DNA from: Nitrosomonas aestuarii
GTDB taxonomy: Bacteria; Pseudomonadota; Gammaproteobacteria; Burkholderiales; Nitrosomonadaceae
Length of the DNA stretch: 64,000 bases
Direction: 5' to 3'
NCBI RefSeq assembly: GCF_003046585.1
Contig: NZ_QAAE01000006.1
Span: 1 to 64,000, forward strand
Made by a program: the position numbers and the translations under genes
Notes under the pieces: generated by a model
What the model saw: the letters and a program-made list of their open reading frames with translations, nothing else
What the model was told of the DNA's origin: nothing
Database searches by the model: none
Shown: one piece after another, positions 1 through 64,000 of the stretch
Layout of the letters: each line of letters begins with the position of its first letter
Position numbering within the stretch: the first letter of the stretch is position 1

Positions 1-90
1 AACAATGACCGGTTGCACACAGCTAATAGTGGAATGTCTCCGGCTAAATATGAAATGTCTCTGATTAAAGTGTCCGGTTCGACTTGACCA
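1..90 (+). mobile_element. Right end of an IS3-family-like insertion sequence (transposase C-terminus)
   Basis: Frame 1 is open from the window edge to a TGA at 85-87. It encodes about 28 residues with the run RLHTANSGMSPAKYE, which resembles the conserved C-terminus of IS3-family integrase-type transposases (RRHSALGYxSPxxYE). The sequence ending TTGACCA near position 90 would be the terminal inverted repeat, with the CA end typical of this family. Immediately beyond it the reading switches to a TonB-receptor C-terminus, so the element probably inserted into that gene. The left part lies outside the window. Family assignment is by motif resemblance only. Confidence 0.55.
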
Positions 91-284
91 GAACAGCCAA
101 TACCAGCACAACTCCATCCTTCACACTGTTTGATGCCACACTCCGCTATGAAAAAGGCCCCATACTTTTCACTATTAATTCGAGCAACATATTTAATAAA
201 AAATATGTATCTTCGACCTTCTTCAACAGGCAATACCCCGGAACTGAGCGCACTGTTATCGGAACATTATCGTTCAGATTTTGA
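91..284 (+). pseudogene. TonB-dependent receptor, C-terminal fragment
   Basis: About 65 codons encode the last beta-strands of a TonB-dependent outer-membrane receptor. LFDATLRYE, the SSNIFNKKYVSS block and the terminal GTLSFRF with its final aromatic residue are typical of siderophore receptors. In the same frame a TAA lies at 66-68, and the sequence before about position 90 belongs to a different reading frame read as an insertion-sequence end. The fragment therefore has no start of its own. The TTG at 84 is unlikely to be used. This is a receptor gene cut by a mobile element. Its substrate cannot be inferred from the fragment. Confidence 0.7.
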
Positions 285-386
285 TTATAAGTTTTAAATT
301 GTTGCCAACAGCGAAGTAATAATTCGATTGTATTGCCAGGGAAATCATGTTGTGTTTCCAATATGAATCAGGTTAGAAACGAATAT

Positions 387-405
387 GACAATTGTTATCA
401 TTTAC
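387..405. promoter_or_regulatory. Candidate Fur box upstream of bacterioferritin
   Basis: The 19 bases here match the classical Fur consensus GATAATGATAATCATTATC at 13 of 19 positions by eye (core TTATCATT). The site is about 150 nt upstream of the bacterioferritin start and 100 nt downstream of the receptor fragment. It could control bacterioferritin, or it could be chance in AT-rich DNA. Confidence 0.3.
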
Positions 406-556
406 AATCAATAGGTTATTGTTGTTTTGATACTGAACAGCTATTATAATGTGGCTGGCTTCGTCAGAATTCTTAAAATTATGCTGGTGTCGGTTAGACG
501 TGGCAGATATATGAGTATTGAACACGACAACAATCCTGTTGGAATAGGAGGAAATT

Positions 557-1024
557 ATGAAAGGCAACACAAAAGTAATAGATACGTTGAATGCGCTGCT
601 TGCTGACGAATTAACTGCCATGGACCAGTATTTTACGCATTCTCGCATGTACGATGACTGGGGATTTAGCAAACTGTACGAGCGCATTGATCATGAAATG
701 GACGATGAGAAGCAGCATGCGGATTTGCTTATCAAAAGGATTTTGCTCTTGGAAGGTGTGCCGGCTATGGGTAATCGCAGTCCGCTCAGGATTGGCAAGG
801 ACGTTCCGGCCATGCTGCGAAATGATCTGGAACTGGAACGGAGTGTAATTACTGCGTTGCGCAATGCAATTGCAGTTTGTGAACTGGAACAAGACTATCA
901 GACACGGGAAATATTAGAAGGTCTGTTGAGTGAAACAGAAGAAGACCACGCCTATTGGCTGGAAAAACAGCTCGGTCTGATTGAAAAAGTCGGGCTGCAG
1001 AATTATCTTCAATCACAAATATGA
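557..1024 (+). CDS. bfr: Bacterioferritin (haem-ligand Met52 replaced by Lys)
   Basis: Iron-storage subunit of the 24-mer bacterioferritin family; 155 residues, close to the usual 155-160. The dinuclear ferroxidase ligands are present: E18, E51, H54 and E94, plus E128 and H131, which correspond to E127/H130 of E. coli. At position 52, where canonical bacterioferritins have the axial haem ligand Met, the sequence reads E51-K52-Q53-H54. The subunit should therefore oxidise iron but not bind inter-subunit haem unless it co-assembles with another subunit. In some bacteria two bacterioferritin subunits divide these functions. The start is supported by GGAGG nine bases before the ATG. A possible Fur site lies upstream. 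The gene stands alone between mobile debris and the convergent flagellin gene. Confidence 0.93.
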   Translation: MKGNTKVIDTLNALLADELTAMDQYFTHSRMYDDWGFSKLYERIDHEMDDEKQHADLLIKRILLLEGVPAMGNRSPLRIGKDVPAMLRNDLELERSVITALRNAIAVCELEQDYQTREILEGLLSETEEDHAYWLEKQLGLIEKVGLQNYLQSQI

Positions 1025-1188
1025 TCCCGGGTTTGTATAAAAATTTCTATTACAAGACAAAGCTGAACGGTTGCAGTGCAATGTAACAGGTTGGCCGTTT
1101 CGATGCGATGGATTACAGCGCCAGGTTCGGCGCTATTTCTTGCAACAGAGCCATTAATTTCTGTTCTAATGAAATTGGAGACACAAGA

Positions 1189-2910
1189 TTACCTAAGCAA
1201 AGTCAGCATCATTTGAGGACTTGAATTAGCTTGAGCAAGAATAGCAGTTGCAGCTTGTTGCATAATTTGCGTTCTGGTCATTGTTGCTGTCTCAATTGCA
1301 AAATCAGCATCCTGGATGCGCGAACGGCTGGCTGTCATAGATTCTGCACTGACCTGATTATTGGCTATCGCCGATTCAAGTCGATTGAGTTGCGCGCCTA
1401 TCTTCGCTCTTTCCTTATTAATATGCTCTAATGCAAGGTCCATTTTATAAATGGTAAAACCTGCATTATTAATCAAATCAATGTTATCAATACCCATGGC
1501 TCCAGCATTTACAGCACCAAAAGAAACATCCAGTGTTTCATTCTTGTTTGCGCCTAATTGTAAAGTTTTGTTATTGCCCAGCCCAGCCAGAGCGATATTT
1601 TCCCATTTTTCATTGAACCCACTCAACGCATTTTGGCCACTTCTGGAACTGCTGTTTGGAACAACACTTTCAGCCGTTCTAACAGCTCCACCATCAACAT
1701 TTGCGCCTCCAATCGCACCAGTATCTTCGTCTGCCAAGTTCATTCCAGCGATATAAGCAGTGCCATTAGCCACAAAATCAGCATTAAAAGCATCTGCGCT
1801 TGCCCACAGCCCACCTGAAGCTGCGTTGATTGCATCATTCAGTGTGGCGGCTTGATTCTGATTAAGATAAGTCATGACATCCTTGATGCCAGCACCACCA
1901 TTTTCTTTGATTTTCTGATGCATATAACCCACTGCAGCATAAGCAGCTGAGTACTCATCTGAGCTTCCTACCCAGGCACCGCCTGCTGAACCAAAATTTG
2001 CCGCTTGCGCCATGACCCCGACAACGCCAACATTGTTAATTGAACTCTGTAATCGCTCATCTGCGCCATGAATAAATTCAGCCGCACCCTCCAGGAACCA
2101 TATCTGATCAGCCGCCGGATTGAACATTGAAGCAATATTCATGCTGCGATACATGACGGCATGCACCATTTCATGGGCAATAATTCTGTCATTGTAAAAA
2201 GGGGCCGTACCGCCGTTCGGCAGATTAGGCGGCGTGAAATCACTCATATCAATCTGCAGCTTGACATCGGTAGCCTTACCCGTAAAACCGCCGGGAATCG
2301 AACCAACAACCCGGGCGGCAGTTTGCCCTGCACCGTCCGAAAAAGTAGTCAACTCAATGCTAATATCGGCGCCATCAGCTGAAATACCATAGTATTGCTG
2401 GATCATGCTCTCAGCCTGTTCGAGCCAGCCGTTCTGCAAGCCATAAAGTACGGCCAATTGATTTGAATCGCCTATAACACTGCCACTTGTAAAATCAAAA
2501 ATTTTTTCATTATTGAACGCAGTAGAGGATGATACTCTATCTATTTCCTGGATAAGTTGATTGGTCTCTTCCTGTAACGCCTTTTTATCACTGAGGCTAT
2601 TTGTTGAATTAGCTGCCTGAACTGAAAGCTCCCGAACTCGCTGTAATGAGCTTGAAATAGATGAAAGTGCGCCGTCCGCGGTTTGCAGCATGGAAACACC
2701 GTCATTGGCATTTCGAGTCGCCTGATTTAAACCACGAATTTGTGATGTCATACGTTCGGATATCGCAAGTCCTGCGGCATCGTCCCTTGCGCTATTGATA
2801 CGCAGACCGGAAGACAACCGCTCCAAAGAACGATTTAAATTCGTCTCCGTCATCGACAATTGGCGCATGCTGTTTAAGGCACCGATATTTGTATTAATTG
2901 ATAAGCTCAT
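1189..2910 (-). CDS. Flagellin with inserted zinc metallopeptidase domain (flagellinolysin)
   Basis: 573-residue flagellin. Residues 1 to about 145 are the conserved D0/D1 N-terminus ([33 protein letters not shown]). About 480-573 are the matching C-terminal D1/D0 helices (QNRLES-like segment, then SRIQDADFA and ILAQANSSP). The hypervariable middle, about 150-470, is replaced by a peptidase domain. It has an HExxH zinc motif at H246-E247-M-V-H250 and a WFLEGAAEF segment with E274 as the likely third ligand. This spacing resembles collagenase-type (M9) gluzincins. Such proteins are known as flagellinolysins: the filament displays thousands of protease copies. Exported by the flagellar type III route, so no signal peptide is expected. 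No other flagellar genes are nearby. No clear sigma-28 promoter was recognised in the AT-rich upstream 150 nt. Confidence 0.92.
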
Positions 2911-3062
2911 TATTTCAAGTAAAATTATTTATACGATATTCTTATCTCTTTACGGAAAATCGAAGCAATTATTAAGACCAAAAATTGAATTTTCCGAATT
3001 TAATATATACAAAATATTTGATTACGAGCTCGTCTTACAAATTCTTAGAAAACTAATTTTTC

Positions 3063-4292
3063 GTGACAAAGAAAAATCAACCTACCACTAAAAAAAGTAC
3101 GCCCACAACACAATATCAAACGCTTAAACAGATAGGCGAATTAAAACCGGATGCAGATCAAGCCAATGCGGTCGACGAATTGGAGCGTTTATATCATGCA
3201 CTGATAGACTATTCTTGCTCCGACAGTCTAAAAAGTGGTTGGTTATTACATTTTTTTCGCCGCACTAACCACAAACAGGAATCTCCTAGAGGTATCTATC
3301 TTTATGGTAACGTCGGGCGTGGCAAATCCATGCTAATGGATTTATTTTTTAGCGTCGCCCCTTTGGCATCGAAACGGCGCGTGCATTTCCATGAATTCAT
3401 GCTGGAAATTCATAATCATCTAAAAATATGGCACAATTTTTCCATACAACAGCGCAAACTTGCAATGCAAAATTTACAGAATATACAAGGTAGAAAAGTT
3501 GATCTGGATGATCCAATACCTGCCGTAGCGCAACAAATCGCTAATAAAGCAACATTGTTATGTTTTGACGAGCTGCAGGTTACTGATATTGCCGATGCGA
3601 TGGTGGTCGCCCGGTTATTTAAAGAGCTGTTTGATCAAGGTGTAGTGATAGTATCTACATCCAACAGAGCACCAGATGACCTGTATAAAAATGGACTCAA
3701 CCGCCATCGTTTTGTACCGTTTATTGATCGCATAAAAAAAAACATGGCAATCGTGTCACTGAATGGCCCCATCGATTACCGCTATAACCGATTAAAGGGC
3801 ACAGACACTTATTTTCATCCGGTAAATGAAACCACCACAGCCAAATTATCCGCAGCCTTTTTTCGTTTGACGGATCGCAGTGTGGAAGATCGAGACAAGG
3901 TACCGAGTGGTGAACTAAACGTTCAAGGACGTAAATTATTTGTGCCGAAATCCGCGCGCGGCGTAGCAGTTTTTTCGTTCAAGCGATTATGTGCCAATCC
4001 ACTGGGCTCAGCAGATTACCTTGCTATCGCTAGAGCTTATCATACGGTCATCATAGTAGCTATTCCACAATTTACACATGAAAATACAAGCGAAGCCAAA
4101 CGTTTTATCCATCTTATCGATGCACTATATGAATATAACGTCAAATTTCTTTGCTCGGCGGTCACACCTCCACACCTACTTTATCAATCAGGCAACTCCG
4201 ATTTCGAGTTTGAGCGCACTATATCCCGCTTAATAGAAATGCAATCAGAAGACTATTTAGCAAAAGGTCATGGAAAACTTATTGCTGAATAG
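3063..4292 (+). CDS. zapE: Cell division protein ZapE (AFG1-like ATPase)
   Basis: 409-residue P-loop ATPase of the ZapE/AFG1 family, which associates with the Z-ring late in division. Walker A is GNVGRGKS at residues 82-89. Walker B is in LLCFDELQVTD, and a sensor-type STSNRAP follows. The family's DDLYKNGLNRHRFVPFI segment, which specifies ZapE, is intact, as is the C-terminal YLAKGHG tail. The start is a GTG at 3063. The N-terminus is Lys/Thr-rich and slightly longer than usual, so a later start cannot be excluded. The gene is divergent from the flagellin gene and convergent with a small membrane protein. Confidence 0.93.
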   Translation: MTKKNQPTTKKSTPTTQYQTLKQIGELKPDADQANAVDELERLYHALIDYSCSDSLKSGWLLHFFRRTNHKQESPRGIYLYGNVGRGKSMLMDLFFSVAPLASKRRVHFHEFMLEIHNHLKIWHNFSIQQRKLAMQNLQNIQGRKVDLDDPIPAVAQQIANKATLLCFDELQVTDIADAMVVARLFKELFDQGVVIVSTSNRAPDDLYKNGLNRHRFVPFIDRIKKNMAIVSLNGPIDYRYNRLKGTDTYFHPVNETTTAKLSAAFFRLTDRSVEDRDKVPSGELNVQGRKLFVPKSARGVAVFSFKRLCANPLGSADYLAIARAYHTVIIVAIPQFTHENTSEAKRFIHLIDALYEYNVKFLCSAVTPPHLLYQSGNSDFEFERTISRLIEMQSEDYLAKGHGKLIAE

Positions 4293-4316
4293 CTATATTC
4301 CAAAAGACTGGCGTCT

Positions 4317-4691
4317 TCAGTCACGCTTTCTGGATGCAAAAACATAACCACCAATCGCTCCCAATATCAACCCAATTGGACAGGCAACAATAATACCAAA
4401 GAATATAGCTTGCTGAGTATCCTGCACCAAAAGCATTGGCCCAAAGAAACCAAAAATAAACCCTAATCCACCCAATATGAGCGCACCGTTCAGCACAGAC
4501 GCACTCACACTCATTTTTTTACTGGAAAACGATTGCCACGAATACCATCCCACGCAAGCCGCACAGACTAATGATAAGGCTACGCTGATCAAACCAGTTA
4601 ATTCAGTGGTAATCAATAAAATTGTCTGGATAAAAAACAGAACGATACCAAACATTAACAAGGAAACGATTACTCTAAATGTAAACTGCAC
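4317..4691 (-). CDS. Small four-helix membrane protein, unknown function
   Basis: 124 residues with four hydrophobic segments at about 6-28, 33-50, 64-88 and 96-118, ending in a short basic tail (ASRKRD). No catalytic or binding motif is visible and no family was recognised. It is convergent with zapE, 24 nt away. Its start overlaps the 3' end of the GGDEF fragment on the same strand, which suggests it once followed that gene in a transcript. The composition looks like a real membrane protein, but expression in the present disrupted context is uncertain. Confidence 0.55.
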   Translation of the reverse strand: MQFTFRVIVSLLMFGIVLFFIQTILLITTELTGLISVALSLVCAACVGWYSWQSFSSKKMSVSASVLNGALILGGLGFIFGFFGPMLLVQDTQQAIFFGIIVACPIGLILGAIGGYVFASRKRD

Positions 4692-4870
4692 TGTTGTAAC
4701 TCCAATTTATGAATCAGGCGACCAAATAACAGGAAGTACCATTTCTTACCTTTTCGCTTCGCCTGATATATCGCAGAATCAGCATTAGCTATTAACATTT
4801 CAATATTTTTGCCGTCATGGAGAAAGACAGTGATGCCGATACTTGATCCCAAAATGGCATAAAAACCATT
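4670..4870 (-). pseudogene. GGDEF diguanylate cyclase, C-terminal fragment
   Basis: The reading SSIGITVFLHDGKNIEMLI followed by ANADSAIYQAKRKGKKWY matches the last third of GGDEF domains (SIGIAxFPxDG, then NADxALYxAKxxGRN). The GG(D/E)EF catalytic motif and everything upstream are missing because an IS256-family remnant abuts the fragment at about 4875. The first possible ATG is at 4852, inside the domain, so no functional cyclase is made. Confidence 0.7.
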
Positions 4871-4874
4871 ATTA

Positions 4875-5520
4875 GAGGCCGTTTATATTCTGTGTCAGAT
4901 AAGCATTACGACTAACGCGCTTTGCTTGTTGGCCACGTAAAATAACTGTAGCCACTGCTCTTTCAATGCATAACTTACAGTTATTTTCCGCAGCTTGATG
5001 ATAACTGGTTATGTGTTCAGGTGTCGAGCACATGATCCAGTCGATCTTCAAAAAAAGATCTAATTGTGACAAAACCTGAGTCCAGTTCTGAACCGACATG
5101 GTCCATTTCTCAGTGGCATTTAATATGCCTGCGTAAGGTAATTTCAATAAGCTGTTTTCATTTTGGAATGCACCTTTGGTTTTGGTTAATTTCCGAAACT
5201 GACGATGCATCGCTTCAACAGCATTGGTTGTGTAAATGATTTTTCGTATCGGTTCCGGGTGTTTAAAGTAAGCCGATAAATAATGCCACTTTTACGTCAG
5301 GATCTGATCACAATGGGATAGGTATTGCTCCATTTTCAAAGGCCAGGCAGTTCTTTCTTTTCTTCAGGTATTAATCCTGACAGGGTGTAAATGGCCTTGC
5401 CGATATAACGACCCGCTTCCGTAATTTTATAATGCACGGCAACCATTCGCATCACTGGGCAAATATTCTTCAGCGGTCTTTGCTGCCATTCTTTAAGTGC
5501 GGGCAAGTTTTGGCCCCTTC
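4875..5520 (-). mobile_element. Decayed IS256-family (mutator) transposase remnant
   Basis: Pieces of an IS256-family transposase can be read on the minus strand. One segment from about 5510 to 5370 reads VHYKITEAGRYIGKAIYTLSG. After a deletion and stop codons the signature IIYTTNAVEAMHRQFRKL appears at about 5240-5190, and GAFQNENSLLKL follows. A run of seven Ts near 5060 causes a frameshift; restoring one T would give the normal tail FFEDRLDHVLDT with a stop at 5017-5019. At 4876-4898 the sequence beginning GAGGCCGTTTATATTCTGTG is probably the terminal inverted repeat. No matching left end is visible. The element is dead: internal deletion, frameshift and missing N-terminus. Confidence 0.8.
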
Positions 5521-5599
5521 AGATACTATTTTCTAATTGTTTGTTCAATCTCCAGTTAAGCTATTTCAGCCAAACTGGAGAAGATAGAAAAACAGATGG

Positions 5600-8095
5600 T
5601 TAAATTTCAGGAATCAGACTTAGAAGTTCCTCAAGCGTAGCTGCATCACTAATAGGACATGTAAAGCCATCAATTTCGATACGCGATGTATCTTTACATG
5701 GCGCCACATCTTTTAGATTCGCCACCCCAAACTGATCCCAACACTGCTGATTGGTAAGTCCCACTGTGGGGCAATTCTGATTAGCAAGCAAGTTACCAGC
5801 TGGATATTCACGCGCAACCATCACATGACCGGGAGATTGCTCTTTAAAAAATAACTGAAAATCATTGCCTGATTGCTTGTCATAATTATAGACATACGTC
5901 CTTGACAATTCAGTTACTGTCGACAATGAGAAGGGTGGAACTATCCTAGTAGCGATCGCAGCAGGCTTTAGCGACAAGAATTTGTTTTGAGGACCCATAT
6001 TTTGTTCAAATTCCACATCTTTAAGCAAGGTATACTTTGAACCTACCAGAGGAGAATGTTCTCTTACGTTGACATAATTCCTAAGAAATGCATCATCAAC
6101 TATAGTTATCCGGGGCGGAGCCAATCCAAATTGCGGCTCTACTGGCAGTAAAAATGCCGGAAGATCAATGCCCAGATTGAATCCTTCAACCCTAATATTT
6201 CTCAACACAACGTGACCGGCTTGATATCGAGGATTATGCAAATCAATACCTATGTTAATTGTGCCGATATAGTTCTTGTTCGATACGGCTTGATTGCCAA
6301 TAATCGTTATGTTGTCATAGGCGGCAGAAATGTTACGCTGAGAATATAAACCGGTCTGTTTGATATTCCACAAAAGATAGTCACTCAACTGTCCTACGAC
6401 ACCTGCAAAACCGACCCATATGCCAACACCACTGGCGTATACTTCATTGTTTCTTGACATTCGGATTTCTGGCGCAAATGTCTTTTTATAGCTCGTCCAT
6501 TGAGTTAAATCGTCAATATCAGCACCTCTAAAATTGGGCACTAAAGGCTGATTATTCACAAACCCTTTTGATCGCGCGTTATACATGACACCCGCATAAG
6601 CAGCATTAGCGGCTACGTTTCCGGTTACATAATCATCGTTACCTGTAAACCATAAAGCGGAACCTTCATAGCCGAAATCACTAAATCCGTGATGTCTGCC
6701 TATTTCAGCAACGCCCCCATATCTTGGCTCATAAAGACTCTTAATGATGGTTCCGACTTTAACAACGAAATTATTACTGAAAACATTTTCTCTTTCATTG
6801 CCTTCTTCTGTAATGATCCCGGCACCCTCAACGTCATAGACAACGTTACCATCCACAAGACCAAAGTGAGAATTATGTACTGCTATGCCCCACTTAGCGC
6901 CGTTGTCAATTGCATTGCCAACCAGAACAAATTGATAACCGTCATTAGATGTATTTACGGGTCCCATATGATGATGCATATGAATAGGATAACGGCCAAT
7001 CTGATTTGTGCCGATGTGTGCTACCACATTATCAGTAATGACTGTATTATCCAGCGGCTTCGCTGTAGTACGACCCATATCGACGAATGAAACATATCTG
7101 ATATCCACTTTGGATCTCTCAGTAAACATGCTGTGTCCTCTAACGCCACCGGAATTTTCAGAACGCACCACAATGTTTCTGCTTAAATTGCCAATATGCG
7201 GCATACCAATCAAATTACCATCAGTATCACGGCCACCCAGATGATCGTACACCAGCGGTCGAGTTAATCTAATTGTATTGCCAGAAATGTCAGCGATAAT
7301 CATTTCCTCAAGCTGAAGTTCTATTGGTGTCACAGGTTCAATCTGCCATTTCTTAACTAGAGGTGTTTGTCTGGTATCCGGCAGCACAAGCTTATCTCCC
7401 ACTGACCAACCGGTCGGAGAACTTGCCAGCACAAGAGTATTCTGTCCAGCCCGGGGTTCTTGTGCCAACCTTATCCAGGTTGGTGACATTTCTTTTCCGT
7501 GCATATTGACTTCGCCGAATGAGATCAAGCCGGTACCATATTGCAATGGATCGTAGGCTCCTGTCGCCCTATCAGGGCCCCAAGTAGCAAGCGAACGATT
7601 GGCAATAATTATCTCCACTTTCACATTCCCTGCAATCGGACTTGCCAGGGTTCCAACATTCATCCTGCCCTCACGATAGACTAAAATAGTGCCTACTTTG
7701 ATTCTGCTACTCATAGCTGTATCAAATGTTAACGTTCCCTTAATTCCGAGAGAAGCTAAAGCAGCGTCGCTGATACCATTGTAATTGACAGCGTGCCCTT
7801 GCTCTATTCGAACAACATCATCAGCATGAGGTACTCGCGCTTGTTGCCAGGTAGAAACATCAAACCAATTCCCGCTTTGTTTTGAAACAATCGTTGGGTG
7901 AGCTGCAAAGTTAGGAATCACATCTTTTCCGGTTACAACAGAATCCAGGTCGCCTTCCATTACGGCTGCTGGGTGATGATGCGGTTCCACGCTTTCTAAT
8001 GGAGCCGTTTCTTTTGAAGTTGCATCCGGAGCCTCTTCCGCAAATACTAGTGATGCTGCTACAAAAATAATCATAGCTAATAAAAATTCTTTCAT
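5600..8095 (-). CDS. Secreted G8-domain / parallel beta-helix protein
   Basis: 831 residues with a cleavable signal peptide (hydrophobic residues 4-18, then VFAEE). A G8 domain covers about 70-190 (GNWFDVSTWQQARVPHADDV, then GTLTFD). A long right-handed beta-helix region covers about 300-690, including GRYPIHMHHHMGP, the counterpart of the GRYPIHFH motif of the CEMIP/TMEM2 group. In animals this G8 plus beta-helix arrangement belongs to hyaluronan-depolymerising proteins; the bacterial substrate is unknown. An extracellular polysaccharide-related role is inference. A c-di-GMP riboswitch lies on the same strand about 540 nt upstream, so it may be a biofilm or motility-switch output. RBS GGAA precedes the ATG. 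It has no co-oriented close neighbour. Confidence 0.82.
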   Translation of the reverse strand: MKEFLLAMIIFVAASLVFAEEAPDATSKETAPLESVEPHHHPAAVMEGDLDSVVTGKDVIPNFAAHPTIVSKQSGNWFDVSTWQQARVPHADDVVRIEQGHAVNYNGISDAALASLGIKGTLTFDTAMSSRIKVGTILVYREGRMNVGTLASPIAGNVKVEIIIANRSLATWGPDRATGAYDPLQYGTGLISFGEVNMHGKEMSPTWIRLAQEPRAGQNTLVLASSPTGWSVGDKLVLPDTRQTPLVKKWQIEPVTPIELQLEEMIIADISGNTIRLTRPLVYDHLGGRDTDGNLIGMPHIGNLSRNIVVRSENSGGVRGHSMFTERSKVDIRYVSFVDMGRTTAKPLDNTVITDNVVAHIGTNQIGRYPIHMHHHMGPVNTSNDGYQFVLVGNAIDNGAKWGIAVHNSHFGLVDGNVVYDVEGAGIITEEGNERENVFSNNFVVKVGTIIKSLYEPRYGGVAEIGRHHGFSDFGYEGSALWFTGNDDYVTGNVAANAAYAGVMYNARSKGFVNNQPLVPNFRGADIDDLTQWTSYKKTFAPEIRMSRNNEVYASGVGIWVGFAGVVGQLSDYLLWNIKQTGLYSQRNISAAYDNITIIGNQAVSNKNYIGTINIGIDLHNPRYQAGHVVLRNIRVEGFNLGIDLPAFLLPVEPQFGLAPPRITIVDDAFLRNYVNVREHSPLVGSKYTLLKDVEFEQNMGPQNKFLSLKPAAIATRIVPPFSLSTVTELSRTYVYNYDKQSGNDFQLFFKEQSPGHVMVAREYPAGNLLANQNCPTVGLTNQQCWDQFGVANLKDVAPCKDTSRIEIDGFTCPISDAATLEELLSLIPEI

Positions 8096-8392
8096 TTAAT
8101 TTCCTTAGTACACTTATAGCGTTTATCCTGATTGAAGAATCAGTACATTACATATTCTCAATCAACAAATGAATTGATCTGTAAACAAATCAACTTTGGA
8201 TAAATCTTGTTGATAATTAGAATCAATCTTTGAATTTTTCACTTTGATTCACCACGGGTCTTCTATGATTTGTACGAGCAGACTCGCATATACGAGATGA
8301 TCAACAAGTCATACTTTTACCCAACTCATAGATATCTGTGTTTTTTTGATACCGTGTATCAAGTGCGAATAAAAGTGAATTTTGTGGTGTAG

Positions 8393-8500
8393 TTAGCTCA
8401 AATAAAATTGCTCATACGGAACCACTAGAATGCGTTTGTCAAAATCAAAATAAATTCGACTTCGATTATTGGAAGAGCAGGGGGATTTGTAAATTGTCAT
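8393..8500 (-). CDS. Possible 35-residue leader ORF between riboswitch and G8 gene
   Basis: An ATG at 8498-8500, preceded by GAGGA with a 7-nt spacing, opens 35 codons ending at TAA 8393-8395. The peptide is polar then hydrophobic (NRSRIYFDFDKRILVVPYEQ). It is not recognised. The good ribosome-binding site is the main support. It could be a real small protein, an upstream ORF in the riboswitch-controlled leader, or a gene remnant. Confidence 0.3.
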   Translation of the reverse strand: MTIYKSPCSSNNRSRIYFDFDKRILVVPYEQFYLS

Positions 8501-8637
8501 GTTTGGTTCCTCGTTCGTTAATCAAACTCAGACACAGGCCGGGGAACGCATGTTTCTACTATGTTGTATCTATTGACGATATCAGTTGTCGTATCTATTG
8601 ATGATACTAACTGACATATCTGCAGACACTAACTTTT

Positions 8638-8716
8638 GGTAACCCCGCTATCTATTTGCTAGACCGGAAGCTTTGCGTCCTCACCTCACGATGAGTATGC
8701 CTTTGTCTTTTTGTTT
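8638..8716 (-). ncRNA. Cyclic-di-GMP-I (GEMM) riboswitch aptamer
   Basis: Read on the minus strand, the segment has the GEMM-I landmarks in order. First comes AAAGGCA, then a P2 hairpin closing with GGTGAGGACGCAAAGC, then TTCCGGTCTA, a short second hairpin, and the conserved end TAGCGGGGTTACC. GGACGCAAAGC and GCGGGGTTACC are near-invariant in this class. It binds cyclic di-GMP. The next gene downstream on this strand is the G8/beta-helix protein starting at 8095. The leader of about 540 nt is long, and no obvious intrinsic terminator was identified, so the mode of control is unclear. On or off polarity cannot be told by eye. Confidence 0.88.
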
Positions 8717-9127
8717 TATCGTAATTTTTTGAAAAATCTTTAGGGACTGCTGACATATTACCGATACCAATTCAACTACCAGCAAAAGATACTGACAGCC
8801 GTACGTAACAACATCTTTGCGAAAACATGGGAAACTCTGTCGATAACCCTCACTGACAATCGTTACATTCATTTTCTTAATAGTCTGGCGCGCAGTTGGG
8901 CGTACTCATTACTTTTTTCTAACAAAACCTTCACCCTAATATTGGAAGCCCAAAAAACATGTTAACCATGATTGAAAATAATGTGACATCCAGTGTTATA
9001 GGCCGCAGCAAAAAACTTCTCTTTCACGTAGTATCACGTTACACTGCCAAGAAACACCATAACAATTGAGCAAGAATCGTTATCCGACGTGTCGCCTGAA
9101 ATGATTTTATGCTATGGGAGAGTTTAA
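8717..9127. other. Gene-free divergent region
   Basis: This holds the promoter side of the riboswitch transcript (minus strand) and of the lipoprotein gene at 9128 (plus strand). A 63-codon minus-strand reading frame over the riboswitch (8681-8872) has no protein-like features. No second aptamer or regulator site was recognised. Confidence 0.4.
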
Positions 9128-10396
9128 ATGAATTGGTTTCGTCTAATTCTGTTTGGAACTGTCATACTGATGATGCTAACCGGTTGCATGGCTAGTCGAA
9201 AAGATAAAGACAAAATGGCAACATCCGCATTGCAAAACACCTTTCCGTCAGATCCGGTATTTTTCAAAGCCGCCCGAAAAATCAGTTTTGAGGATCAAGG
9301 CAAATTTATCATGCTGGAAGGCAATCAATGTACAGAACAGGTACGTGGGCCCGAATCTGCAATCATGTTAATCACATTAGACATGCCCACTTATGTCAAT
9401 CGCGGCACCGTAGTATTGAACGGATGGGATTTGCGCTATTTACACAAAGACCACGAGGTACGTTCGATGCGTGCCGACATTACACACAGCAAACTGGTTA
9501 CCGGCGGCGACAGCCCTCCTATGCTTGTTTTTGAAGTGGCAGGCGAACTCAGTGATCAGAATTGGGACGATGCCTATGAATTCTGCGTTTACTACACGGG
9601 CTTTGGCTTTAACTCTGCTTGGATTGATGCACAAATAGAAGGTGATTATAACGGTATAAACACCTGGGATTTACAGATCGATTCTGAAGGACCGATCGCT
9701 ACGCTGGAAAGTTTATGGAGTGACGGCGCTCTCAGAAGCAGCGATTCAATCGTTGTTATTCCACGTGGATTTAGTTTCCAATATGACAACAAATTTGAAT
9801 GTGAACTACGCTTCCCTCCCTGCCGATGGGACGATCCAGCTGATCACCAACTGCGTCAGGTCGCATATAGTCTTTTTCAAACAGGCGCTTCACCAAATCC
9901 TGACGGTAATCCACACTGGATTACACAAACTATTTTCAAAGACAATGGCACACGAACGCACTGGATCAAAGCGCGCGCAGCTCTTATCGGCGGCGGCAGT
10001 GTCAAACTGCATGCCGATTTCCTGCCATTGAATCCGCGGTCAGGCAAAGCGAATATTTGCCGTAATGGCGTCGATGGCGTTATACGTACTGAAACATTCC
10101 GTATTTATGATTTGCCTTTTGATTACGCTGTACCCATGCTGACAGGTTGGGATCTGAACTATGAATGTGATGATCAACATGTTCAACGTGCCGGCATTTG
10201 GATACACGACATACGCTTTGACCCTGATTCAAACGGATTAGAATATAAACTCTCATCCATTCTGCGAGACAAAAATGGTGCCCCAAGCTTCAATGCTGCT
10301 CACCGGGTCAGCGTACTGGGACTTAATCGTTCTTCAATACCACCTGTGGTTGAACGATCAGCTCCCGATATCCAAATCAGGCTTCGCGATCAATAA
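9128..10396 (+). CDS. Lipoprotein of unknown function with duplicated domain
   Basis: 422 residues. The N-terminus is a lipoprotein signal: hydrophobic residues 5-17, then the lipobox LTGC with C20 as the lipidated residue. The mature protein shows an internal similarity: NGWDLRYLHKDHEV near residue 100 and TGWDLNYECDDQHV near 340 are each followed by a beta-rich stretch. This suggests two related beta-sandwich domains. Several cysteines (CTEQ, FCVYY, CELRFPPC, ICRN, YECDD) could form disulfides in the periplasm. No enzyme motif was found. It is a single gene, divergent from the c-di-GMP-riboswitch transcript. No family was recognised. The start fits the signal peptide, and GGGAG lies six bases before the ATG. 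Confidence 0.75.
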   Translation: MNWFRLILFGTVILMMLTGCMASRKDKDKMATSALQNTFPSDPVFFKAARKISFEDQGKFIMLEGNQCTEQVRGPESAIMLITLDMPTYVNRGTVVLNGWDLRYLHKDHEVRSMRADITHSKLVTGGDSPPMLVFEVAGELSDQNWDDAYEFCVYYTGFGFNSAWIDAQIEGDYNGINTWDLQIDSEGPIATLESLWSDGALRSSDSIVVIPRGFSFQYDNKFECELRFPPCRWDDPADHQLRQVAYSLFQTGASPNPDGNPHWITQTIFKDNGTRTHWIKARAALIGGGSVKLHADFLPLNPRSGKANICRNGVDGVIRTETFRIYDLPFDYAVPMLTGWDLNYECDDQHVQRAGIWIHDIRFDPDSNGLEYKLSSILRDKNGAPSFNAAHRVSVLGLNRSSIPPVVERSAPDIQIRLRDQ

Positions 10397-11077
10397 CAGT
10401 TTTTAGTGAGTGCCTCTAAAATGGGAAAACATTAAACTTGAGCCCGTGATCAATTCATGAATTCACATGCACGTTCAATTTTACACTTAACTTCTTTTCT
10501 CTTGGCGTTGCAAACTTAAACATTTGTCCTGAATATTGCTGTGTGAGGCAGGTTTGTATCAAAAGTAGTGACAGACAATTACAGTCAGGCAAACCATAGT
10601 TCTCTGCAATCAGCTTTATTGCGCGCGTGATGACACTGAAAATCGCAAAAAGTAACAGCATTGGCTTTATTTGCCAGCAGTACCAATTACCGTTACTGGC
10701 GATCAAATCAATTCCGGCTCTTACTATCTTCTCAGGCTTGCGTTCTAACAATACACCGGGTTGTACTGCAGAGCACTGACCTCGCGCATGTGACGATTAG
10801 TACGCTGAACTAGAAGTTAATCAAAATCGGCGCTGTCATCGTGCGCAATCACCACCGTACTCGCCTGCCACCCACAAGCAAATGCCCCTACCGGATAGTC
10901 TTCTTTTACGTCACGGCCAGACTGGTACTCAGATACCACATTTCCAGACTGTTGCGCATATTTCTACCAGATGAAAGCCCATGGGCAGGCAAGTCACACC
11001 TTTTTTACAAAACTTGACATCTAAATCTGCTGGGAAATTCATTGCATCAATATTAATTTGAAAATAAATTGACTCCC
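10397..11077. other. Intergenic region with decayed minus-strand coding sequence
   Basis: No intact gene is seen. A 98-codon minus-strand frame (10455-10751) has no recognisable features. At about 10960-10817 a minus-strand frame reads protein-like sequence including DVKEDYPVGAFACGWQAST and ends HDDSADFD-stop. It has an in-frame stop just upstream and no start, so it is probably the tail of a lost gene. The family is unknown. Confidence 0.35.
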
Positions 11078-11103
11078 ACTGGCAAAAGTCGACTTTTGCC
11101 AGT
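11078..11103. promoter_or_regulatory. Perfect 26-bp palindrome upstream of ovoA
   Basis: The half-site ACTGGCAAAAGTC is followed directly by its exact reverse complement with no spacer. It lies about 60 nt upstream of the putative ovoA -35 element. A spacer-free perfect dyad of this length is more like a dimeric regulator operator than a transcription terminator, although a T-rich stretch follows at 11114-11120. Identity of any regulator is unknown. Confidence 0.45.
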
Positions 11104-11164
11104 ATAAAATCTCCTTTTTTGATTCATGCAATCTTCGGGTTAGAAACCTAATTTCCCGATGAAT

Positions 11165-11193
11165 GTGATAACAATTTCCTGAGGCGTTATAAT
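11165..11193 (+). promoter_or_regulatory. Putative sigma-70 promoter for ovoA
   Basis: The -10 is TATAAT (11188-11193), a perfect match. The -35 is GTGATA (11165-11170), matching 4 of 6, with a 17-nt spacer. Transcription would begin about 35 nt before the ovoA ATG. Prediction by eye. Confidence 0.4.
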
Positions 11194-11234
11194 AGCGGCC
11201 AGAATTTGAATAATATGATCAACAATACAACAAT

Positions 11235-13349
11235 ATGCGAAAACAACTGATTCAGAGAACCCCCTTTCTCGACGGTGAAGACGTCAACGCGAAACGAGCA
11301 GAAATTCGTAACTATTTTCATGGCACGCTGGATTGTTATGAACAGCTTTTCAAAACACTGCGCAATGATGATGCTTATTACAAAAAACCGATTTCACTGC
11401 GTCACCCTCTGATTTTTTACTATGGTCACACGGCGACTTTTTTTGTCAACAAACTGATGCTGGCAGGATTGATCACCAAACGTATCAATCCAAAATTTGA
11501 ATCCATGTTTGCCGTCGGCGTGGATGAGATGAGCTGGGACGATCTGGATAACACGCATTATGAATGGCCTACTGTAGAAGAAGTACACCGCTATCGCGGC
11601 ATGATGCGCAGCATGGTCGATAGGCTGATCAGCGATTTACCGCTGACACTGCCAATTACCTGGGAAAGCCCCTGGTGGCCAATTCTAATGGGCATTGAAC
11701 ATGAACAGATTCATTTAGAGACATCTTCCGTACTGATTCGGCAACACGCGCTTGCGCATGTGCAAACACATGAAGCCTGGCGGCCTTGTGAAAAAACGGG
11801 CGTTGCACCCGAGAATGAATTGATCAATGTACCTGCCGGATCAATTGAAATAGGCAAAAACAAAGTATCGCATCAACATTACGGCTGGGATAATGAATAT
11901 GGCCTGCATACTGCAGATATCGCAGCTTTTCAAGCCAGTAAATATCTTGTCAGCAATCAGGAGTTTTTTGCTTTTATGCAGGCGAACGGTTATCAGACAG
12001 ACGATTACTGGGAAGAAGAAGGCTTGTCCTGGCGTAACTTCACCCATGTCAAACACCCTGCTTTCTGGATAAAGAAAGACGACAACTGGTTCATGCGTAC
12101 TATGACCGACGAAATTCCGATGCCATGGGACTGGCCTGTCGATGTTAATTATCATGAAGCAAAGGCTTTTTGTAACTGGAAGACGAAAACAACAGGACAA
12201 CCGGTCAGATTACCTACCGAAGACGAATGGTACCGGCTATATGATATCTCCGGTTTGTCTGAAGTACCCCATGACAAATCGGCTGCGGGCAATCTACATC
12301 TCGATTATTATGCTTCCAGCTGCCCGGTGAATGAATTCCCACAAGGTGAATTCTTTGATATCGTAGGCAATGTCTGGCAATGGACCGAAACACCGACCTA
12401 TCCATTCGAAGGTTTTGATGTGCACCCGCTGTATGATGATTTCACCACACCGACTTTTGATAACCAGCATAACCTGATCAAGGGTGGTGCATGGATTTCC
12501 TGTGGCAATGAGTCTCTCAAAAGCGCCCGCTATGCATTTCGGCAGCACTTCTTCCAGCATGCGGGTTTTCGCTATGTTGTATCCGACGCACCGGCCACGT
12601 TGCAGACTTCAAACTATGAAACCGACAAACTACTTTCTGAATACGCCGAATTTCATTATGGCGACACCTACTTTAATGTACCAAACTTTCCCAAAGCACT
12701 CGCGGAAATTGCAATTGCCGCCATGGGCGACAGACCTGCACATAAAGCCCTCGACCTCGGCTGCGCATCCGGACGCTCAACTTTCGAGCTTGCACGTCAT
12801 TTTGACCGTGTAATTGGCATTGATTTCTCCGCGCGTTTTATCGGTCAGGGTGTGCAACTGGCGCAACAAGGCATTCTACGCTACACGCTGACCGACGAAG
12901 GTGATTTGGTATTCTACAAGGAGCGTACACTCAACGGCCTGGACTTGGAAGCCGTGAAAAACAAAGTAGAGTTTTATCAGGGTGATGCATGTAACCTGAA
13001 ACCATTGTTTTCAGGTTACGACCTGATTCTTGCGGCAAACCTGATTGACCGGCTGTACGATCCCGCCAAATTACTTAACGTTATCCATACACGCATCAAT
13101 AAAGGCGGTCTGCTGATGCTTACATCACCGTATACCTGGCTGACTGAACATACCAAGAAAGAACATTGGATTGGCGGCTTCAAACGCGATGGAGAAAATT
13201 TCACTACCCTGGATGGTTTGAAAGAAATTCTCGGCAAACATTTCAAATTGATTCAAGGTCCGCAGTCGGTACCTTTTGTCATCCGTGAAACCAGCCGGAA
13301 GCACCAACACACATTATCCGAAGTCACTATTTGGGAGAGAATTTCTTGA
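11235..13349 (+). CDS. ovoA: 5-histidylcysteine sulfoxide synthase / 4-mercaptohistidine N-methyltransferase (OvoA)
   Basis: First enzyme of ovothiol A synthesis. The iron-dependent part joins cysteine sulfur to C5 of histidine with O2, and the C-terminal domain later N-methylates the mercaptohistidine. 704 residues match full-length OvoA. An N-terminal DinB-like domain carries H65, H156 and H160 (the latter two in EHEQIHLE), the likely three-His iron site. A central FGE-type catalytic domain has RLPTEDEWYRL, FDIVGNVWQWTE and GGAWISCGNES. The C-terminal SAM methyltransferase, about 505-700, has ALDLGCASGRSTFELA. The methyltransferase fusion and the adjacent PLP lyase favour OvoA over EgtB. 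It overlaps ovoB by 19 nt, indicating translational coupling. No strong Shine-Dalgarno is seen before the ATG. Confidence 0.93.
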   Translation: MRKQLIQRTPFLDGEDVNAKRAEIRNYFHGTLDCYEQLFKTLRNDDAYYKKPISLRHPLIFYYGHTATFFVNKLMLAGLITKRINPKFESMFAVGVDEMSWDDLDNTHYEWPTVEEVHRYRGMMRSMVDRLISDLPLTLPITWESPWWPILMGIEHEQIHLETSSVLIRQHALAHVQTHEAWRPCEKTGVAPENELINVPAGSIEIGKNKVSHQHYGWDNEYGLHTADIAAFQASKYLVSNQEFFAFMQANGYQTDDYWEEEGLSWRNFTHVKHPAFWIKKDDNWFMRTMTDEIPMPWDWPVDVNYHEAKAFCNWKTKTTGQPVRLPTEDEWYRLYDISGLSEVPHDKSAAGNLHLDYYASSCPVNEFPQGEFFDIVGNVWQWTETPTYPFEGFDVHPLYDDFTTPTFDNQHNLIKGGAWISCGNESLKSARYAFRQHFFQHAGFRYVVSDAPATLQTSNYETDKLLSEYAEFHYGDTYFNVPNFPKALAEIAIAAMGDRPAHKALDLGCASGRSTFELARHFDRVIGIDFSARFIGQGVQLAQQGILRYTLTDEGDLVFYKERTLNGLDLEAVKNKVEFYQGDACNLKPLFSGYDLILAANLIDRLYDPAKLLNVIHTRINKGGLLMLTSPYTWLTEHTKKEHWIGGFKRDGENFTTLDGLKEILGKHFKLIQGPQSVPFVIRETSRKHQHTLSEVTIWERIS

Positions 13350-14530
13350 AGGGTGGACTCGATCCAGAGTATTTCAATCGGATAATCAACCGCGAACAAA
13401 CCGATAGCGTCAAATATGACGGGCGGCAAGGCATATTTGGCAAATCTAACGTGACGCCAGCATGGGTGGCGGATATGGATTTTGCTGTGCCGCCTGCCGT
13501 CACCGAAGCATTAATTGCGCGCGCCAGGCATCCGATTTACGGCTACACGCTGTTTCCCGACAGTCTGTATGACGCCACTATCGACTGGATACAACGGCGT
13601 CATGGCTGGACAATAGCGCGCGACTGGATAGTAATGTGCCCAGGCGTGGTGCCATCGCTTAACGCCACAGTCATGGCATTTACCCGGCCCGGCGATTCGG
13701 TCATTATACAACCACCGGTTTATTTCCCCTTTTTTTCAGCAGTAACTCAAACCGACAGAAAACTGATCGAAAATCCGCTGAAACGCAATCATGATCGCTA
13801 CGTTATCGACTTTCAACATCTGGAACACTGTGCCAAGGATGCACATCTGTTACTATTGTGCTCACCGCACAATCCGGTAGGTCGCGTCTGGTCGCCACAG
13901 GAACTGGAACAATTATTAACAATTGCAGAAAGACATAATCTCATCATTTTTTCTGATGAAATCCACGCCGACTTGATTTATCCAGACAACAAACATACCG
14001 TACTTGCCACACTCAACGGCAGTAACAAACATGTCATCACCGCTATGACACCGAGTAAAACTTTCAATATTCCGGGTCTGAATCTGTCCGCGCTGATTAT
14101 TCCGGACAAAACAATCCGCAAAGCCATTAATGACGTATTCAACAGCTGGCATATCAGCGCATCCAACCCGTTCAGCATCACTGCATTTGAAACTGCGTAT
14201 CGTGAAGGTGAAGAATGGCTGGAAGCATTACGGATTTATCTTCGCGACACGCGAGATTGTGTGGCAGCCTATCTAAACGAACATCTTACAAAAATACAGC
14301 TGATTTCTTCAGAAGGTACTTATCTACTCTGGCTCGATTGCAATGCAATGAACATGAACGATACCGAACTCAAACATTTTTTTGTTCATGAAGCCAACGT
14401 CGGCATGAGTCCGGGTATTTTATTCGGTAAGGAAGGAAGCGGCTTTATGCGACTGAATATTGGTGCGCCAAGACAAACGGTGATGCAGATCCTGAAAAAT
14501 ATTCATCAGGCGTATAATCGACGCACATAA
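13331..14530 (+). CDS. ovoB: PLP-dependent C-S lyase of ovothiol synthesis (OvoB)
   Basis: 399-residue fold-type I aminotransferase-like enzyme of the MalY/PatB C-S beta-lyase group. Key features are AWVADMDFAVP, the YGYT segment, SPHNPVGR, the FSDEIHADL Asp region and the PLP-binding lysine K243 in TPSKTFN. In ovothiol synthesis this lyase cleaves the histidyl-cysteine sulfoxide made by OvoA to release 5-mercaptohistidine. Its start lies inside the 3' end of ovoA, which argues strongly for that role over a generic cystathionine beta-lyase. GGGAG precedes the start region. The sequence alone could not distinguish it from PatB; the context does. Confidence 0.85.
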   Translation: MGENFLKGGLDPEYFNRIINREQTDSVKYDGRQGIFGKSNVTPAWVADMDFAVPPAVTEALIARARHPIYGYTLFPDSLYDATIDWIQRRHGWTIARDWIVMCPGVVPSLNATVMAFTRPGDSVIIQPPVYFPFFSAVTQTDRKLIENPLKRNHDRYVIDFQHLEHCAKDAHLLLLCSPHNPVGRVWSPQELEQLLTIAERHNLIIFSDEIHADLIYPDNKHTVLATLNGSNKHVITAMTPSKTFNIPGLNLSALIIPDKTIRKAINDVFNSWHISASNPFSITAFETAYREGEEWLEALRIYLRDTRDCVAAYLNEHLTKIQLISSEGTYLLWLDCNAMNMNDTELKHFFVHEANVGMSPGILFGKEGSGFMRLNIGAPRQTVMQILKNIHQAYNRRT

Positions 14531-14911
14531 ATGCATGCATTTTTAGCGATATAAAGCGCAAGATGTTCGACGAACGTTTCAAAGCCGCCATGATCTGTTG
14601 GAATAACTCGGAGACCCAGGATTCTTAAAGCTTTATTTGATTTCATTGCAGTATTGTATCGTTAATTCACGATGAATTTGTCGATGAGTATTATCGAGAG
14701 TGCGCCACTGATTGCGAGAAACGATCTGCAGGGTTTGATCCGTTTCGGTTCTTTTCAATCTTATCAATCCAGAGAAGAGCTGACTTGCGCACTGCTTAGT
14801 TTTTGACTTTCTACACTAGCTTTATGCGCATCTTCTGTTGAGTTCTTTCACATTAAAGTCGCGCTATATACTTGATTGATTTTCAGTTTTTTCTTCATAC
14901 ATGTCTGAAGC
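14531..14911. other. Gene-free region after ovoB
   Basis: Convergent space between ovoB and the DUF2490 gene. A stop-to-stop minus-strand frame of about 60 codons without a start (14640-14825) may be a degraded tail. No terminator with a clear T-tract or other element was recognised. Confidence 0.3.
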
Positions 14912-15652
14912 TCAAAAATTCAAAAGCATGGTCACAGACATGACATGGAGCATCAGATCGGGACGGGTATTATTTCGTCTGTGAATATACTGATTCATAT
15001 AGCCAATTTCTAACAAAAGATGCTTATTTATACCATAACCTATCCCGGCAAATGCCCGGTTCTGGTTAAAACCACTTTGAGTGCCTGCATCTGTTGAATT
15101 CAAATTGGCAAAAATTTCGTTCCATATAACAAGGCTGGTATTCGGTGAAACAAAGCGCATGGGTGTTGACAGTTTAAACATCTGCCGAAAAAGATGCGCG
15201 ACATCACCGCTGCCAGGAATATCAAAAAAATGTTGTTCCAACCGGGTGCGACTGCTCGCTGTACCGAATGGATAATTCTCTTGCAGCGATAACTGCTGCC
15301 AGACCGCATGATCGTTAAACGAACGAAGTGCAAGCGGTCTGCCGGTTGGCACCCAGTCATATCCAATCCAGGCAGTAACTTTGTCACTGAAAGTATATCC
15401 GACCCCCGACCGTATCAATCCCTGGGTAAACCGGGACGAACTATCACCAAAACGACCCTGCATAAAGAGCTTGTACCTGAAGTTTTTCAGATAGGAATTA
15501 TTTGCAGACATACTACCCGTCATTTCAAATCCTGCCCAGGTATAAAAATCCTCGGCGGTATTATCCGCTAAAACGGTATTCATAACGACCAGGTTGATCA
15601 CTACTGATGCGATGAACCTGTTAATTCTTCTAAACCTGGATGACATCCGCAT
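14912..15652 (-). CDS. DUF2490 family outer-membrane beta-barrel protein
   Basis: 246 residues with a signal peptide (basic start, hydrophobic 13-27, VLADN cleavage region). Alternating aromatic beta-strands follow, with the DUF2490 pattern: TWAGFEMTGSM, the KNFRYKLFMQGRFG segment, GVGYTFSDKVTAWIGYDWVPT, RTRLEQHF and the IWNEIFANLNST block. The terminal strand ends in LLNF with a final Phe. These are outer-membrane barrels of unknown function. An earlier start would shift the signal peptide, and the ATG at 15652 fits well. It is a single gene, convergent with ovoB. No link to ovothiol is evident beyond adjacency. Confidence 0.8.
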   Translation of the reverse strand: MRMSSRFRRINRFIASVVINLVVMNTVLADNTAEDFYTWAGFEMTGSMSANNSYLKNFRYKLFMQGRFGDSSSRFTQGLIRSGVGYTFSDKVTAWIGYDWVPTGRPLALRSFNDHAVWQQLSLQENYPFGTASSRTRLEQHFFDIPGSGDVAHLFRQMFKLSTPMRFVSPNTSLVIWNEIFANLNSTDAGTQSGFNQNRAFAGIGYGINKHLLLEIGYMNQYIHRRNNTRPDLMLHVMSVTMLLNF

Positions 15653-16296
15653 ATTGATTTGAGAATGGTTAAAACGAAGTAGAATCTGTTATACACTCAT
15701 GCAAAATCACTGCAGCTTACACTGAGTTGTGCGCAATAACACCCTAATTGTGGATCGTATCAAACTCGAATAAGTAGAAATACAGGATGGGGCAGGCGAC
15801 AAAATTGCTGCAAGGAAATTTTGAAATGGCTATTTTTGTCTTGCGATGCCTGTCTCGAAAGAGTTTCTCAACGACCTGTTAAAAACCGGACACAACCGCT
15901 CGTCAAGAATATTGGTAGACTATGCTACTTGTTATTCTCATAAAAAATGTTTGAGAATAATGACATTTTTTAAAAGCTTTTAGATGGTGGCGTTGGGCGC
16001 TTACCATATGCATAATAAATGAGCATTTTGAGTCTGCTTTGAATGCTGCTACGGCATACGTATAATTTCTCCATGCCTGTTAAATGCCAACAAAAGCTGT
16101 GAACAATAAATGCTTACACATACGTAGGTGGCGAGTTGTTAAAAACATTCTGCTTTCCGCGATTTTTTGATTTTTATCTTCATTTTGCAGTGTGCTCAAC
16201 GCCGCCTGATAACACTGTGTCAAAGATTCTTACACTCCTGCAAAAATAAGACACAACATAAAAGCAAGCAACTGTTTATTAAAAGAAATATTTCAT
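15653..16296. other. Gene-free region upstream of the PEP-CTERM gene
   Basis: No coding sequence is supported over about 640 nt. TGTGTC at 16216-16221 and GACACA at 16250-16255 form an inverted pair 42-80 nt upstream of the sigma-54 promoter, a position suitable for an enhancer-binding activator. That assignment is speculative. Confidence 0.35.
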
Positions 16297-16312
16297 GGCA
16301 CAGATATTGCTC
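16297..16312 (+). promoter_or_regulatory. Sigma-54 (RpoN) promoter for the PEP-CTERM gene
   Basis: TGGCAC-N5-TTGC is a full match to the -24/-12 consensus with the invariant GG-N10-GC. The predicted transcript start leaves a leader of about 78 nt before the ATG at 16401. PEP-CTERM proteins are commonly under the PrsK/PrsR sigma-54 system. Confidence 0.8.
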
Positions 16313-16400
16313 CAATTAATAATGCAAGACAAAGCAAAAGATTCTGTTCACCTTGTACAAACAGCTTGTTTCATAACTATATTTCAATAAAAGGAAAAAA

Positions 16401-17492
16401 ATGCAAACGCAAATCAATCCACTCGCCGCTTTGGCTGTTGCTTTGGCGCTCATAAGTACGAACGCACAAGCCATACCCTTAACCATAAGTGGTAGCGCTA
16501 CCCTGTTAAGCGGAGATAATCGCAGTGTTTCAAACAATAGCACCACCCCTAATCAACGCACCCAAAACACTAACATTGCTGTCAGTCAATTTAATTCAAA
16601 TAATGGCGTACTAATGAGCTTGACAGCAGTGCTGACACCCGGTAACAGCACAACCTGGTTGCGTGCTGATGGCAACAATCCCGCTCGTGGCACAGCAACG
16701 GTGAACGAGGTTTGGAGCGGGAGCGGAGGGTTAAATTCAACTGGGACATTAAACACAGTGACCAAAAGCGGCAATGCGGATGGCGCTGACAATAGCTGGA
16801 ATTCCCTGTCGCAAACCATCAACAATGTTACTAATTTGAACCATTGGGTTGGTACTGGCAATGTCGTCACTAGTTTAAATACCACACTGATAGCTGACCG
16901 TGACACTAACACGCTCACTGCAAATATAGGTAGCTCAGGTGCCAACAACACCGAAACCTTGACCAATCTAAACGCCGGCTATTCTGTAACATACGACTAC
17001 CTGCTTCACGCAGATGCTTCCTTTGCCGCTGGCAGCTCTCATACTGTTCTTAACTTGGATTTTGGCTCAGTGAATCTGGGTGACCTTGCGCCTTTACTAA
17101 ATTTCAGTATCTTTAACCTCTCGGGAGAACGCGTAGGACTTGATCTGGACAGCTTCTCTGGCGTTGGTGACACTTCGGCACTGGGAACAAATCTGGGTCT
17201 ATTTGCTGGATTGGCCGCAAGCGGTGAAAATGGGTTTCAGGCCTCTTTAGATACCTCAGTCGCTGGTTTTTTCAACGCCACTTATCTCTTAACCTTGTCT
17301 GATGCTGATATTGGCGCATCTTCCAGCAGGTATCACTATGACAATTACCTGACATTAAATCTAACAGGCAATGTAATCAGTCAACCATCAGTTTCACCTG
17401 TAGTTGTCGCTGTTCCTGTACCCGGCATACTTTCTCTATTCGGTATTGGCCTACTTGGCTTTATTGGATTGAGACGGCGCAAAGTGCAATAA
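16401..17492 (+). CDS. PEP-CTERM sorting domain protein
   Basis: 363 residues exported by a signal peptide (about 1-24, ending TNAQA). The body is low-complexity, Asn/Thr/Ser-rich and beta-type, with many NT, NS and SG repeats and no cysteine. The C-terminus is a PEP-CTERM signal: the variant VPVPG motif, a 17-residue hydrophobic helix (ILSLFGIGLLGFIGL) and a basic RRRK tail. These proteins are cleaved and sorted by exosortase to the outer surface or exopolysaccharide matrix in biofilm-forming Gram-negatives. Here Val replaces the usual Glu of the VPEP motif. Transcription is probably from the sigma-54 promoter 90 nt upstream. The RBS is AAAGGA. The molecular function of the body is unknown. 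Confidence 0.85.
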   Translation: MQTQINPLAALAVALALISTNAQAIPLTISGSATLLSGDNRSVSNNSTTPNQRTQNTNIAVSQFNSNNGVLMSLTAVLTPGNSTTWLRADGNNPARGTATVNEVWSGSGGLNSTGTLNTVTKSGNADGADNSWNSLSQTINNVTNLNHWVGTGNVVTSLNTTLIADRDTNTLTANIGSSGANNTETLTNLNAGYSVTYDYLLHADASFAAGSSHTVLNLDFGSVNLGDLAPLLNFSIFNLSGERVGLDLDSFSGVGDTSALGTNLGLFAGLAASGENGFQASLDTSVAGFFNATYLLTLSDADIGASSSRYHYDNYLTLNLTGNVISQPSVSPVVVAVPVPGILSLFGIGLLGFIGLRRRKVQ

Positions 17493-17530
17493 CTGTCTAT
17501 TTACTGACATTGGTAAGTTTATTTTACATT

Positions 17531-17554
17531 ACGAGGCAGCTTTGGCTGCCTCGT
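17531..17554 (+). terminator. Hairpin after the PEP-CTERM gene
   Basis: ACGAGGCAGC and GCTGCCTCGT form a 10-bp perfect stem with a TTTG loop 38 nt after the stop codon. No run of Ts follows, so it may be an attenuated or factor-assisted terminator or an mRNA-stabilising hairpin. Confidence 0.55.
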
Positions 17555-17871
17555 CCGTTATCATCAATAACGCCAAACTCACTGAATATATAACACAACA
17601 AAACCGGCATATTCGCACCCTTTATTCGGCATTTAAAGATCCTGGCGATTCCCGGGACATATCAACCCAGACCACACCTGTTCCGGTTCCGCCGTCGATC
17701 ACATGTGCAAAATCGCTTGAAGGAGATGACTGATAGACAAAAACGGCAAACAGCAATTACTCACCAGTAACACCCTGCAATCCGATGAAACGGTGTTGTT
17801 TCAGAATTCTAAATTCAATCGAAACCGATTGCACCGAATAAAAAAGAAGGCGCTTTTATAAATAGCTCAAC
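17555..17871. other. Intergenic region with a short minus-strand coding remnant
   Basis: On the minus strand, from about 17743 to a TAA at 17622-17624, a frame reads FVYQSSPSSDFAHVIDGGTG and then TGVVWVDMSRE. It has protein-like composition but no start codon and an in-frame stop upstream. It may be the tail of a deleted gene. No other feature is seen. Confidence 0.3.
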
Positions 17872-18405
17872 TTAGTATAATTTCGGTGGGTTTCCTTTGG
17901 TCTCAACTACTTTACCTACTTGATTCTCCCACTTTCTTATAAGCTGATTCCACTCGCTTGATTGTAAATATTCCTTGTATGAATTTTTTAAATCAAATTC
18001 TGGCATGTACGTTCCCAAAACACCTTTTTCAAGAATACCGTCTTCAATGACTCCCTTCTCTCTGATAATCAGAACAGGGATTCCAATTTGAAATGCCATT
18101 GCAGGCTCTATATGGCTCCATGCACTCGTTAGCCAGCTGTTATCAATCGCGTAGGTATTATCAGTTTCGGGCTTCACATTACCCTGAATAATTAATGCTC
18201 GTCTAAAAGCAATTGTTATGATGCCATTTGACTCGAGCATTAATCGTCGAATTGCTTTTAGAGGTGCGTCCACATCATAATCAGTTACTCCGAGTGTTCG
18301 AGGATCATAGCCTCTAGACTTTAAATGTTCGCTCAAGGACAACACAAAATCTTCCTGATTCCTTGTAAAGGGTTTTGGATAACTAAGAAATATTGATATT
18401 CCCAC
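17872..18405 (-). CDS. Stand-alone TIR-like domain protein
   Basis: 177 residues that read as a single Rossmann-like TIR-type domain. The first strand is ISIFLSYPKP. There is a helix with EDFVLSLSEHLKSRGYDP, a strand near GIITIAFRRA, and WSHIEPAMAFQIGIPVLIIRE, where E100 sits at the position of the catalytic glutamate of NADase TIR domains. A C-terminal helical tail ends EWNQLIRKWENQVGK. No signal peptide or membrane segment. It is not a canonical ThsB sequence. A defence or NAD-nucleotide role is inference. It is more AT-rich than its neighbours and lies alone between intergenic stretches, which fits acquisition by transfer. Three more TIR domains occur 17-20 kb away. Confidence 0.55.
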   Translation of the reverse strand: MGISIFLSYPKPFTRNQEDFVLSLSEHLKSRGYDPRTLGVTDYDVDAPLKAIRRLMLESNGIITIAFRRALIIQGNVKPETDNTYAIDNSWLTSAWSHIEPAMAFQIGIPVLIIREKGVIEDGILEKGVLGTYMPEFDLKNSYKEYLQSSEWNQLIRKWENQVGKVVETKGNPPKLY

Positions 18406-18519
18406 TTTATTAAATTTCCATCACTCACATAACCAGAAAAATTTTCAAAATATCATAAAATAATTTAGTCAAAAATATATTTAGTTAAGCTTGAATAGGC
18501 TGAATCAAGCTGGCACAAA

Positions 18520-20547
18520 TTACTCAACCGCCACCCGTTGCACCTTAATCGGCCAGACTCCTCTATCCACCGCCTGCCGGCCATTAAAAACGATATAACT
18601 CTGGCGTCCGTAATGTGGCAACGGGCGGATGATGGCCTCAAGTGAAGCGGCGTCCTGTGCGGATACGATAGCGAGCGAACCGCCATCGGGACTTGTCAAC
18701 GTCCAGGCTTGTGCGCTGCCTTTGTCATTCACTGTTTCCGGTCTGGACGGCAGGTCTTTGGCTGACAGCCAGGCATCGACTTCATGTTGCAGGCCGATTA
18801 TCAGTGTGGGTGTCGCGGGGAGTGGTTGATTGGCAGCTATGATTCGGGGTGCGCGACGCTGCAATTTTTCCGCCAATGTTGCTGCGATCTGTTGTGTTGC
18901 ATCAGTATCCGGTAATAAAATGGTTACGGTAGTGGGATTGACCATGACTTCGCGCAGTATGGGCGGTGCTTCATCAGGTGCGAGTTGACGGAACAGGCGC
19001 ACATCCGGATCAAGCACGACGGATTGCGCTTTGCCGTTGATGTCCAGCACAAAGCTTTGCCCGGATTGTTGCAGGTCAAGGATATGGGTTTCTTCCCCTG
19101 TAGCTGTTTGTACGGCGACCGGAACGCGCAATTGATAGGACGGCTCGTCTTGTGTCAGTGTTATATTCAGGCGATAACCGGTATCAGCCTGTTCCTGCCT
19201 GACATCAGTAATAGTCAGGTTCGGCGCGCCGGTACGATTCAACCACTGATCAAAAAATGGTTGCAGATTCTGCGCCGAAATCATTTCAAAAGCTTTCTGC
19301 AGGTGCGGCCATGCAGTAACTTTGAAGCGCTGCATGGCCCATAAGCCTTTAAGCGAGCGGTTAAACATTTCTTCACCGATCAAATCGCGCAGCATAAAAA
19401 ACAACATGGCTGATTTATTGTAACCGACAATTTTGGATGCACCATGTGTGCGTGAAGTGAATGCGGCCAGCGGTGAATCCTGTCCAGGTTCCAGCGCAGC
19501 GAAGTCGCGCAGCCAGCTCAGTCGCATCTCGCGTGCGGCGTCATCGCTCTCCAGTTCCTTATATGTGTAGTCTGCCATGAATGTCGTCAGGCCTTCCGAC
19601 CAGTTACCGCTCTGATAATCGGGATAAACCGCATTGCCCCACCAGTTATGCAACACCTCATGACCCAACGAGGTATCGCGTATAAACGGCAGTTGCAGCA
19701 CATTAATGCCCAGATAAGTCAGTGTCGGCATACCGAACCCAGTCGGCGTAGGACTGGATACGATGCTGAATTCTGTGAACGGATAAGCGCCTATCCACGA
19801 TTCGTACAGCTTGAAATAGCGTTTCACCGATTCAAGATAGTCATCGGCAAGCTGACTGATCTGTGGATGAAAATAGGTGCGTAACTGAATCGGTTCGCCT
19901 TTGATGCCGGTAACACTGTCCGTTGCAATCTCATAAGGCCCGGCCATCAGATCAATGCCCTCAGCCGGATGCGTGAATTCAAAACGGGCTCGATAACCTG
20001 AGTCTGTCTCCTCTTCCTCCACTAAACGACCCGCCACCAGTCCCCGTTGACCGGACGGCAACTCAATCTGAACGCTATAATGTACCAACCCATGCATTAC
20101 GCGCGGATACCAGTAGGATGCATTCGGCAGGTACGTGCCCATTTCTCCACTGACAGCGCTGACAGCAATGGGCCTGTTCAGTGTCTGTTCGTGATCCAGC
20201 GTCTCATCAAGTGGATGCAATTCACCGCGCCAGTGAATTTCGACTTGATGCGGCCGCAACATGGCAACAGGTATCTGCCACATATGCGACTGATCCGTCT
20301 CTGGGTCAAATGGCTGACCATTTATGCGCGCCTGTGTAACCTCAAATTGCGCACCCAGTATCAGCGTCTGTTCACGCGTTCTATTGAAGGTAATGACGCT
20401 GCGCCCTTCCAGTGCGCGGGTTGTCGGATTGATGCGCACTTCAATGTCATAATCAATGGCACTGTCCGGCAAAGAATAAGCCGTTGCAGTGCTAGCAATA
20501 CAGAATAAAAAATAATACAGGCAAAATTTAATCGTTTTTCGCTTCAT
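18520..20547 (-). CDS. Exported M1-type zinc metallopeptidase
   Basis: 675 residues with a signal peptide (MKRK start, hydrophobic 8-23). An M1 N-terminal beta domain is followed by the catalytic domain with HEVLH at 296-300 and NWSEG giving E318 as third ligand. The gap is HExxH-x17-E, one residue shorter than classical M1 enzymes. A GFGMPT segment replaces the usual GAMEN exopeptidase motif. The C-terminal about 230 residues form beta and Rossmann-like segments of unclear role. It resembles the N-terminal half of the 1135-residue protein at 29.8-33.2 kb, so the two are probably paralogues. It is last in a minus-strand purL-chaN-M1 series, 57 nt after chaN. It probably degrades peptides in the periplasm. 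Confidence 0.8.
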   Translation of the reverse strand: MKRKTIKFCLYYFLFCIASTATAYSLPDSAIDYDIEVRINPTTRALEGRSVITFNRTREQTLILGAQFEVTQARINGQPFDPETDQSHMWQIPVAMLRPHQVEIHWRGELHPLDETLDHEQTLNRPIAVSAVSGEMGTYLPNASYWYPRVMHGLVHYSVQIELPSGQRGLVAGRLVEEEETDSGYRARFEFTHPAEGIDLMAGPYEIATDSVTGIKGEPIQLRTYFHPQISQLADDYLESVKRYFKLYESWIGAYPFTEFSIVSSPTPTGFGMPTLTYLGINVLQLPFIRDTSLGHEVLHNWWGNAVYPDYQSGNWSEGLTTFMADYTYKELESDDAAREMRLSWLRDFAALEPGQDSPLAAFTSRTHGASKIVGYNKSAMLFFMLRDLIGEEMFNRSLKGLWAMQRFKVTAWPHLQKAFEMISAQNLQPFFDQWLNRTGAPNLTITDVRQEQADTGYRLNITLTQDEPSYQLRVPVAVQTATGEETHILDLQQSGQSFVLDINGKAQSVVLDPDVRLFRQLAPDEAPPILREVMVNPTTVTILLPDTDATQQIAATLAEKLQRRAPRIIAANQPLPATPTLIIGLQHEVDAWLSAKDLPSRPETVNDKGSAQAWTLTSPDGGSLAIVSAQDAASLEAIIRPLPHYGRQSYIVFNGRQAVDRGVWPIKVQRVAVE

Positions 20548-20604
20548 CTTAATCCCAAAAAATAAACCAATCCGAAATCAAGCTTTCCGTTTTTCAGCAG
20601 CCTG

Positions 20605-21882
20605 CTAACTTTTCAATGCCGGAAATCTGGCGATGATTTCCATTTCCCGGTTTTTACGCTTCACTTTGAGCGGCAACCAGGTACCCGGCGCATGCCGTTT
20701 AACAATATTTATAACATCATCGGTCGTCTCAAGCATCAAACCGGCCATTTCAAGAATGACATCCGCATCCTGCAGACCTGAAGCCTCGGCGATACTGCCT
20801 TTTTCCACCTGCAGTACCAGAGCGCCGCCGCGCGCCATTTCAAAACGGATGCCCAACCGTTGATGCTGTGGGGCACTTAATGAATCAGAAACATGCGGCA
20901 ACACGCCAAAAACTGCATCGGCCACGCTGGCGACAAGCTGGCTGCAGGATTTATTGATATCCCACGGTAATATTGATGCAACCTCCTTCACACCCAGATC
21001 ATTTAACTGATGCGGCACGCCATAACCATGCACCACATGACCTGAACCCATAATGCCGACAACCAGCGGTTTTTCAGCATCGCCTGCACGTTTTTCATCG
21101 TTCAACACCTGATGCAGTATTTGCGCCATAGCGCGATCCCATAATTGCTGGCCGGCATAAAAACGCTTGAAATCCGGATCGTCATAACCGACTTCACCAT
21201 CATTTTTGTCCTTGCGGTCATGCTGTTTGTAAATCGGCAAAAGAAAATCCAGATAAGCCTGACTGGGTTCAGCCGGGCGCGTCACGCCTTCACGTTCTTC
21301 AACCGGAACGCCATGAAAACCTTTTTCAGATACCATACGGCGCAGCCGCTGCTCAATATTCAATGCTACGATCGGGATATGATTCATACGCGCGAAATGA
21401 AACAATGGCAGATACAGATCTGGGTCGGTATTCCAGACCTTGTCCCATTCCGACGCAGTGAGAAATTCCTTTTCACTCAGTTCACCTGCAACCCATTGGT
21501 CCAGTATGGGCTGCACGCGACGCGGAAACATTTCAAAACCGATCACCATATCAGGACGTGCGGCATGCATCGCTGCAAGCATCTGTAATTGCCAGCGGTG
21601 ATGATCGGCATTGACATGCGTCTCACCCAGCAACACTACCGAATTGCTGATTGCACGGTCAATAACGTCCGCATATGTTGCTTGGCCTACGCCGGGAATA
21701 ATCCAACTGCCCAGCGGTACACAGTTTGACTGTACGGGCTTATGTGCAGGCTTGACCCCGGTTTCGGCAGCACCGGCCTGCGCAACAGTCATTTTCCAGC
21801 CAAAAAATATTATCAACAAACCCAGCGTAACCAAGCCTTTTTTCAGTATATTTATATCGTTTTTCATCGCTTTTATGATCAT
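20605..21882 (-). CDS. ChaN-like (haem-binding/Tiki superfamily) protein with PDZ domain
   Basis: About 425 residues. An N-terminal membrane segment (GLVTLGLLIIFFGW) is followed by a ChaN domain, about 60-300. Its features are SNSVVLLGETHVNADHHRWQ, the VIGFEMFPRR motif, a GQQLWDRAMA segment and GIMGSGHVVHGYG. A PDZ-like domain follows at about 335-425 (GALVLQVEKGSIAEASGLQDAD). ChaN proteins bind haem or act like Tiki peptidases; the PDZ fusion would aid substrate recognition. The start chosen is the ATG at 21882, which shares bases with the purL stop as TAATG. That is a classic coupling arrangement, and GGTGGG lies just upstream. A longer start at 21894 is possible. Confidence 0.78.
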   Translation of the reverse strand: MIIKAMKNDINILKKGLVTLGLLIIFFGWKMTVAQAGAAETGVKPAHKPVQSNCVPLGSWIIPGVGQATYADVIDRAISNSVVLLGETHVNADHHRWQLQMLAAMHAARPDMVIGFEMFPRRVQPILDQWVAGELSEKEFLTASEWDKVWNTDPDLYLPLFHFARMNHIPIVALNIEQRLRRMVSEKGFHGVPVEEREGVTRPAEPSQAYLDFLLPIYKQHDRKDKNDGEVGYDDPDFKRFYAGQQLWDRAMAQILHQVLNDEKRAGDAEKPLVVGIMGSGHVVHGYGVPHQLNDLGVKEVASILPWDINKSCSQLVASVADAVFGVLPHVSDSLSAPQHQRLGIRFEMARGGALVLQVEKGSIAEASGLQDADVILEMAGLMLETTDDVINIVKRHAPGTWLPLKVKRKNREMEIIARFPALKS

Positions 21883-24800
21883 TATCCCACCCATTTCCGG
21901 GCATTTCTAAAGAGACGTATCCAGGGTGCATCCTCGCGTGTACGCGTGCGCCGGGCCGAATCACCCGATTCGTGCGGATACCATGAATGCTGTGCAATAC
22001 GGAAAACACGTTCCGGATGGGGCATAAGTATATTAAACCGACCATCCGGCGTTGTCATACCGGTGATACCGCCCGGCGAGCCATTGGGATTGCCGGGATA
22101 TGTTTCTGTGGCTTCTCCGCGGTTATCGACATACCGCATGGTAACCAACGCTTCGCTATCTGCCAAGCCACGATTGGCAAAGTCCACACGACCTTCGCCA
22201 TGTGCAACGGTAATTGGCATGCGGCTGCCGGCCATGCCTTCAAAAAGTATCGATGAACTTTGCTGTACTTCTACCATGACAAAGCGGGCTTCAAATTGTT
22301 CCGAATAATTGCGTACAAAACGTGGCCAACTCTCAGCGCCAGGGATGATTGCGCGCAAATTACTCATCATCTGGCAACCGTTACAGACACCGAGCGCAAA
22401 AGTGTCAGTGCGCTGAAAAAATGATTCAAACGCATCGCGCGCGCGCGGGTTAAACAAAATGGATTTCGCCCATCCTTCACCGGCACCCAGCACATCACCA
22501 TAGGAAAAGCCGCCGCAAGCGGCCAATCCCTTAAAGTTTTTGAGCGATACTTTGCCGGCAATGATGTCACTCATATGCACATCAGTTGTAGCAAATCCTG
22601 CACGATCAAATGCGGCCGCCATTTCCACATGGCCGTTGACACCCTGTTCGCGCAATATAGCCATTTTAGGTCTGACGCGAGCACGGACAAACGGCGCGGC
22701 AACATTTTCTTCGGAATCAAAGCTAAGCGCCACATGCAAACCTGGATTATTGTCATCCAGGATGCGATCATATTCCTGCTGTGCGCAAGCCGGATTGTCG
22801 CGCAGCGTTTGCATATGGTAGGTGGTTTCCGACCAAGCCCGTTGCAGGTCAATGCGCTTTTCAGCCATGACAGGCTTGTTGTTGCGCAGCAAACGCAATT
22901 CATCATTTGCATTGAGATGACCGATAATAAAGCTCATGTCCCGCAACCCGGCCTCGGCGAATGTATTCATGACGAATGCACGTTTTTTGGTAGAAACTTG
23001 TATTACTGCACCCAGTTCCTCATTAAACAACACAGCAAACAGACGTTCCAGAAAACGGCCGCTCAGATGCTCGGATTGCAGCTCTGCACCATCAATATCG
23101 CTGGCGAGCGGATCAAAACAAAGCTGATCAAGGTTGACGGTGACACCGACATGCCCGGCAAACATCATTTCACACAACGTGGCAAATAAACCACCGTCCG
23201 AGCGGTCATGATAGGCCAGTATCGCATCGGCAGCATTCAACTGCTGAATGCAGGTAAAAAATGCCTTAAGTTTTTCTGCACCCGGTTGCGCATCAATATC
23301 AGGTGCCTCATTGCCGATCTGTTTATGAACCTGCGCCAAAGCTGATCCACCCAAACGGTTTTTTCCGCACCCCAAATCAATCAGAACCAACGTCGTTTCA
23401 CCACAATCGGTGCGCAGCTGCGGCGTCAAAATGCGCCGCACATCGCCGACTCTGGAAAAAGCTGAAATAATGAGCGATAAGGGTGCAGTGATTTCTTTGG
23501 CGCTTTCATCGCCGGTTTGATCGTCCACTTCCTGCCAGGTTGTTTTCATCGACATGGAGTCCTTACCCACCGGAATGCTGATACCCAATTGTGGACACAG
23601 CTCCATGCCGACGGCATAAACAGCGTCAAACAATCCGGCGTCTTCTCCATGATGTCCAGCCGCTGCCATCCAGTTGGCGGATAGCTTGATGTCACCGATC
23701 TGCTGAATGGGTGCAGCGGCGATATTGGTAACCGCTTCGCCAACTGCCATCCGCGCAGCGGCAACCGGGTTAATCAACGCCAGCGGCGTACGCTCTCCGA
23801 TAGCGAACGCTTCGCCGAAATATGTCTGATAACCCATCATGGTGACGGCTACATCAGCAACCGGTATCTGCCAGGGGCCGACCATCTGGTCTCGCGCCGT
23901 CATGCCGCCAACACTGCGATCACCAATACTGATGAGAAAGGTTTTATCCGCCACCGTCGGCAGGCGTAACACACGATACGCTGCTTCCTTCAAATCCCAT
24001 TCAGGAATATTTAACGCAGGCAGCAGTTGAATTCGACGTGTGACCTGACGTGTCATTTTGGGTGGTTTGCCGAGTAGCGCTGACAGTGCCATATCGACTG
24101 GCGGCGTTATAGATGCTTGTGTGGCTGCGCTATATTCATCGGTAACAACGAGCCGTTCCTCCTCCGTCGCCTCGCCGACTACTGCAAACGGGCAGCGTTC
24201 GCGTTCGCAGATTTCCTGGAACAGGACTAACAACTCCGGCCGTATGGCCAGCACATAGCGTTCCTGCGCCTCGTTGCTCCAGATCTGCATCGGCGACATC
24301 GATGATTCTTCGGAAGGCACGGCACGCAGATTAAATTGTCCACCGCGTCCTGAATCATGCACCAGTTCAGGAAAGGCATTGGACAGCCCGCCAGCGCCGA
24401 CATCATGAATAAATAGAATGGGATTTTCTTCTCCTTTACGTTCCATTTGCCAGCAACGATCAATCACTTCCTGTGCGCGGCGCTGCATTTCCGGATTACC
24501 ACGCTGCACCGAATCAAAGTCAAGCGCCTCCATATTCACGCCGGTATCCATGCTGGAAGCGGCACCGCCACCCAGGCCAATCAACATGCCAGGGCCACCA
24601 AGTTGTACCAACAATGCCCCGGGAGCAAATTTCTCTTTATGGATATGTTTTGCCGAAATTTGCCCGACGCCGCCCGCAAGCATAATGGGCTTGTGATAAC
24701 CACGCATTTCACCGGCGATATTTTCTTCAAAAGTACGGAAATAGCCGGCCAGATTCGGACGCCCGAATTCGTTATTAAAGGCCGCGCCGCCAATGGGCCC

Positions 24801-25922
24801 GTCGAGCATAATCTGCAATGCAGAAGCAATACGCGCAGGCTTGCCATAAATACTTTTTTGATCAGAATAGTGATATTCCCACGGCTGCATAAAGCCTGAA
24901 ATATTCAAATTTGAAACCGAAAATCCAGTCAATCCCGCCTTGGGTTTGGCACCACGCCCGGTTGCGCCTTCATCGCGTATCTCACCGCCGACGCCAGTTG
25001 CCGCCCCTGGAAAAGGAGAAATTGCCGTTGGATGATTGTGGGTTTCCACTTTCATCAGCAGATGCGTTTGTTCCTGTCGATATGTGTATAAATTATTCTT
25101 CCCCGGATAAAAACGCGCAATTTCTGCGCCTTCAATAATGCTCGCATTATCCGTATAGGCGACCAGTGTGCCTTGCGGGTTTTTCCGGTGTGTATTGCGG
25201 ATCATGGCAAATAACGATTGACCCTGCGGCTGGCCATCGATCACCCAGTCTGCATTAAAAATTTTGTGGCGGCAGTGTTCAGAATTAGCCTGGGCAAACA
25301 TCATGAGCTCTACATCCGTCGGGTTGCGCTCAGCCTCGGTAAAATAATGCGCAAGATATTCGATTTCGTCGGGTGATAAAGCCAAACCCATTTCTATATT
25401 GGCGTTTTGCAGCGCTTTCATGCTATCCGTCTGGATATCAACGATTCTTAATGGCTGCGGCGCAACATGCCGGAATAACCGCTCGGCATCGTCAAAAGAC
25501 TGTAAAACAGATTCGGTCATGCGGTCATACAGTAAAGCCTGCAGTGATTGCTGTTGTTCTGGAGTGATTGTCAGATCGGTCTGTACATGATAGGCAATAC
25601 CGCGTTCGATACGCTCAACGGCTTCCAGTCCGCAATGATGCGAGATATCGGTTGCCTTGCTCGACCATGGCGAAATCGTACCGGGGCGGGGAATCACAAG
25701 ATAACATGCCTGTCCTGGCGCAGGATGATTCTGCGACATGCAGCTATTCAACAATTGCTCGAGCAACATGATTTCGTTTTCAGTCAATATACGGCTGACT
25801 GCACAGAAATACCAATATTCAGCATAAATATGAGAAACTTGCAAATCAAGTGTATTTAGTTTGTTCGTCAGTTTCTCAAGTCTGAAAGAAGAAAGGGCGT
25901 TGCCACCACAAAATCGAAGCAT
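21882..25922 (-). CDS. purL: Phosphoribosylformylglycinamidine synthase
   Basis: 1346-residue large-type PurL that converts FGAR, glutamine and ATP to FGAM in purine synthesis. The N-terminal PurS-like region, two AIR-synthase-type ATP domains ([53 protein letters not shown]) and a C-terminal class I glutaminase are all present. The glutaminase carries the nucleophile Cys in GVCNGCQMM and the catalytic His/Glu in PHPERVFR. Length equals the usual 1290-1350. It is the first gene of the purL-chaN-M1 minus-strand series and divergent from nnrD/nnrE with 97 nt between. No purine-repressor site was recognised. Confidence 0.97.
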
Positions 25923-26019
25923 CGGGAAAAGTTACCATGATTAAAAGTGACATTTTACACGAGAAACAATCCTTTACATTAATACCGCATCACACGCTAC
26001 AGTACAGCACATAAATAAC

Positions 26020-27555
26020 ATGAAACATACAATTGACCCCGTTTTTTTAACCGAAGAAATCCGAGCAATTGAACAAGCTGCGTTTTCCATGCCCAATCCA
26101 CCCGATTTGATGGAAAAAGCAGGGTGCGCCGCTGCGGAAGCTGCCAGGGATAAATTTTCCGTAAACAAGACCTTGCGTGTTCTGGTACTGGCTGGCCCCG
26201 GCAACAATGGCGGCGACGCATTTGTCACCGCACGTTATCTGAAACAATGGGGTCATACGGTAACAGTCGTTTTTTGCGCTGACCCCGAACGGCTGCCGCA
26301 GGATGCCAAAAAGGCCAGACAGGCCTGGCTGAATAATCAGGGAGAAATTCAACCGGACATGCCGGATAGTTCAGGTGTTCAAAACTGGGACTTGATCATA
26401 GACGGCTTATTCGGCATTGGCCTGAATCCGAATCGCCCGCTGACAGGCCAATACCTGGACTGGATTAACACCGTGAATGCCATGCGAACACCTGTTCTGG
26501 CACTGGACATACCTTCCGGACTCGGCAGTGATGATGGCGGCATTTACGGCGCAGCCATCGACGCCAGTGTTACCGTTACCTTTATTGGTCTCAAACCCGG
26601 CATCCTGACCCAGTATGGCCCGCAATATTGTGGCGAACACATTGTGTGCGATCTTGACCTTGATTCGGTAGCGATATCATCTCCCCATGCGTGGGTAATC
26701 AACCGAAAACTGGCTGAAATACTGTTACCCGCCTCACGAACCGCCAACAGTCACAAAGGCAGCTTCGGCAGCATCGGCATTCTGGGCGGCAACAACGGCA
26801 TGGTTGGCGCAACCATACTGGCAGGCAGAGCTGCGTGTTATCTTGGTACAGGGCGCGTTTATCTGGGCATACTTGCAACGTCCGCACCGGATTTCGACCT
26901 GCTGCACCCCGAACTCATGCTGCGCACACCGTCTGAATTATTTGAATTGAGCACCATCAACTGCCTGGTGGTGGGACCTGGCATGAGTATGAACGAAACA
27001 ACTTATGCTTGGGTGGAAAAAACGCTTGAAAGTGACTTACCACTGGTTCTGGATGCTGATGCGCTCAATCATATCGCCTTTCACAGCGAGCTGGCCAGAA
27101 AACTGAAACACCGCGAAGCGCCTGCCGTCCTCACGCCACATCCTGCAGAAGCAGCACGCCTTCTGGACACGGATGTGGCGACCGTTCAGCGCAACCGCAT
27201 GGATGCCGCAATCTGTTTATCCAGAAATTTGAACTGTACTGTGTTACTAAAAGGTTCCGGCAGCATTTGCACGCTTGCAGACGGCACATGCTTTTTTAAC
27301 ACCAGCGGCAACCCCGGACTAAGCAGCGCCGGTACAGGTGATGTCCTTGCCGGTATTATTGGCGCACTGATTGCGCAAGGACAAAAGCCGAACGATGCAC
27401 TACTACTCGCTGTTTATCTGCATGGCGCGGCAGCAGATGCATTGCTTGAACAAAATAATGGTCCGGTGGGCATGACGGCTTCGGAAATAATTACGGCTGC
27501 GCGGTTACTATTGAACAAGTGGGTCTATCAAAAAAATGAGACGCGTAACACCTAG
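26020..27555 (+). CDS. nnrD/nnrE: Bifunctional NAD(P)H-hydrate epimerase / ADP-dependent dehydratase
   Basis: 511 residues that repair hydrated NAD(P)H. The N-terminal YjeF-N epimerase domain, about 1-215, has GPGNNGGDAFVTARYL, the DGLFGIGL motif and ALDIPSGLGSD. The C-terminal ribokinase-like dehydratase domain, about 230-505, has HKGSFGSIGILGG, the VVGPGM segment, LDADALN, LTPHPAEAARLL and SSAGTGDVLAG, where the Asp of GTGD is catalytic. The fusion is the normal bacterial form. Start ATG at 26020. The neighbours are purL (divergent) and a TPR lipoprotein (convergent). Confidence 0.96.
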   Translation: MKHTIDPVFLTEEIRAIEQAAFSMPNPPDLMEKAGCAAAEAARDKFSVNKTLRVLVLAGPGNNGGDAFVTARYLKQWGHTVTVVFCADPERLPQDAKKARQAWLNNQGEIQPDMPDSSGVQNWDLIIDGLFGIGLNPNRPLTGQYLDWINTVNAMRTPVLALDIPSGLGSDDGGIYGAAIDASVTVTFIGLKPGILTQYGPQYCGEHIVCDLDLDSVAISSPHAWVINRKLAEILLPASRTANSHKGSFGSIGILGGNNGMVGATILAGRAACYLGTGRVYLGILATSAPDFDLLHPELMLRTPSELFELSTINCLVVGPGMSMNETTYAWVEKTLESDLPLVLDADALNHIAFHSELARKLKHREAPAVLTPHPAEAARLLDTDVATVQRNRMDAAICLSRNLNCTVLLKGSGSICTLADGTCFFNTSGNPGLSSAGTGDVLAGIIGALIAQGQKPNDALLLAVYLHGAAADALLEQNNGPVGMTASEIITAARLLLNKWVYQKNETRNT

Positions 27556-27641
27556 AGGCGCGCTCATTTTACAACCAATTTTATAAATAACAGCCATCCA
27601 CTGTTGAAAAACAGATTGCTGTTAAAAAGCTGTCTTCTATA

Positions 27642-29408
27642 TTACTGCTTCAAGCGTTTAATCGTTTCCAGCAGTATTTCGTTGTTCGGATCTTTTTCCA
27701 GCGCGGATCGCCAGACATCTTCAGCATCTTTGTGCGCACCCTGAACCCAGAGTACCTCGCCCAGATGTGCCGCAATTTCAGAGTCCTGACTGATTGAAAA
27801 TGCACGGCTCAAATAATTCAAGCCATCGGTGATATTGCCCATACGGTAATAAACCCAGCCCAGACTATCCATGATATATGGATCATCCGGAGAAAGCTCG
27901 ACCGCTTTTTTAATCAGTCTCAGTGCTTCTGGCAAACGCTTGCCACGCTCTGCATAACTATAGCCCAATGCGTTGTATGCATGCGCATTATCCGGTTTAA
28001 GTTCGATTAATTTTAGCAAATCCGTCTCAAGAATTTCGAATTTACCGATCTTATCCGCAGCCAGTGCACGATCATATAGCAGCTCGGGGTAGTCTGGGAG
28101 TTTTTCCAGTCCCTTATCGAGAATCCTGAATACTTCCTGATGTGACCCGGCCCGTCGCAGAATCTGCGCCTCCGCCAGAATAAGATGTGCAGTCTGCTGA
28201 TCGTCTACAGCCGGTAACTGCTGAATATGCAAGCGCGCATCACCCAGCTGCCCTTTTTGTGCAAGCAAGTCGGCGTAGCGAATCTGAGCCGGCAGATAAC
28301 GCCCGCCTCTTTGTACCTGGCGATAAGATTCCATTGCCAGGTCTGTCTGTTGCATTTCTTCATAAACCCGGGCCAGATGAAAATGAATTGCGCTGGCATC
28401 CTGATACCCTAATGCAAGCGCTTTTTTCAAACTACGCTCAGTCATGTCAAAATCATACAATTCAGTTGAAATCAGGCCTATCGCCACCATTATTTCAGCA
28501 TCTTCCTGATTATTATCGAACAAAATCTGCAGTTGCTCGCGCGCGGAATCCTTTTCATTCAATTCAACCAGGAGCCTGGTATAGACAATACGCACCTCAT
28601 TCGTTTCAGGATATTTTGTTAGATAATCACGATAAAAATGCATCGCATCCGAATTAGACCGACGCTGTAGCATTCTTCCGTTCTGCACAGCAGCAACATC
28701 CCAACCCGGACGCAGGGTCAGCGCCTGTTCCATTTCGGCAAGCGCAGTGTCATATTCTCCAGAGAACCAGGCAGCCTGGGATATCGCAAAATGCACCTCG
28801 GGAAATTTGGGGTACGGCACCGCCAGTTTCTGTATCAATCGCAATGTTTCCGCTTTGCTGGAATTGCGTGATAACAATTGATTCAGTTGCATGAATGCAT
28901 TACCGACATTTTCCTCGTCGGAAGCCAGTAATTTTTCCAGATGCGGAAAAGCTGCATCGAGTTTACCGAGATTGACCAGCATTGCAGCCAGTGTCTGACG
29001 TGCATCGAGCGAATCCGGATCAAGCTCAACCCACAAAGAAGCTGCCCTTTCCGCAGCAAAAGGATGACGTGCATGCAAAGCAACTTCACTGGCACGCTTG
29101 GCGATACGCGGATCACGTGTCGTCTCAGCCAATTTGAGATAACGGCTGACAGCAATATCAAGATTGCCGCGCTGCAACGCCGTCTCACCCAATAAAAAAT
29201 CAAATAATATAGGCGCCGTCAATGCCTGTTTCGGCAACCTGGACGTATCTATTTCTTCGTCATCGCCTTTATCAACGACTTCCCTGGATTCATCTATTTT
29301 CGAAGATTCGATGGATTTTTCTGATTTGTCACCACCTTCTTGAATGGGAAACTGTACACATGCGGTAAGGCCGAATGTCAATAGAAGCGCAAGAATTTTA
29401 GGTTTCAT
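27642..29408 (-). CDS. TPR-repeat lipoprotein
   Basis: 588 residues from the preferred ATG at 29408, which gives a clean lipoprotein signal with lipobox LTAC (C17) and a GGA-type RBS. A longer start at 29432 adds eight residues. After an acidic linker (DKGDDEEIDTS), about twelve tetratricopeptide repeats fill the rest. Typical ones are YNALGYSYAERGKRLPEALR and ASIHFHLARVYEEMQQTDLA, and the final one has MDSLGWVYYRMGNI. Such outer-membrane-anchored TPR proteins act as scaffolds in envelope or polysaccharide assembly; the partner here is unknown. It is convergent with nnrD/nnrE, and its own promoter region is the gene-free 29433-29783. Confidence 0.85.
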   Translation of the reverse strand: MKPKILALLLTFGLTACVQFPIQEGGDKSEKSIESSKIDESREVVDKGDDEEIDTSRLPKQALTAPILFDFLLGETALQRGNLDIAVSRYLKLAETTRDPRIAKRASEVALHARHPFAAERAASLWVELDPDSLDARQTLAAMLVNLGKLDAAFPHLEKLLASDEENVGNAFMQLNQLLSRNSSKAETLRLIQKLAVPYPKFPEVHFAISQAAWFSGEYDTALAEMEQALTLRPGWDVAAVQNGRMLQRRSNSDAMHFYRDYLTKYPETNEVRIVYTRLLVELNEKDSAREQLQILFDNNQEDAEIMVAIGLISTELYDFDMTERSLKKALALGYQDASAIHFHLARVYEEMQQTDLAMESYRQVQRGGRYLPAQIRYADLLAQKGQLGDARLHIQQLPAVDDQQTAHLILAEAQILRRAGSHQEVFRILDKGLEKLPDYPELLYDRALAADKIGKFEILETDLLKLIELKPDNAHAYNALGYSYAERGKRLPEALRLIKKAVELSPDDPYIMDSLGWVYYRMGNITDGLNYLSRAFSISQDSEIAAHLGEVLWVQGAHKDAEDVWRSALEKDPNNEILLETIKRLKQ

Positions 29409-29432
29409 GAAAAATCCAGAGATAAAAGTCAA

Positions 29433-29783
29433 ACAAATAATAAAGCCAATGTATATGAATAGATAGTTAGCTATTTCCTATTAGCAGGCTGATGAAAGGC
29501 CCGATGATGTAATCATTGATGCCTTCTGGTTTTTATTGACTCTATTTTACTTTTATACACTTATAAAGCGAAACAAATTATTTTCTCGTTTTAGTTATAT
29601 CAAACCAGACACACTAAAAAACGGAACAACAAATCAGTCATATCAATTATATAGATGAAACCATATCATACCTGCATAATGAAGCAAAAACCGCATATCA
29701 GCCCGTTAATATATATTTCAACCAATGAGAACACTATTATTTTATTAAAGTTCACCAATGACTGATGCAATCAAGAACGCCCG
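29433..29783. other. AT-rich gene-free region
   Basis: 350 nt between the M1-M28 gene (minus) and the TPR gene (minus), probably with the TPR promoter. No clear terminator, repeat or small ORF was recognised. Confidence 0.4.
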
Positions 29784-32700
29784 TTATCGCGTACCCAATA
29801 TTACCTCAATCCGATGCATTTGCCCTGCGCGTTGATAATGCAGTTCAACTTTCTGTTTTCCCTCAAGCGTTTTCAGGACATCAGAATAAGACGCCAGATC
29901 ACTGATCGGCTTGCCAGCGAGCCGGAGCAAAATATCGCCTGTTTCTAGCTGCGCGTGTTGCGCAGCCGAATCGGGTATAACGCTATCAACACGCACGCCC
30001 GCACCCCGATAGGCAAAATCGGGCACAGTGCCTAGACGAGCACGGCGTCTGTTTTTCTGATTGCTGCCGGGTTGCGTGGATACAGCCTGCGCGCTGCCTG
30101 ATTGCAACGTCACGGTCAGCGGCTCCTTGCGACTGGCAAGATACTCGGCAGCCTCCTTGAGAATGGCCGCCACCTTGACAAGACCAGCGGCATCGATTTT
30201 ATCGATGGTATCACCGGGCGCATGATAATCTTCATGTGCGCTGGCGAAAAACTGTACTGCCGGAATACCAGCCTCGATGAAAGCTGCCTGATCGCTGGAA
30301 CCGAAATCATCCTGTACGGCATTAACCGGGATCCCTGTCACAAACCCCGCCCCGCGAAACACATGCACAAATTCACGGGCGCTGCCGGCACCCAGTAACG
30401 TAACAGGATTTTCACCCAAACGACCTACGGTATCCAGATTAAGCATGGCGGTTATTTCTCCTGCAGGATAGTTTTTTTCGTTTCTGATATAGTATCTTGA
30501 TCCGAGCAAACCGGATTCTTCACCGGTAAAAGCAACAAAAACAATGCTGCGCTCAGGTTGCCATTTTGACGCCACCTGCCGTGCCAGTTCCAGCATAACC
30601 GCCACACCGCTGGCATTATCATCCGCACCGTAATGAATTTTCCCCTGATTACCCGTACGCACATCCGGCCAACCCATGCCCAGATGATCATAATGCGCGC
30701 CGACTACCAGACTTTCAGCTGCCAGTTGCGGATTGTTTCCGGGCAAAATGCCGACCACATTGCGCAACGTAATATTGCCCTTGGGTGGGCCTACATCCTG
30801 CTGCCAGGTCTGAAAATAGCCGCCGTCATCACCTCCAGGCTGCAGACCGGCCTGCTCAAATTGCTTCGCAATATAGTCTGCCGCTTCATTCAGTTCCGTA
30901 CTGCCCAACTCACGCCCTTTGAATGCTTCACTGGCCAGATGCGCGATATCAGCCATCATGCGGCTTTCAGAAAATACGGGGGGTAATTGCGCCAATGCCT
31001 CACGTTGTTTCAGTGAACCGGCATACGATGCATCGAACGACCCGCTATCCTGTTCACCCTCCAGTCGCACAATCTGCGATAAGGGCGATTGGGTAACTGG
31101 CCATTGCCCTTTGTGGATATTCACCAGTTCTTCATTCTGAAACGCCAGATAACTGTATTTGCGATAATGCGGCAGCTTTCGGGTCAGCTCCCTAATTGCC
31201 TGCGGACTGTGTCCCGCAACCCACAACAGCGTCTCATCTGGATTAACCGGTTGTCTTGCGGTCAATACGATGGAATGCACATCGCCTGCAAATATTTGAT
31301 CATTCAGCATTAATCGTTGCTGCTCAAACGCCGCGCCATGCTCCGACGATGCTTCCACAACAGTTGCGGCAAACCGGTTCTGCCAGCCCAGGATCCAGAC
31401 CGTACGATTCACTGGCAAATCATTCAACTGATTATCCCTTTTCACTTCAAACTGGCCCGGTTGCGTTCTTTGCCAGTTTTCGACAAGCTGCTCATAGGCC
31501 TGCAGCATGTCTCCATCACCTGCTGCAGGCAGGATCAGCAGGGGTTTTTCCGCACCAAATCCCTGCGATAAAGCCGATGGTATTTCGCGGCTGTCCAGTC
31601 GCCGGAAAATATCGAATTGCGGATCAATTTCCACGCGCACTGGGCGCGCTTTAAGGTCTAATACAATCGTGTGCGTACGTCCGGTCATTGTGACTTGTGT
31701 CTGATGCGCCTGCGCCTCACCCTGCAGATGCACAGCGACCGGCACCTGCAATTGATACACAGCGCTGTCCTGCGCCTGTTTGAGCACAGCTTTAAGTTGA
31801 TAGCCCTGCGGTGTTTTTTCAGCGGTTGCTGCCTGCAGAACTAAATCAGGCGCACCGGTACGTTGCACCCATTGCGCAAAGAAACTGGAAAAATCACGTT
31901 CGGTGATCTGGTTAAATATTGCCTGCAGATCGTCAAAACCAGCCTGTTTAAATTTGAACTGTCTGTAGAATCGACTCAGTGCACGAACAAAATCCGCATC
32001 ACCCACTTCCTGGCGCAACATGTGAAAAAACATCATGGTCTTACCGTAACCCACCGCTTCCGAACTGGAACTGTGGCGTGAAACAAAACGCGCAATCGGA
32101 AAATCTTTTTCCTTGCCGACAAAGTCGACATATTTCTGTAATACATCACGTCGGTATTCTTCGCCCTTTCCTCTTTGTTCGTTGACCAGATGATCGGCCA
32201 GATACGCCGTCAGCCCCTCCGCCCAGTTGCCTTTGCCATAATCGACAAACACACCGTTGCCCCAGTAGTTATGCAAAATCTCATGCGGATACGAAGAATG
32301 CAGAATAAACGGAAAGCGAATGACTTTCGGACCTAGCAAGGTAAACGAAGGCATGCCGTAACCGGTTTCCCAGAAGTTCTCGATCAGCGCGAACTTGGAA
32401 TATGGATAAGGCCCGATCAGCTTGTTATACATACCAATATACTGCGCAGTGGTATCAAGATACTTCTGCGCCAGCGTCGCATCGTCTTCACGCAGGTAGA
32501 CGAACGCTTTAACCGCACCGGTTGATTGCACGTAGCGATGGTAGCGGCCTGCAACCAGATAAATATCATCCTGTGGATTGGATTCCTCCCAGACAATTAC
32601 GTTGCCCGACGCATCCCCTTGTGTGCTGATCAGTTCGCCTTGGCTGACTGCGTCCCAGCCAGCAGGCATGCGGACATGCATGCGAAACGACACCATTGGT

Positions 32701-33191
32701 TCAGCAAACTGCGGATACCAGGCACTCGAATTGGCCAGAAAAACACCCTCGGATGAAATCACACCCGGCGAATAACTGAAGCTGCGCGCATATTCCTGCC
32801 CTGCCCCCTGCACCGCGTGATTGATAGTACCGCTGTAATGCAACGTAACCGATTGAGCCTGCACGTCCGGCATCAATGTATAGTGTTTCAAAGGAACAGG
32901 CGCACCCCTGAGCCGCCCTGTCTGTGCAATTGATACACGACCGCCTTCCACCGTATCGATGGTCAAATGCGCATGCAGGCTGAAATGCAACTCGGCTGTG
33001 GCATCCTCATTCAAATAGCGCACGGGTATGCGAATCTGATCTTTAACCTTGATTCCTGAATTCTCTGGTGATATGGATACTTCCATCTGGTGATGGAATA
33101 TTTCGTTGCTGCCAAGTACAGACAGACTGTAAAATAGGCAAGTGAAAATAAAAATAGTTATCAGTTTTGTTTTTGTATGTCGTGCATTCAT
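29784..33191 (-). CDS. Exported M1-M28-PDZ mosaic peptidase
   Basis: 1135 residues, three modules. After a signal peptide (about 8-27) comes an M1-type part with HEILH at 303-307 and E325 in NWAEGL, a GYGMPS segment and the same HExxH-x17-E spacing as the 675-residue paralogue. At about 790-1000 is an M28 aminopeptidase domain with zinc ligands in VGAHYDHLG, the [17 protein letters not shown] segment, [14 protein letters not shown], the NLDTVGR motif and [14 protein letters not shown] domain closes the chain at about 1050-1135 ([20 protein letters not shown]). Both active sites look complete, so one secreted chain could carry two aminopeptidases. The fusion looks real: a single uninterrupted frame. 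It is divergent from the HNH-nuclease gene. Confidence 0.88.
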
Positions 33192-33392
33192 TTTTCAAAG
33201 GTATGCGAGGCGTTATTCAAATCAGAGATAACCGCTGCGTGGCATCATCGAGCGTTATGAATTGTGATAGGGTACAGCGCAACTATGTAAAGAATACCGC
33301 ATGTGACGCTCCAAATCCAATCACTTGAACAGATAATACACCGTTAACAATGTTTCATCGTGCCTGATAACCTGCAATACATACCGACCCCG

Positions 33393-33980
33393 ATGCAACG
33401 CATGATACTTGTCATCTTTCTCGTATTCATTGCATTGTCAGGCTGCCAGCAACTCAGCAAGCAGGCGCGCCCGATCGACAGTATTCCATCGACCGATACA
33501 CCTTATCAACGCAAAGACTGGCCGCACTGGATCGATGCAGACAAGGACTGTCAGAACACTCGGCAGGAAATGCTTATCGCAAACAGCAAAACCCCGGTCA
33601 AATTTAAAAATGCCAAACGCTGCACCGTTAAAACCGGTCTGTGGATCGGTCCTTATACCGGCAGAAAATTCACCCGGGCTTCGGATGTCGACATCGACCA
33701 TATCGTTCCACTTGCTCACGCACACCGCCATGGGGCAGACAAGTGGACCAGGACACAGCGCCGCACCTTCGCCAATGATTTTGAAAACCTGCTGGTGGTT
33801 GATGACGCCACCAATCAGGCCAAATCAGACAAGGCTCCGCATCAATGGCTGCCGCCAAATAAAGATTTCTGGTGCGAGTATGGCCAGCGCTGGCAGCGCA
33901 TCAAGGACAAATACCGGTTGATCTACAATAAGCAAGAAAAAATGGCTTTAAAATTGTTGGCTGAGACCTGTTTTCGATAA
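33393..33980 (+). CDS. Exported HNH-type (DUF1524-like) nuclease lipoprotein
   Basis: 195 residues from the ATG at 33393, which starts a lipoprotein signal (MILVIFLVFIALSGC, lipobox LSGC). A GTG at 33360 would add 11 residues. The catalytic region has DVDIDHIVPLAHAH, the beta-beta-alpha-metal His motif, and FANDFENLLVVDDATNQAK with the Asn residues of HNH/DUF1524 secreted nucleases. KGDKAPHQW-type sequence follows (SDKAPHQWLPP). Paired cysteines may form disulfides. Its role may be extracellular DNA degradation for nutrients or competitor DNA. No immunity gene is evident, which is normal for exported nucleases. It is divergent from the M1-M28 gene. Confidence 0.82.
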   Translation: MQRMILVIFLVFIALSGCQQLSKQARPIDSIPSTDTPYQRKDWPHWIDADKDCQNTRQEMLIANSKTPVKFKNAKRCTVKTGLWIGPYTGRKFTRASDVDIDHIVPLAHAHRHGADKWTRTQRRTFANDFENLLVVDDATNQAKSDKAPHQWLPPNKDFWCEYGQRWQRIKDKYRLIYNKQEKMALKLLAETCFR

Positions 33981-34006
33981 TATGATTTGGGTGTGTGGCA
34001 CTTTGC

Positions 34007-34615
34007 TTATCTACGCCAGATCGTTTTTTGGCGCCTATTAAAACTGAACACCATTATTCCCAAACCCAGAAGCGCCAGCGGAGAAGGTTCGGGAACAGTA
34101 ACAACCTGCGTAAGAAAACCGCGAATTTCTCCCCCTGACGCAAACGTAGTGTGGATATTGAAATAAGACTTATGAAGTGACATGCCAGCGTACAAGAACT
34201 GCTGTGCTCCCGTTATTCCGCCATGAGTTGTGATAAAAGTTGAGTTAAATGATGAACTCAGAGTCATATCCAGAATATTATCGTAAGTGCCTGCTGTTAC
34301 CGCTAACGGAAAACCTGCAAAACTCGGGGTAGTCGTGGCTACACCAACAACTCCCGTCAATGGATCAGCAGTGCAGCAGTGTATGTGCGCAGCGGTTGTC
34401 GTGCCAATCAAATTGGAAAAACTCGCCTGAATGTGCATCGTGTTGGCGACATCGTCGATAGTAACTGTAACAAAACCAGACCCTGGAGACACAATTGGCG
34501 GGGATTCACTGGCTCCATTCAATACCGCTGAGTAGGTCATAATACCCGCATTAGCAAGTGGTATGGTAACCAGTATGCATGTAATAATGACCGCAAAAAT
34601 GCCTGAACGCTTCAT
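34007..34615 (-). CDS. CHRD-domain PEP-CTERM protein
   Basis: 202 residues from the ATG at 34615, chosen because GGAG lies seven bases upstream and a signal peptide (MKRSGIFAVIITCILVTIPLANA) begins there. A longer frame to 34708 would overlap the promoter. The CHRD domain spans about 27-165, with YSAVLNGASESPP, the GSGFVTVTID segment, AAHIHC and a GGEIRGFL end. The C-terminal PEP-CTERM signal is VPEPSPLALLGLGIMVF then RRQ. Exosortase substrate, probably surface or matrix located. A weaker sigma-54 site lies about 95 nt upstream, paralleling the PEP-CTERM gene at 16.4 kb. CHRD proteins have no defined enzyme activity. Confidence 0.87.
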   Translation of the reverse strand: MKRSGIFAVIITCILVTIPLANAGIMTYSAVLNGASESPPIVSPGSGFVTVTIDDVANTMHIQASFSNLIGTTTAAHIHCCTADPLTGVVGVATTTPSFAGFPLAVTAGTYDNILDMTLSSSFNSTFITTHGGITGAQQFLYAGMSLHKSYFNIHTTFASGGEIRGFLTQVVTVPEPSPLALLGLGIMVFSFNRRQKTIWRR

Positions 34616-34709
34616 GATAATCTCCGATGAATGATTGAAACCGCTCTGTACAGTCAGATCATTACTACTTCTGCCTGAGTTCTGATAAAGAACCATATTA
34701 AATTTCAAG

Positions 34710-34724
34710 CATTAATCATGCCAC
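34710..34724 (-). promoter_or_regulatory. Probable sigma-54 promoter of the CHRD PEP-CTERM gene
   Basis: On the minus strand TGGCATGATTAATGC keeps the invariant GG-N10-GC but has one mismatch at each element (TGGCAT for TGGCAC, ATGC for TTGC). The implied leader, about 80 nt to the ATG at 34615, equals that of the other PEP-CTERM gene in this window. Confidence 0.5.
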
Positions 34725-34802
34725 AACATTTATAGTCTGAAAAATCATCATATTAATAAGTACATAAAGATCCGCTTATACCGGAATGTAAAATTTTTCG
34801 AC

Positions 34803-35051
34803 ATGCCGCATAACGAAATCCAATCCAGCAAACAGATATTCATCAGTTACAGCCGCACCGATAACGAAGCGTGCATTGCACTGCGTTTGGCTTTGGAACA
34901 GGCTGGCTGCAGTGTTTTTCGGGACGAAGATGCAGTCGGTATCATGATCGGTGAGTGGGTGCTGAAGTTGAAGTCGCGCTTGTCCGCAACCTGTCACCAC
35001 AGGATGATCGTCCCCCATCGAATAGCGGTTCGCTGGCGCGCTGAACACTGA
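34803..35051 (+). pseudogene. Truncated TIR-domain gene
   Basis: The first 60 or so codons read a good TIR start: KQIFISYSRTDNEACIALRL, then LEQAGCSVFRDEDAVG and GEWVLKLKSRLSA. This corresponds to the first strand, helix and box-2 region. The frame then turns into unrelated sequence and ends at codon 82, without the catalytic-glutamate region or any partner domain. It lies next to a REP pair and RayT. It is probably the remains of another TIR-fusion gene like the one at 36.1-37.3 kb. Confidence 0.65.
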
Positions 35052-35210
35052 AATACCGGGCAGCCGCTCACTGTGCGCCGCAAAGCGGCACCGCGTGCAA
35101 TTTTTTGCTTTCATTCTGTTCAGAGGATTAGCATACTGACCATGCAAATCGCGTTTGCCGTTTTGTGGGGCTCCCTGAGACAAGAATCGTATGCTGCGCT
35201 GGATGGTGTC

Positions 35211-35240
35211 GGTGGATGGCGTTGCACTTATCCACCTTAC
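35211..35240 (-). repeat. REP palindrome copy 1
   Basis: 30-nt REP of the type GYAGGGYGGATAAGCG followed by its hairpin arm CATCCRCC; this copy begins GTAAGG on the minus strand. With copy 2 it forms an inverted pair (BIME-like) just upstream of RayT. Confidence 0.8.
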
Positions 35241-35257
35241 GGAATTAGCTATAAAAA

Positions 35258-35287
35258 GCAGGGTGGATAAGCGAAGCGTCATCCACC
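35258..35287 (+). repeat. REP palindrome copy 2
   Basis: 30-nt REP beginning GCAGGGTGGATAAGCG on the plus strand, ending ATCCACC. It is inverted relative to copy 1 and lies 37 nt before the RayT start codon. Confidence 0.85.
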
Positions 35288-35324
35288 ATAATCATTCACT
35301 ACCTATTAATCTTACGTTCAATCT

Positions 35325-35861
35325 ATGCCTAACTACCGGCGCAACCGCATCCCCGGCGGCACATATTTTTTCACCGTTAATTTACAAGACCGCGCATCTG
35401 ATCTGCTGATTACGCATATCGACGCATTACGAACATCCGTTCTATCCGTCAAACATCGGCATCCATTTCGCATTGATGCGTGGGTGGCGCTGCCCGATCA
35501 TCTGCATTGCATCTGGACACTGCCTGAACATGACGATGATTATTCCAGCCGCTGGCGAGCGATCAAAAAAGCATTCTCAAAATCCATTCCAAAAACCGAA
35601 TACCGTTCACAAACCCATATCAAACGCAATGAACGCGGTATCTGGCAACGGCGGTTCTGGGAACATACCATTGCCGACGATCGCGATTACGCCGCACACA
35701 TGGATTACATTCAGTACAACCCGGTGAAACATGGTTGGGTGGCATCGGTGAAAGAATGGCCGCATTCAACTTTTCATCGGCTGGTTGAGAAAGGCGTTTA
35801 TCCGCTGGACTGGGTGGGTGGTGCTGCGGAAATACCGGACAAGGGTGAGCGGGATGAATGA
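35325..35861 (+). CDS. REP-associated tyrosine transposase (RayT, Y1/HUH family)
   Basis: 178 residues of the IS200/IS605-like Y1 transposase superfamily. The HUH motif is in WVALPDHLHCIW, and the catalytic tyrosine is in MDYIQYNPVKHGW. RayT-typical segments IPGGTYFFTV, the WQRRFWEH block and WPHSTFHR are all present. RayTs nick single-stranded REP sequences next to a GTRG-like tetranucleotide and are thought to spread REPs. This gene is bracketed by REP copies 2 and 3, the standard arrangement, and others lie around the neighbouring TIR genes. The frame is intact, so it may be active. Confidence 0.93.
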   Translation: MPNYRRNRIPGGTYFFTVNLQDRASDLLITHIDALRTSVLSVKHRHPFRIDAWVALPDHLHCIWTLPEHDDDYSSRWRAIKKAFSKSIPKTEYRSQTHIKRNERGIWQRRFWEHTIADDRDYAAHMDYIQYNPVKHGWVASVKEWPHSTFHRLVEKGVYPLDWVGGAAEIPDKGERDE

Positions 35862-35892
35862 TCGGGCATTGGATTGATAAAATGGCGCAATT

Positions 35893-35922
35893 GGTGGATG
35901 GCGCTGCGCTTATCCACCCTAC
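35893..35922 (-). repeat. REP palindrome copy 3
   Basis: 30-nt REP beginning GTAGGGTGGATAAGCG on the minus strand, 31 nt after the RayT stop. It separates RayT from the TIR-lectin gene. GATGGG and CCCATC around 35954-35976 form a further GC-rich hairpin next to it. Confidence 0.85.
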
Positions 35923-36048
35923 AGATCAGCAGGATACATGAATTACACAGATAAGATGGGTTGCTGCGCAGCCCATCCCCCGTCTGTCTCCCGCGCGCTC
36001 CGCCAGCGCGGCTGCCAGCCGGCTGCTGGCCTGCTCCACTGATGATGC

Positions 36049-36065
36049 AATACCCTCCGGGTATT
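36049..36065 (-). other. Hairpin downstream of the variable region
   Basis: AATACCC and GGGTATT form a 7-bp stem with a 3-nt loop, 19 nt past the stop codon of the TIR-lectin gene. Diversity-generating retroelement targets usually carry a short hairpin or cruciform just after the variable repeat that helps homing. A plain terminator is an alternative, but no T-tract follows on the minus strand. Confidence 0.45.
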
Positions 36066-36084
36066 ACACTTGCCTGACCTGAGC

Positions 36085-37263
36085 TCAATGACCTCGGGCA
36101 AGACGAAAGCCAGTATCGTGGCGGTAAGACGGATCGAAGTGAAGGCGGATGGCGGAACGGCAGGACCTGCCGTAGTTGATCCACGAGCCGCCGCGCAGCA
36201 CGCGCAACGCGCTATTGCCAGTTTCCCAGGATGAACCATCGACAGGTGCACCTTGATAATTATCATGCCATATGTCCTGACACCATTCCCATACATTACC
36301 GTGCATATCGCACAGGCCAAACGGATTGGGCGGATACGCACCCACTGGTGTCGTTTTGCCAACATTTCTATTAAAATTCGCCTGTTCACTGGCAATGCTC
36401 TCCCCTGTGCAATACCGCGTCTGGGTACCTGCACGGCAGGCATATTCCCATTCGGCTTCGCTGGGTAAACGGTAACTGCGCGCCGTCTGTTCGCAAAGCC
36501 AGATGCAATAATCCTGCGCATCCTGCCAGGAAACATTAATTACAGGCCGGTTTTCCCGCCCCCAACCCTTGTCATCCGGTTTTTTCCGACCGGTTTCCCG
36601 GCAAAATTGATCGTAATCATCAAACGTTACGGCGTAGACACCCATCGCAAATGGCTGCGCAATCTGCACGTCATGCTGCGGGCCTTCATTCTCATATCGA
36701 TCCGACTCATCTTCCGGCGATCCCATGAGAAAACGTCCGGCAGGAATCGCCACCATCAACGGCCCTTCACCGCCGGTTTTCAACTTGTCGCGAAAAATCT
36801 GCCCCGGTGCGGGTAAGGATGGCGTGACGATTTGCGGCGGTTTAACAGCAATCGTTGACGATTCTGACGCATGACCGTTCAGATGCAGGCGCAATGGCGT
36901 TAACAAATCCGTCAATCCGGCATGATCCACGCCGTCCTCCCAGTCAGTCAGATTGGCTGTTTGAATACGGCCAAATCCATATGGCAATACTATCGATTCA
37001 ATCAATGCCGGGAAAAGAATATCCTTGCGCTTGCCGTAATCCGCTTCCTCGAGCACATAGTCACTGTCACGCGATTGCGCCGACCAGAGCACAACCACCG
37101 CTCTGGCAGCGTGTAGTTTACGTTCAATTTCTTTATCCCATCGGCGGCCAACATGCGTATTTCTGTCGATAAAAACCGACCAGCCTTCCGCCTGCAATCG
37201 TTCAAACAGACGGTTGGCAATTGCCACATCCGTTTTTGAATAGCAAAGAAAAATATCACTCAT
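36085..37263 (-). CDS. TIR domain fused to C-type-lectin/FGE-like domain, putative DGR variable protein
   Basis: 392 residues, no signal peptide, so cytoplasmic. The TIR domain covers about 1-125: SDIFLCYSKTD, then GWSVFIDRN, then DSDYVLEEADYGKRKD with E72 near the catalytic-glutamate position. A linker runs 126-165. The FGE-sulfatase/C-type-lectin fold covers about 168-390 (AIPAGRFLMGS, RLPSEAEWEYACRAG, the FGLCDMHGNVWEWCQD segment, LRGGSW). True formylglycine-generating enzymes have two active-site cysteines after GGS; here the first is Asn and only C368 remains, so sulfatase activation is unlikely. Residues 362-383 look like a DGR variable surface. A sensing TIR receptor is the inference. 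It is divergent from TIR-TIR-SLOG and bounded by REP copies 3 and 4. Confidence 0.85.
   Translation of the reverse strand: MSDIFLCYSKTDVAIANRLFERLQAEGWSVFIDRNTHVGRRWDKEIERKLHAARAVVVLWSAQSRDSDYVLEEADYGKRKDILFPALIESIVLPYGFGRIQTANLTDWEDGVDHAGLTDLLTPLRLHLNGHASESSTIAVKPPQIVTPSLPAPGQIFRDKLKTGGEGPLMVAIPAGRFLMGSPEDESDRYENEGPQHDVQIAQPFAMGVYAVTFDDYDQFCRETGRKKPDDKGWGRENRPVINVSWQDAQDYCIWLCEQTARSYRLPSEAEWEYACRAGTQTRYCTGESIASEQANFNRNVGKTTPVGAYPPNPFGLCDMHGNVWEWCQDIWHDNYQGAPVDGSSWETGNSALRVLRGGSWINYGRSCRSAIRLHFDPSYRHDTGFRLARGH
36115..36180 (-). other. Putative DGR variable region (VR), 3' end of the TIR-lectin gene
   Basis: Codons 362-383 sit directly after GGSW and before TGFRLA, the position and flanks of DGR variable repeats in lectin-fold targets. 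Compared with the usual template-derived consensus (GGSW-NNN, NCRSANR, then RNNNxGFR), the changed positions are I362, N363, Y364, G365, S367, I372, L374, H375, F376, D377, S379, Y380, H382 and D383. Each is an NNC or NNT codon (for example ATC, TAC, GGC, TCC, CAC, TTC), as expected if AAC/AAT template codons had adenines randomised and kept the third base. Fixed residues C368, R369, S370, A371, R373, P378 and R381 use codons without such change. No template repeat or reverse transcriptase is seen in this window. Confidence 0.65.
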
Positions 37264-37337
37264 ATATTGTAGATTTTATCGTCCCACGACCTGTAATAAT
37301 CGTTATTATAAGCAACTCAGTAACACAAATGATAATT

Positions 37338-37367
37338 GTAGGGCGGATAAGCGTAGCGTCATCCGCC
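37338..37367 (+). repeat. REP palindrome copy 4
   Basis: 30-nt REP beginning GTAGGGCGGATAAGCG, ending ATCCGCC, in the 123-nt space between the divergent TIR-lectin and TIR-TIR-SLOG genes. It is in or near their promoter regions. Confidence 0.88.
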
Positions 37368-37386
37368 AAAGAAACGGAACTTACGC

Positions 37387-39516
37387 ATGGACATACGCCC
37401 ACCATTACACCTGCACCTGCTGGCGCATCCCCAATCCGAACAAGCCAACGCGCTGGCAGCCATGCTGATGCATCGTTTTGTCGAACCGCCCGCCAGCGGC
37501 GGGTTACGGGTACCGGTCTTTTTTACGCCGGACGACGGAGACGATCTGCCGCCGACTTTGAATGCCGGTGATGGATTGCATCTGGATGCCGCCCGGTATA
37601 CGATTATCGTGGTGCTGGCCGATGCGCGCATGCTGCGCACCGTTCCCAATGGCACCGGACGCGCCTGGATTGATTTCGTTGAACAGGCGATTGCAGCAAC
37701 ACCGCTGGATGCAAGTCCGCATCATGTGCTGCCGGTGGCGCTGGAACAGGCAGGCTTTCAGATCAGCAAGGGGCGCCATGTGTTACCCGCAATGCTCGAT
37801 AAAACCAGTACCGGCGAACAGGCAGCCAGTGCGCGCCGACTGGCCGAAGTGTCATTTCATATTGCTGCACGTGCGATTCAGTTGCTTACACATGGCAAAG
37901 TGCCTGCAGACGCGCCCGACAAAATAAAAGCGCCGGTTACGATTTTCTTAAGCCATGCCAAAGCCGATCTGGACCGGCAACATCGTGAAGACCCGGTACG
38001 CCAGACACGTTCGGTACTGAATGAGTTACCGGTCGAGCAGTGGTTCGATGCGCAACAGATCGCCACCAGTCAGGATTTTGCCGATGCCATCCAGGCGGGT
38101 ATACGCGGCAGCACCATCATGCTGGCATTTCAGACCGATCAATACAGTTCGCGCCCCTGGTGCCGCCGCGAGGTACTGGAAGCCAAACGGCTCGGCGCGC
38201 AGATTCTGATCGTGGATGCACTTGAATCGGGCGAGCCGCGAAGTTTTCCCTATAGCGGTAATGTACCGACCGTGCGCTGGCAATTTGGCGAACCGGATGT
38301 CGATGCACGCCGCGTCATCGACCGCGCCGTGCTGGAAGCATTACGCCTGCAACATAATCGCGCTGTGCTTGAAACCGTAGCTGAACCCGGCGAAACTGTT
38401 TTGGCCATAGCTCCGGAAGCGGTTACGCTGGCCTACGCCTGTCAGGAGAACGAACCAGGGAAAACCTTCCTTTATCCCGACCCACCATTGAGCCGCGAGG
38501 AACTCCAGGTATTACAGCAGCTGCGGCCCAAAGCGCAGTTCATCACGCCACTCACCAAAATTGCGCAGCACGCCCGGCAGCAGCAGGCCGGGAAAATAAA
38601 CATGATCACCGTCTCGATCTCAGACAGCGAGGATGTGCGTAAATATGGGCTGTCACCGGAGCATTTCGCCACGCTGACGGATGAGATACACCTCTACCTG
38701 CTGATGGCCGGGTTGAAAATCGCTTACGGCGGCGCCTTGAAAGGTGATTTTTCCGCAGCATCGAATTTTACGCTGCGTTTGTTCGAACTGGTGCGCGCTT
38801 ATTCAAAACTGGCCGAAAACGTGCAATCACAGCCGCTGCAACACGCCATCCACAATTTTGCGCCGTGGCCGCTCAGGTTGAGTTATGGAGACGCCGAATG
38901 GAATCTGTTCAACAGTGATATTGCACAGTACGACGAGGGTCCCCGGCCTGATTTACCGTGGGATGATGATACGTTGTTTCCACTTGCTGAAAATTACACC
39001 CGATCATTGGATTCAAATTCGCCGCAACGCCGTTACGCCTGGGCGCACGGATTATCCGCCATGCGCGACCGCATTACCGAATCGTCACAAGCACGCCTGG
39101 TCGTCGGCGGCAGGCTTACAGGATTCTCCGGTATCGTGCCAGGTGTCGTGGAGGAAGCCTGGCTGTCGATCAAACAACAAAAACCGCTCTATATCGCCGG
39201 CGGTTTTGGCGGCGCGGCTCGAGCTGTGTACGATCATTTGCTTAGCAACGAGCGCGTTGAATTCAGTGATACCTGGTCAAAACAGACCATACCGGACTAT
39301 GAAGCTGTGTCTGCTTTAAATACTGAGCACGGCGGCACATTGCCAACTATGGAAAAAATCGGCGCAGCGCTTACTGAACATGCTCAGGCAGGGATCGCGC
39401 AAACCCTTAACAACGGTCTTGATGCGCAGGAAAACATTGCACTCATGACCTGCACCGATCCGCAACGCATTGCCGGATTTGTTCTGACCGGTATCGGGCG
39501 GCTCCGATCGCAGTGA
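37387..39516 (+). CDS. TIR-TIR-SLOG protein, putative nucleotide-sensing defence effector
   Basis: 709 residues, soluble. Residues 1-165 look like a degenerate TIR-like domain (LHLHLLAHPQ, then RYTIIVVLADARML). Residues about 182-340 are a clearer TIR (VTIFLSHAKADLD, EQWFDAQQIATSQDF, then RPWCRREVLEAKRLG with E262 at the catalytic position). From M406 to the end is a SLOG-superfamily domain with ITVSISDSED, the YGGALKGDF motif, GGRLTGFSGIVPGVVEEA and YIAGGFGGAARAVYDHL. SLOG domains bind nucleotide-derived ligands, as in Thoeris ThsA, which senses a cyclic ADP-ribose signal and kills by NAD depletion. Here a TIR would be the effector in place of SIR2. That function is inference. It is divergent from TIR-lectin and bounded by REP copies 4 and 5. 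Confidence 0.78.
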   Translation: MDIRPPLHLHLLAHPQSEQANALAAMLMHRFVEPPASGGLRVPVFFTPDDGDDLPPTLNAGDGLHLDAARYTIIVVLADARMLRTVPNGTGRAWIDFVEQAIAATPLDASPHHVLPVALEQAGFQISKGRHVLPAMLDKTSTGEQAASARRLAEVSFHIAARAIQLLTHGKVPADAPDKIKAPVTIFLSHAKADLDRQHREDPVRQTRSVLNELPVEQWFDAQQIATSQDFADAIQAGIRGSTIMLAFQTDQYSSRPWCRREVLEAKRLGAQILIVDALESGEPRSFPYSGNVPTVRWQFGEPDVDARRVIDRAVLEALRLQHNRAVLETVAEPGETVLAIAPEAVTLAYACQENEPGKTFLYPDPPLSREELQVLQQLRPKAQFITPLTKIAQHARQQQAGKINMITVSISDSEDVRKYGLSPEHFATLTDEIHLYLLMAGLKIAYGGALKGDFSAASNFTLRLFELVRAYSKLAENVQSQPLQHAIHNFAPWPLRLSYGDAEWNLFNSDIAQYDEGPRPDLPWDDDTLFPLAENYTRSLDSNSPQRRYAWAHGLSAMRDRITESSQARLVVGGRLTGFSGIVPGVVEEAWLSIKQQKPLYIAGGFGGAARAVYDHLLSNERVEFSDTWSKQTIPDYEAVSALNTEHGGTLPTMEKIGAALTEHAQAGIAQTLNNGLDAQENIALMTCTDPQRIAGFVLTGIGRLRSQ

Positions 39517-39528
39517 CTGGAAAAATCT

Positions 39529-39558
39529 GGCGGATAACGCTTTGGTTATCCGCCCTGC
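39529..39558 (-). repeat. REP palindrome copy 5
   Basis: 30-nt REP beginning GCAGGGCGGATAACC on the minus strand, 13 nt after the TIR-TIR-SLOG stop. It marks the right edge of the accessory block and may also act as a transcription-terminating hairpin. Confidence 0.82.
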
Positions 39559-39626
39559 AGTCCTACCGTTTTATATCAGCACCGCCGTTGCTTTCCACCA
39601 CCGGCAATCCTGTATTCGCGTTCATG

Positions 39627-41141
39627 CTAATAATTCCATTGTAACTGGAAGCGCATAATATTCGCGTCTTTAACATGTACCAGGTTCTTGACATTGGTTC
39701 TATCCATATGCGAATAGGCGACGACAAATTCAACTTCCGGTCTGATTTGCCATTCAAGACCTGCTTCAATCTCTCTGACACGTGCAAAGGGTGCATTCGC
39801 CTGGAATTTCTCGGCACCACTGTATTTCTGCCATTTTACATACGGAATCAAGGCACCCCACGGACTATCATACTTGTACATGGCCTGCACGTAACCACCG
39901 TCAATATTGCCTGATTCTATGCGTGTCATATCAGCACTTAACTGCGGGGATTTACCCCAGTTCCATTCGGCCTGCAAACCAAAAGGCTGCGGGTATAAAA
40001 TAGCGTGCAAACCGATACGCGCATCGCGATAACCTTTTTTATTGAAGATTGGCGCAGCGAGAATACCGGCACCCGTATTTACCGCCACATCCGGTACAAA
40101 TTTTCCGGTATAACCATAAACACCCGTCTCAAAAATCTGACCATTATCAAACTGGAATGGATAAGTGACCCGTGCTGCAATATGCAGATTGTCATTTTTA
40201 TCCCTTTCATTAAGGCCCTGTCCGGTATAAAGGCCAAAACCGATCACACCATAATCACCGGAACCCTTAAGTCCTTTTCTTAGGAAACTGAACCGTTCCT
40301 GGATATGCTCGGGCGTCCAGTAGAAAAATACGCCGGTGTCACGCTCGTTTCGAACACCGGTACTGAGTGCGTCAGCGCGCTCAAACGCTAGCCGGTCGCG
40401 GCTTGACTGCAGTAATTCAAAGCTGTTCGGTACTTTCGACAAACCCGGACGAATACGGAATTCTTTTTTCTTGTCAAAATAGATGTCACCATACATGTCA
40501 CGCACCGACACATCACCACCCGCGAACTCTGTTTGCATATAGAGCTTCAGATGGTCGCTAATATCACCCTGGAACACCAAACGCGCGCGGCGGATAAAGA
40601 AATTGGTATCTTCCTCGATGGATTTATCCCCCGGCGAAGACAGATTTTCCAGGTCCCCGCCCAAACCGGCGCTTTGACGGAACTGCGTATAACCCCCAAT
40701 TTTAATCCTGTCATACCATTTTTTTTCTTCTTTAGAAGCGGATTTCTCATTTTCGGGCGTGGAATCAGGTACGGGCACCGGTTGAGTTTGCTCAGATGCT
40801 GTCTGGATTGCCTGTTGCTGCGCTTCAAACCGCGCTTCCATAGCTTTGAGTTCTTCCATTTTCTGATCGATTCTGGTCTCAAGCACCCTGGCTTCTTCTT
40901 CAGTTGGCCTTTTTTCGGCAGGCATGTTTTCAGCCTTCTTCACTGGTTCAAAATCGCCCAGTTTGATGCGATTTTCTCCCGGTGTTGTATAGACCTGATT
41001 GGTTTCCGGATCGACGTAAAGTGTCAAAGCGGATGCTGTTGATAGATAACCGGCCAGCAGTATAGTCGAAACAATCCATGCAAATCGTTTTTGCCTCACA
41101 ACGGGCAAGAACTCTTTTTCTTCTTTTCCAGACATACCCAT
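39627..41141 (-). CDS. Phosphate-selective porin (OprO/OprP family)
   Basis: 504 residues. A membrane-crossing signal segment lies at about 21-39 (FAWIVSTILLAGYLSTASA). A periplasmic coiled-coil region, about 60-125, is rich in E, K and Q (KRPTEEEARVLETRIDQ), as in porins that trimerise through an N-terminal coil. The OprO/P-type 16-strand barrel follows (NFFIRRARLVFQGDISDH, LYMQTEF, the RPGLSKVPNSFELLQSS block) and ends MRFQLQWNY with a terminal aromatic. Probably takes up phosphate or other anions across the outer membrane; selectivity is not provable here. Stand-alone gene. No PHO-box was recognised upstream. A start two residues later is equally possible. Confidence 0.85.
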   Translation of the reverse strand: MGMSGKEEKEFLPVVRQKRFAWIVSTILLAGYLSTASALTLYVDPETNQVYTTPGENRIKLGDFEPVKKAENMPAEKRPTEEEARVLETRIDQKMEELKAMEARFEAQQQAIQTASEQTQPVPVPDSTPENEKSASKEEKKWYDRIKIGGYTQFRQSAGLGGDLENLSSPGDKSIEEDTNFFIRRARLVFQGDISDHLKLYMQTEFAGGDVSVRDMYGDIYFDKKKEFRIRPGLSKVPNSFELLQSSRDRLAFERADALSTGVRNERDTGVFFYWTPEHIQERFSFLRKGLKGSGDYGVIGFGLYTGQGLNERDKNDNLHIAARVTYPFQFDNGQIFETGVYGYTGKFVPDVAVNTGAGILAAPIFNKKGYRDARIGLHAILYPQPFGLQAEWNWGKSPQLSADMTRIESGNIDGGYVQAMYKYDSPWGALIPYVKWQKYSGAEKFQANAPFARVREIEAGLEWQIRPEVEFVVAYSHMDRTNVKNLVHVKDANIMRFQLQWNY

Positions 41142-41516
41142 TTTATCTCCAATGAAATTTTCTGGAAGAGAGGTTATTACATTAATGTTACATTTTTATT
41201 ACATCAAGAAAATCATTCAGCGGTATCAGCAAAATTTAATCATGATTGCATCTATACGCCATCAGTGATTGACCGGCCAAATGGGTTTGAGAAGCGTAGC
41301 CGCAGCGGGGAGAAGTTACCTGAAAGCAGATTTAAATGACTAAAAGCCGACTCAAGGGACGAGGCATATAATGTGCCGGGCAAAAAGCAGAGTTGAGGTG
41401 TAACAAATGAACATCTTCAGCATGTTTTTAATGCTGCAACGGCAACGCAGATAGTTATCCAACATTCAGTTAGCGGAAATACCGAAAACCTGATCAAAAA
41501 AATTTTTAACAGCTGA
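41142..41516. other. Gene-free region between porin and rmlD
   Basis: About 370 nt holding the porin promoter (minus strand) and the 3' side of rmlD. No small gene, clear terminator or repeat was recognised. Confidence 0.4.
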
Positions 41517-42446
41517 TCACACTATTGTTGGATAGCTTTCCAGTATTTCGGTTATTGTTCTTGATACGCCGCCTTGCCATTCAGGCAGGCACAGGTTAAA
41601 TGTTTTCTGCAGTTTTGCAGAATCAAGCCGTGAATTAAGCGGACGTTTCGCCGGTGTCGGATATTCGGCACTGGTAATGGGATGCAGATTGCCGGGCGTG
41701 GTTTTCAAAGAAACATTTGCGCGGGCGGCCTGTGTCAGTATAAACCGTGCAAATCCATACCAGGATGTGTAACCTTTTGCTGTCAAGTGATACAGGCCGT
41801 TGACAGCAGAATTGTCACGCTGATTTCGCAGTAACTGAACGATATGGGCCGTAACATCCGCCAACAATTCGGCGCCTGTTGGTGCCCCGATCTGGTCGTC
41901 AACGATCTGTAGTTGATCGCGCTCCTGCGCAAGCCTGAGGATCGTTCTAACAAAATTATGCCCATAGGTTGCATACACCCAACTGGTACGCAAAATAATA
42001 TGCGGACACCCTGATTCCATTATGTTTTTTTCACCAGCCAGCTTAGTTTTGCCATAAATATTAAGTGGGTTGGCCGTATCCGTTTCCATGCGCGGTTCAT
42101 TGCCGTCACCGTCAAACACATAATCGGTTGAATAATGGATAAGCCATGCATTCAGCCGCCGGGCTTCTTCCGCCAGAACAGCCGGCGCAAGTGCGTTGAT
42201 GGTTTGTGCTAATGGGGATTCCTTTTCTGCTTTATCGACTGCCGTGTAAGCGGCTGCGTTGATGATAATATCCGGCCTGACGCTCTGTACTGTTTGCTGA
42301 ATACCCGCTGGGTCAGCAAGATTGCCGCACATTGCCTGACTGTCGGAACCCAAAGCAATCAACTGACCGGATGAAGCCAGCGGCGCAAGGCTGCGCTGCA
42401 GCTCCCAGCCAACCTGGCCGTTTTTACCGAATAACAGTATTTTCAT
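41517..42446 (-). CDS. rmlD: dTDP-4-dehydrorhamnose reductase
   Basis: 309-residue NAD(P)-dependent short-chain reductase, last step of dTDP-L-rhamnose synthesis for O-antigen or exopolysaccharide. Glycine-rich [18 protein letters not shown] at the N-terminus; [22 protein letters not shown]; and the catalytic YGKTKLAGE (Tyr and Lys). Length is standard (about 300). Its start overlaps the rmlB stop by 4 nt (ATGA), so the two are translationally coupled. rmlA and rmlC are not in the window. Confidence 0.95.
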
Positions 42447-43510
42447 GAACGTTGCTCGCTATAATTTTTTTCTATCCACTCACGATAAGCGCCGGTCTTT
42501 ATGTTTGTCACCCACTCCTGATGGTCCAGATACCACTGAACCGTTTTCCGGATACCGGTTTCAAACGTTTCACCGGGCTTCCAATTAAGTACGCGTTCAA
42601 TTTTCCGGGCGTCAATCGCATAACGCGTATCATGTCCAGGCCGGTCTTTTACATGGGTAATCAGATCAAGATAACTGTAATTTGATGGCGAGCCTGACAA
42701 TTCTTCCAGCAGTGCACAGATGGTACGCACAATTTCAATATTGGGCTTCTCATTCCAACCGCCAATATTATAGATTTCACCTGGTTCTCCGGCTTCCAGT
42801 ACACGTCGTAACGCACTACAATGATCTGTAACATACAGCCAATCGCGTATCTGTTTGCCATCACCGTAGACAGGCAGCGGCTTTCCAGCTAAAGCATTGG
42901 TGATCATTAATGGAATCAATTTTTCCGGAAACTGATAAGGACCATAATTATTGGAGCAATTGGTGATCAAAGTCGGCAAACCAAAAGTGCGGTGGTACGC
43001 ATTAACCAGATGATCACTGGAGGCCTTGCTGGCCGAGTAAGGGCTGCTCGGCTGATAACGATGCGTTTCAGTGAATGCCGGGGCATTCTTATTTAAGGAA
43101 CCGTATACTTCATCGGTCGAGACATGTAAAAAGCGGAATTCTTTTTTTGACGATGCATCAAGTGTTTTCCAATAATCATGCACTGCTTCCAGCAACCGGA
43201 AAGTACCGACAATATTGGTTTGTATAAACGTTTCAGGACCCAGAATTGAACGGTCGACATGGCTCTCGGCGGCCATGTTTATAACGGCCCTGGGCCGATA
43301 CTGCACAATCAGTTCTGACACCCGTTCGCGATCACCGATGTCACCCTGCACAAAAACATGCCGTGTGTCTTCATTCAAAGAAACGAGATTTTGTAGATTG
43401 CCGGCATAAGTGAGCTTATCCAGATTAATAATAGTTTCATCTGTTTGTGAAAACCAGTCCAGCACAAAATTTGACCCTATAAAGCCCGCGCCACCTGTCA
43501 ATAAAATCAT
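42443..43510 (-). CDS. rmlB: dTDP-glucose 4,6-dehydratase
   Basis: 355 residues. Makes dTDP-4-keto-6-deoxyglucose, the second step toward dTDP-rhamnose. [16 protein letters not shown] is the NAD-binding GxxGxxG motif; [11 protein letters not shown] is conserved; the active site has STDEVYGSL (Thr-Asp-Glu) and [12 protein letters not shown] (Tyr-x3-Lys). [15 protein letters not shown] and the RDWLYVTDH segment bind the sugar nucleotide. Standard length. Upstream by 22 nt is tilS on the same strand, downstream is rmlD. Confidence 0.96.
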
Positions 43511-43532
43511 CAGATTATTTTCTACAATTCAA

Positions 43533-44918
43533 TTATTTTAATATTTTTCCACCAGAATCATTCGGCCGCCATTCTGGCACTATCCCCGCTTCCTCCGGCA
43601 TGGATTGAAATTCACAATCGATACCGATACCTGGCACCCATACCAGTTCTTCACCACAAAACATGAGTGGTAGTGCATAGCGTTCCCAGGGGGGTATCAG
43701 CGCTTCCTGCATCAGATTTTTCAGACTGCGCCTTGGCCGTTTACAATCGGGCGAAAAGCGCTCTCCTCCCTGGCGCATTTTAATATGAACAGGCGTCTGT
43801 GTTAGTTTCTGCGCACACAAGCCTAGGCCTTTTACATGTGTAAAGTGAATTGATCCGCCCAATTCGCTTAGAATCAAATGAGACTCACCCTGCCACTTCA
43901 ATTGTAAATGATTTGGAGGCAACTTTCTCAGTGGCAGAATATAGACAAAATCTTTATAAACGCGAATCTCTGTATGCCCAAAAACCACATGCAGCTGGGT
44001 GTCTTTTCTGGCGCAACGCAATTGATTCAGGATATCATTCAGTTTGGCCGTGCTGGGAAGCTTTACCTGTTGCAGCCGTAAAATATAACGCAGCAAATTT
44101 CTTGCACGCGGAAGGCTTAATTCACGCAGTGCAGATATATGCAGATTGCCGGCCTCAACGCAGCACCTAGCATCCGACGCGGCCAGATCGTCCAGCAATA
44201 GAGATGCTTCAGCCATATGCTGGCTGGTGCGCTGCAACGTTTTGACGTAATTGGGATACCGTCTGCTTAAAACCGGAAGAATTGCATGACGTAAAAAATT
44301 ACGGTTGAAGTCGGTGCTGTCATTACTTTCATCATGAATCCAGTTTAACTGATGCTGTCGGGCATAGGCTTCAATGCTGCCGCGGGAAACGTTAAGTAGC
44401 GGCCGCAAAATGGGGGGCGCTGCATCGCTTGATTGTTTCCGGACGATGGGCATGGCACTCAAGCCTTTCACACCCGCACCACGAAGTAGTTGCAACAACA
44501 GTGTTTCAGCCTGATCATCCTGATGCTGGGCCAGAACTAAATAGTCCGCACGCAAGCGATTAAAGATATGATAGCGCTCTTCCCGCGCAGCCGCTTCAAG
44601 ACTCACCCCTGCCTCTTTGTGAATATTAACATATGAAACAGACACGGGAACTCCATGTGAATAACATAGATGACAGCAAAAATGACTCCATTGCGCGGCG
44701 TGACTGCTGATTCCGTGATTCACATGTATTGCCGACAATTCAAAGGAGACTTGCTGAGACAATGTTACCAGAATGTCCAGCAAAACAACCGAATCTAAGC
44801 CGCCACTGAGACCAACCGCGAGATGACAGTCTTGTCTGATATATGTTTGTAGCACCTGTTGGACATTGTCGATCAAATTATCCAGGTTATTCGACTTTTT
44901 CCTCCTTGAATGAACCAT
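43533..44918 (-). CDS. tilS: tRNA(Ile)-lysidine synthase
   Basis: 461 residues. Modifies C34 of the CAU anticodon to lysidine so that tRNA reads AUA. PP-loop [18 protein letters not shown] binds [29 protein letters not shown] and the NFLRHAILP segment are family signatures. The C-terminal TilS-C domain ([20 protein letters not shown]) follows. The start overlaps the end of accA by 32 nt, so accA-tilS form a tight unit. Essential in nearly all bacteria. Confidence 0.95.
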
Positions 44919-45855
44919 ATTTCATTAATTTTTTCAAACGTTTATCTATCAACGTATCGGCTGAATAATCTTGTAATTTTCTGAGTGAATCCTGTATCAC
45001 CGCTTTCACGGCCTGCATCGTAGCCGGATAATCCCGGTGCGCGCCGCCAATTGGCTCATTAATAATACTGTCGATCAAATGTATTGCTTTAAGCCGGTCT
45101 GCCGTGATTCCCATAATTTCTGCAGCCTCTGGCGCTTTGTCCGCACTTTTCCATAAAATGGATGCGCATCCTTCAGGCGATATGACTGAATAGGTGGCAA
45201 ATTGCAGCATATGAACCATATCGCCTACGGCAATCGCCAACGCACCCCCTGAACCACCTTCACCAATCACAATGCAGATGATAGGCACTTTCAACTCGGC
45301 TAAAACATAAAGATTCTTTCCAATTGCCTCAGACTGCCCGCGTTCTTCTGCATCTATACCTGGGTATGCACCCGGTGTATCGATAAAGGTAATCAACGGA
45401 ATTGAAAATTTTTCGGCTAACCGCATTAAACGCAGCGCCTTGCGATATCCTTCGGGTTTAGGCATACCAAAATTACGATGGATTTTCTCACGTGTATCAC
45501 GTCCCTTCTGATGGCCGATCACCATCACAGACTGACCGTTGAAGCGCGCCATGCCCCCCACGATGGCATGATCGTCGGCGAAACTGCGATCACCATGCAG
45601 TTCTTCAAAATCCGAAAAAATATGTTTAATATAATCAAGCGTATAAGGGCGTTGCGGGTGTCTTGCAACTTGAGAGATCTGCCAAGGCGTCAGTTTTGCA
45701 TAAACACTTTTGGTCAGGGCCTCACTCTTTGTCTTCAAACGGTCTATTTCTGCAGAAATATCCAATGCAGAATCACCTTGCGCAAAACGCAGCTCCTCTA
45801 TTTTCGTTTCAAATTCGGCAATATTTTGTTCAAAATCCAGAAAAGTGATTTTCAT
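44887..45855 (-). CDS. accA: Acetyl-CoA carboxylase carboxyltransferase subunit alpha
   Basis: 322 residues, the usual length. With AccD it transfers carboxyl from biotin to acetyl-CoA, the first step of fatty-acid synthesis. The N-terminal coiled segment ([18 protein letters not shown]) is followed by the crotonase-like core with [11 protein letters not shown], the [15 protein letters not shown] motif, [16 protein letters not shown], the [10 protein letters not shown] oxyanion region and [11 protein letters not shown]. First gene of the minus-strand group accA-tilS-rmlB-rmlD. Confidence 0.97.
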
Positions 45856-46000
45856 GTAAACACTAAAATAAAAATAAATTCCTAAAAATGTGATGATACA
45901 GGATTTAGATCGAATTCTGCAGGCATGAATTCATTTAACTGCTTCCGGTTATCTTTTAGAATAGCCTATTGTGAAGTTTCAAAAACGCAAGGAGGTCAGC

Positions 46001-46522
46001 ATGAAAAGACGCACATTTTTGCTAATTCTGGGTGTAGCAGCAACTGTGCCAGCAGCTGTTTTCTATCGACCAGAGCGGGTAATGGCCATCAACGAACCCG
46101 CAATCATAGAGCAGTTAAAAAAACCGCGTACAGCCTGGAAAGCATTGGTTTCGCCGGAAGCCTATAAAATTTTATTCGAAGAACATACCGAACCACCGGG
46201 AAGTAGCAAACTGAACAATGAGCATCGTGATGGCACCTATATCTGCGCAGCGTGTTATTTACCGCTTTTCGAAAGTCAGCACAAGTATGAAAGCGGCACC
46301 GGGTGGCCGAGTTTTACCCAGCCTATAGCAGGGCATATCGGCACCAAGCGTGATTACAAGTTAATTATTTTAAGAACAGAGTATCATTGTGCGCGGTGTG
46401 GCGGACATCAAGGGCATGTTTTTAATGACGGCCCCAAGCCACGTGGAGAACGATGGTGCAATAATGGGCTTGCACTCAAATTTATTGCCCACACCGAATC
46501 ACTGCCACCACTCAGAAGTTAG
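46001..46522 (+). CDS. msrB: Exported peptide-methionine (R)-S-oxide reductase
   Basis: 173 residues from the ATG at 46001, which has a near-perfect GGAGGT seven bases upstream; a start at 45971 is much weaker. A signal-like N-terminus (KRRTFLLILGVAATVPAAVF) resembles a Tat or Sec leader, so the enzyme acts outside the cytoplasm. Zinc cysteines CAAC and CARC, the SGTGWPSFTQP motif and GGHQGHVFNDGP are typical of MsrB, with the catalytic Cys in GERWCNNG. It reduces methionine-R-sulfoxide in proteins. Only 9 nt before msrA, so they share an operon. Confidence 0.92.
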   Translation: MKRRTFLLILGVAATVPAAVFYRPERVMAINEPAIIEQLKKPRTAWKALVSPEAYKILFEEHTEPPGSSKLNNEHRDGTYICAACYLPLFESQHKYESGTGWPSFTQPIAGHIGTKRDYKLIILRTEYHCARCGGHQGHVFNDGPKPRGERWCNNGLALKFIAHTESLPPLRS

Positions 46523-46531
46523 GAATTCAAT

Positions 46532-47179
46532 ATGTTACATTGCCGATTTATAGTCATAAGTGCTGTGACAGCGCTAGCTTTTATAGTTACAGGGTGTCAG
46601 CAACCGGAAAATTCCAAACATATGCCAGACACCCGATTTATCGCTGAAGAAAATCTGGGTGTCGCTATCTTCGCTGGCGGCTGTTTTTGGTGTACCGAAT
46701 CTGATTTTGACAAGCTACCGGGCGTAGTTGCAACAACATCGGGATATATCGGTGGCACAGTTGCCAATCCTACTTATAAACAGGTTGTTGCCGGCAAAAC
46801 AGGTCATGTGGAAGCGGTTAAAATTCAATTTGACAAGACGGCGACCAGCTTTTCAGAATTGTTAAATACTTATTGGCTGACGATTGACCCAACATTTGAA
46901 GATGGTCAGTTTTGCGATATTGGCCCGCAGTATCGCAGTGTTATTTTTTATCTGAATCCGGAACAACAAACACTCGCAGAAGCATCAAAAGAAGCGTTGG
47001 CAGTTTCAGCCCGTTTCGATCAACCGGTCGTCACTGAAATTTTACCGGCCACTGAATTCTATATGGCCGAGGATTATCATCAGGATTATTACATCAAGAA
47101 TCCTTTGCGATATGCTTATTATCGCAATAACTGCGGCCGCGACGAGCGTTTGGAGCAACTTTGGGGGGTCAATCATTAA
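46532..47179 (+). CDS. msrA: Lipoprotein peptide-methionine (S)-S-oxide reductase
   Basis: 215 residues. A lipoprotein signal ends in lipobox VTGC (C22). The MsrA core has GGCFWCTESDFD with nucleophile C51 and C54, then SGYIGGTVANPTYKQV and the TGHVEAVKIQFD segment, followed by the FCDIGPQYRSVIFY and EDYHQDYY motifs. It repairs methionine-S-sulfoxide in envelope proteins and complements the stereospecificity of MsrB encoded upstream. MsrA is usually cytoplasmic, so the lipid anchor is notable. Followed directly by roxA. Confidence 0.93.
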   Translation: MLHCRFIVISAVTALAFIVTGCQQPENSKHMPDTRFIAEENLGVAIFAGGCFWCTESDFDKLPGVVATTSGYIGGTVANPTYKQVVAGKTGHVEAVKIQFDKTATSFSELLNTYWLTIDPTFEDGQFCDIGPQYRSVIFYLNPEQQTLAEASKEALAVSARFDQPVVTEILPATEFYMAEDYHQDYYIKNPLRYAYYRNNCGRDERLEQLWGVNH

Positions 47180-47210
47180 TACCGCCGATTCCTACATTTC
47201 CCTGGGCAAC

Positions 47211-48314
47211 ATGACGCCTGAAGACTTTTTACAGCACTACTGGCAAAAAAAACCACTTCTGGTACGCAATGCCTTGCCCGGTTTTCAAGGATTATTAACC
47301 AGGCAGGAATTAGTACAACTCGCCGCTAACGAAGATGTGCAATCACGTCTGATAGCCAACAAAAACACCAAATGGCATTTGAAGTACGGGCCGCTGACCA
47401 CAAAGGATTTTACCCGCTTACCTGCAGATACATGGTCACTGCTGGTACAAGAAGTTAATCATTTTTTGCCATCGGCACGCGACTTATTGCAAAAATTCGG
47501 CTTTATTCCTTTTGCCCGTCTGGATGACCTGATGGTCAGCTATGCGCCTGCTGGAGGCGGTATCGGGCCGCATTTTGATTCCTATGATGTTTTCTTGTTA
47601 CAGGGCTTTGGCCGCCGGCGTTGGGAAATTGCTGGCGATTATGATCAAACACTGGTGGCCGATGCACCGCTAAAAATTTTGCAACATTTCAAGCCTGAAC
47701 ATAGCTGGATTCTAGAGCCAGGCGACATGCTGTACCTGCCGCCAAATTATGCGCACCATGGTACCGCTTTAGATGCTTGTATGACATACTCCATTGGATT
47801 TCGGGCACCCAGCCACCAGGAATTAATCACTCAGTTTCTCATTTATCTACAGGATAATCTGCAAGTAGATGGCTGGTATATTGACCCTGATCTAAAGCTA
47901 CAACCCAACCCCTGGAAAATACATCGCGAAATGCAGCGGCAGGTGCATTCCATTTTAAAAAAAATTAAATGGCGTGCGTCCGATGTTGAAGACTTTCTGG
48001 GTGTCTATCTGACAGAACCTAAATCACATATTTTTTTTGATTGTCCCGAGCATCCGCTAACATATAAAAAGTTTAAAAATGTAATTCGCAAAAAAAATAT
48101 CCAGCTTGATTTAAAAAGCCGAATGCTGTGTCAACAAGACAAAATTTTTCTGAATGGCGAAGCTTACAAAGTTAACACAACTGCAAAAAAAAATTTATCG
48201 GGACTCATTTATCGCCGGAATGAATTCTCGAGAAATAACCTTGACGATGAAGCGGGAAAAGTTCTTTATCAATGGTATGTTAATGGATATATCAACATAA
48301 TTGACATTGCCTGA
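47211..48314 (+). CDS. roxA: Ribosomal oxygenase (YcfD/RoxA-type cupin)
   Basis: About 367 residues of the JmjC-like Fe(II)/2-oxoglutarate oxygenase family that hydroxylates an arginine of ribosomal protein L16. DFLQHYWQKKPLLVRNALPGF and the double-stranded beta helix with the iron motif GPHFDSYDVFLLQ (HxD) and the distal His in PPNYAHHGTA are clear; GRRRWEI also matches. The frame is open back to 47112 inside msrA. The ATG at 47211 is used here, but it gives an N-terminus a few residues short of E. coli YcfD and has no good RBS. A GGGGGG at 47163 followed by ATT at 47175 is an unusual alternative. Third in the msrB-msrA-roxA group. Confidence 0.85.
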   Translation: MTPEDFLQHYWQKKPLLVRNALPGFQGLLTRQELVQLAANEDVQSRLIANKNTKWHLKYGPLTTKDFTRLPADTWSLLVQEVNHFLPSARDLLQKFGFIPFARLDDLMVSYAPAGGGIGPHFDSYDVFLLQGFGRRRWEIAGDYDQTLVADAPLKILQHFKPEHSWILEPGDMLYLPPNYAHHGTALDACMTYSIGFRAPSHQELITQFLIYLQDNLQVDGWYIDPDLKLQPNPWKIHREMQRQVHSILKKIKWRASDVEDFLGVYLTEPKSHIFFDCPEHPLTYKKFKNVIRKKNIQLDLKSRMLCQQDKIFLNGEAYKVNTTAKKNLSGLIYRRNEFSRNNLDDEAGKVLYQWYVNGYINIIDIA

Positions 48315-48481
48315 GAACTCCAGATCCAAAAAAATTTCACTGATTTTTTATTAAAAGATACTGGACATCGCAGTTTTAATCTGGTATTAAGTTTATAGTC
48401 TTTCGATATTTGAAGGACAAATGAGCTGTTTAACATAAATTAATTCGTCATAATTAATATTCAATATAGGAGATATTAAAC

Positions 48482-48601
48482 ATGAAATACTCTTTGTTTA
48501 TAGCTGCTTTATTAGCAATGTTTTTGGTAGGCTGTGGTGACCCAAAACCGGGTCAGTATCCGCCTGGATTTATGGATGAACGTGAAGGAATGCCAGACTA
48601 G
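48482..48601 (+). CDS. Small lipoprotein (39 residues)
   Basis: ATG at 48482, TAG at 48599-48601, preceded by AGGAGA. The peptide is a complete small lipoprotein: MKYS start, hydrophobic FIAALLAMFL, lipobox LVGC with C18, then a 21-residue tail rich in Pro and Gly (DPKPGQYPPGF) ending acidic. A strong intrinsic terminator follows, so it is a single-gene transcript. The tail motif C-G-x-x-PGQ recurs in the second small lipoprotein 520 nt downstream. Role unknown; entericidin-like or envelope-stress lipoproteins are possible parallels. Too short for ordinary gene callers. Confidence 0.72.
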   Translation: MKYSLFIAALLAMFLVGCGDPKPGQYPPGFMDEREGMPD

Positions 48602-48631
48602 AGCTTAACCCAGCTTTGGCCAAGCAGAAAA

Positions 48632-48658
48632 AACCGCCCTTATAGGGCGGTTTTTTTT
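48632..48658 (+). terminator. Intrinsic terminator of first small lipoprotein gene
   Basis: AACCGCCCT and AGGGCGGTT form a 9-bp GC-rich stem with a TAT loop, followed by eight Ts. It sits 30 nt past the stop codon. Confidence 0.93.
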
Positions 48659-48659
48659 G

Positions 48660-49119
48660 AAACAAGACACGAGACTTTTTTTAATGCCAATATTGCGCCG
48701 TCACTTGAATAGAAACAAGCAGTGTCAAACATGATTTTTTTGAAAATACAAAAAATTAAGTAACTGACCAGATATTGTCTCCAAATAATGGGTAGTATAT
48801 TGTTCTTAAAAGATTTATACTTGCAACAGTTGCAGGGGTATATTGATTTTAATTGAATCTTTCAGATACGATGAAATGCGGCGCTCCATTAACTGTGTAA
48901 TGGCATGAACTGCACATCATTCACAGAAAGTTATATTAAAAAGCACGACATATGCAGCAACAGTTACCTTAGCATGTGCTGTAAGGTAAGGCTTGCAGAG
49001 CTCTCATCATTTCTCAGTTGATGGAGTACTAAGGTACTTGTATACTGAATTAAAATAGATATATACTGCTCCGTTTTAACGAACTAACTTTTAATATTTT
49101 TTACAAGGAAAATTTAATA
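48660..49119. other. Intergenic region between the two small lipoprotein genes
   Basis: 460 nt, AT-rich, presumably with the promoter of the second gene. No other gene or element is recognised. Confidence 0.4.
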
Positions 49120-49260
49120 ATGAAACAAACTCTTTTAGTTCTGGTATTAGCGTCTTTCTTTTTAGCAGCATGTGGCGGCAGACCTGGTCAGGCATTGCCT
49201 GAACAAGAGAAGGAGAATTTTGAAAGAATTCTTAAAGAAGAAGCTGAGAAAAATAAATAA
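49120..49260 (+). CDS. Small lipoprotein (46 residues)
   Basis: ATG at 49120, TAA at 49258-49260, preceded by AAGGAAAA. A hydrophobic LLVLVLASFFL segment and lipobox LAAC (C18) are followed by GGRPGQALPEQ and a charged helical tail (EKENFERILKEEAEKNK). It shares the CGxxPGQ-type start of the mature part with the 39-residue lipoprotein upstream; the charged tail differs. A single-gene unit ending at a strong bidirectional terminator. Function unknown. Confidence 0.72.
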   Translation: MKQTLLVLVLASFFLAACGGRPGQALPEQEKENFERILKEEAEKNK

Positions 49261-49289
49261 GAAATAGCTTCCGATTAAAATACAGAATC

Positions 49290-49330
49290 AAGCATAAAAA
49301 AACCGCCTTTAAGGCGGTTTTTTTATGCTT
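49290..49330. terminator. Bidirectional intrinsic terminator
   Basis: A 41-nt near-perfect palindrome: a 20-nt arm with A-tract and CCGCCTT, a single central base, then the mirror arm with AAGGCGG and T-tract. It has U-runs on both strands, so it can stop the small lipoprotein transcript and the opposing bamC transcript. Confidence 0.92.
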
Positions 49331-49426
49331 GAACCTTTTTTTACGGCCAAGGCTAATTTTTACATGTATTAGCTGCCGTGGTGTAACACAGCATAAGTAG
49401 CATCACTTGACACTGACCAATCGGTA

Positions 49427-50575
49427 TTACTTGAGTTGCTCATGCAACAACTTCAGAATGCTGCTCGCTACTGCCTGACTAACCGGCGTATTGTCTTCAT
49501 TCAATATGGAAACTTTACTGGTGCTGGTACCCGTTTCTTTAACCAGAATATGATATCTGGCGGCCTTGGCATCTGTATTATCTTTGTTTCTCCAGAACAT
49601 GATTCCTGACAAAATACCTTCGTCATCTCCTTTCTTCTGACTGTCAGTATCCGGATTAACATATCGCACAAAATATATACCGTCTATACGATTACGATCT
49701 TCAACCGTAAAACCAATACGGTCCAGCGCCAGCCCGACACGCCGCCATGACCGATCAAACGCTTCATTGACAATCAGGGTATTACTGCTTTCTCTATCGA
49801 TATACGCTTTGTCCTGTGTGTTGCCGCCGGTCGAAGCCAGCTCAAATCTGGCACGCTCTTCTTCTACACCGAAACGCATCATCAAACGTGACAACATTTC
49901 CGCTTCCAGGTCCGGGTCGGCTGGGCGTGGTTGCCAGATCGTACGATTCGCACCACCTGATTCCAAAATCTCATCCATACCACGGTGACTGATATAGACT
50001 TCTGTCGTACCCATTTCAGTTCGTTCGAGTCGAGTACGGAATTTATCGCGCTCTGCCGTCGAATAAATGCTATCCAGAACTGTGGAAAGAATACTTCGAA
50101 TAAAATCCTGAGGTATTTTGGCACGGTTTTCAGCCCAGTCCGTTTCCATAATACCTGCTTCAGGTATCTCCAATTTTATGAGAAAGCCCAGTTCCTGCCA
50201 GAACTCTTTAATCACAGGCCAGACGACCTCAGGCGGCTGAGGAACAACCAGCCAACGTTGTGTTCCGGCGCGTTCAACATGAACGTTCTGAATCGATATC
50301 GGCAATAAGGAGGAAGTGCCCGTACCCGGTTGAATACCGCGTTCATTGTTATATGTAGAAAAAGTCGTGCTACCTGAAGCTGTATCCGGTATGGTATAAC
50401 GTTCATCAATCGTGGGCGCAATCAAATCAGGCGGCACATCCAGTGGGGGCAATTTGCCAGCAGACTTGTAATCTATCTGTTTTTGCTCAGGAAACAAAGT
50501 ACAGCCGGAAACTGCCATCAGAAACATCATGATTATTAAATAAATGAATCCATGTTGCCACCGCATTTTTGACAT
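49427..50575 (-). CDS. bamC: Outer-membrane assembly lipoprotein BamC
   Basis: 382 residues. Lipoprotein signal with lipobox VSGC (C25). The N-terminal unstructured BamD-binding stretch reads QIDYKSAGKLPPLDVPPDLI, which is a family signature. Two helix-grip domains follow, about 95-210 and 250-382. Component of the BAM complex that inserts beta-barrel proteins into the outer membrane. Immediately downstream of dapA (16 nt), the standard dapA-bamC arrangement. Confidence 0.94.
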   Translation of the reverse strand: MSKMRWQHGFIYLIIMMFLMAVSGCTLFPEQKQIDYKSAGKLPPLDVPPDLIAPTIDERYTIPDTASGSTTFSTYNNERGIQPGTGTSSLLPISIQNVHVERAGTQRWLVVPQPPEVVWPVIKEFWQELGFLIKLEIPEAGIMETDWAENRAKIPQDFIRSILSTVLDSIYSTAERDKFRTRLERTEMGTTEVYISHRGMDEILESGGANRTIWQPRPADPDLEAEMLSRLMMRFGVEEERARFELASTGGNTQDKAYIDRESSNTLIVNEAFDRSWRRVGLALDRIGFTVEDRNRIDGIYFVRYVNPDTDSQKKGDDEGILSGIMFWRNKDNTDAKAARYHILVKETGTSTSKVSILNEDNTPVSQAVASSILKLLHEQLK

Positions 50576-50591
50576 TCTACTCCTTTGAATC

Positions 50592-51464
50592 TTAACTCTG
50601 CGCCGAATCCATCGCTTCCTTCACAAGCTGATGGTACTGACTGGATAAAGGGGTTAGAGGCAATCGAAGTCCAGTGCCAATTAGCGCCATCTGGGCAACT
50701 GCCCATTTAACCGGAATCGGGTTTGCTTCCACAAACAAATCGGTATGCAGGCGCATAAGTTTATTATTAATCGTCCGTGCAGTTTCAAGATCACCTGCCG
50801 CTGCCGCCACACACATTTCATGCATCAGCCGCGGTGCCACATTAGCGGTTACCGAAATAACACCATGTCCACCCAGCAACAGCAACGCCAACGCACTGAT
50901 ATCATCACCACTCAGCACCAGAAAATCTTTTGGAGCGCGGCGCAACAAATCACTTCCACGTCCCATATCACCCGTTGCATCTTTGATACCGATGACATTG
51001 GGAATCTGTGCTAACCGCAAGGTGGTTTCATTGGCTATATCGGCCACGGTTCTACCCGGCACATTGTATAGTATATGCGGTATATCTACTGCCTCGGCAA
51101 TCGCTTTGAAATGCTGATACAGCCCTTCCTGGGTCGGTTTGTTGTAATAGGGTGCAACAGACAGACAAGCGTCAACACCGGAATCTTTTGCGTAAACTGA
51201 TAAATCGATTGCTTCCCTTGTTGAATTTGCACCTGTGCCGGCAATGATGGAAATACGTCCGGCAGCATGATCAACCGCGGTGCGCATTAATAAGTGATGT
51301 TCTTCAAAGTCGACAGTGGGAGATTCACCAGTCGTACCCACTACGACGATACCATCTGTATGCTGTTCAACATGGAAATCAATAAGGGCACGAAAGCGTT
51401 CCAGGTCTAATTTGCCATCTTCATGCATCGGTGTCACAATGGCAACAAAGCTACCTTTAAACAT
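50592..51464 (-). CDS. dapA: 4-hydroxy-tetrahydrodipicolinate synthase
   Basis: 290-residue TIM-barrel aldolase; condenses pyruvate with aspartate semialdehyde in lysine/diaminopimelate synthesis. [19 protein letters not shown], the [15 protein letters not shown] signature, [16 protein letters not shown], the catalytic Tyr in ILYNVPGRT and the Schiff-base lysine in [10 protein letters not shown] are all present. Standard length. First gene of dapA-bamC. Confidence 0.97.
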
Positions 51465-51671
51465 GACTATCTATCCAGTGAAAATTATCTATTTTACCTG
51501 AATCTGGTCTCACAGAAGTGTTTTCCCGACGCATACAACCATAATATTTCGAAAAAAATCTTATGAAATTTGCTGCCGCCGGGAATCAGAAACAACTCTA
51601 TTTCGTGAAAACGATCCTCACAAAACGAATAATCGAGATTTCACAAACCGGGTCTGCCGGCAGCCTGTCGA

Positions 51672-54260
51672 CTATTCTGTCTTGGAAAATTGCATGAGAT
51701 CGTTGGCATAATCAACCATGATGGTATCTTTCGCTGCAAACTGACCCTCCAGAATTTCCTTCGCCAACGGATTCTCAATCTGCGCCTGAATAGCCCGCTT
51801 AAGCGGGCGTGCACCAAAAACAGGATCAAATCCGACTTGAGACAGTTCGGCCAGAGCTGCGTCACTGACGTGCAAATGCATCTCCAATGCCGCCAGTCTT
51901 TTTTCAAGATACTGTAACTGTATCCGTGCAATGGATTTGATATGCTTCTCATCCAACGCGTGAAAAACAACCACTTCGTCAATACGATTAACAAATTCCG
52001 GACGAAAATGGATTTTTACTTCACCCATCACTGCATCCTTAATTGCCTGGTAATCCTGACCATGCATTTCCTGAATCATATGTGAACCCAGATTGGATGT
52101 CATGACTATAACCGTATTTTTGAAATCAACGGTTCGACCTTGACCATCCGTCATGCGGCCATCATCCAATACTTGCAGCAGCACGTTGAAAACGTCTGGA
52201 TGCGCTTTTTCCACTTCATCCAGAAGAATAACTGCATAAGGCTTTCTGCGGACAATTTCCGTCAAATATCCGCCTTCTTCATAACCGACATAACCCGGCG
52301 GAGCACCGATCAAACGCGCCACAGAATGTTTTTCCATAAACTCTGACATATCAATGCGTATGAGATGATCTTCTGCATCAAACAGAAAGTTGGCTAACGC
52401 CTTACACAATTCGGTTTTGCCCACTCCGGTCGGACCTAGAAACAAAAATGAGCCATATGGACGATTGGGATCAGCCAAACCAGCACGTGAACGGCGTATT
52501 GCATCTGAGATCAACCGCACGGCCTCATCCTGTCCTACCACACGCTCATGCAGTTTTCCCTCCATGAGTAATAATTTCTCCCGCTCGCCTTGCATCATTT
52601 TAGACACCGGTATGCCAGTGGCGCGCGAAACGACTTCGGCTATTTCTTCCGCACCGACTTGTGTGCGAAGTAGTCGGGGTTTCTCAGTTTCGGGTTTCTG
52701 CTTTGAGCTTTCCTGTGATTTGAGCTGCGACTCCAGCTGTGGCAAGCGCCCGTACTGCAATTCAGACACTTTCTGCCAGTCGCCTTTCCGGGTTGCGGTT
52801 TCTATTTCCAGTTTGACTTTTTCAATTTCTTCCTTGATATGCTGGGAACCCTGTATATGAGATTTTTCCGTTTTCCAGATTTCTTCCAGATCGGCATATT
52901 CGCGTTCTTTCTGTTTGATTTCCTCTTCCAGCAGTTGAAGGCGTTTAATAGAAGCCTCATCCTGCTCTTTTTTAATGGCTTCCCGTTCAATCTTGAGTTG
53001 TATCAAGCGCCGATCCAACCTATCCAGTGCTTCCGGCTTGGAATCAATTTCCATACGGATACGGGCGGCCGCCTCATCGATCAAGTCAATCGCTTTATCC
53101 GGCAAAAAGCGATCCGTAATATAACGATTGGATAATTCGGCAGCAGCAACTATGGCCGGATCGGTAATATCGACACCATGATGCACTTCATATTTCTCTT
53201 GCAAGCCGCGTAAAATGGCAATAGTGGCCTCGACGGTTGGCTCCTCGACCAAAACTTTTTGAAATCTTCTTTCCAGCGCAGCATCCTTTTCGATATATTT
53301 CCGGTACTCATCCAAAGTAGTAGCGCCCACGCAGTGTAATTCACCTCTTGCTAAAGCGGGTTTGAGCATATTACCGGCATCCATGGCACCTTCTGCCTTA
53401 CCGGCACCGACCATGGTGTGCAGCTCATCGATAAAGACAATGGTGTTACCTTCATCCTGCGCCAACTCCTTCAGCACCGACTTCAGGCGTTCCTCGAATT
53501 CGCCGCGATATTTGGCGCCTGCAAGCAACGCGGCCATATCCAGCAACAGCACCCGTTTGTTTTTCAGGCTCTCGGGTACTTCGCCATTGATAATCCTTTG
53601 TGCCAGGCCTTCCACGATGGCGGTTTTTCCCACACCGGGCTCACCGATCAAAACGGGATTATTTTTCGTGCGCCGCTGTAGTACCTGGATGGCGCGACGA
53701 ATCTCATCATCACGACCTATTACGGGATCCAACTTTCCCTGCCGGGCACGTTCGGTCAGATCAAGCGTATACTTTTTAAGCGCTTCACGACTGCTTTCCG
53801 CTTCAGCAGAATTGACTTGCTCACCACCACGCACTGCAATTATCGCTTGCTCCAGTGACGCATAACTGGCGCCATACTCTTTCAGCAGCGCGCCTGTCTC
53901 ACCTTTATCTTTGAGGGATGCCAGCAAAAACATCTCTGAAGCAATAAACTGGTCTCCATGTTTTTGCGCTTCCTTGTCTGCCAGATTAAGCAGATTTGCC
54001 AGATTCCGAGACAGATTAACTTCGCCACCAGTACCTTCAATCTTGGGCAAACGCTGAATATTACTTTTCAAAGCATCGCGCATTGGTACAACATTCGCGC
54101 CGCTGCGCTGCAATAGAGAAGCAGTTGTGCCGTCTTCCTGTTGTAACAAGGCAAGCAGCAAGTGACTCGGTTCAATATAAGCATGATCCTGCCCAACTGC
54201 GATACTTTGCGCATCGGCCAATGCCTGCTGAAATTTTGTTGTTAATTTGTCAAAACGCAT
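51672..54260 (-). CDS. clpB: ATP-dependent disaggregase ClpB
   Basis: 862 residues from the ATG at 54260; the frame extends to 54290 but GGGAG lies seven bases before 54260 and the predicted transcript starts near 54287. The N-domain ([18 protein letters not shown]), two AAA+ modules (Walker A GEPGVGKT and GPTGVGKTE; Walker B FIDELHT and [10 protein letters not shown]) and the middle coiled-coil of about 400-540 are all present. It works with DnaK to resolubilise aggregated proteins. A sigma-32-type promoter precedes it. No neighbour is cotranscribed. Confidence 0.97.
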
Positions 54261-54293
54261 TAAATTCTCCCGTAGTAAGTCACTGTTCACTAC

Positions 54294-54319
54294 GTGGGGG
54301 AATACGTTAAAATTTCAAC
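54294..54319 (-). promoter_or_regulatory. Heat-shock (sigma-32-type) promoter of clpB
   Basis: Minus strand: GTTGAA (54319-54314) for the CTTGAA -35 and CCCCAC (54299-54294) for the CCCCAT -10, with a 14-nt spacer. Position fits a leader of about 27 nt before the clpB start at 54260. Confidence 0.7.
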
Positions 54320-54408
54320 CTAGTCTAAGGTTCGAAGTTCTTACGCAACCCCAGCAGCCGATTTATTATGTGGCAGTTGATTTGACTGGTTCTGTACCGC
54401 CAATTCAT

Positions 54409-55677
54409 TCAATGTCTGTGTATTTTCCGCGTACCGATCAAATGCAGCGAGTCTTCTTTACTTTGATTGTAAAAATGCCATTTTCGTATCAACGCCATGA
54501 TAACCGACATAAATAATCCAAATAATACGACGACGACATATATATGTACTTCAAAGAAAATCAGTAGCGCATAAAAAGATAGCATCGCCAGTATGCTCAG
54601 ATTTTCATTAAAATTCTGCACAGCAATTGAATGTCCAGCGCCCATTAAAATATAGCCACGATGCTGTAATAAAGCGTTCATAGGCACCACAAAAAACCCA
54701 GCCATGCTTCCAATCAATATTAATAGGAATACTGCGATCCACAGATCATGAACAAGGATCATGAGCATCACTACCAGGCCTGTTGCAAAGCCTAACGGAA
54801 TAACAGATAACGATTGTTTTAGCGACACCATCCGTGCCGCCATTACAGCACCTATCGCAATTCCCAGCGCCACAACACCTTGTAGCTGTGCCGCTTTATT
54901 CAGCGGATAGTCAAGCGCTACTTCAGCCCATTTTATAACGATAAACTGCAATGTAGCGCCCGCACCCCAGAACAAGGTTGTTACGGCAAGCGAAATCTGC
55001 CCAAGTTTGTCTGTCCAAAGCAACTTCACACAGTGAGAAAACTCATGAACCAGATAAACCGGGTCCTTCCTCGGAATACGATGATCAATACCGGTATTGG
55101 GAATAAACAGATTAAAAATAGCTGCGACTAAGTAAATGGCAGCAACTATAAAGATACTGACTGCTACCGCTGTATTCATCAATGGAAAATCAAACGCGAG
55201 TAATGCCTGTGAAACAGCCGGGGTAATTAAAATACCTCCCAACATAGTACCCAGCACAATTGAAGCCACCGTCAATCCTTCTATCCAGCCATTGGCAATA
55301 ACCAATTTTTCCGGCGGCAACAACTCAGTCAGTATGCCGTATTTAGCAGGCGAATAGGCTGCAGCACCCAGCCCGACAACGGCGTAAGCCGCCAGCGCAG
55401 AATACTGATGCATTGCAAAAAACAATAAACCACAACCCAGAATTTTGATTGTATTGCTGATAAACATGACCCGACCCTTAGGCATGGAATCTGCAAAAGC
55501 ACCCACGAAAGGCGCAAGAATGACATAAAACAAAACAAAAACAAACTTGAGCAGTGGCGTCAGAAAAGCGGGCGCATGGAGATCTATCAATAATGCAATT
55601 GCAACAACCAGCAACGCATTATCCGCAAGGGAGGAGAAAAATTGCGCAGCCATAATGGTATAAAAACCGCGATTCAA
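54409..55677 (-). CDS. lplT: Lysophospholipid transporter (MFS)
   Basis: 422 residues with about twelve hydrophobic helices. NRGFYTIMAAQFFSSLADNAL at the N-terminus and FADSMPKGRVMFISNTIK, the PAKYGILTELLPPEKLV segment and AYSPAKYG are typical of LplT. Flips lysophospholipids across the inner membrane for re-acylation. In enterobacteria it is followed by the acyltransferase Aas; here it is alone and divergent from alr. Confidence 0.9.
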   Translation of the reverse strand: MNRGFYTIMAAQFFSSLADNALLVVAIALLIDLHAPAFLTPLLKFVFVLFYVILAPFVGAFADSMPKGRVMFISNTIKILGCGLLFFAMHQYSALAAYAVVGLGAAAYSPAKYGILTELLPPEKLVIANGWIEGLTVASIVLGTMLGGILITPAVSQALLAFDFPLMNTAVAVSIFIVAAIYLVAAIFNLFIPNTGIDHRIPRKDPVYLVHEFSHCVKLLWTDKLGQISLAVTTLFWGAGATLQFIVIKWAEVALDYPLNKAAQLQGVVALGIAIGAVMAARMVSLKQSLSVIPLGFATGLVVMLMILVHDLWIAVFLLILIGSMAGFFVVPMNALLQHRGYILMGAGHSIAVQNFNENLSILAMLSFYALLIFFEVHIYVVVVLFGLFMSVIMALIRKWHFYNQSKEDSLHLIGTRKIHRH

Positions 55678-56179
55678 GTTGTTTCCTCTCAGAATTTTAT
55701 TATTTTTTTAAGTACGCAATTACTAAGTTAGTGGATTTATACCATGAAATGATAACAATACGTACTCCATAAGCTGTCAAAACTCTATAATTGTCCCAAA
55801 GGAAGAAAAATTATCCAAAAAAATACTTATATGAAAACTTAAATTCGAAAATCAGGGAATATAGATTATCATAGAGGACACTTGTTTCGCGATTATTGCA
55901 GACAAATCAAATTGAGCAAAACCAGAAAATCAAACTTGAAAAAAGATGAAAATGCGCCACCAGCGGACACCGGGCCACAAACAAAGAAAATGATGAAAAA
56001 GCGTAGTTTACACGCTGCAACCAGATAAGAATTTAGACAACTTGTTTATGATCAATAAATAACTGAATGTCCATTGAACTTGACAGACACTGAAATATTG
56101 TTCAAAAACCGAACAAATTGATCGTTTCGAAACAAAAAAGTAACAATGCTAAAAATTCCTGCAAACTGAAAGAAATCTG
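55678..56179. other. Divergent gene-free region lplT/alr
   Basis: 500 nt, strongly AT-rich, holding promoters of both flanking genes. No ORF with a start and RBS, repeat or hairpin terminator was recognised. Confidence 0.4.
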
Positions 56180-57295
56180 ATGTCACGCCCTATTCAAGCT
56201 TATATCGACCTAGCAGCTTTAACGCACAATCTGTCAATAGCACGTCAACATGCGCCTAAGGCACGCATCATGGCAGTTATCAAAGCAAATGCATATGGAC
56301 ATGGATTGTTACACACGGCACATGCACTAAGCGATGCAGACGGCTTTGCATTTCTTGAGTTGGAGGCAGCCATATGCTTGCGTGACGCCGGATTTCGACA
56401 ACCCATGCTCTTGCTTGAAGGTTTTTTTTCCCCTCAGGAACTGGCTTTATTAGAGAAGTACAAATTAAGCACAGTCGTGCACCACGATGAGCAGGTCACC
56501 ATGTTATCAAACTGTAAACATCACGGACTGAATGTTTTTCTAAAAATAAACACTGGCATGAATCGTTTAGGGTTTGCACCTGATCAGTTTCCCGCTGCTT
56601 TTGAAAAGCTGTCGAGTAATCCGGCCATATCACAAATTACAGTAATGACACATTTTGCAACGGCTGATGGCGCAATCGACAATGAAGTTTTTAAGCATCA
56701 ATTACAAATTTTCAATCAAATCTCCCGATATCACCCAAAACCCCTCTCACTCGCTAATTCCGCAGCGATTATCCGCTACCCGCAAACGCACCGGGATTGG
56801 ATACGCCCCGGCCTGATGTTATACGGCGTTTCTCCTTTTACCGAACAAACTGCAACGGATTTAAAATTAAAGCCAGTAATGACCTTAGTCAGCAAAATTA
56901 TCGCCATTCACCAGCTTAAAAAAGGAGATACGGTGGGCTATAGTGGCAATTTCAAGGCTGACAAACCCATGCGCATCGGAATCGTTGCCTGTGGTTATGC
57001 AGATGGATACCCACGTCACGCGCCGACGGGCACGCCTATATTAGTGAATAATCAAAGATGTCGGTTAATCGGCAAGTTATCAATGGACATGCTTGCGGTC
57101 GATCTGACCGAAACAAATCATGTTCATCTCAACAGTCCGGTAACGCTTTGGGGACAAGGTTTACCGGTTGAAGAAATTGCGCAGGCAGCAAATACAATTA
57201 GCTATGAACTACTCTGTACACTATCTACACGAGTAGAAATGGTCGTTATAAAAAACGACTTTCAGTACCAGTCTACTCGTGTTTATCAAGCATAA
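56180..57295 (+). CDS. alr: Alanine racemase
   Basis: 371 residues. PLP enzyme making D-alanine for peptidoglycan. The PLP-lysine motif AVIKANAYGHGLLH is at residues 33-46; the second base Tyr lies in VGYSGNFKAD; KINTGMNRLGF, the WIRPGLMLYG segment and CGYADGYPRH are conserved. Standard length. Divergent from lplT and convergent with the parvulin gene, 6 nt away. Confidence 0.95.
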   Translation: MSRPIQAYIDLAALTHNLSIARQHAPKARIMAVIKANAYGHGLLHTAHALSDADGFAFLELEAAICLRDAGFRQPMLLLEGFFSPQELALLEKYKLSTVVHHDEQVTMLSNCKHHGLNVFLKINTGMNRLGFAPDQFPAAFEKLSSNPAISQITVMTHFATADGAIDNEVFKHQLQIFNQISRYHPKPLSLANSAAIIRYPQTHRDWIRPGLMLYGVSPFTEQTATDLKLKPVMTLVSKIIAIHQLKKGDTVGYSGNFKADKPMRIGIVACGYADGYPRHAPTGTPILVNNQRCRLIGKLSMDMLAVDLTETNHVHLNSPVTLWGQGLPVEEIAQAANTISYELLCTLSTRVEMVVIKNDFQYQSTRVYQA

Positions 57296-57301
57296 AATAA
57301 T

Positions 57302-58096
57302 TTATTCTACTTTTGCTTTACCGCGCAACTCCTGCACATAAGCTGCAAATTCACGTTGCAATACACGTTGTTGAATATTCTGTTTCACTTCTTCGTACGG
57401 TGGCACATCCATTGGGCGCGTATCAATGAGTTCAATGACATGCCAGCCAAAAGAAGTTTGCACAGGTGCATCGGTCAATTGTCCTTTCTGAAGTTTTGAC
57501 AAAGCCTCGGCAAAAGGTCTGACATAGGCCGCAGACGGGCTCCAGTTGAGTTCACCACCACTCATTTTACTGCCTTCATCAATTGATTTTTCTGCAGCAA
57601 TCTTAGCGAAATCACCACTTCTTTTTAAGTTAGCGATTATATCTCTGGCTTCGCTTTCATTTTCCACTAGAATATGACGTGCCTTATATTCCTTGTCGCC
57701 CATTTGCACTTTCAGCATCTCATATTCTCGCTTCAATGTATCTTCACCAACCGCATTGTTTTTGATGTAATCAGCCTGCAATGCTCGTATTAAAGCGGCC
57801 TGTCTGGCGATCTCTAATTGAGCGATAACATCGGGATCTCTATCCATCCCTTTTTTAATTGCTTCTTGCGCCAGGATTTCTTCCGTAATCAGATTTTCTC
57901 TTAAGGCCTTTCTTAACTCAGGCCCATCTTCCTGGCCTTGAGCACCGCTTGCTTTAACCATTAAATCCAGACGTGACTGAGGAATCGGCACACCATTTAC
58001 TGTCGCCATTGTTCCTGCTGACTGAGCCTGAACCGTCATAGCCATAAAACCGAAAGAACCAATGATTAAAAGTTGCGATAATTTAGTCAAACGCAT
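57302..58096 (-). CDS. Periplasmic parvulin-type peptidylprolyl isomerase
   Basis: 264 residues from the ATG at 58096 (GGAAA upstream, clean signal peptide MRLTKLSQLLIIGSFGFMAM ending QAQ). A helical SurA-like N-terminal part, about 25-130, is followed by a PpiC rotamase domain, about 140-235: YKARHILVENESEARDII, then DEGSKMSGGELNWSP and QTSFGWHVIEL. A foldase for secreted or outer-membrane proteins; PpiD/SurA relatives. A longer frame to 58171 lacks support. Confidence 0.9.
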   Translation of the reverse strand: MRLTKLSQLLIIGSFGFMAMTVQAQSAGTMATVNGVPIPQSRLDLMVKASGAQGQEDGPELRKALRENLITEEILAQEAIKKGMDRDPDVIAQLEIARQAALIRALQADYIKNNAVGEDTLKREYEMLKVQMGDKEYKARHILVENESEARDIIANLKRSGDFAKIAAEKSIDEGSKMSGGELNWSPSAAYVRPFAEALSKLQKGQLTDAPVQTSFGWHVIELIDTRPMDVPPYEEVKQNIQQRVLQREFAAYVQELRGKAKVE

Positions 58097-58180
58097 GAAA
58101 TTTCCTTTTTGTCTAATTTGGATAAAATGTCGCCGGTAAGTATACGCTTTAATACAACAAATACACAACAAGCGTCATGA

Positions 58181-58480
58181 CTATTCGGGGAGCACTTTCT
58201 TGAAAGGCTTAACGGTCACATGACTATAAACGCCTGCCGTCATATAAGGGTCAGCATCGGCCCACATTTGTGCGGCCTGTAATGACTCAAATTCCGCCAC
58301 GATCAGGCTACCAGAAAAACCAGCCGGCCCAGGATCTGCACTGTCTATTAAAGGATAGGGCCCAGCCAATAATAAACGTCCTGCTTCCTGCAATTGTTTT
58401 AGTCGTTCCAGATGAGCCGGTCGTGCTATCATCCTGCGGTCTAGGCTATCAGGCACATCCTCTGCGTTAATAACATATAA
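58181..58480 (-). CDS. YciI family protein
   Basis: 99 residues from the ATG at 58480 ([14 protein letters not shown]); the longer frame to 58570 lies inside yciB and is unlikely. A small ferredoxin-like-fold enzyme-like protein with a conserved His/Asp pattern ([20 protein letters not shown], then [13 protein letters not shown]). Overlapping-neighbour yciB ends 4 nt upstream, the usual yciB-yciI pairing. Biochemical function unknown. Confidence 0.9.
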
Positions 58481-58484
58481 CATC

Positions 58485-59096
58485 TTAATCCTTGTCTGTT
58501 CTATTTTCAATTTTCTCTTGAAGTGGCTGATCTTTTGCAACGACCTTATTTTCAGACGCTTCTGGGACAAATGTATTTAAATATTTATTTAACATTGCGA
58601 TTTGTAAAACTACAAAAACCAACATCAAGCCCATCGAACCAAACAGTTTGAATGTAACCCAGCTGTCTACCGAAAAGTTAAAAGCAATGTAAAGATTAAT
58701 ACACCCCATAAACATGAAAAAAGCAATCCAGCTTATATTGAGCTTTTGCCACACCAGAGACGGCAGTACCATCTGCTTTCCCAGCATCGTGCGAATCAGG
58801 TTCTTTCCAAAAATTTGACTGGATATCCATAAGATAATGCCGAGCAACCAGTAAAGCACGGTCGGTTTCCACTTTATGAATAATTCGTCCTGAAAAACCA
58901 GCGTAGCACCGCCAAAAAGAATAATCACAGCCAGACTGATCCACATCATGTTATCAACCTGGCGGTGTCGATACCAGACCCAACCTATTTGCACAAAAGT
59001 TGCCATGATAGCAACGGCAGTCGCCACAAAAATATCATAGGCCTTAAAAGCTATAAAAAAAACTATAACCGGAAATAAATCAAATAAAAATTTCAT
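58485..59096 (-). CDS. yciB: Septation protein A / inner-membrane protein YciB
   Basis: 203 residues with five to six membrane helices. [18 protein letters not shown], the [20 protein letters not shown] block and [15 protein letters not shown] [22 protein letters not shown] are family features. It takes part in envelope synthesis and division; the exact role is debated. A charged tail of about 25 residues is longer than in E. coli. Upstream of yciI on the minus strand. Confidence 0.94.
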
Positions 59097-59120
59097 AGTC
59101 AGAAAAACAGAAAATTCCCG

Positions 59121-60272
59121 TCACGCAAGAACAGGTGGCAACTTTGCCACCAGATCGTTTTTATCCATAATTGCTTTCCCTAATAACGCAAAGCCCAGCA
59201 AGCAACCGGTATCATCGTAAAAAAGTGCTTTCACACCATCGTCATTCGATTCAACCTGCCAAACACCTGCTTTATCCGCATCCGGCGGCGAGACAACCGT
59301 GGAACAGGCCGGAGTTTTAACCAAAACAGGCATAGCAGGATAGCGCACAGGCGTTGGATTTCCAGCCAAAGTCGCCGCCAAGGCACGCGCGGCATGTGTA
59401 ATAGGCATAACGAAAGGCAACACCTTACCAGCCACCTCTGCGCAATCACCCACAGCATAGATATGCGCATCGTTCGTCTGCAGCAGTTGATCGACTACAA
59501 TTCCGCGATTAATTTGCAAACCGGCTTCCTGAGCCATCTTGGTGCGCGGTTTTAATCCTACCGAAGATAGAACAATATCCGCCCGGATTGTTTTACCATT
59601 CGCCAGAGTCAAACACAATTGATTATCAATCTGTTCAACTGACTGCGTCGATGTATCGAAATGAAATACCACACCGACCGCCTCCAGTTTTTGTTTTAAA
59701 TAAGCACCCGCTGCAGGTGGTATCAATCGCCCTAAAGGTTGCGCAGCAATATCGACGACATCGACATGATAACCGGCTGATGCCAGATCATTTGCAAATT
59801 CACAGCCAATAAGCCCTGCTCCAATAATAGCTACTTTTTTCTTGCCAGCCAGTGCATCGCGAAAGTGTTTGTAATCGTCAACATCATTAACCGTAAAAAC
59901 TTTCGATACACCATTTCCTTGCAAAGGCAACCTTACCTGATCGGCACCAATGGCCAAAACAAGATTGCCATAGGACAACTGCTCATTATTTTTCAGTATA
60001 ACTGTACGGTTTGTTTTATCAATTGCGACGACGCGTGTATATGTACGAATGGATACATTCAACTGAGAAGCCATTTTTTCCGCATCACCATTGATAATAG
60101 ACTCGGGCGTTTTTCCGGTTGCCAATGCATTGGACAGCATTGGCTTGGAGTAAAAACCACCATGATCGGCTGAAAGCAACAGAAGTGGTTGATCGGCATC
60201 CAATCTTCGCAACTCTCGTGCTACAGCGTAGCCGGCAAGCCCACTCCCGACAATTACTACTGGGTGATTCAT
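59121..60272 (-). CDS. NAD(P)H rubredoxin reductase
   Basis: 383-residue FAD/NAD(P) pyridine-nucleotide-disulphide-type reductase without the redox disulphide. PVVIVGSGLAGYAVARELRRLD binds FAD; KKVAIIGAGLIGCEFANDLA binds NAD(P)H; AVGDCAEV closes the FAD site. It is placed 3 nt after a rubredoxin gene on the same strand, so it very probably passes electrons from NAD(P)H to that rubredoxin. Such pairs serve alkane hydroxylases or oxygen and peroxide reduction; no hydroxylase is seen here. Confidence 0.9.
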   Translation of the reverse strand: MNHPVVIVGSGLAGYAVARELRRLDADQPLLLLSADHGGFYSKPMLSNALATGKTPESIINGDAEKMASQLNVSIRTYTRVVAIDKTNRTVILKNNEQLSYGNLVLAIGADQVRLPLQGNGVSKVFTVNDVDDYKHFRDALAGKKKVAIIGAGLIGCEFANDLASAGYHVDVVDIAAQPLGRLIPPAAGAYLKQKLEAVGVVFHFDTSTQSVEQIDNQLCLTLANGKTIRADIVLSSVGLKPRTKMAQEAGLQINRGIVVDQLLQTNDAHIYAVGDCAEVAGKVLPFVMPITHAARALAATLAGNPTPVRYPAMPVLVKTPACSTVVSPPDADKAGVWQVESNDDGVKALFYDDTGCLLGFALLGKAIMDKNDLVAKLPPVLA

Positions 60273-60275
60273 ATC

Positions 60276-60440
60276 CTAAATCTCCACCATTTCGAAGTCC
60301 GCTTTATTCACACCACAATCAGGACAGGCCCAACTTTCCGGGATATCCTCCCAGCTTGTTCCTGCCTTGATACCATGCGCGGGATCACCAACCGCCTCAT
60401 CATAAATAAAACCACATATATTACATTGATATTTTTTCAT
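60276..60440 (-). CDS. Rubredoxin
   Basis: 54 residues encoded by ATG at 60440 to TAG at 60276-60278; shorter than typical gene-calling cut-offs. The iron ligands are two CxxC pairs: [18 protein letters not shown] and [31 protein letters not shown] is the standard middle loop. An electron carrier for the adjacent reductase. The two genes form a rubredoxin-reductase operon downstream of the mlaA terminator. Confidence 0.96.
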
Positions 60441-60578
60441 TTTATTTTATGTATCTCTTAAATTGATTTCTCAGATAATTGTTAAATCAAAATGACATAT
60501 ATAAAACCGCTTATTAATCAACGGAGCGGATATTTTTGCCGAAAGAATTCTACCTCCAACCCCAAAAAATGTATAAAT

Positions 60579-60626
60579 AAAAAATGCACGCTCAGAAAAA
60601 ATCATAATCTGAGCGTGCATTTTTTT
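60579..60626 (-). terminator. Intrinsic terminator downstream of mlaA
   Basis: TGCACGCTCAGA and TCTGAGCGTGCA form a 12-bp stem, extended by A/T tracts on both sides, so it could stop transcription in either direction. On the minus strand it lies about 65 nt past the mlaA stop. Confidence 0.9.
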
Positions 60627-60691
60627 CTTAATTTACATGAATAAAATCGTCGGGATGCGAAAGAAAATTCTCAAAGTCTAGCGTATTCAGT

Positions 60692-61438
60692 TTAATCTTT
60701 TAATTCAACATCCTCGTTGTTAATCAAGCTATCACGGCGCTGCAAATACGCATCTCGCACAAATTCATATTTGTCCAGAGCCGCTTCTTCCAGGGTTTTA
60801 TCGACGTCCAGCAATTGAGCACGTGCATCAATCGCCATTCCTGCTGCCACAGGCGTTCGAACTGCTGTATCGAGCACATCGATACTGTCTAAATAAATAA
60901 TTGTGGTAACCGGGTGCGCGACCAACGTATCCACGCCGCGACCTACTGCATCTCGCACAGTACTCGGTCCTAAAAAGGGAATGACCAGATAAGGACCGCT
61001 GGCTACACCATAACGCCCCATGGTTTGGCCGAAGTCCTCGTTACGTTTACTGATATTAAGATCACTTGCTTGACTGATATCACTGGCTATATCAATTGCA
61101 CCAAACAAGCCGAATGTTGTGTTAATCAGAAACCGTGTCGCGCTGACAGCTGCACTCTCAAAATTAAGCTGCAAAATCGAATTTGCTGTCACCACGACAT
61201 CGTTTGCATTTGAAAATACATTGCCTACCACCATTTCAATGGGATCAGGAACGAATCGCCGGTAATTTCTAGCAACAGGTTCCATGATATTTTCATCTAT
61301 TATTTCATTGAAATTAAAAACAGCACGATTCATCGACTCGAAGGGATCCTCCTGACTATTATTCATTGAGGCACAACCCATCAGAAAAATGCTGAAGGAC
61401 AACAGTAAAATAATTTTATATTTTGCAAGATATTTCAT
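60692..61438 (-). CDS. mlaA: Phospholipid-transport lipoprotein MlaA (VacJ)
   Basis: 248 residues from the ATG at 61438, giving lipobox LMGC (C22); a frame to 61498 adds a non-signal extension. DPFESMNRAVFNFNEIIDENI, the NDVVVTANSILQL segment, LINTTFGLFGAIDIASD, the GQTMGRYGVASGPYLVIPFLGPS motif and RDAVGRGVD are all characteristic. Outer-membrane part of the Mla system that removes mislocalised phospholipids. Other mla genes are outside the window. Confidence 0.95.
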   Translation of the reverse strand: MKYLAKYKIILLLSFSIFLMGCASMNNSQEDPFESMNRAVFNFNEIIDENIMEPVARNYRRFVPDPIEMVVGNVFSNANDVVVTANSILQLNFESAAVSATRFLINTTFGLFGAIDIASDISQASDLNISKRNEDFGQTMGRYGVASGPYLVIPFLGPSTVRDAVGRGVDTLVAHPVTTIIYLDSIDVLDTAVRTPVAAGMAIDARAQLLDVDKTLEEAALDKYEFVRDAYLQRRDSLINNEDVELKD

Positions 61439-61822
61439 ATTTAATTTATTTTTTTGATTGTTACATGACATGTTGCCATATTTACAAGACAGGTTCAATA
61501 AAAGATAGCTTTATTTATACCACCTTAATAAGCGTGATGCTTGACCAGAAACATAAGGTTAATTCCTCAATCTGGAAATTTTGTAACGGCAAATCAGCAA
61601 CAAACTATACTTCAAAGTCTCCCTGATCAAACAAATCAAAATCCGAAACAATTCACCCATTTAATATAGTAATTAAAAAAAATTTGTACACTGATTTAAC
61701 TGCAACAACAAATCAAAACCCCCTGAGATTATTGTCTACTCTGTGATGCTTAAGCTTATTGCTTATACGCTTTTTACTGTATTATCAAACCTAAAATCAT
61801 AGAAAGACCAGGAGACAACGTA
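61439..61822. other. Divergent gene-free region mlaA/BON lipoprotein
   Basis: 384 AT-rich nt that contain promoters of both flanking genes. A 67-codon plus-strand frame (61423-61626) lacks a ribosome-binding site and protein-like character. Confidence 0.4.
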
Positions 61823-62410
61823 ATGCAATTTATCGATTATAGAAAATGGTTATTTTTGGTAATTTTTCTCCCGTTTATAACGAGCTGCGCACCCATGGTT
61901 GCGGTTGGTGTTGGCGCGGGCGCGGGTACGGGTGCAATAGTGTCGGAAGATCGCAGAACCAGCGGTATTTTCATTGAAGACGAATCCATCGAATTAAAAA
62001 GTTCAAGGCGCATTTACGAACAATTAGGCAATCAAGTGCACATTAATGTGACCAGTTTTAATCGTATTGTTCTTCTGACTGGTGAAACACCCAGTGAAAC
62101 GATGAAAGAAGAAGCCACCCGACTGGTCCGAAGTATTCAAAATGTACGTAATGTGATCAATGAAATCACGGTTGGAGAAAAAAGTTCGTTAGCTTCCCGC
62201 AGCAAGGACACTTTTATCACATCCAAAGTGAAAAGCCGTTTCTTGGCTTCGCGCAAATTCCAGATCAATCATATCAAAATCTTAACAGAGAAAGGTGTCG
62301 TGTTCTTGCTCGGCATGGTGAGGCGCGATGAAGCCGATAACGCCGCAGAAATTGCGAGTTCCACTTCCGGTGTTTCTAAAGTGGTCAGAGTTTTTGAGTA
62401 TCTTGATTGA
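61823..62410 (+). CDS. BON-domain lipoprotein (DolP/YraP-like)
   Basis: 195 residues with a lipoprotein signal ending ITSC (C22) and a Gly-rich stretch (GVGAGAGTGAIVSED). Two BON domains follow, about 45-120 (IYEQLGNQVHINVTSFNRIVLLTGE) and 125-195 (ITSKVKSRFLASRKF, then VVFLLGMVRRDEADNA). DolP in E. coli is an outer-membrane lipoprotein that supports envelope integrity. GGAGA lies nine bases before the ATG. It is divergent from mlaA. Confidence 0.9.
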   Translation: MQFIDYRKWLFLVIFLPFITSCAPMVAVGVGAGAGTGAIVSEDRRTSGIFIEDESIELKSSRRIYEQLGNQVHINVTSFNRIVLLTGETPSETMKEEATRLVRSIQNVRNVINEITVGEKSSLASRSKDTFITSKVKSRFLASRKFQINHIKILTEKGVVFLLGMVRRDEADNAAEIASSTSGVSKVVRVFEYLD

Positions 62411-62486
62411 TGATATTCGCTGATACTTACTTCACAGTCAATTGGCGTCTAATTTTCACAGTATTCACCACCCGAACATAATCGAA

Positions 62487-63854
62487 ATGCTGCCCGCTGA
62501 ACTGGTATCAACATTAAACAAAACACTTACACCTGATCAATTTTACACAGATCCCGTAGATTGTTACACCTACGCCTATGATAACAGCCGCAAAGTGTTT
62601 CCACCGCAGGCAGTTGTTTTTCCATTAACCGCCGATGAAGTGCAAACAATCGTTTCCCTGTGCAATCAATACAAAATACCGCTGATTCCGCGAGGACGCG
62701 GCACCGGTACATCTGGCGGCAGCTTACCCGAACAAGGCGGTATTGCGCTATCTTTGGAGCGCATGCTAAATATCATTTCGGTTGATGTCGCCAACCGCGT
62801 CATCGTTACCGAGCCCGGCGTGCTGAATCAAACCGTTCAGGATACCATAAAACCACACGGCTTCTTCTGGCCCCCGGACCCTTCCAGCGCGATGTATTGC
62901 AGCATCGGTGGCAATATTGCCACCAGCGCCGGCGGTCCACATGCAGTGAAATATGGCACGACACGCGATCATGTACTTGGACTCAAAGCCGTTACCGGAG
63001 CAGGTGAAGTAATCAAAACAGGTTGCTATACTACCAAAGGAGTAGTCGGTTACGACCTAACACGACTACTCATTGGTTCAGAGGGCACATTGGCCGTCAT
63101 CACAGAAGCCACATTAAAACTCACCGCTTTGCCGAGCGCCGTAGCTGGCATTACGGCGCATTTCCGTGATTTAAAAGGCTGCGTTTCCGCGATCACACAG
63201 ATTATGTCATTGCCGCAACTCCCCAGCGCATTGGAATTTCTGGATTCCGGATCATTGAACCTGATACGCAATCGCTATCCCGACATGCTTCCGCACAGCG
63301 CGAATGCCATGCTGATGATTGAAGTAGACGGCACTGAAAGTGAAATTGCAAAAACCATTACCGTTATTCTGACTGCCTGTAAAACAGACGGTCTGATACA
63401 AGCCAGTCAGGCTGAAAACATTGCCGCGCTCTGGAAGGCGCGCAAAGCCCTATCACCCTTACTGCGTGAAATTGCCCCCAAAAAAATTAACGAAGATGTT
63501 GTTGTGCCCGTCAGCTCGCTGCCTGAATTCTTAAATGAGCTTACGCGTCTCAGCAGTCAATATCAGATTGCCAATGTTAATTTCGGCCATGCCGGCAACG
63601 GCAACATCCATGTTAATCTGCTCATCAATCCAGATGACACCGACGAAGCCACCCGCGCAGAACAATGTTTAGATAAAATTTTTGATCTGGTGATTCGTCT
63701 GAACGGCACCTTGTCCGGTGAGCATGGCATCGGCAGCGAAAAACGAGCTTTTATAAACAAGGAAATTGATCAACCGACACTTGCGCTAATGAAAAATATT
63801 AAATTACTTTTCGACCCCAATAATATCCTGAACCCAGGAAAACTCTTTCCGTAG
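62487..63854 (+). CDS. FAD-linked oxidase, glycolate/D-lactate dehydrogenase GlcD-type
   Basis: 455 residues from the ATG at 62487; a TTG at 62442 would add 15. The PCMH-type FAD domain, about 25-210, has PRGRGTGTSGGSLPEQGGIA, the PPDPSSAMYCSIGGNIATSAG block and KYGTTRDHVLGLKAVTG. The C-terminal FAD-oxidase domain ends SGEHGIGSEK and FDPNNILNPGKLFP, including NFGHAGNGNIHVN. Oxidises a 2-hydroxy acid, probably glycolate or D-lactate, feeding electrons to the respiratory chain. The substrate cannot be set from sequence alone. Nothing downstream in the last 146 nt is recognisable. Confidence 0.9.
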   Translation: MLPAELVSTLNKTLTPDQFYTDPVDCYTYAYDNSRKVFPPQAVVFPLTADEVQTIVSLCNQYKIPLIPRGRGTGTSGGSLPEQGGIALSLERMLNIISVDVANRVIVTEPGVLNQTVQDTIKPHGFFWPPDPSSAMYCSIGGNIATSAGGPHAVKYGTTRDHVLGLKAVTGAGEVIKTGCYTTKGVVGYDLTRLLIGSEGTLAVITEATLKLTALPSAVAGITAHFRDLKGCVSAITQIMSLPQLPSALEFLDSGSLNLIRNRYPDMLPHSANAMLMIEVDGTESEIAKTITVILTACKTDGLIQASQAENIAALWKARKALSPLLREIAPKKINEDVVVPVSSLPEFLNELTRLSSQYQIANVNFGHAGNGNIHVNLLINPDDTDEATRAEQCLDKIFDLVIRLNGTLSGEHGIGSEKRAFINKEIDQPTLALMKNIKLLFDPNNILNPGKLFP

Positions 63855-64000
63855 CAGAATCAACATATCCATAGCATGTTTTAATTGGCCTTTCTCAGGT
63901 TCACGTTCTATAATTCAAATACATAAATATATAAAATTATAAGAAAACTTTGAGACACCTGTTTTTCGTTGCTTTGGCTAAAAACAAGCAACGCAACCAA

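Follow-up and report, generated by a model that had tools for sequence, protein, structure and literature searches.

The C-terminus of a TIR-FGE gene of Nitrosomonas aestuarii is a genuine DGR variable region (VR), belonging to a family that we call type I in Nitrosomonas, and it looks orphaned in its genome, as far as the sequence of the assembly tells. The explanation we favour, with good confidence, is that a true type I VR now sits without its element on a receptor whose locus was ancestrally of type II, and that the tail was gained by recombination at the codons for a GGSW motif. The gene is part of the window, by which we mean the whole stretch of 64,000 nucleotides that was analysed, and shows the following features:

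36085 to 37263, minus strand: TIR-FGE gene coding for 392 amino acids, with TIR_2 at residues 4-113 and FGE-sulfatase at residues 168-390 (Pfam 4e-19 and 3.3e-61)
36181 to 36192, minus strand: GGSW codons, the 5' border of the VR
36112 to 36180, minus strand: variable codons 362-384, the type I VR, one codon fewer than in the template of the sister genome G045
36078 to 36111, minus strand: 3' edge, IMH-like, whose DNA most of 15 aligned loci conserve beyond the stop codon
36045 to 36069, minus strand: perfect inverted repeat (hairpin) downstream of the VR
36019 to 36037, minus strand: type I flank element GGAGCAGGCCAGCAGCCGG

Reading the gene codon by codon, we found the GGSW motif at residues 358-361, where the original prediction had put it, and the interspersed residues C368, R369, S370, A371, R373, P378 and R381 also agree with what had been described. 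All fourteen positions that had been listed as variable (I362, N363, Y364, G365, S367, I372, L374, H375, F376, D377, S379, Y380, H382 and D383) indeed carry NNC or NNT codons, but the list needs correction as a list of variable sites, since G365 (GGC) and S379 (TCN) are fixed codons in the type I template of G045. Judged by the same template, H375 (CAC) and D377 (GAT) can vary at the middle base only, and R366 (AGG) and T384 (ACT; ATC in the template), which had been absent from the fourteen, start with a template adenine. The interval from GGSW to GF comprises 23 codons in the window VR compared to 24 in the template and most VRs. NNY codons make up 28 of 31 at residues 362-392 vs. 180 of 361 among the remaining codons of the gene (binomial p=2e-6, in a test picked after the stretch had been seen). 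The assignment of the C-terminus as a DGR variable region, proposed from these codons alone, was borne out by templates in sister genomes, DGR-type reverse transcriptases (RTs) and adenine-specific differences between VRs and template repeats (TRs). Pfam and fold comparison likewise agree with the proposed FGE-type (C-type lectin) domain, which has the VR at the 3' end of the gene and is joined to a TIR domain.

The relatives were covered by searching 85 genomes of the genus Nitrosomonas, the own one included, 19 of which gave matches to the VR plus flank. Full-length DGR RTs (E<1e-100) are present in 12 of the 85 genomes, six of them among these 19; the 13 others, most of which are drafts and some of which have short matches or matches of a related type, yielded no full-length DGR RT, with RT fragments kept in G017 and G032. 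Thirteen RT frames picked by a motif script contain G[LI]P[IL]G[NS]LTSQ and YxDD, the SQ motif being a mark of DGR RTs; an HRDC gene is found in the G045 DGR and a bAvd gene in that of G036. TRs are distinct among the pattern-picked segments of the fetched loci, with 9-13 codons starting with AA in 11 segments vs. 0-6 in the others. VRs and templates fall into three families, whose names were coined in this analysis. Type I tails mostly end with GFRLARGH (G045 contains the template, G046 one interrupted by the end of a contig, and G070 and G083 have related ones), type II tails with GFRVLCSSPIE (templates in G011, G044 and G036), and type III tails show GFRIAR (templates in G021, G056, G061, contig 1 of G045 and G066). 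At G044:C21:40301-40414, a type II template and a VR lie close together in a draft without a full-length DGR RT (best E=1.7e-37, within a 711-aa frame). C-terminal DGR RT fragments at G032:C3:112241-112468 and G047:C212:2614-2829 (profile 287-362 and 287-358; E=2.4e-19 and 9.1e-20) apparently belong to decayed elements, and L084:9466-13140 codes for a 1224-aa protein (NACHT + FGE) whose tail is type I-like; it belongs to G039, a draft in which no full-length DGR RT was found.

Differences at template-adenine sites were analysed in 52 segments chosen from the fetched loci, a subset of all pattern-picked segments. In 16 VR/TR pairs from ten template-bearing loci, 10-21 of the 25-32 template-adenine sites differ, compared to 0-4 of the 70-77 other sites. 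The own genome offers a second VR for comparison, because a 206-base query over the window VR retrieved itself and a single further locus on contig 16 (L004:4290-5159), where a 289-aa FGE gene has the gene end and parts of the 3' flank in common with the window gene. Using the adenine-site map of the G045 template, since the genome's own template is absent from the assembly, we found the two VRs to differ at 13/25 adenine sites vs. 4/83 others (Fisher p=3.6e-7), and all four non-adenine differences are at third codon positions. The differences between the two genes at codon positions 1, 2 and 3 amount to 7, 6 and 3 in the VR vs. 70, 63 and 103 over the 175 codons of the FGE body. The contrast is weaker between the window VR and the foreign G045 template (12/25 adenine vs. 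10/74 other sites, p=1.4e-3). At non-adenine sites, the contig 16 VR is the closest to the window VR, and the next ones, from other genomes, differ at 6/83 sites, which weakly favours a common template within the window lineage. Where a VR adjoins a type I-like template of its own, the two differ at 0-1 of 75-76 non-adenine sites. Codon bias alone is refuted by these tests.

The DGR responsible had been expected to be encoded elsewhere in the genome, but this was not supported by our searches of the assembly, a 58-contig draft with a stated completeness of 100. The RVT_1 profile gave no match in the own genome at E<=0.001 (control positive in 3/14 genomes), the BPP-1 RT only a best E of 0.25, and a profile built from 12 of the 13 motif-picked Nitrosomonas DGR RT frames nothing at E<=1e-10, while no bAvd was obtained at E<=1, with a weak control that was positive in 1/14 genomes and below the cut-off. 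The G045 type I template as query recovered the two VRs and five chance-level hits, and type II VR DNA recovered a remnant (see below) and ten chance-level hits, with no template in either case. An RT remnant was not found either in the part of the window from 30 to 42 kb. Because the assembly is a 58-contig draft, RT, TR and Avd are to be called not found rather than proved absent. The original prediction had named two observations as speaking against a DGR target; a lack of RT and template was indeed seen, for the assembly only, whereas identical codons in distant strains were not, as the codons differ in the relatives of other species that were compared. In the closed genome G066, the G045 template retrieved four type I VRs plus a hit of 26 bases, and no template of this type. 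Three of these VRs differ mutually at 11-16 of 27 adenine sites vs. 0-1 of 75 others, the fourth shows 11/75 non-adenine differences from the other three, and the sole full-length DGR RT of this genome sits at a type III locus. Type I orphans are therefore not merely a matter of assembly. Closed genome G016 contains VR-like tails of other types and gave no RT match.

The TIR-FGE protein of the window is 72-74% identical to its orthologues in G066 and G070, both of which have type II tails. DNA homology with these orthologues (73-76%) reaches 36178-36181, the end of GGSW, and then ceases, and the window VR and 3' flank match type I loci instead. This break indicates that VR and 3' flank were exchanged between DGR families; that an exchange between VR types took place is clear. 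We calculated a tree of 12 TIR-FGE bodies (2, 5 and 5 rows with tails of types I, II and III; 200 bootstrap trees), leaving out the G025 and G067 genes, which are split, the G035 gene, which is 43% identical, and partial matches confined to TIR. It needs three type changes vs. a minimum of two and puts the window row closest to G070 and G066, with weak forks there. A second TIR-FGE gene with a type I-like tail, from G046, lies near the window gene in this weakly resolved tree, and the two type I rows form one group in 12% of the bootstrap trees. Because of the weak forks and this grouping, the direction of the exchange is not proven; type II is favoured as the older state because a type II remnant adjoins the gene.

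Downstream of the variable codons, most of the 15 loci preserve the DNA of the edge GGCTTTCGTCTTGCCCGAGGTCAtTGAGCTC across the stop codon, and so do five loci in which one base less abolishes the stop. Such conservation at the DNA level is as expected of a homing signal, and the edge may thus serve as IMH. The inverted repeat behind it is lacking at 6/15 aligned type I loci, and the flank element recurs at the contig 16 gene and at the majority of the remaining type I loci. Because the 3' flank of the window resembles those of VR loci, whereas the flank of the G045 template itself diverges after CGAG, retrohoming alone was rejected as the origin of the exchanged flank.

The surroundings of the gene contain the type II remnant and two anchors of synteny:

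33360 to 33980, plus strand: HNH gene, serving as synteny anchor, with 79% identity in G066 and G070
34803 to 35034, plus strand: remnant of a type II target, in which TIR N-terminal pieces run straight into the final codons of a type II gene and the middle is missing; intact relatives are TIR-nSTAND1-FGE genes
35035 to 35119, plus strand: 3' flank of type II targets, common to G036 and G011
35325 to 35861, plus strand: transposase-like gene, whose Y1_Tnp match (E=2.6e-4, 21.5 bits) falls just short of the curated cut-off of 23, occupying the place of TR, Avd and RT in G036
39627 to 41141, minus strand: porin-like gene (named by inspection), synteny anchor, also in G066 (77% at the DNA level over 1633 bases)

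The order in the window is HNH gene, an unrelated gene (34007-34708), remnant, transposase-like gene and TIR-FGE gene, and closed G066 shows HNH, TIR-FGE and porin-like genes in the same order, there with a type II tail. The type II end of the remnant is exact, and its 3' part was ruled out as an eroded VR, since TIR sequence is joined to the final codons of a type II gene. A complete type II DGR is present in G036 (L239:2914-8998), comprising TIR-nSTAND1-FGE (943 aa, plus strand), TR, bAvd (minus), RT (plus) and TIR-FGE (minus), so that its two TIR-bearing targets are convergent. Contig 45 of G070 contains both convergent targets with a Fic gene between them, adjoining the HNH gene as in the window, and no RT in the 9 kb analysed, and in G051 a broken RT fragment adjoins the TIR-FGE gene. 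By this comparison, the window locus looks like a type II DGR in ruins.

Two other genes of the window code for related domains. A 709-aa protein with TIR_2 and SLOG cluster2 (PF18163) domains is encoded between the TIR-FGE and porin-like genes (37387-39516, plus strand). This divergent gene was rejected as a conserved partner after negative tblastn searches in L235-L254, L074, L075, L084, L090, L091 and L004 (mostly partial stretches), and it looks inserted or lost because a search of the equivalent stretch of closed G066 did not reveal it. The 704-aa FGE-sulfatase-domain protein encoded at 11235-13349 (plus strand) is sulfoxide-synthase/methyltransferase-like by inspection; with NNY in 16/23 codons, a DGR-like pattern is not evident.

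According to the explanation we favour, the TIR-FGE gene probably served an ancestor as second target of a type II DGR at this place, arranged as in G036 with TIR-nSTAND1-FGE, TR, Avd, RT and an opposed TIR-FGE. TR, Avd and RT would have been lost later, and the first target would have shrunk to the remnant. The type I VR was most likely acquired together with the IMH-like edge and 3' flank from another type I target by recombination at GGSW, and its codons would have been written by a type I RT, either before or after the exchange. As neither this RT nor its template is found today, the tip appears to be a frozen variant. We give about even chances to the extension of this scheme to the whole genus, by which swapping VR, edge and flank at GGSW would re-plug an orthologous TIR receptor into another DGR, while receptors left without an element would persist frozen and germline-like.

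Three alternatives have to be weighed against this reading. It is unlikely, though worth serious consideration, that the VR was never written in this lineage and that the block of tail and flank arrived ready-made from another species and was then inherited. Tail and flank do behave as a block, and 13 of the 19 VR-plus-flank genomes (mostly drafts, some with matches that are short or of a related type) contain no full-length DGR RT, but the own two VRs are mutually nearest at non-adenine sites, as a shared template would give, although the margin is small (4/83 vs. 6/83 for the next). It is rather improbable that the DGR is still in the cell and keeps rewriting the VR, having been missed by the assembly as part of a plasmid, prophage or dropped contig. 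The assembly is a draft in 58 contigs, and two G046 contigs end inside a template, showing that such loci can break assemblies; however, the completeness is given as 100, six kinds of search remained without result, type I orphans exist in closed G066, and the own VRs differ at non-adenine third positions to an extent (4/83) not seen beside an own type I-like template (0-1 of 75-76).

We consider it hardly credible that the gene just has an ordinary conserved FGE C-terminus with codon bias and was never a DGR target. DGR-free FGE domains, such as that of a gene on the own contig 10, have the GGSW...GFR frame too, but the differences gather at template adenines and at codon positions 1 and 2, matching templates stand beside DGR-type RTs, and the DNA of the 3' edge is conserved through the stop codon.

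The favoured history concerns a TIR receptor tied to DGR diversification and offers a natural series, ranging from a complete DGR (G036) via an RT fragment (G051) and two targets without RT (G070 contig 45) to a switched VR with a remnant (window). This series lets one ask for the fate of diversified sensors after loss of the mutator, and the sharp exchange point suggests that the element rewriting a receptor can itself change.

The AlphaFold model of the protein has a mean pLDDT of 77.5 and is weak in the VR (blocks of 50-62); its lectin part matches PvdO, FGE and a Treponema variable protein, and its N-terminus TIR domains. The protein did not reach the cut-offs of antiphage TIR families such as Thoeris (NCBIfam ThcB4 27.3 bits vs. 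220; PADLOC only weak TIR-level matches, best E=1.7e-6) or of formylglycine-generating enzyme/PvdO (NCBIfam PvdO 192.8 bits vs. 500, with a Pfam domain match only). Treponema TvpA (PDB 2y3c) likewise combines an FGE-type lectin fold with a C-terminal VR (profile E=3.5e-38; Foldseek E=5.6e-11) and is not known to have a TIR domain. The BPP-1 DGR (NC_005357), for which PMC3240598 describes IMH and hairpin as required, also shows adenine-directed differences between VR and TR. A conserved edge with an inverted repeat behind it is seen in the window too, but the repeat is lacking at 6 of the 15 aligned type I loci. The BPP-1 target is a phage tail protein encoded next to RT and TR, whereas the window codes for a cellular TIR protein without either. 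The remote variable proteins of cyanobacteria and their paralogues are similar in having targets far from the RT, VRs at the 3' end of C-type-lectin genes and TIR among the domains; in the sections consulted of PMC7517822 the remote targets are linked to a DGR within the same genome, and none was found for the window gene. For Thiohalocapsa PB-PSB1 and RT clade 5, the consulted sections of PMC10907252 present DGR targets as putative antigen sensors that join C-type lectin/FGE VRs with domains of conflict systems, TIR and STAND NTPases among them, report several DGRs per genome, list Nitrosomonas as a carrier, and already describe DGR loci without RT or TR as well as domain shuffling (section 7). 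In line with these proposals, the window protein may be a cytoplasmic sensor, whose lectin tip would bind a ligand of an invader and whose TIR domain would then act by signalling or consuming NAD. We found no case of a VR type being exchanged at orthologous targets in the parts of the DGR literature searched, including PMC10907252, PMC7517822, PMC7159879 and PMC3240598. Compared to the systems treated in the consulted sections of PMC10907252, the window gene differs in that neither RT nor TR was found anywhere in the assembly, and in that the VR type changes between orthologues, with GGSW as the border.
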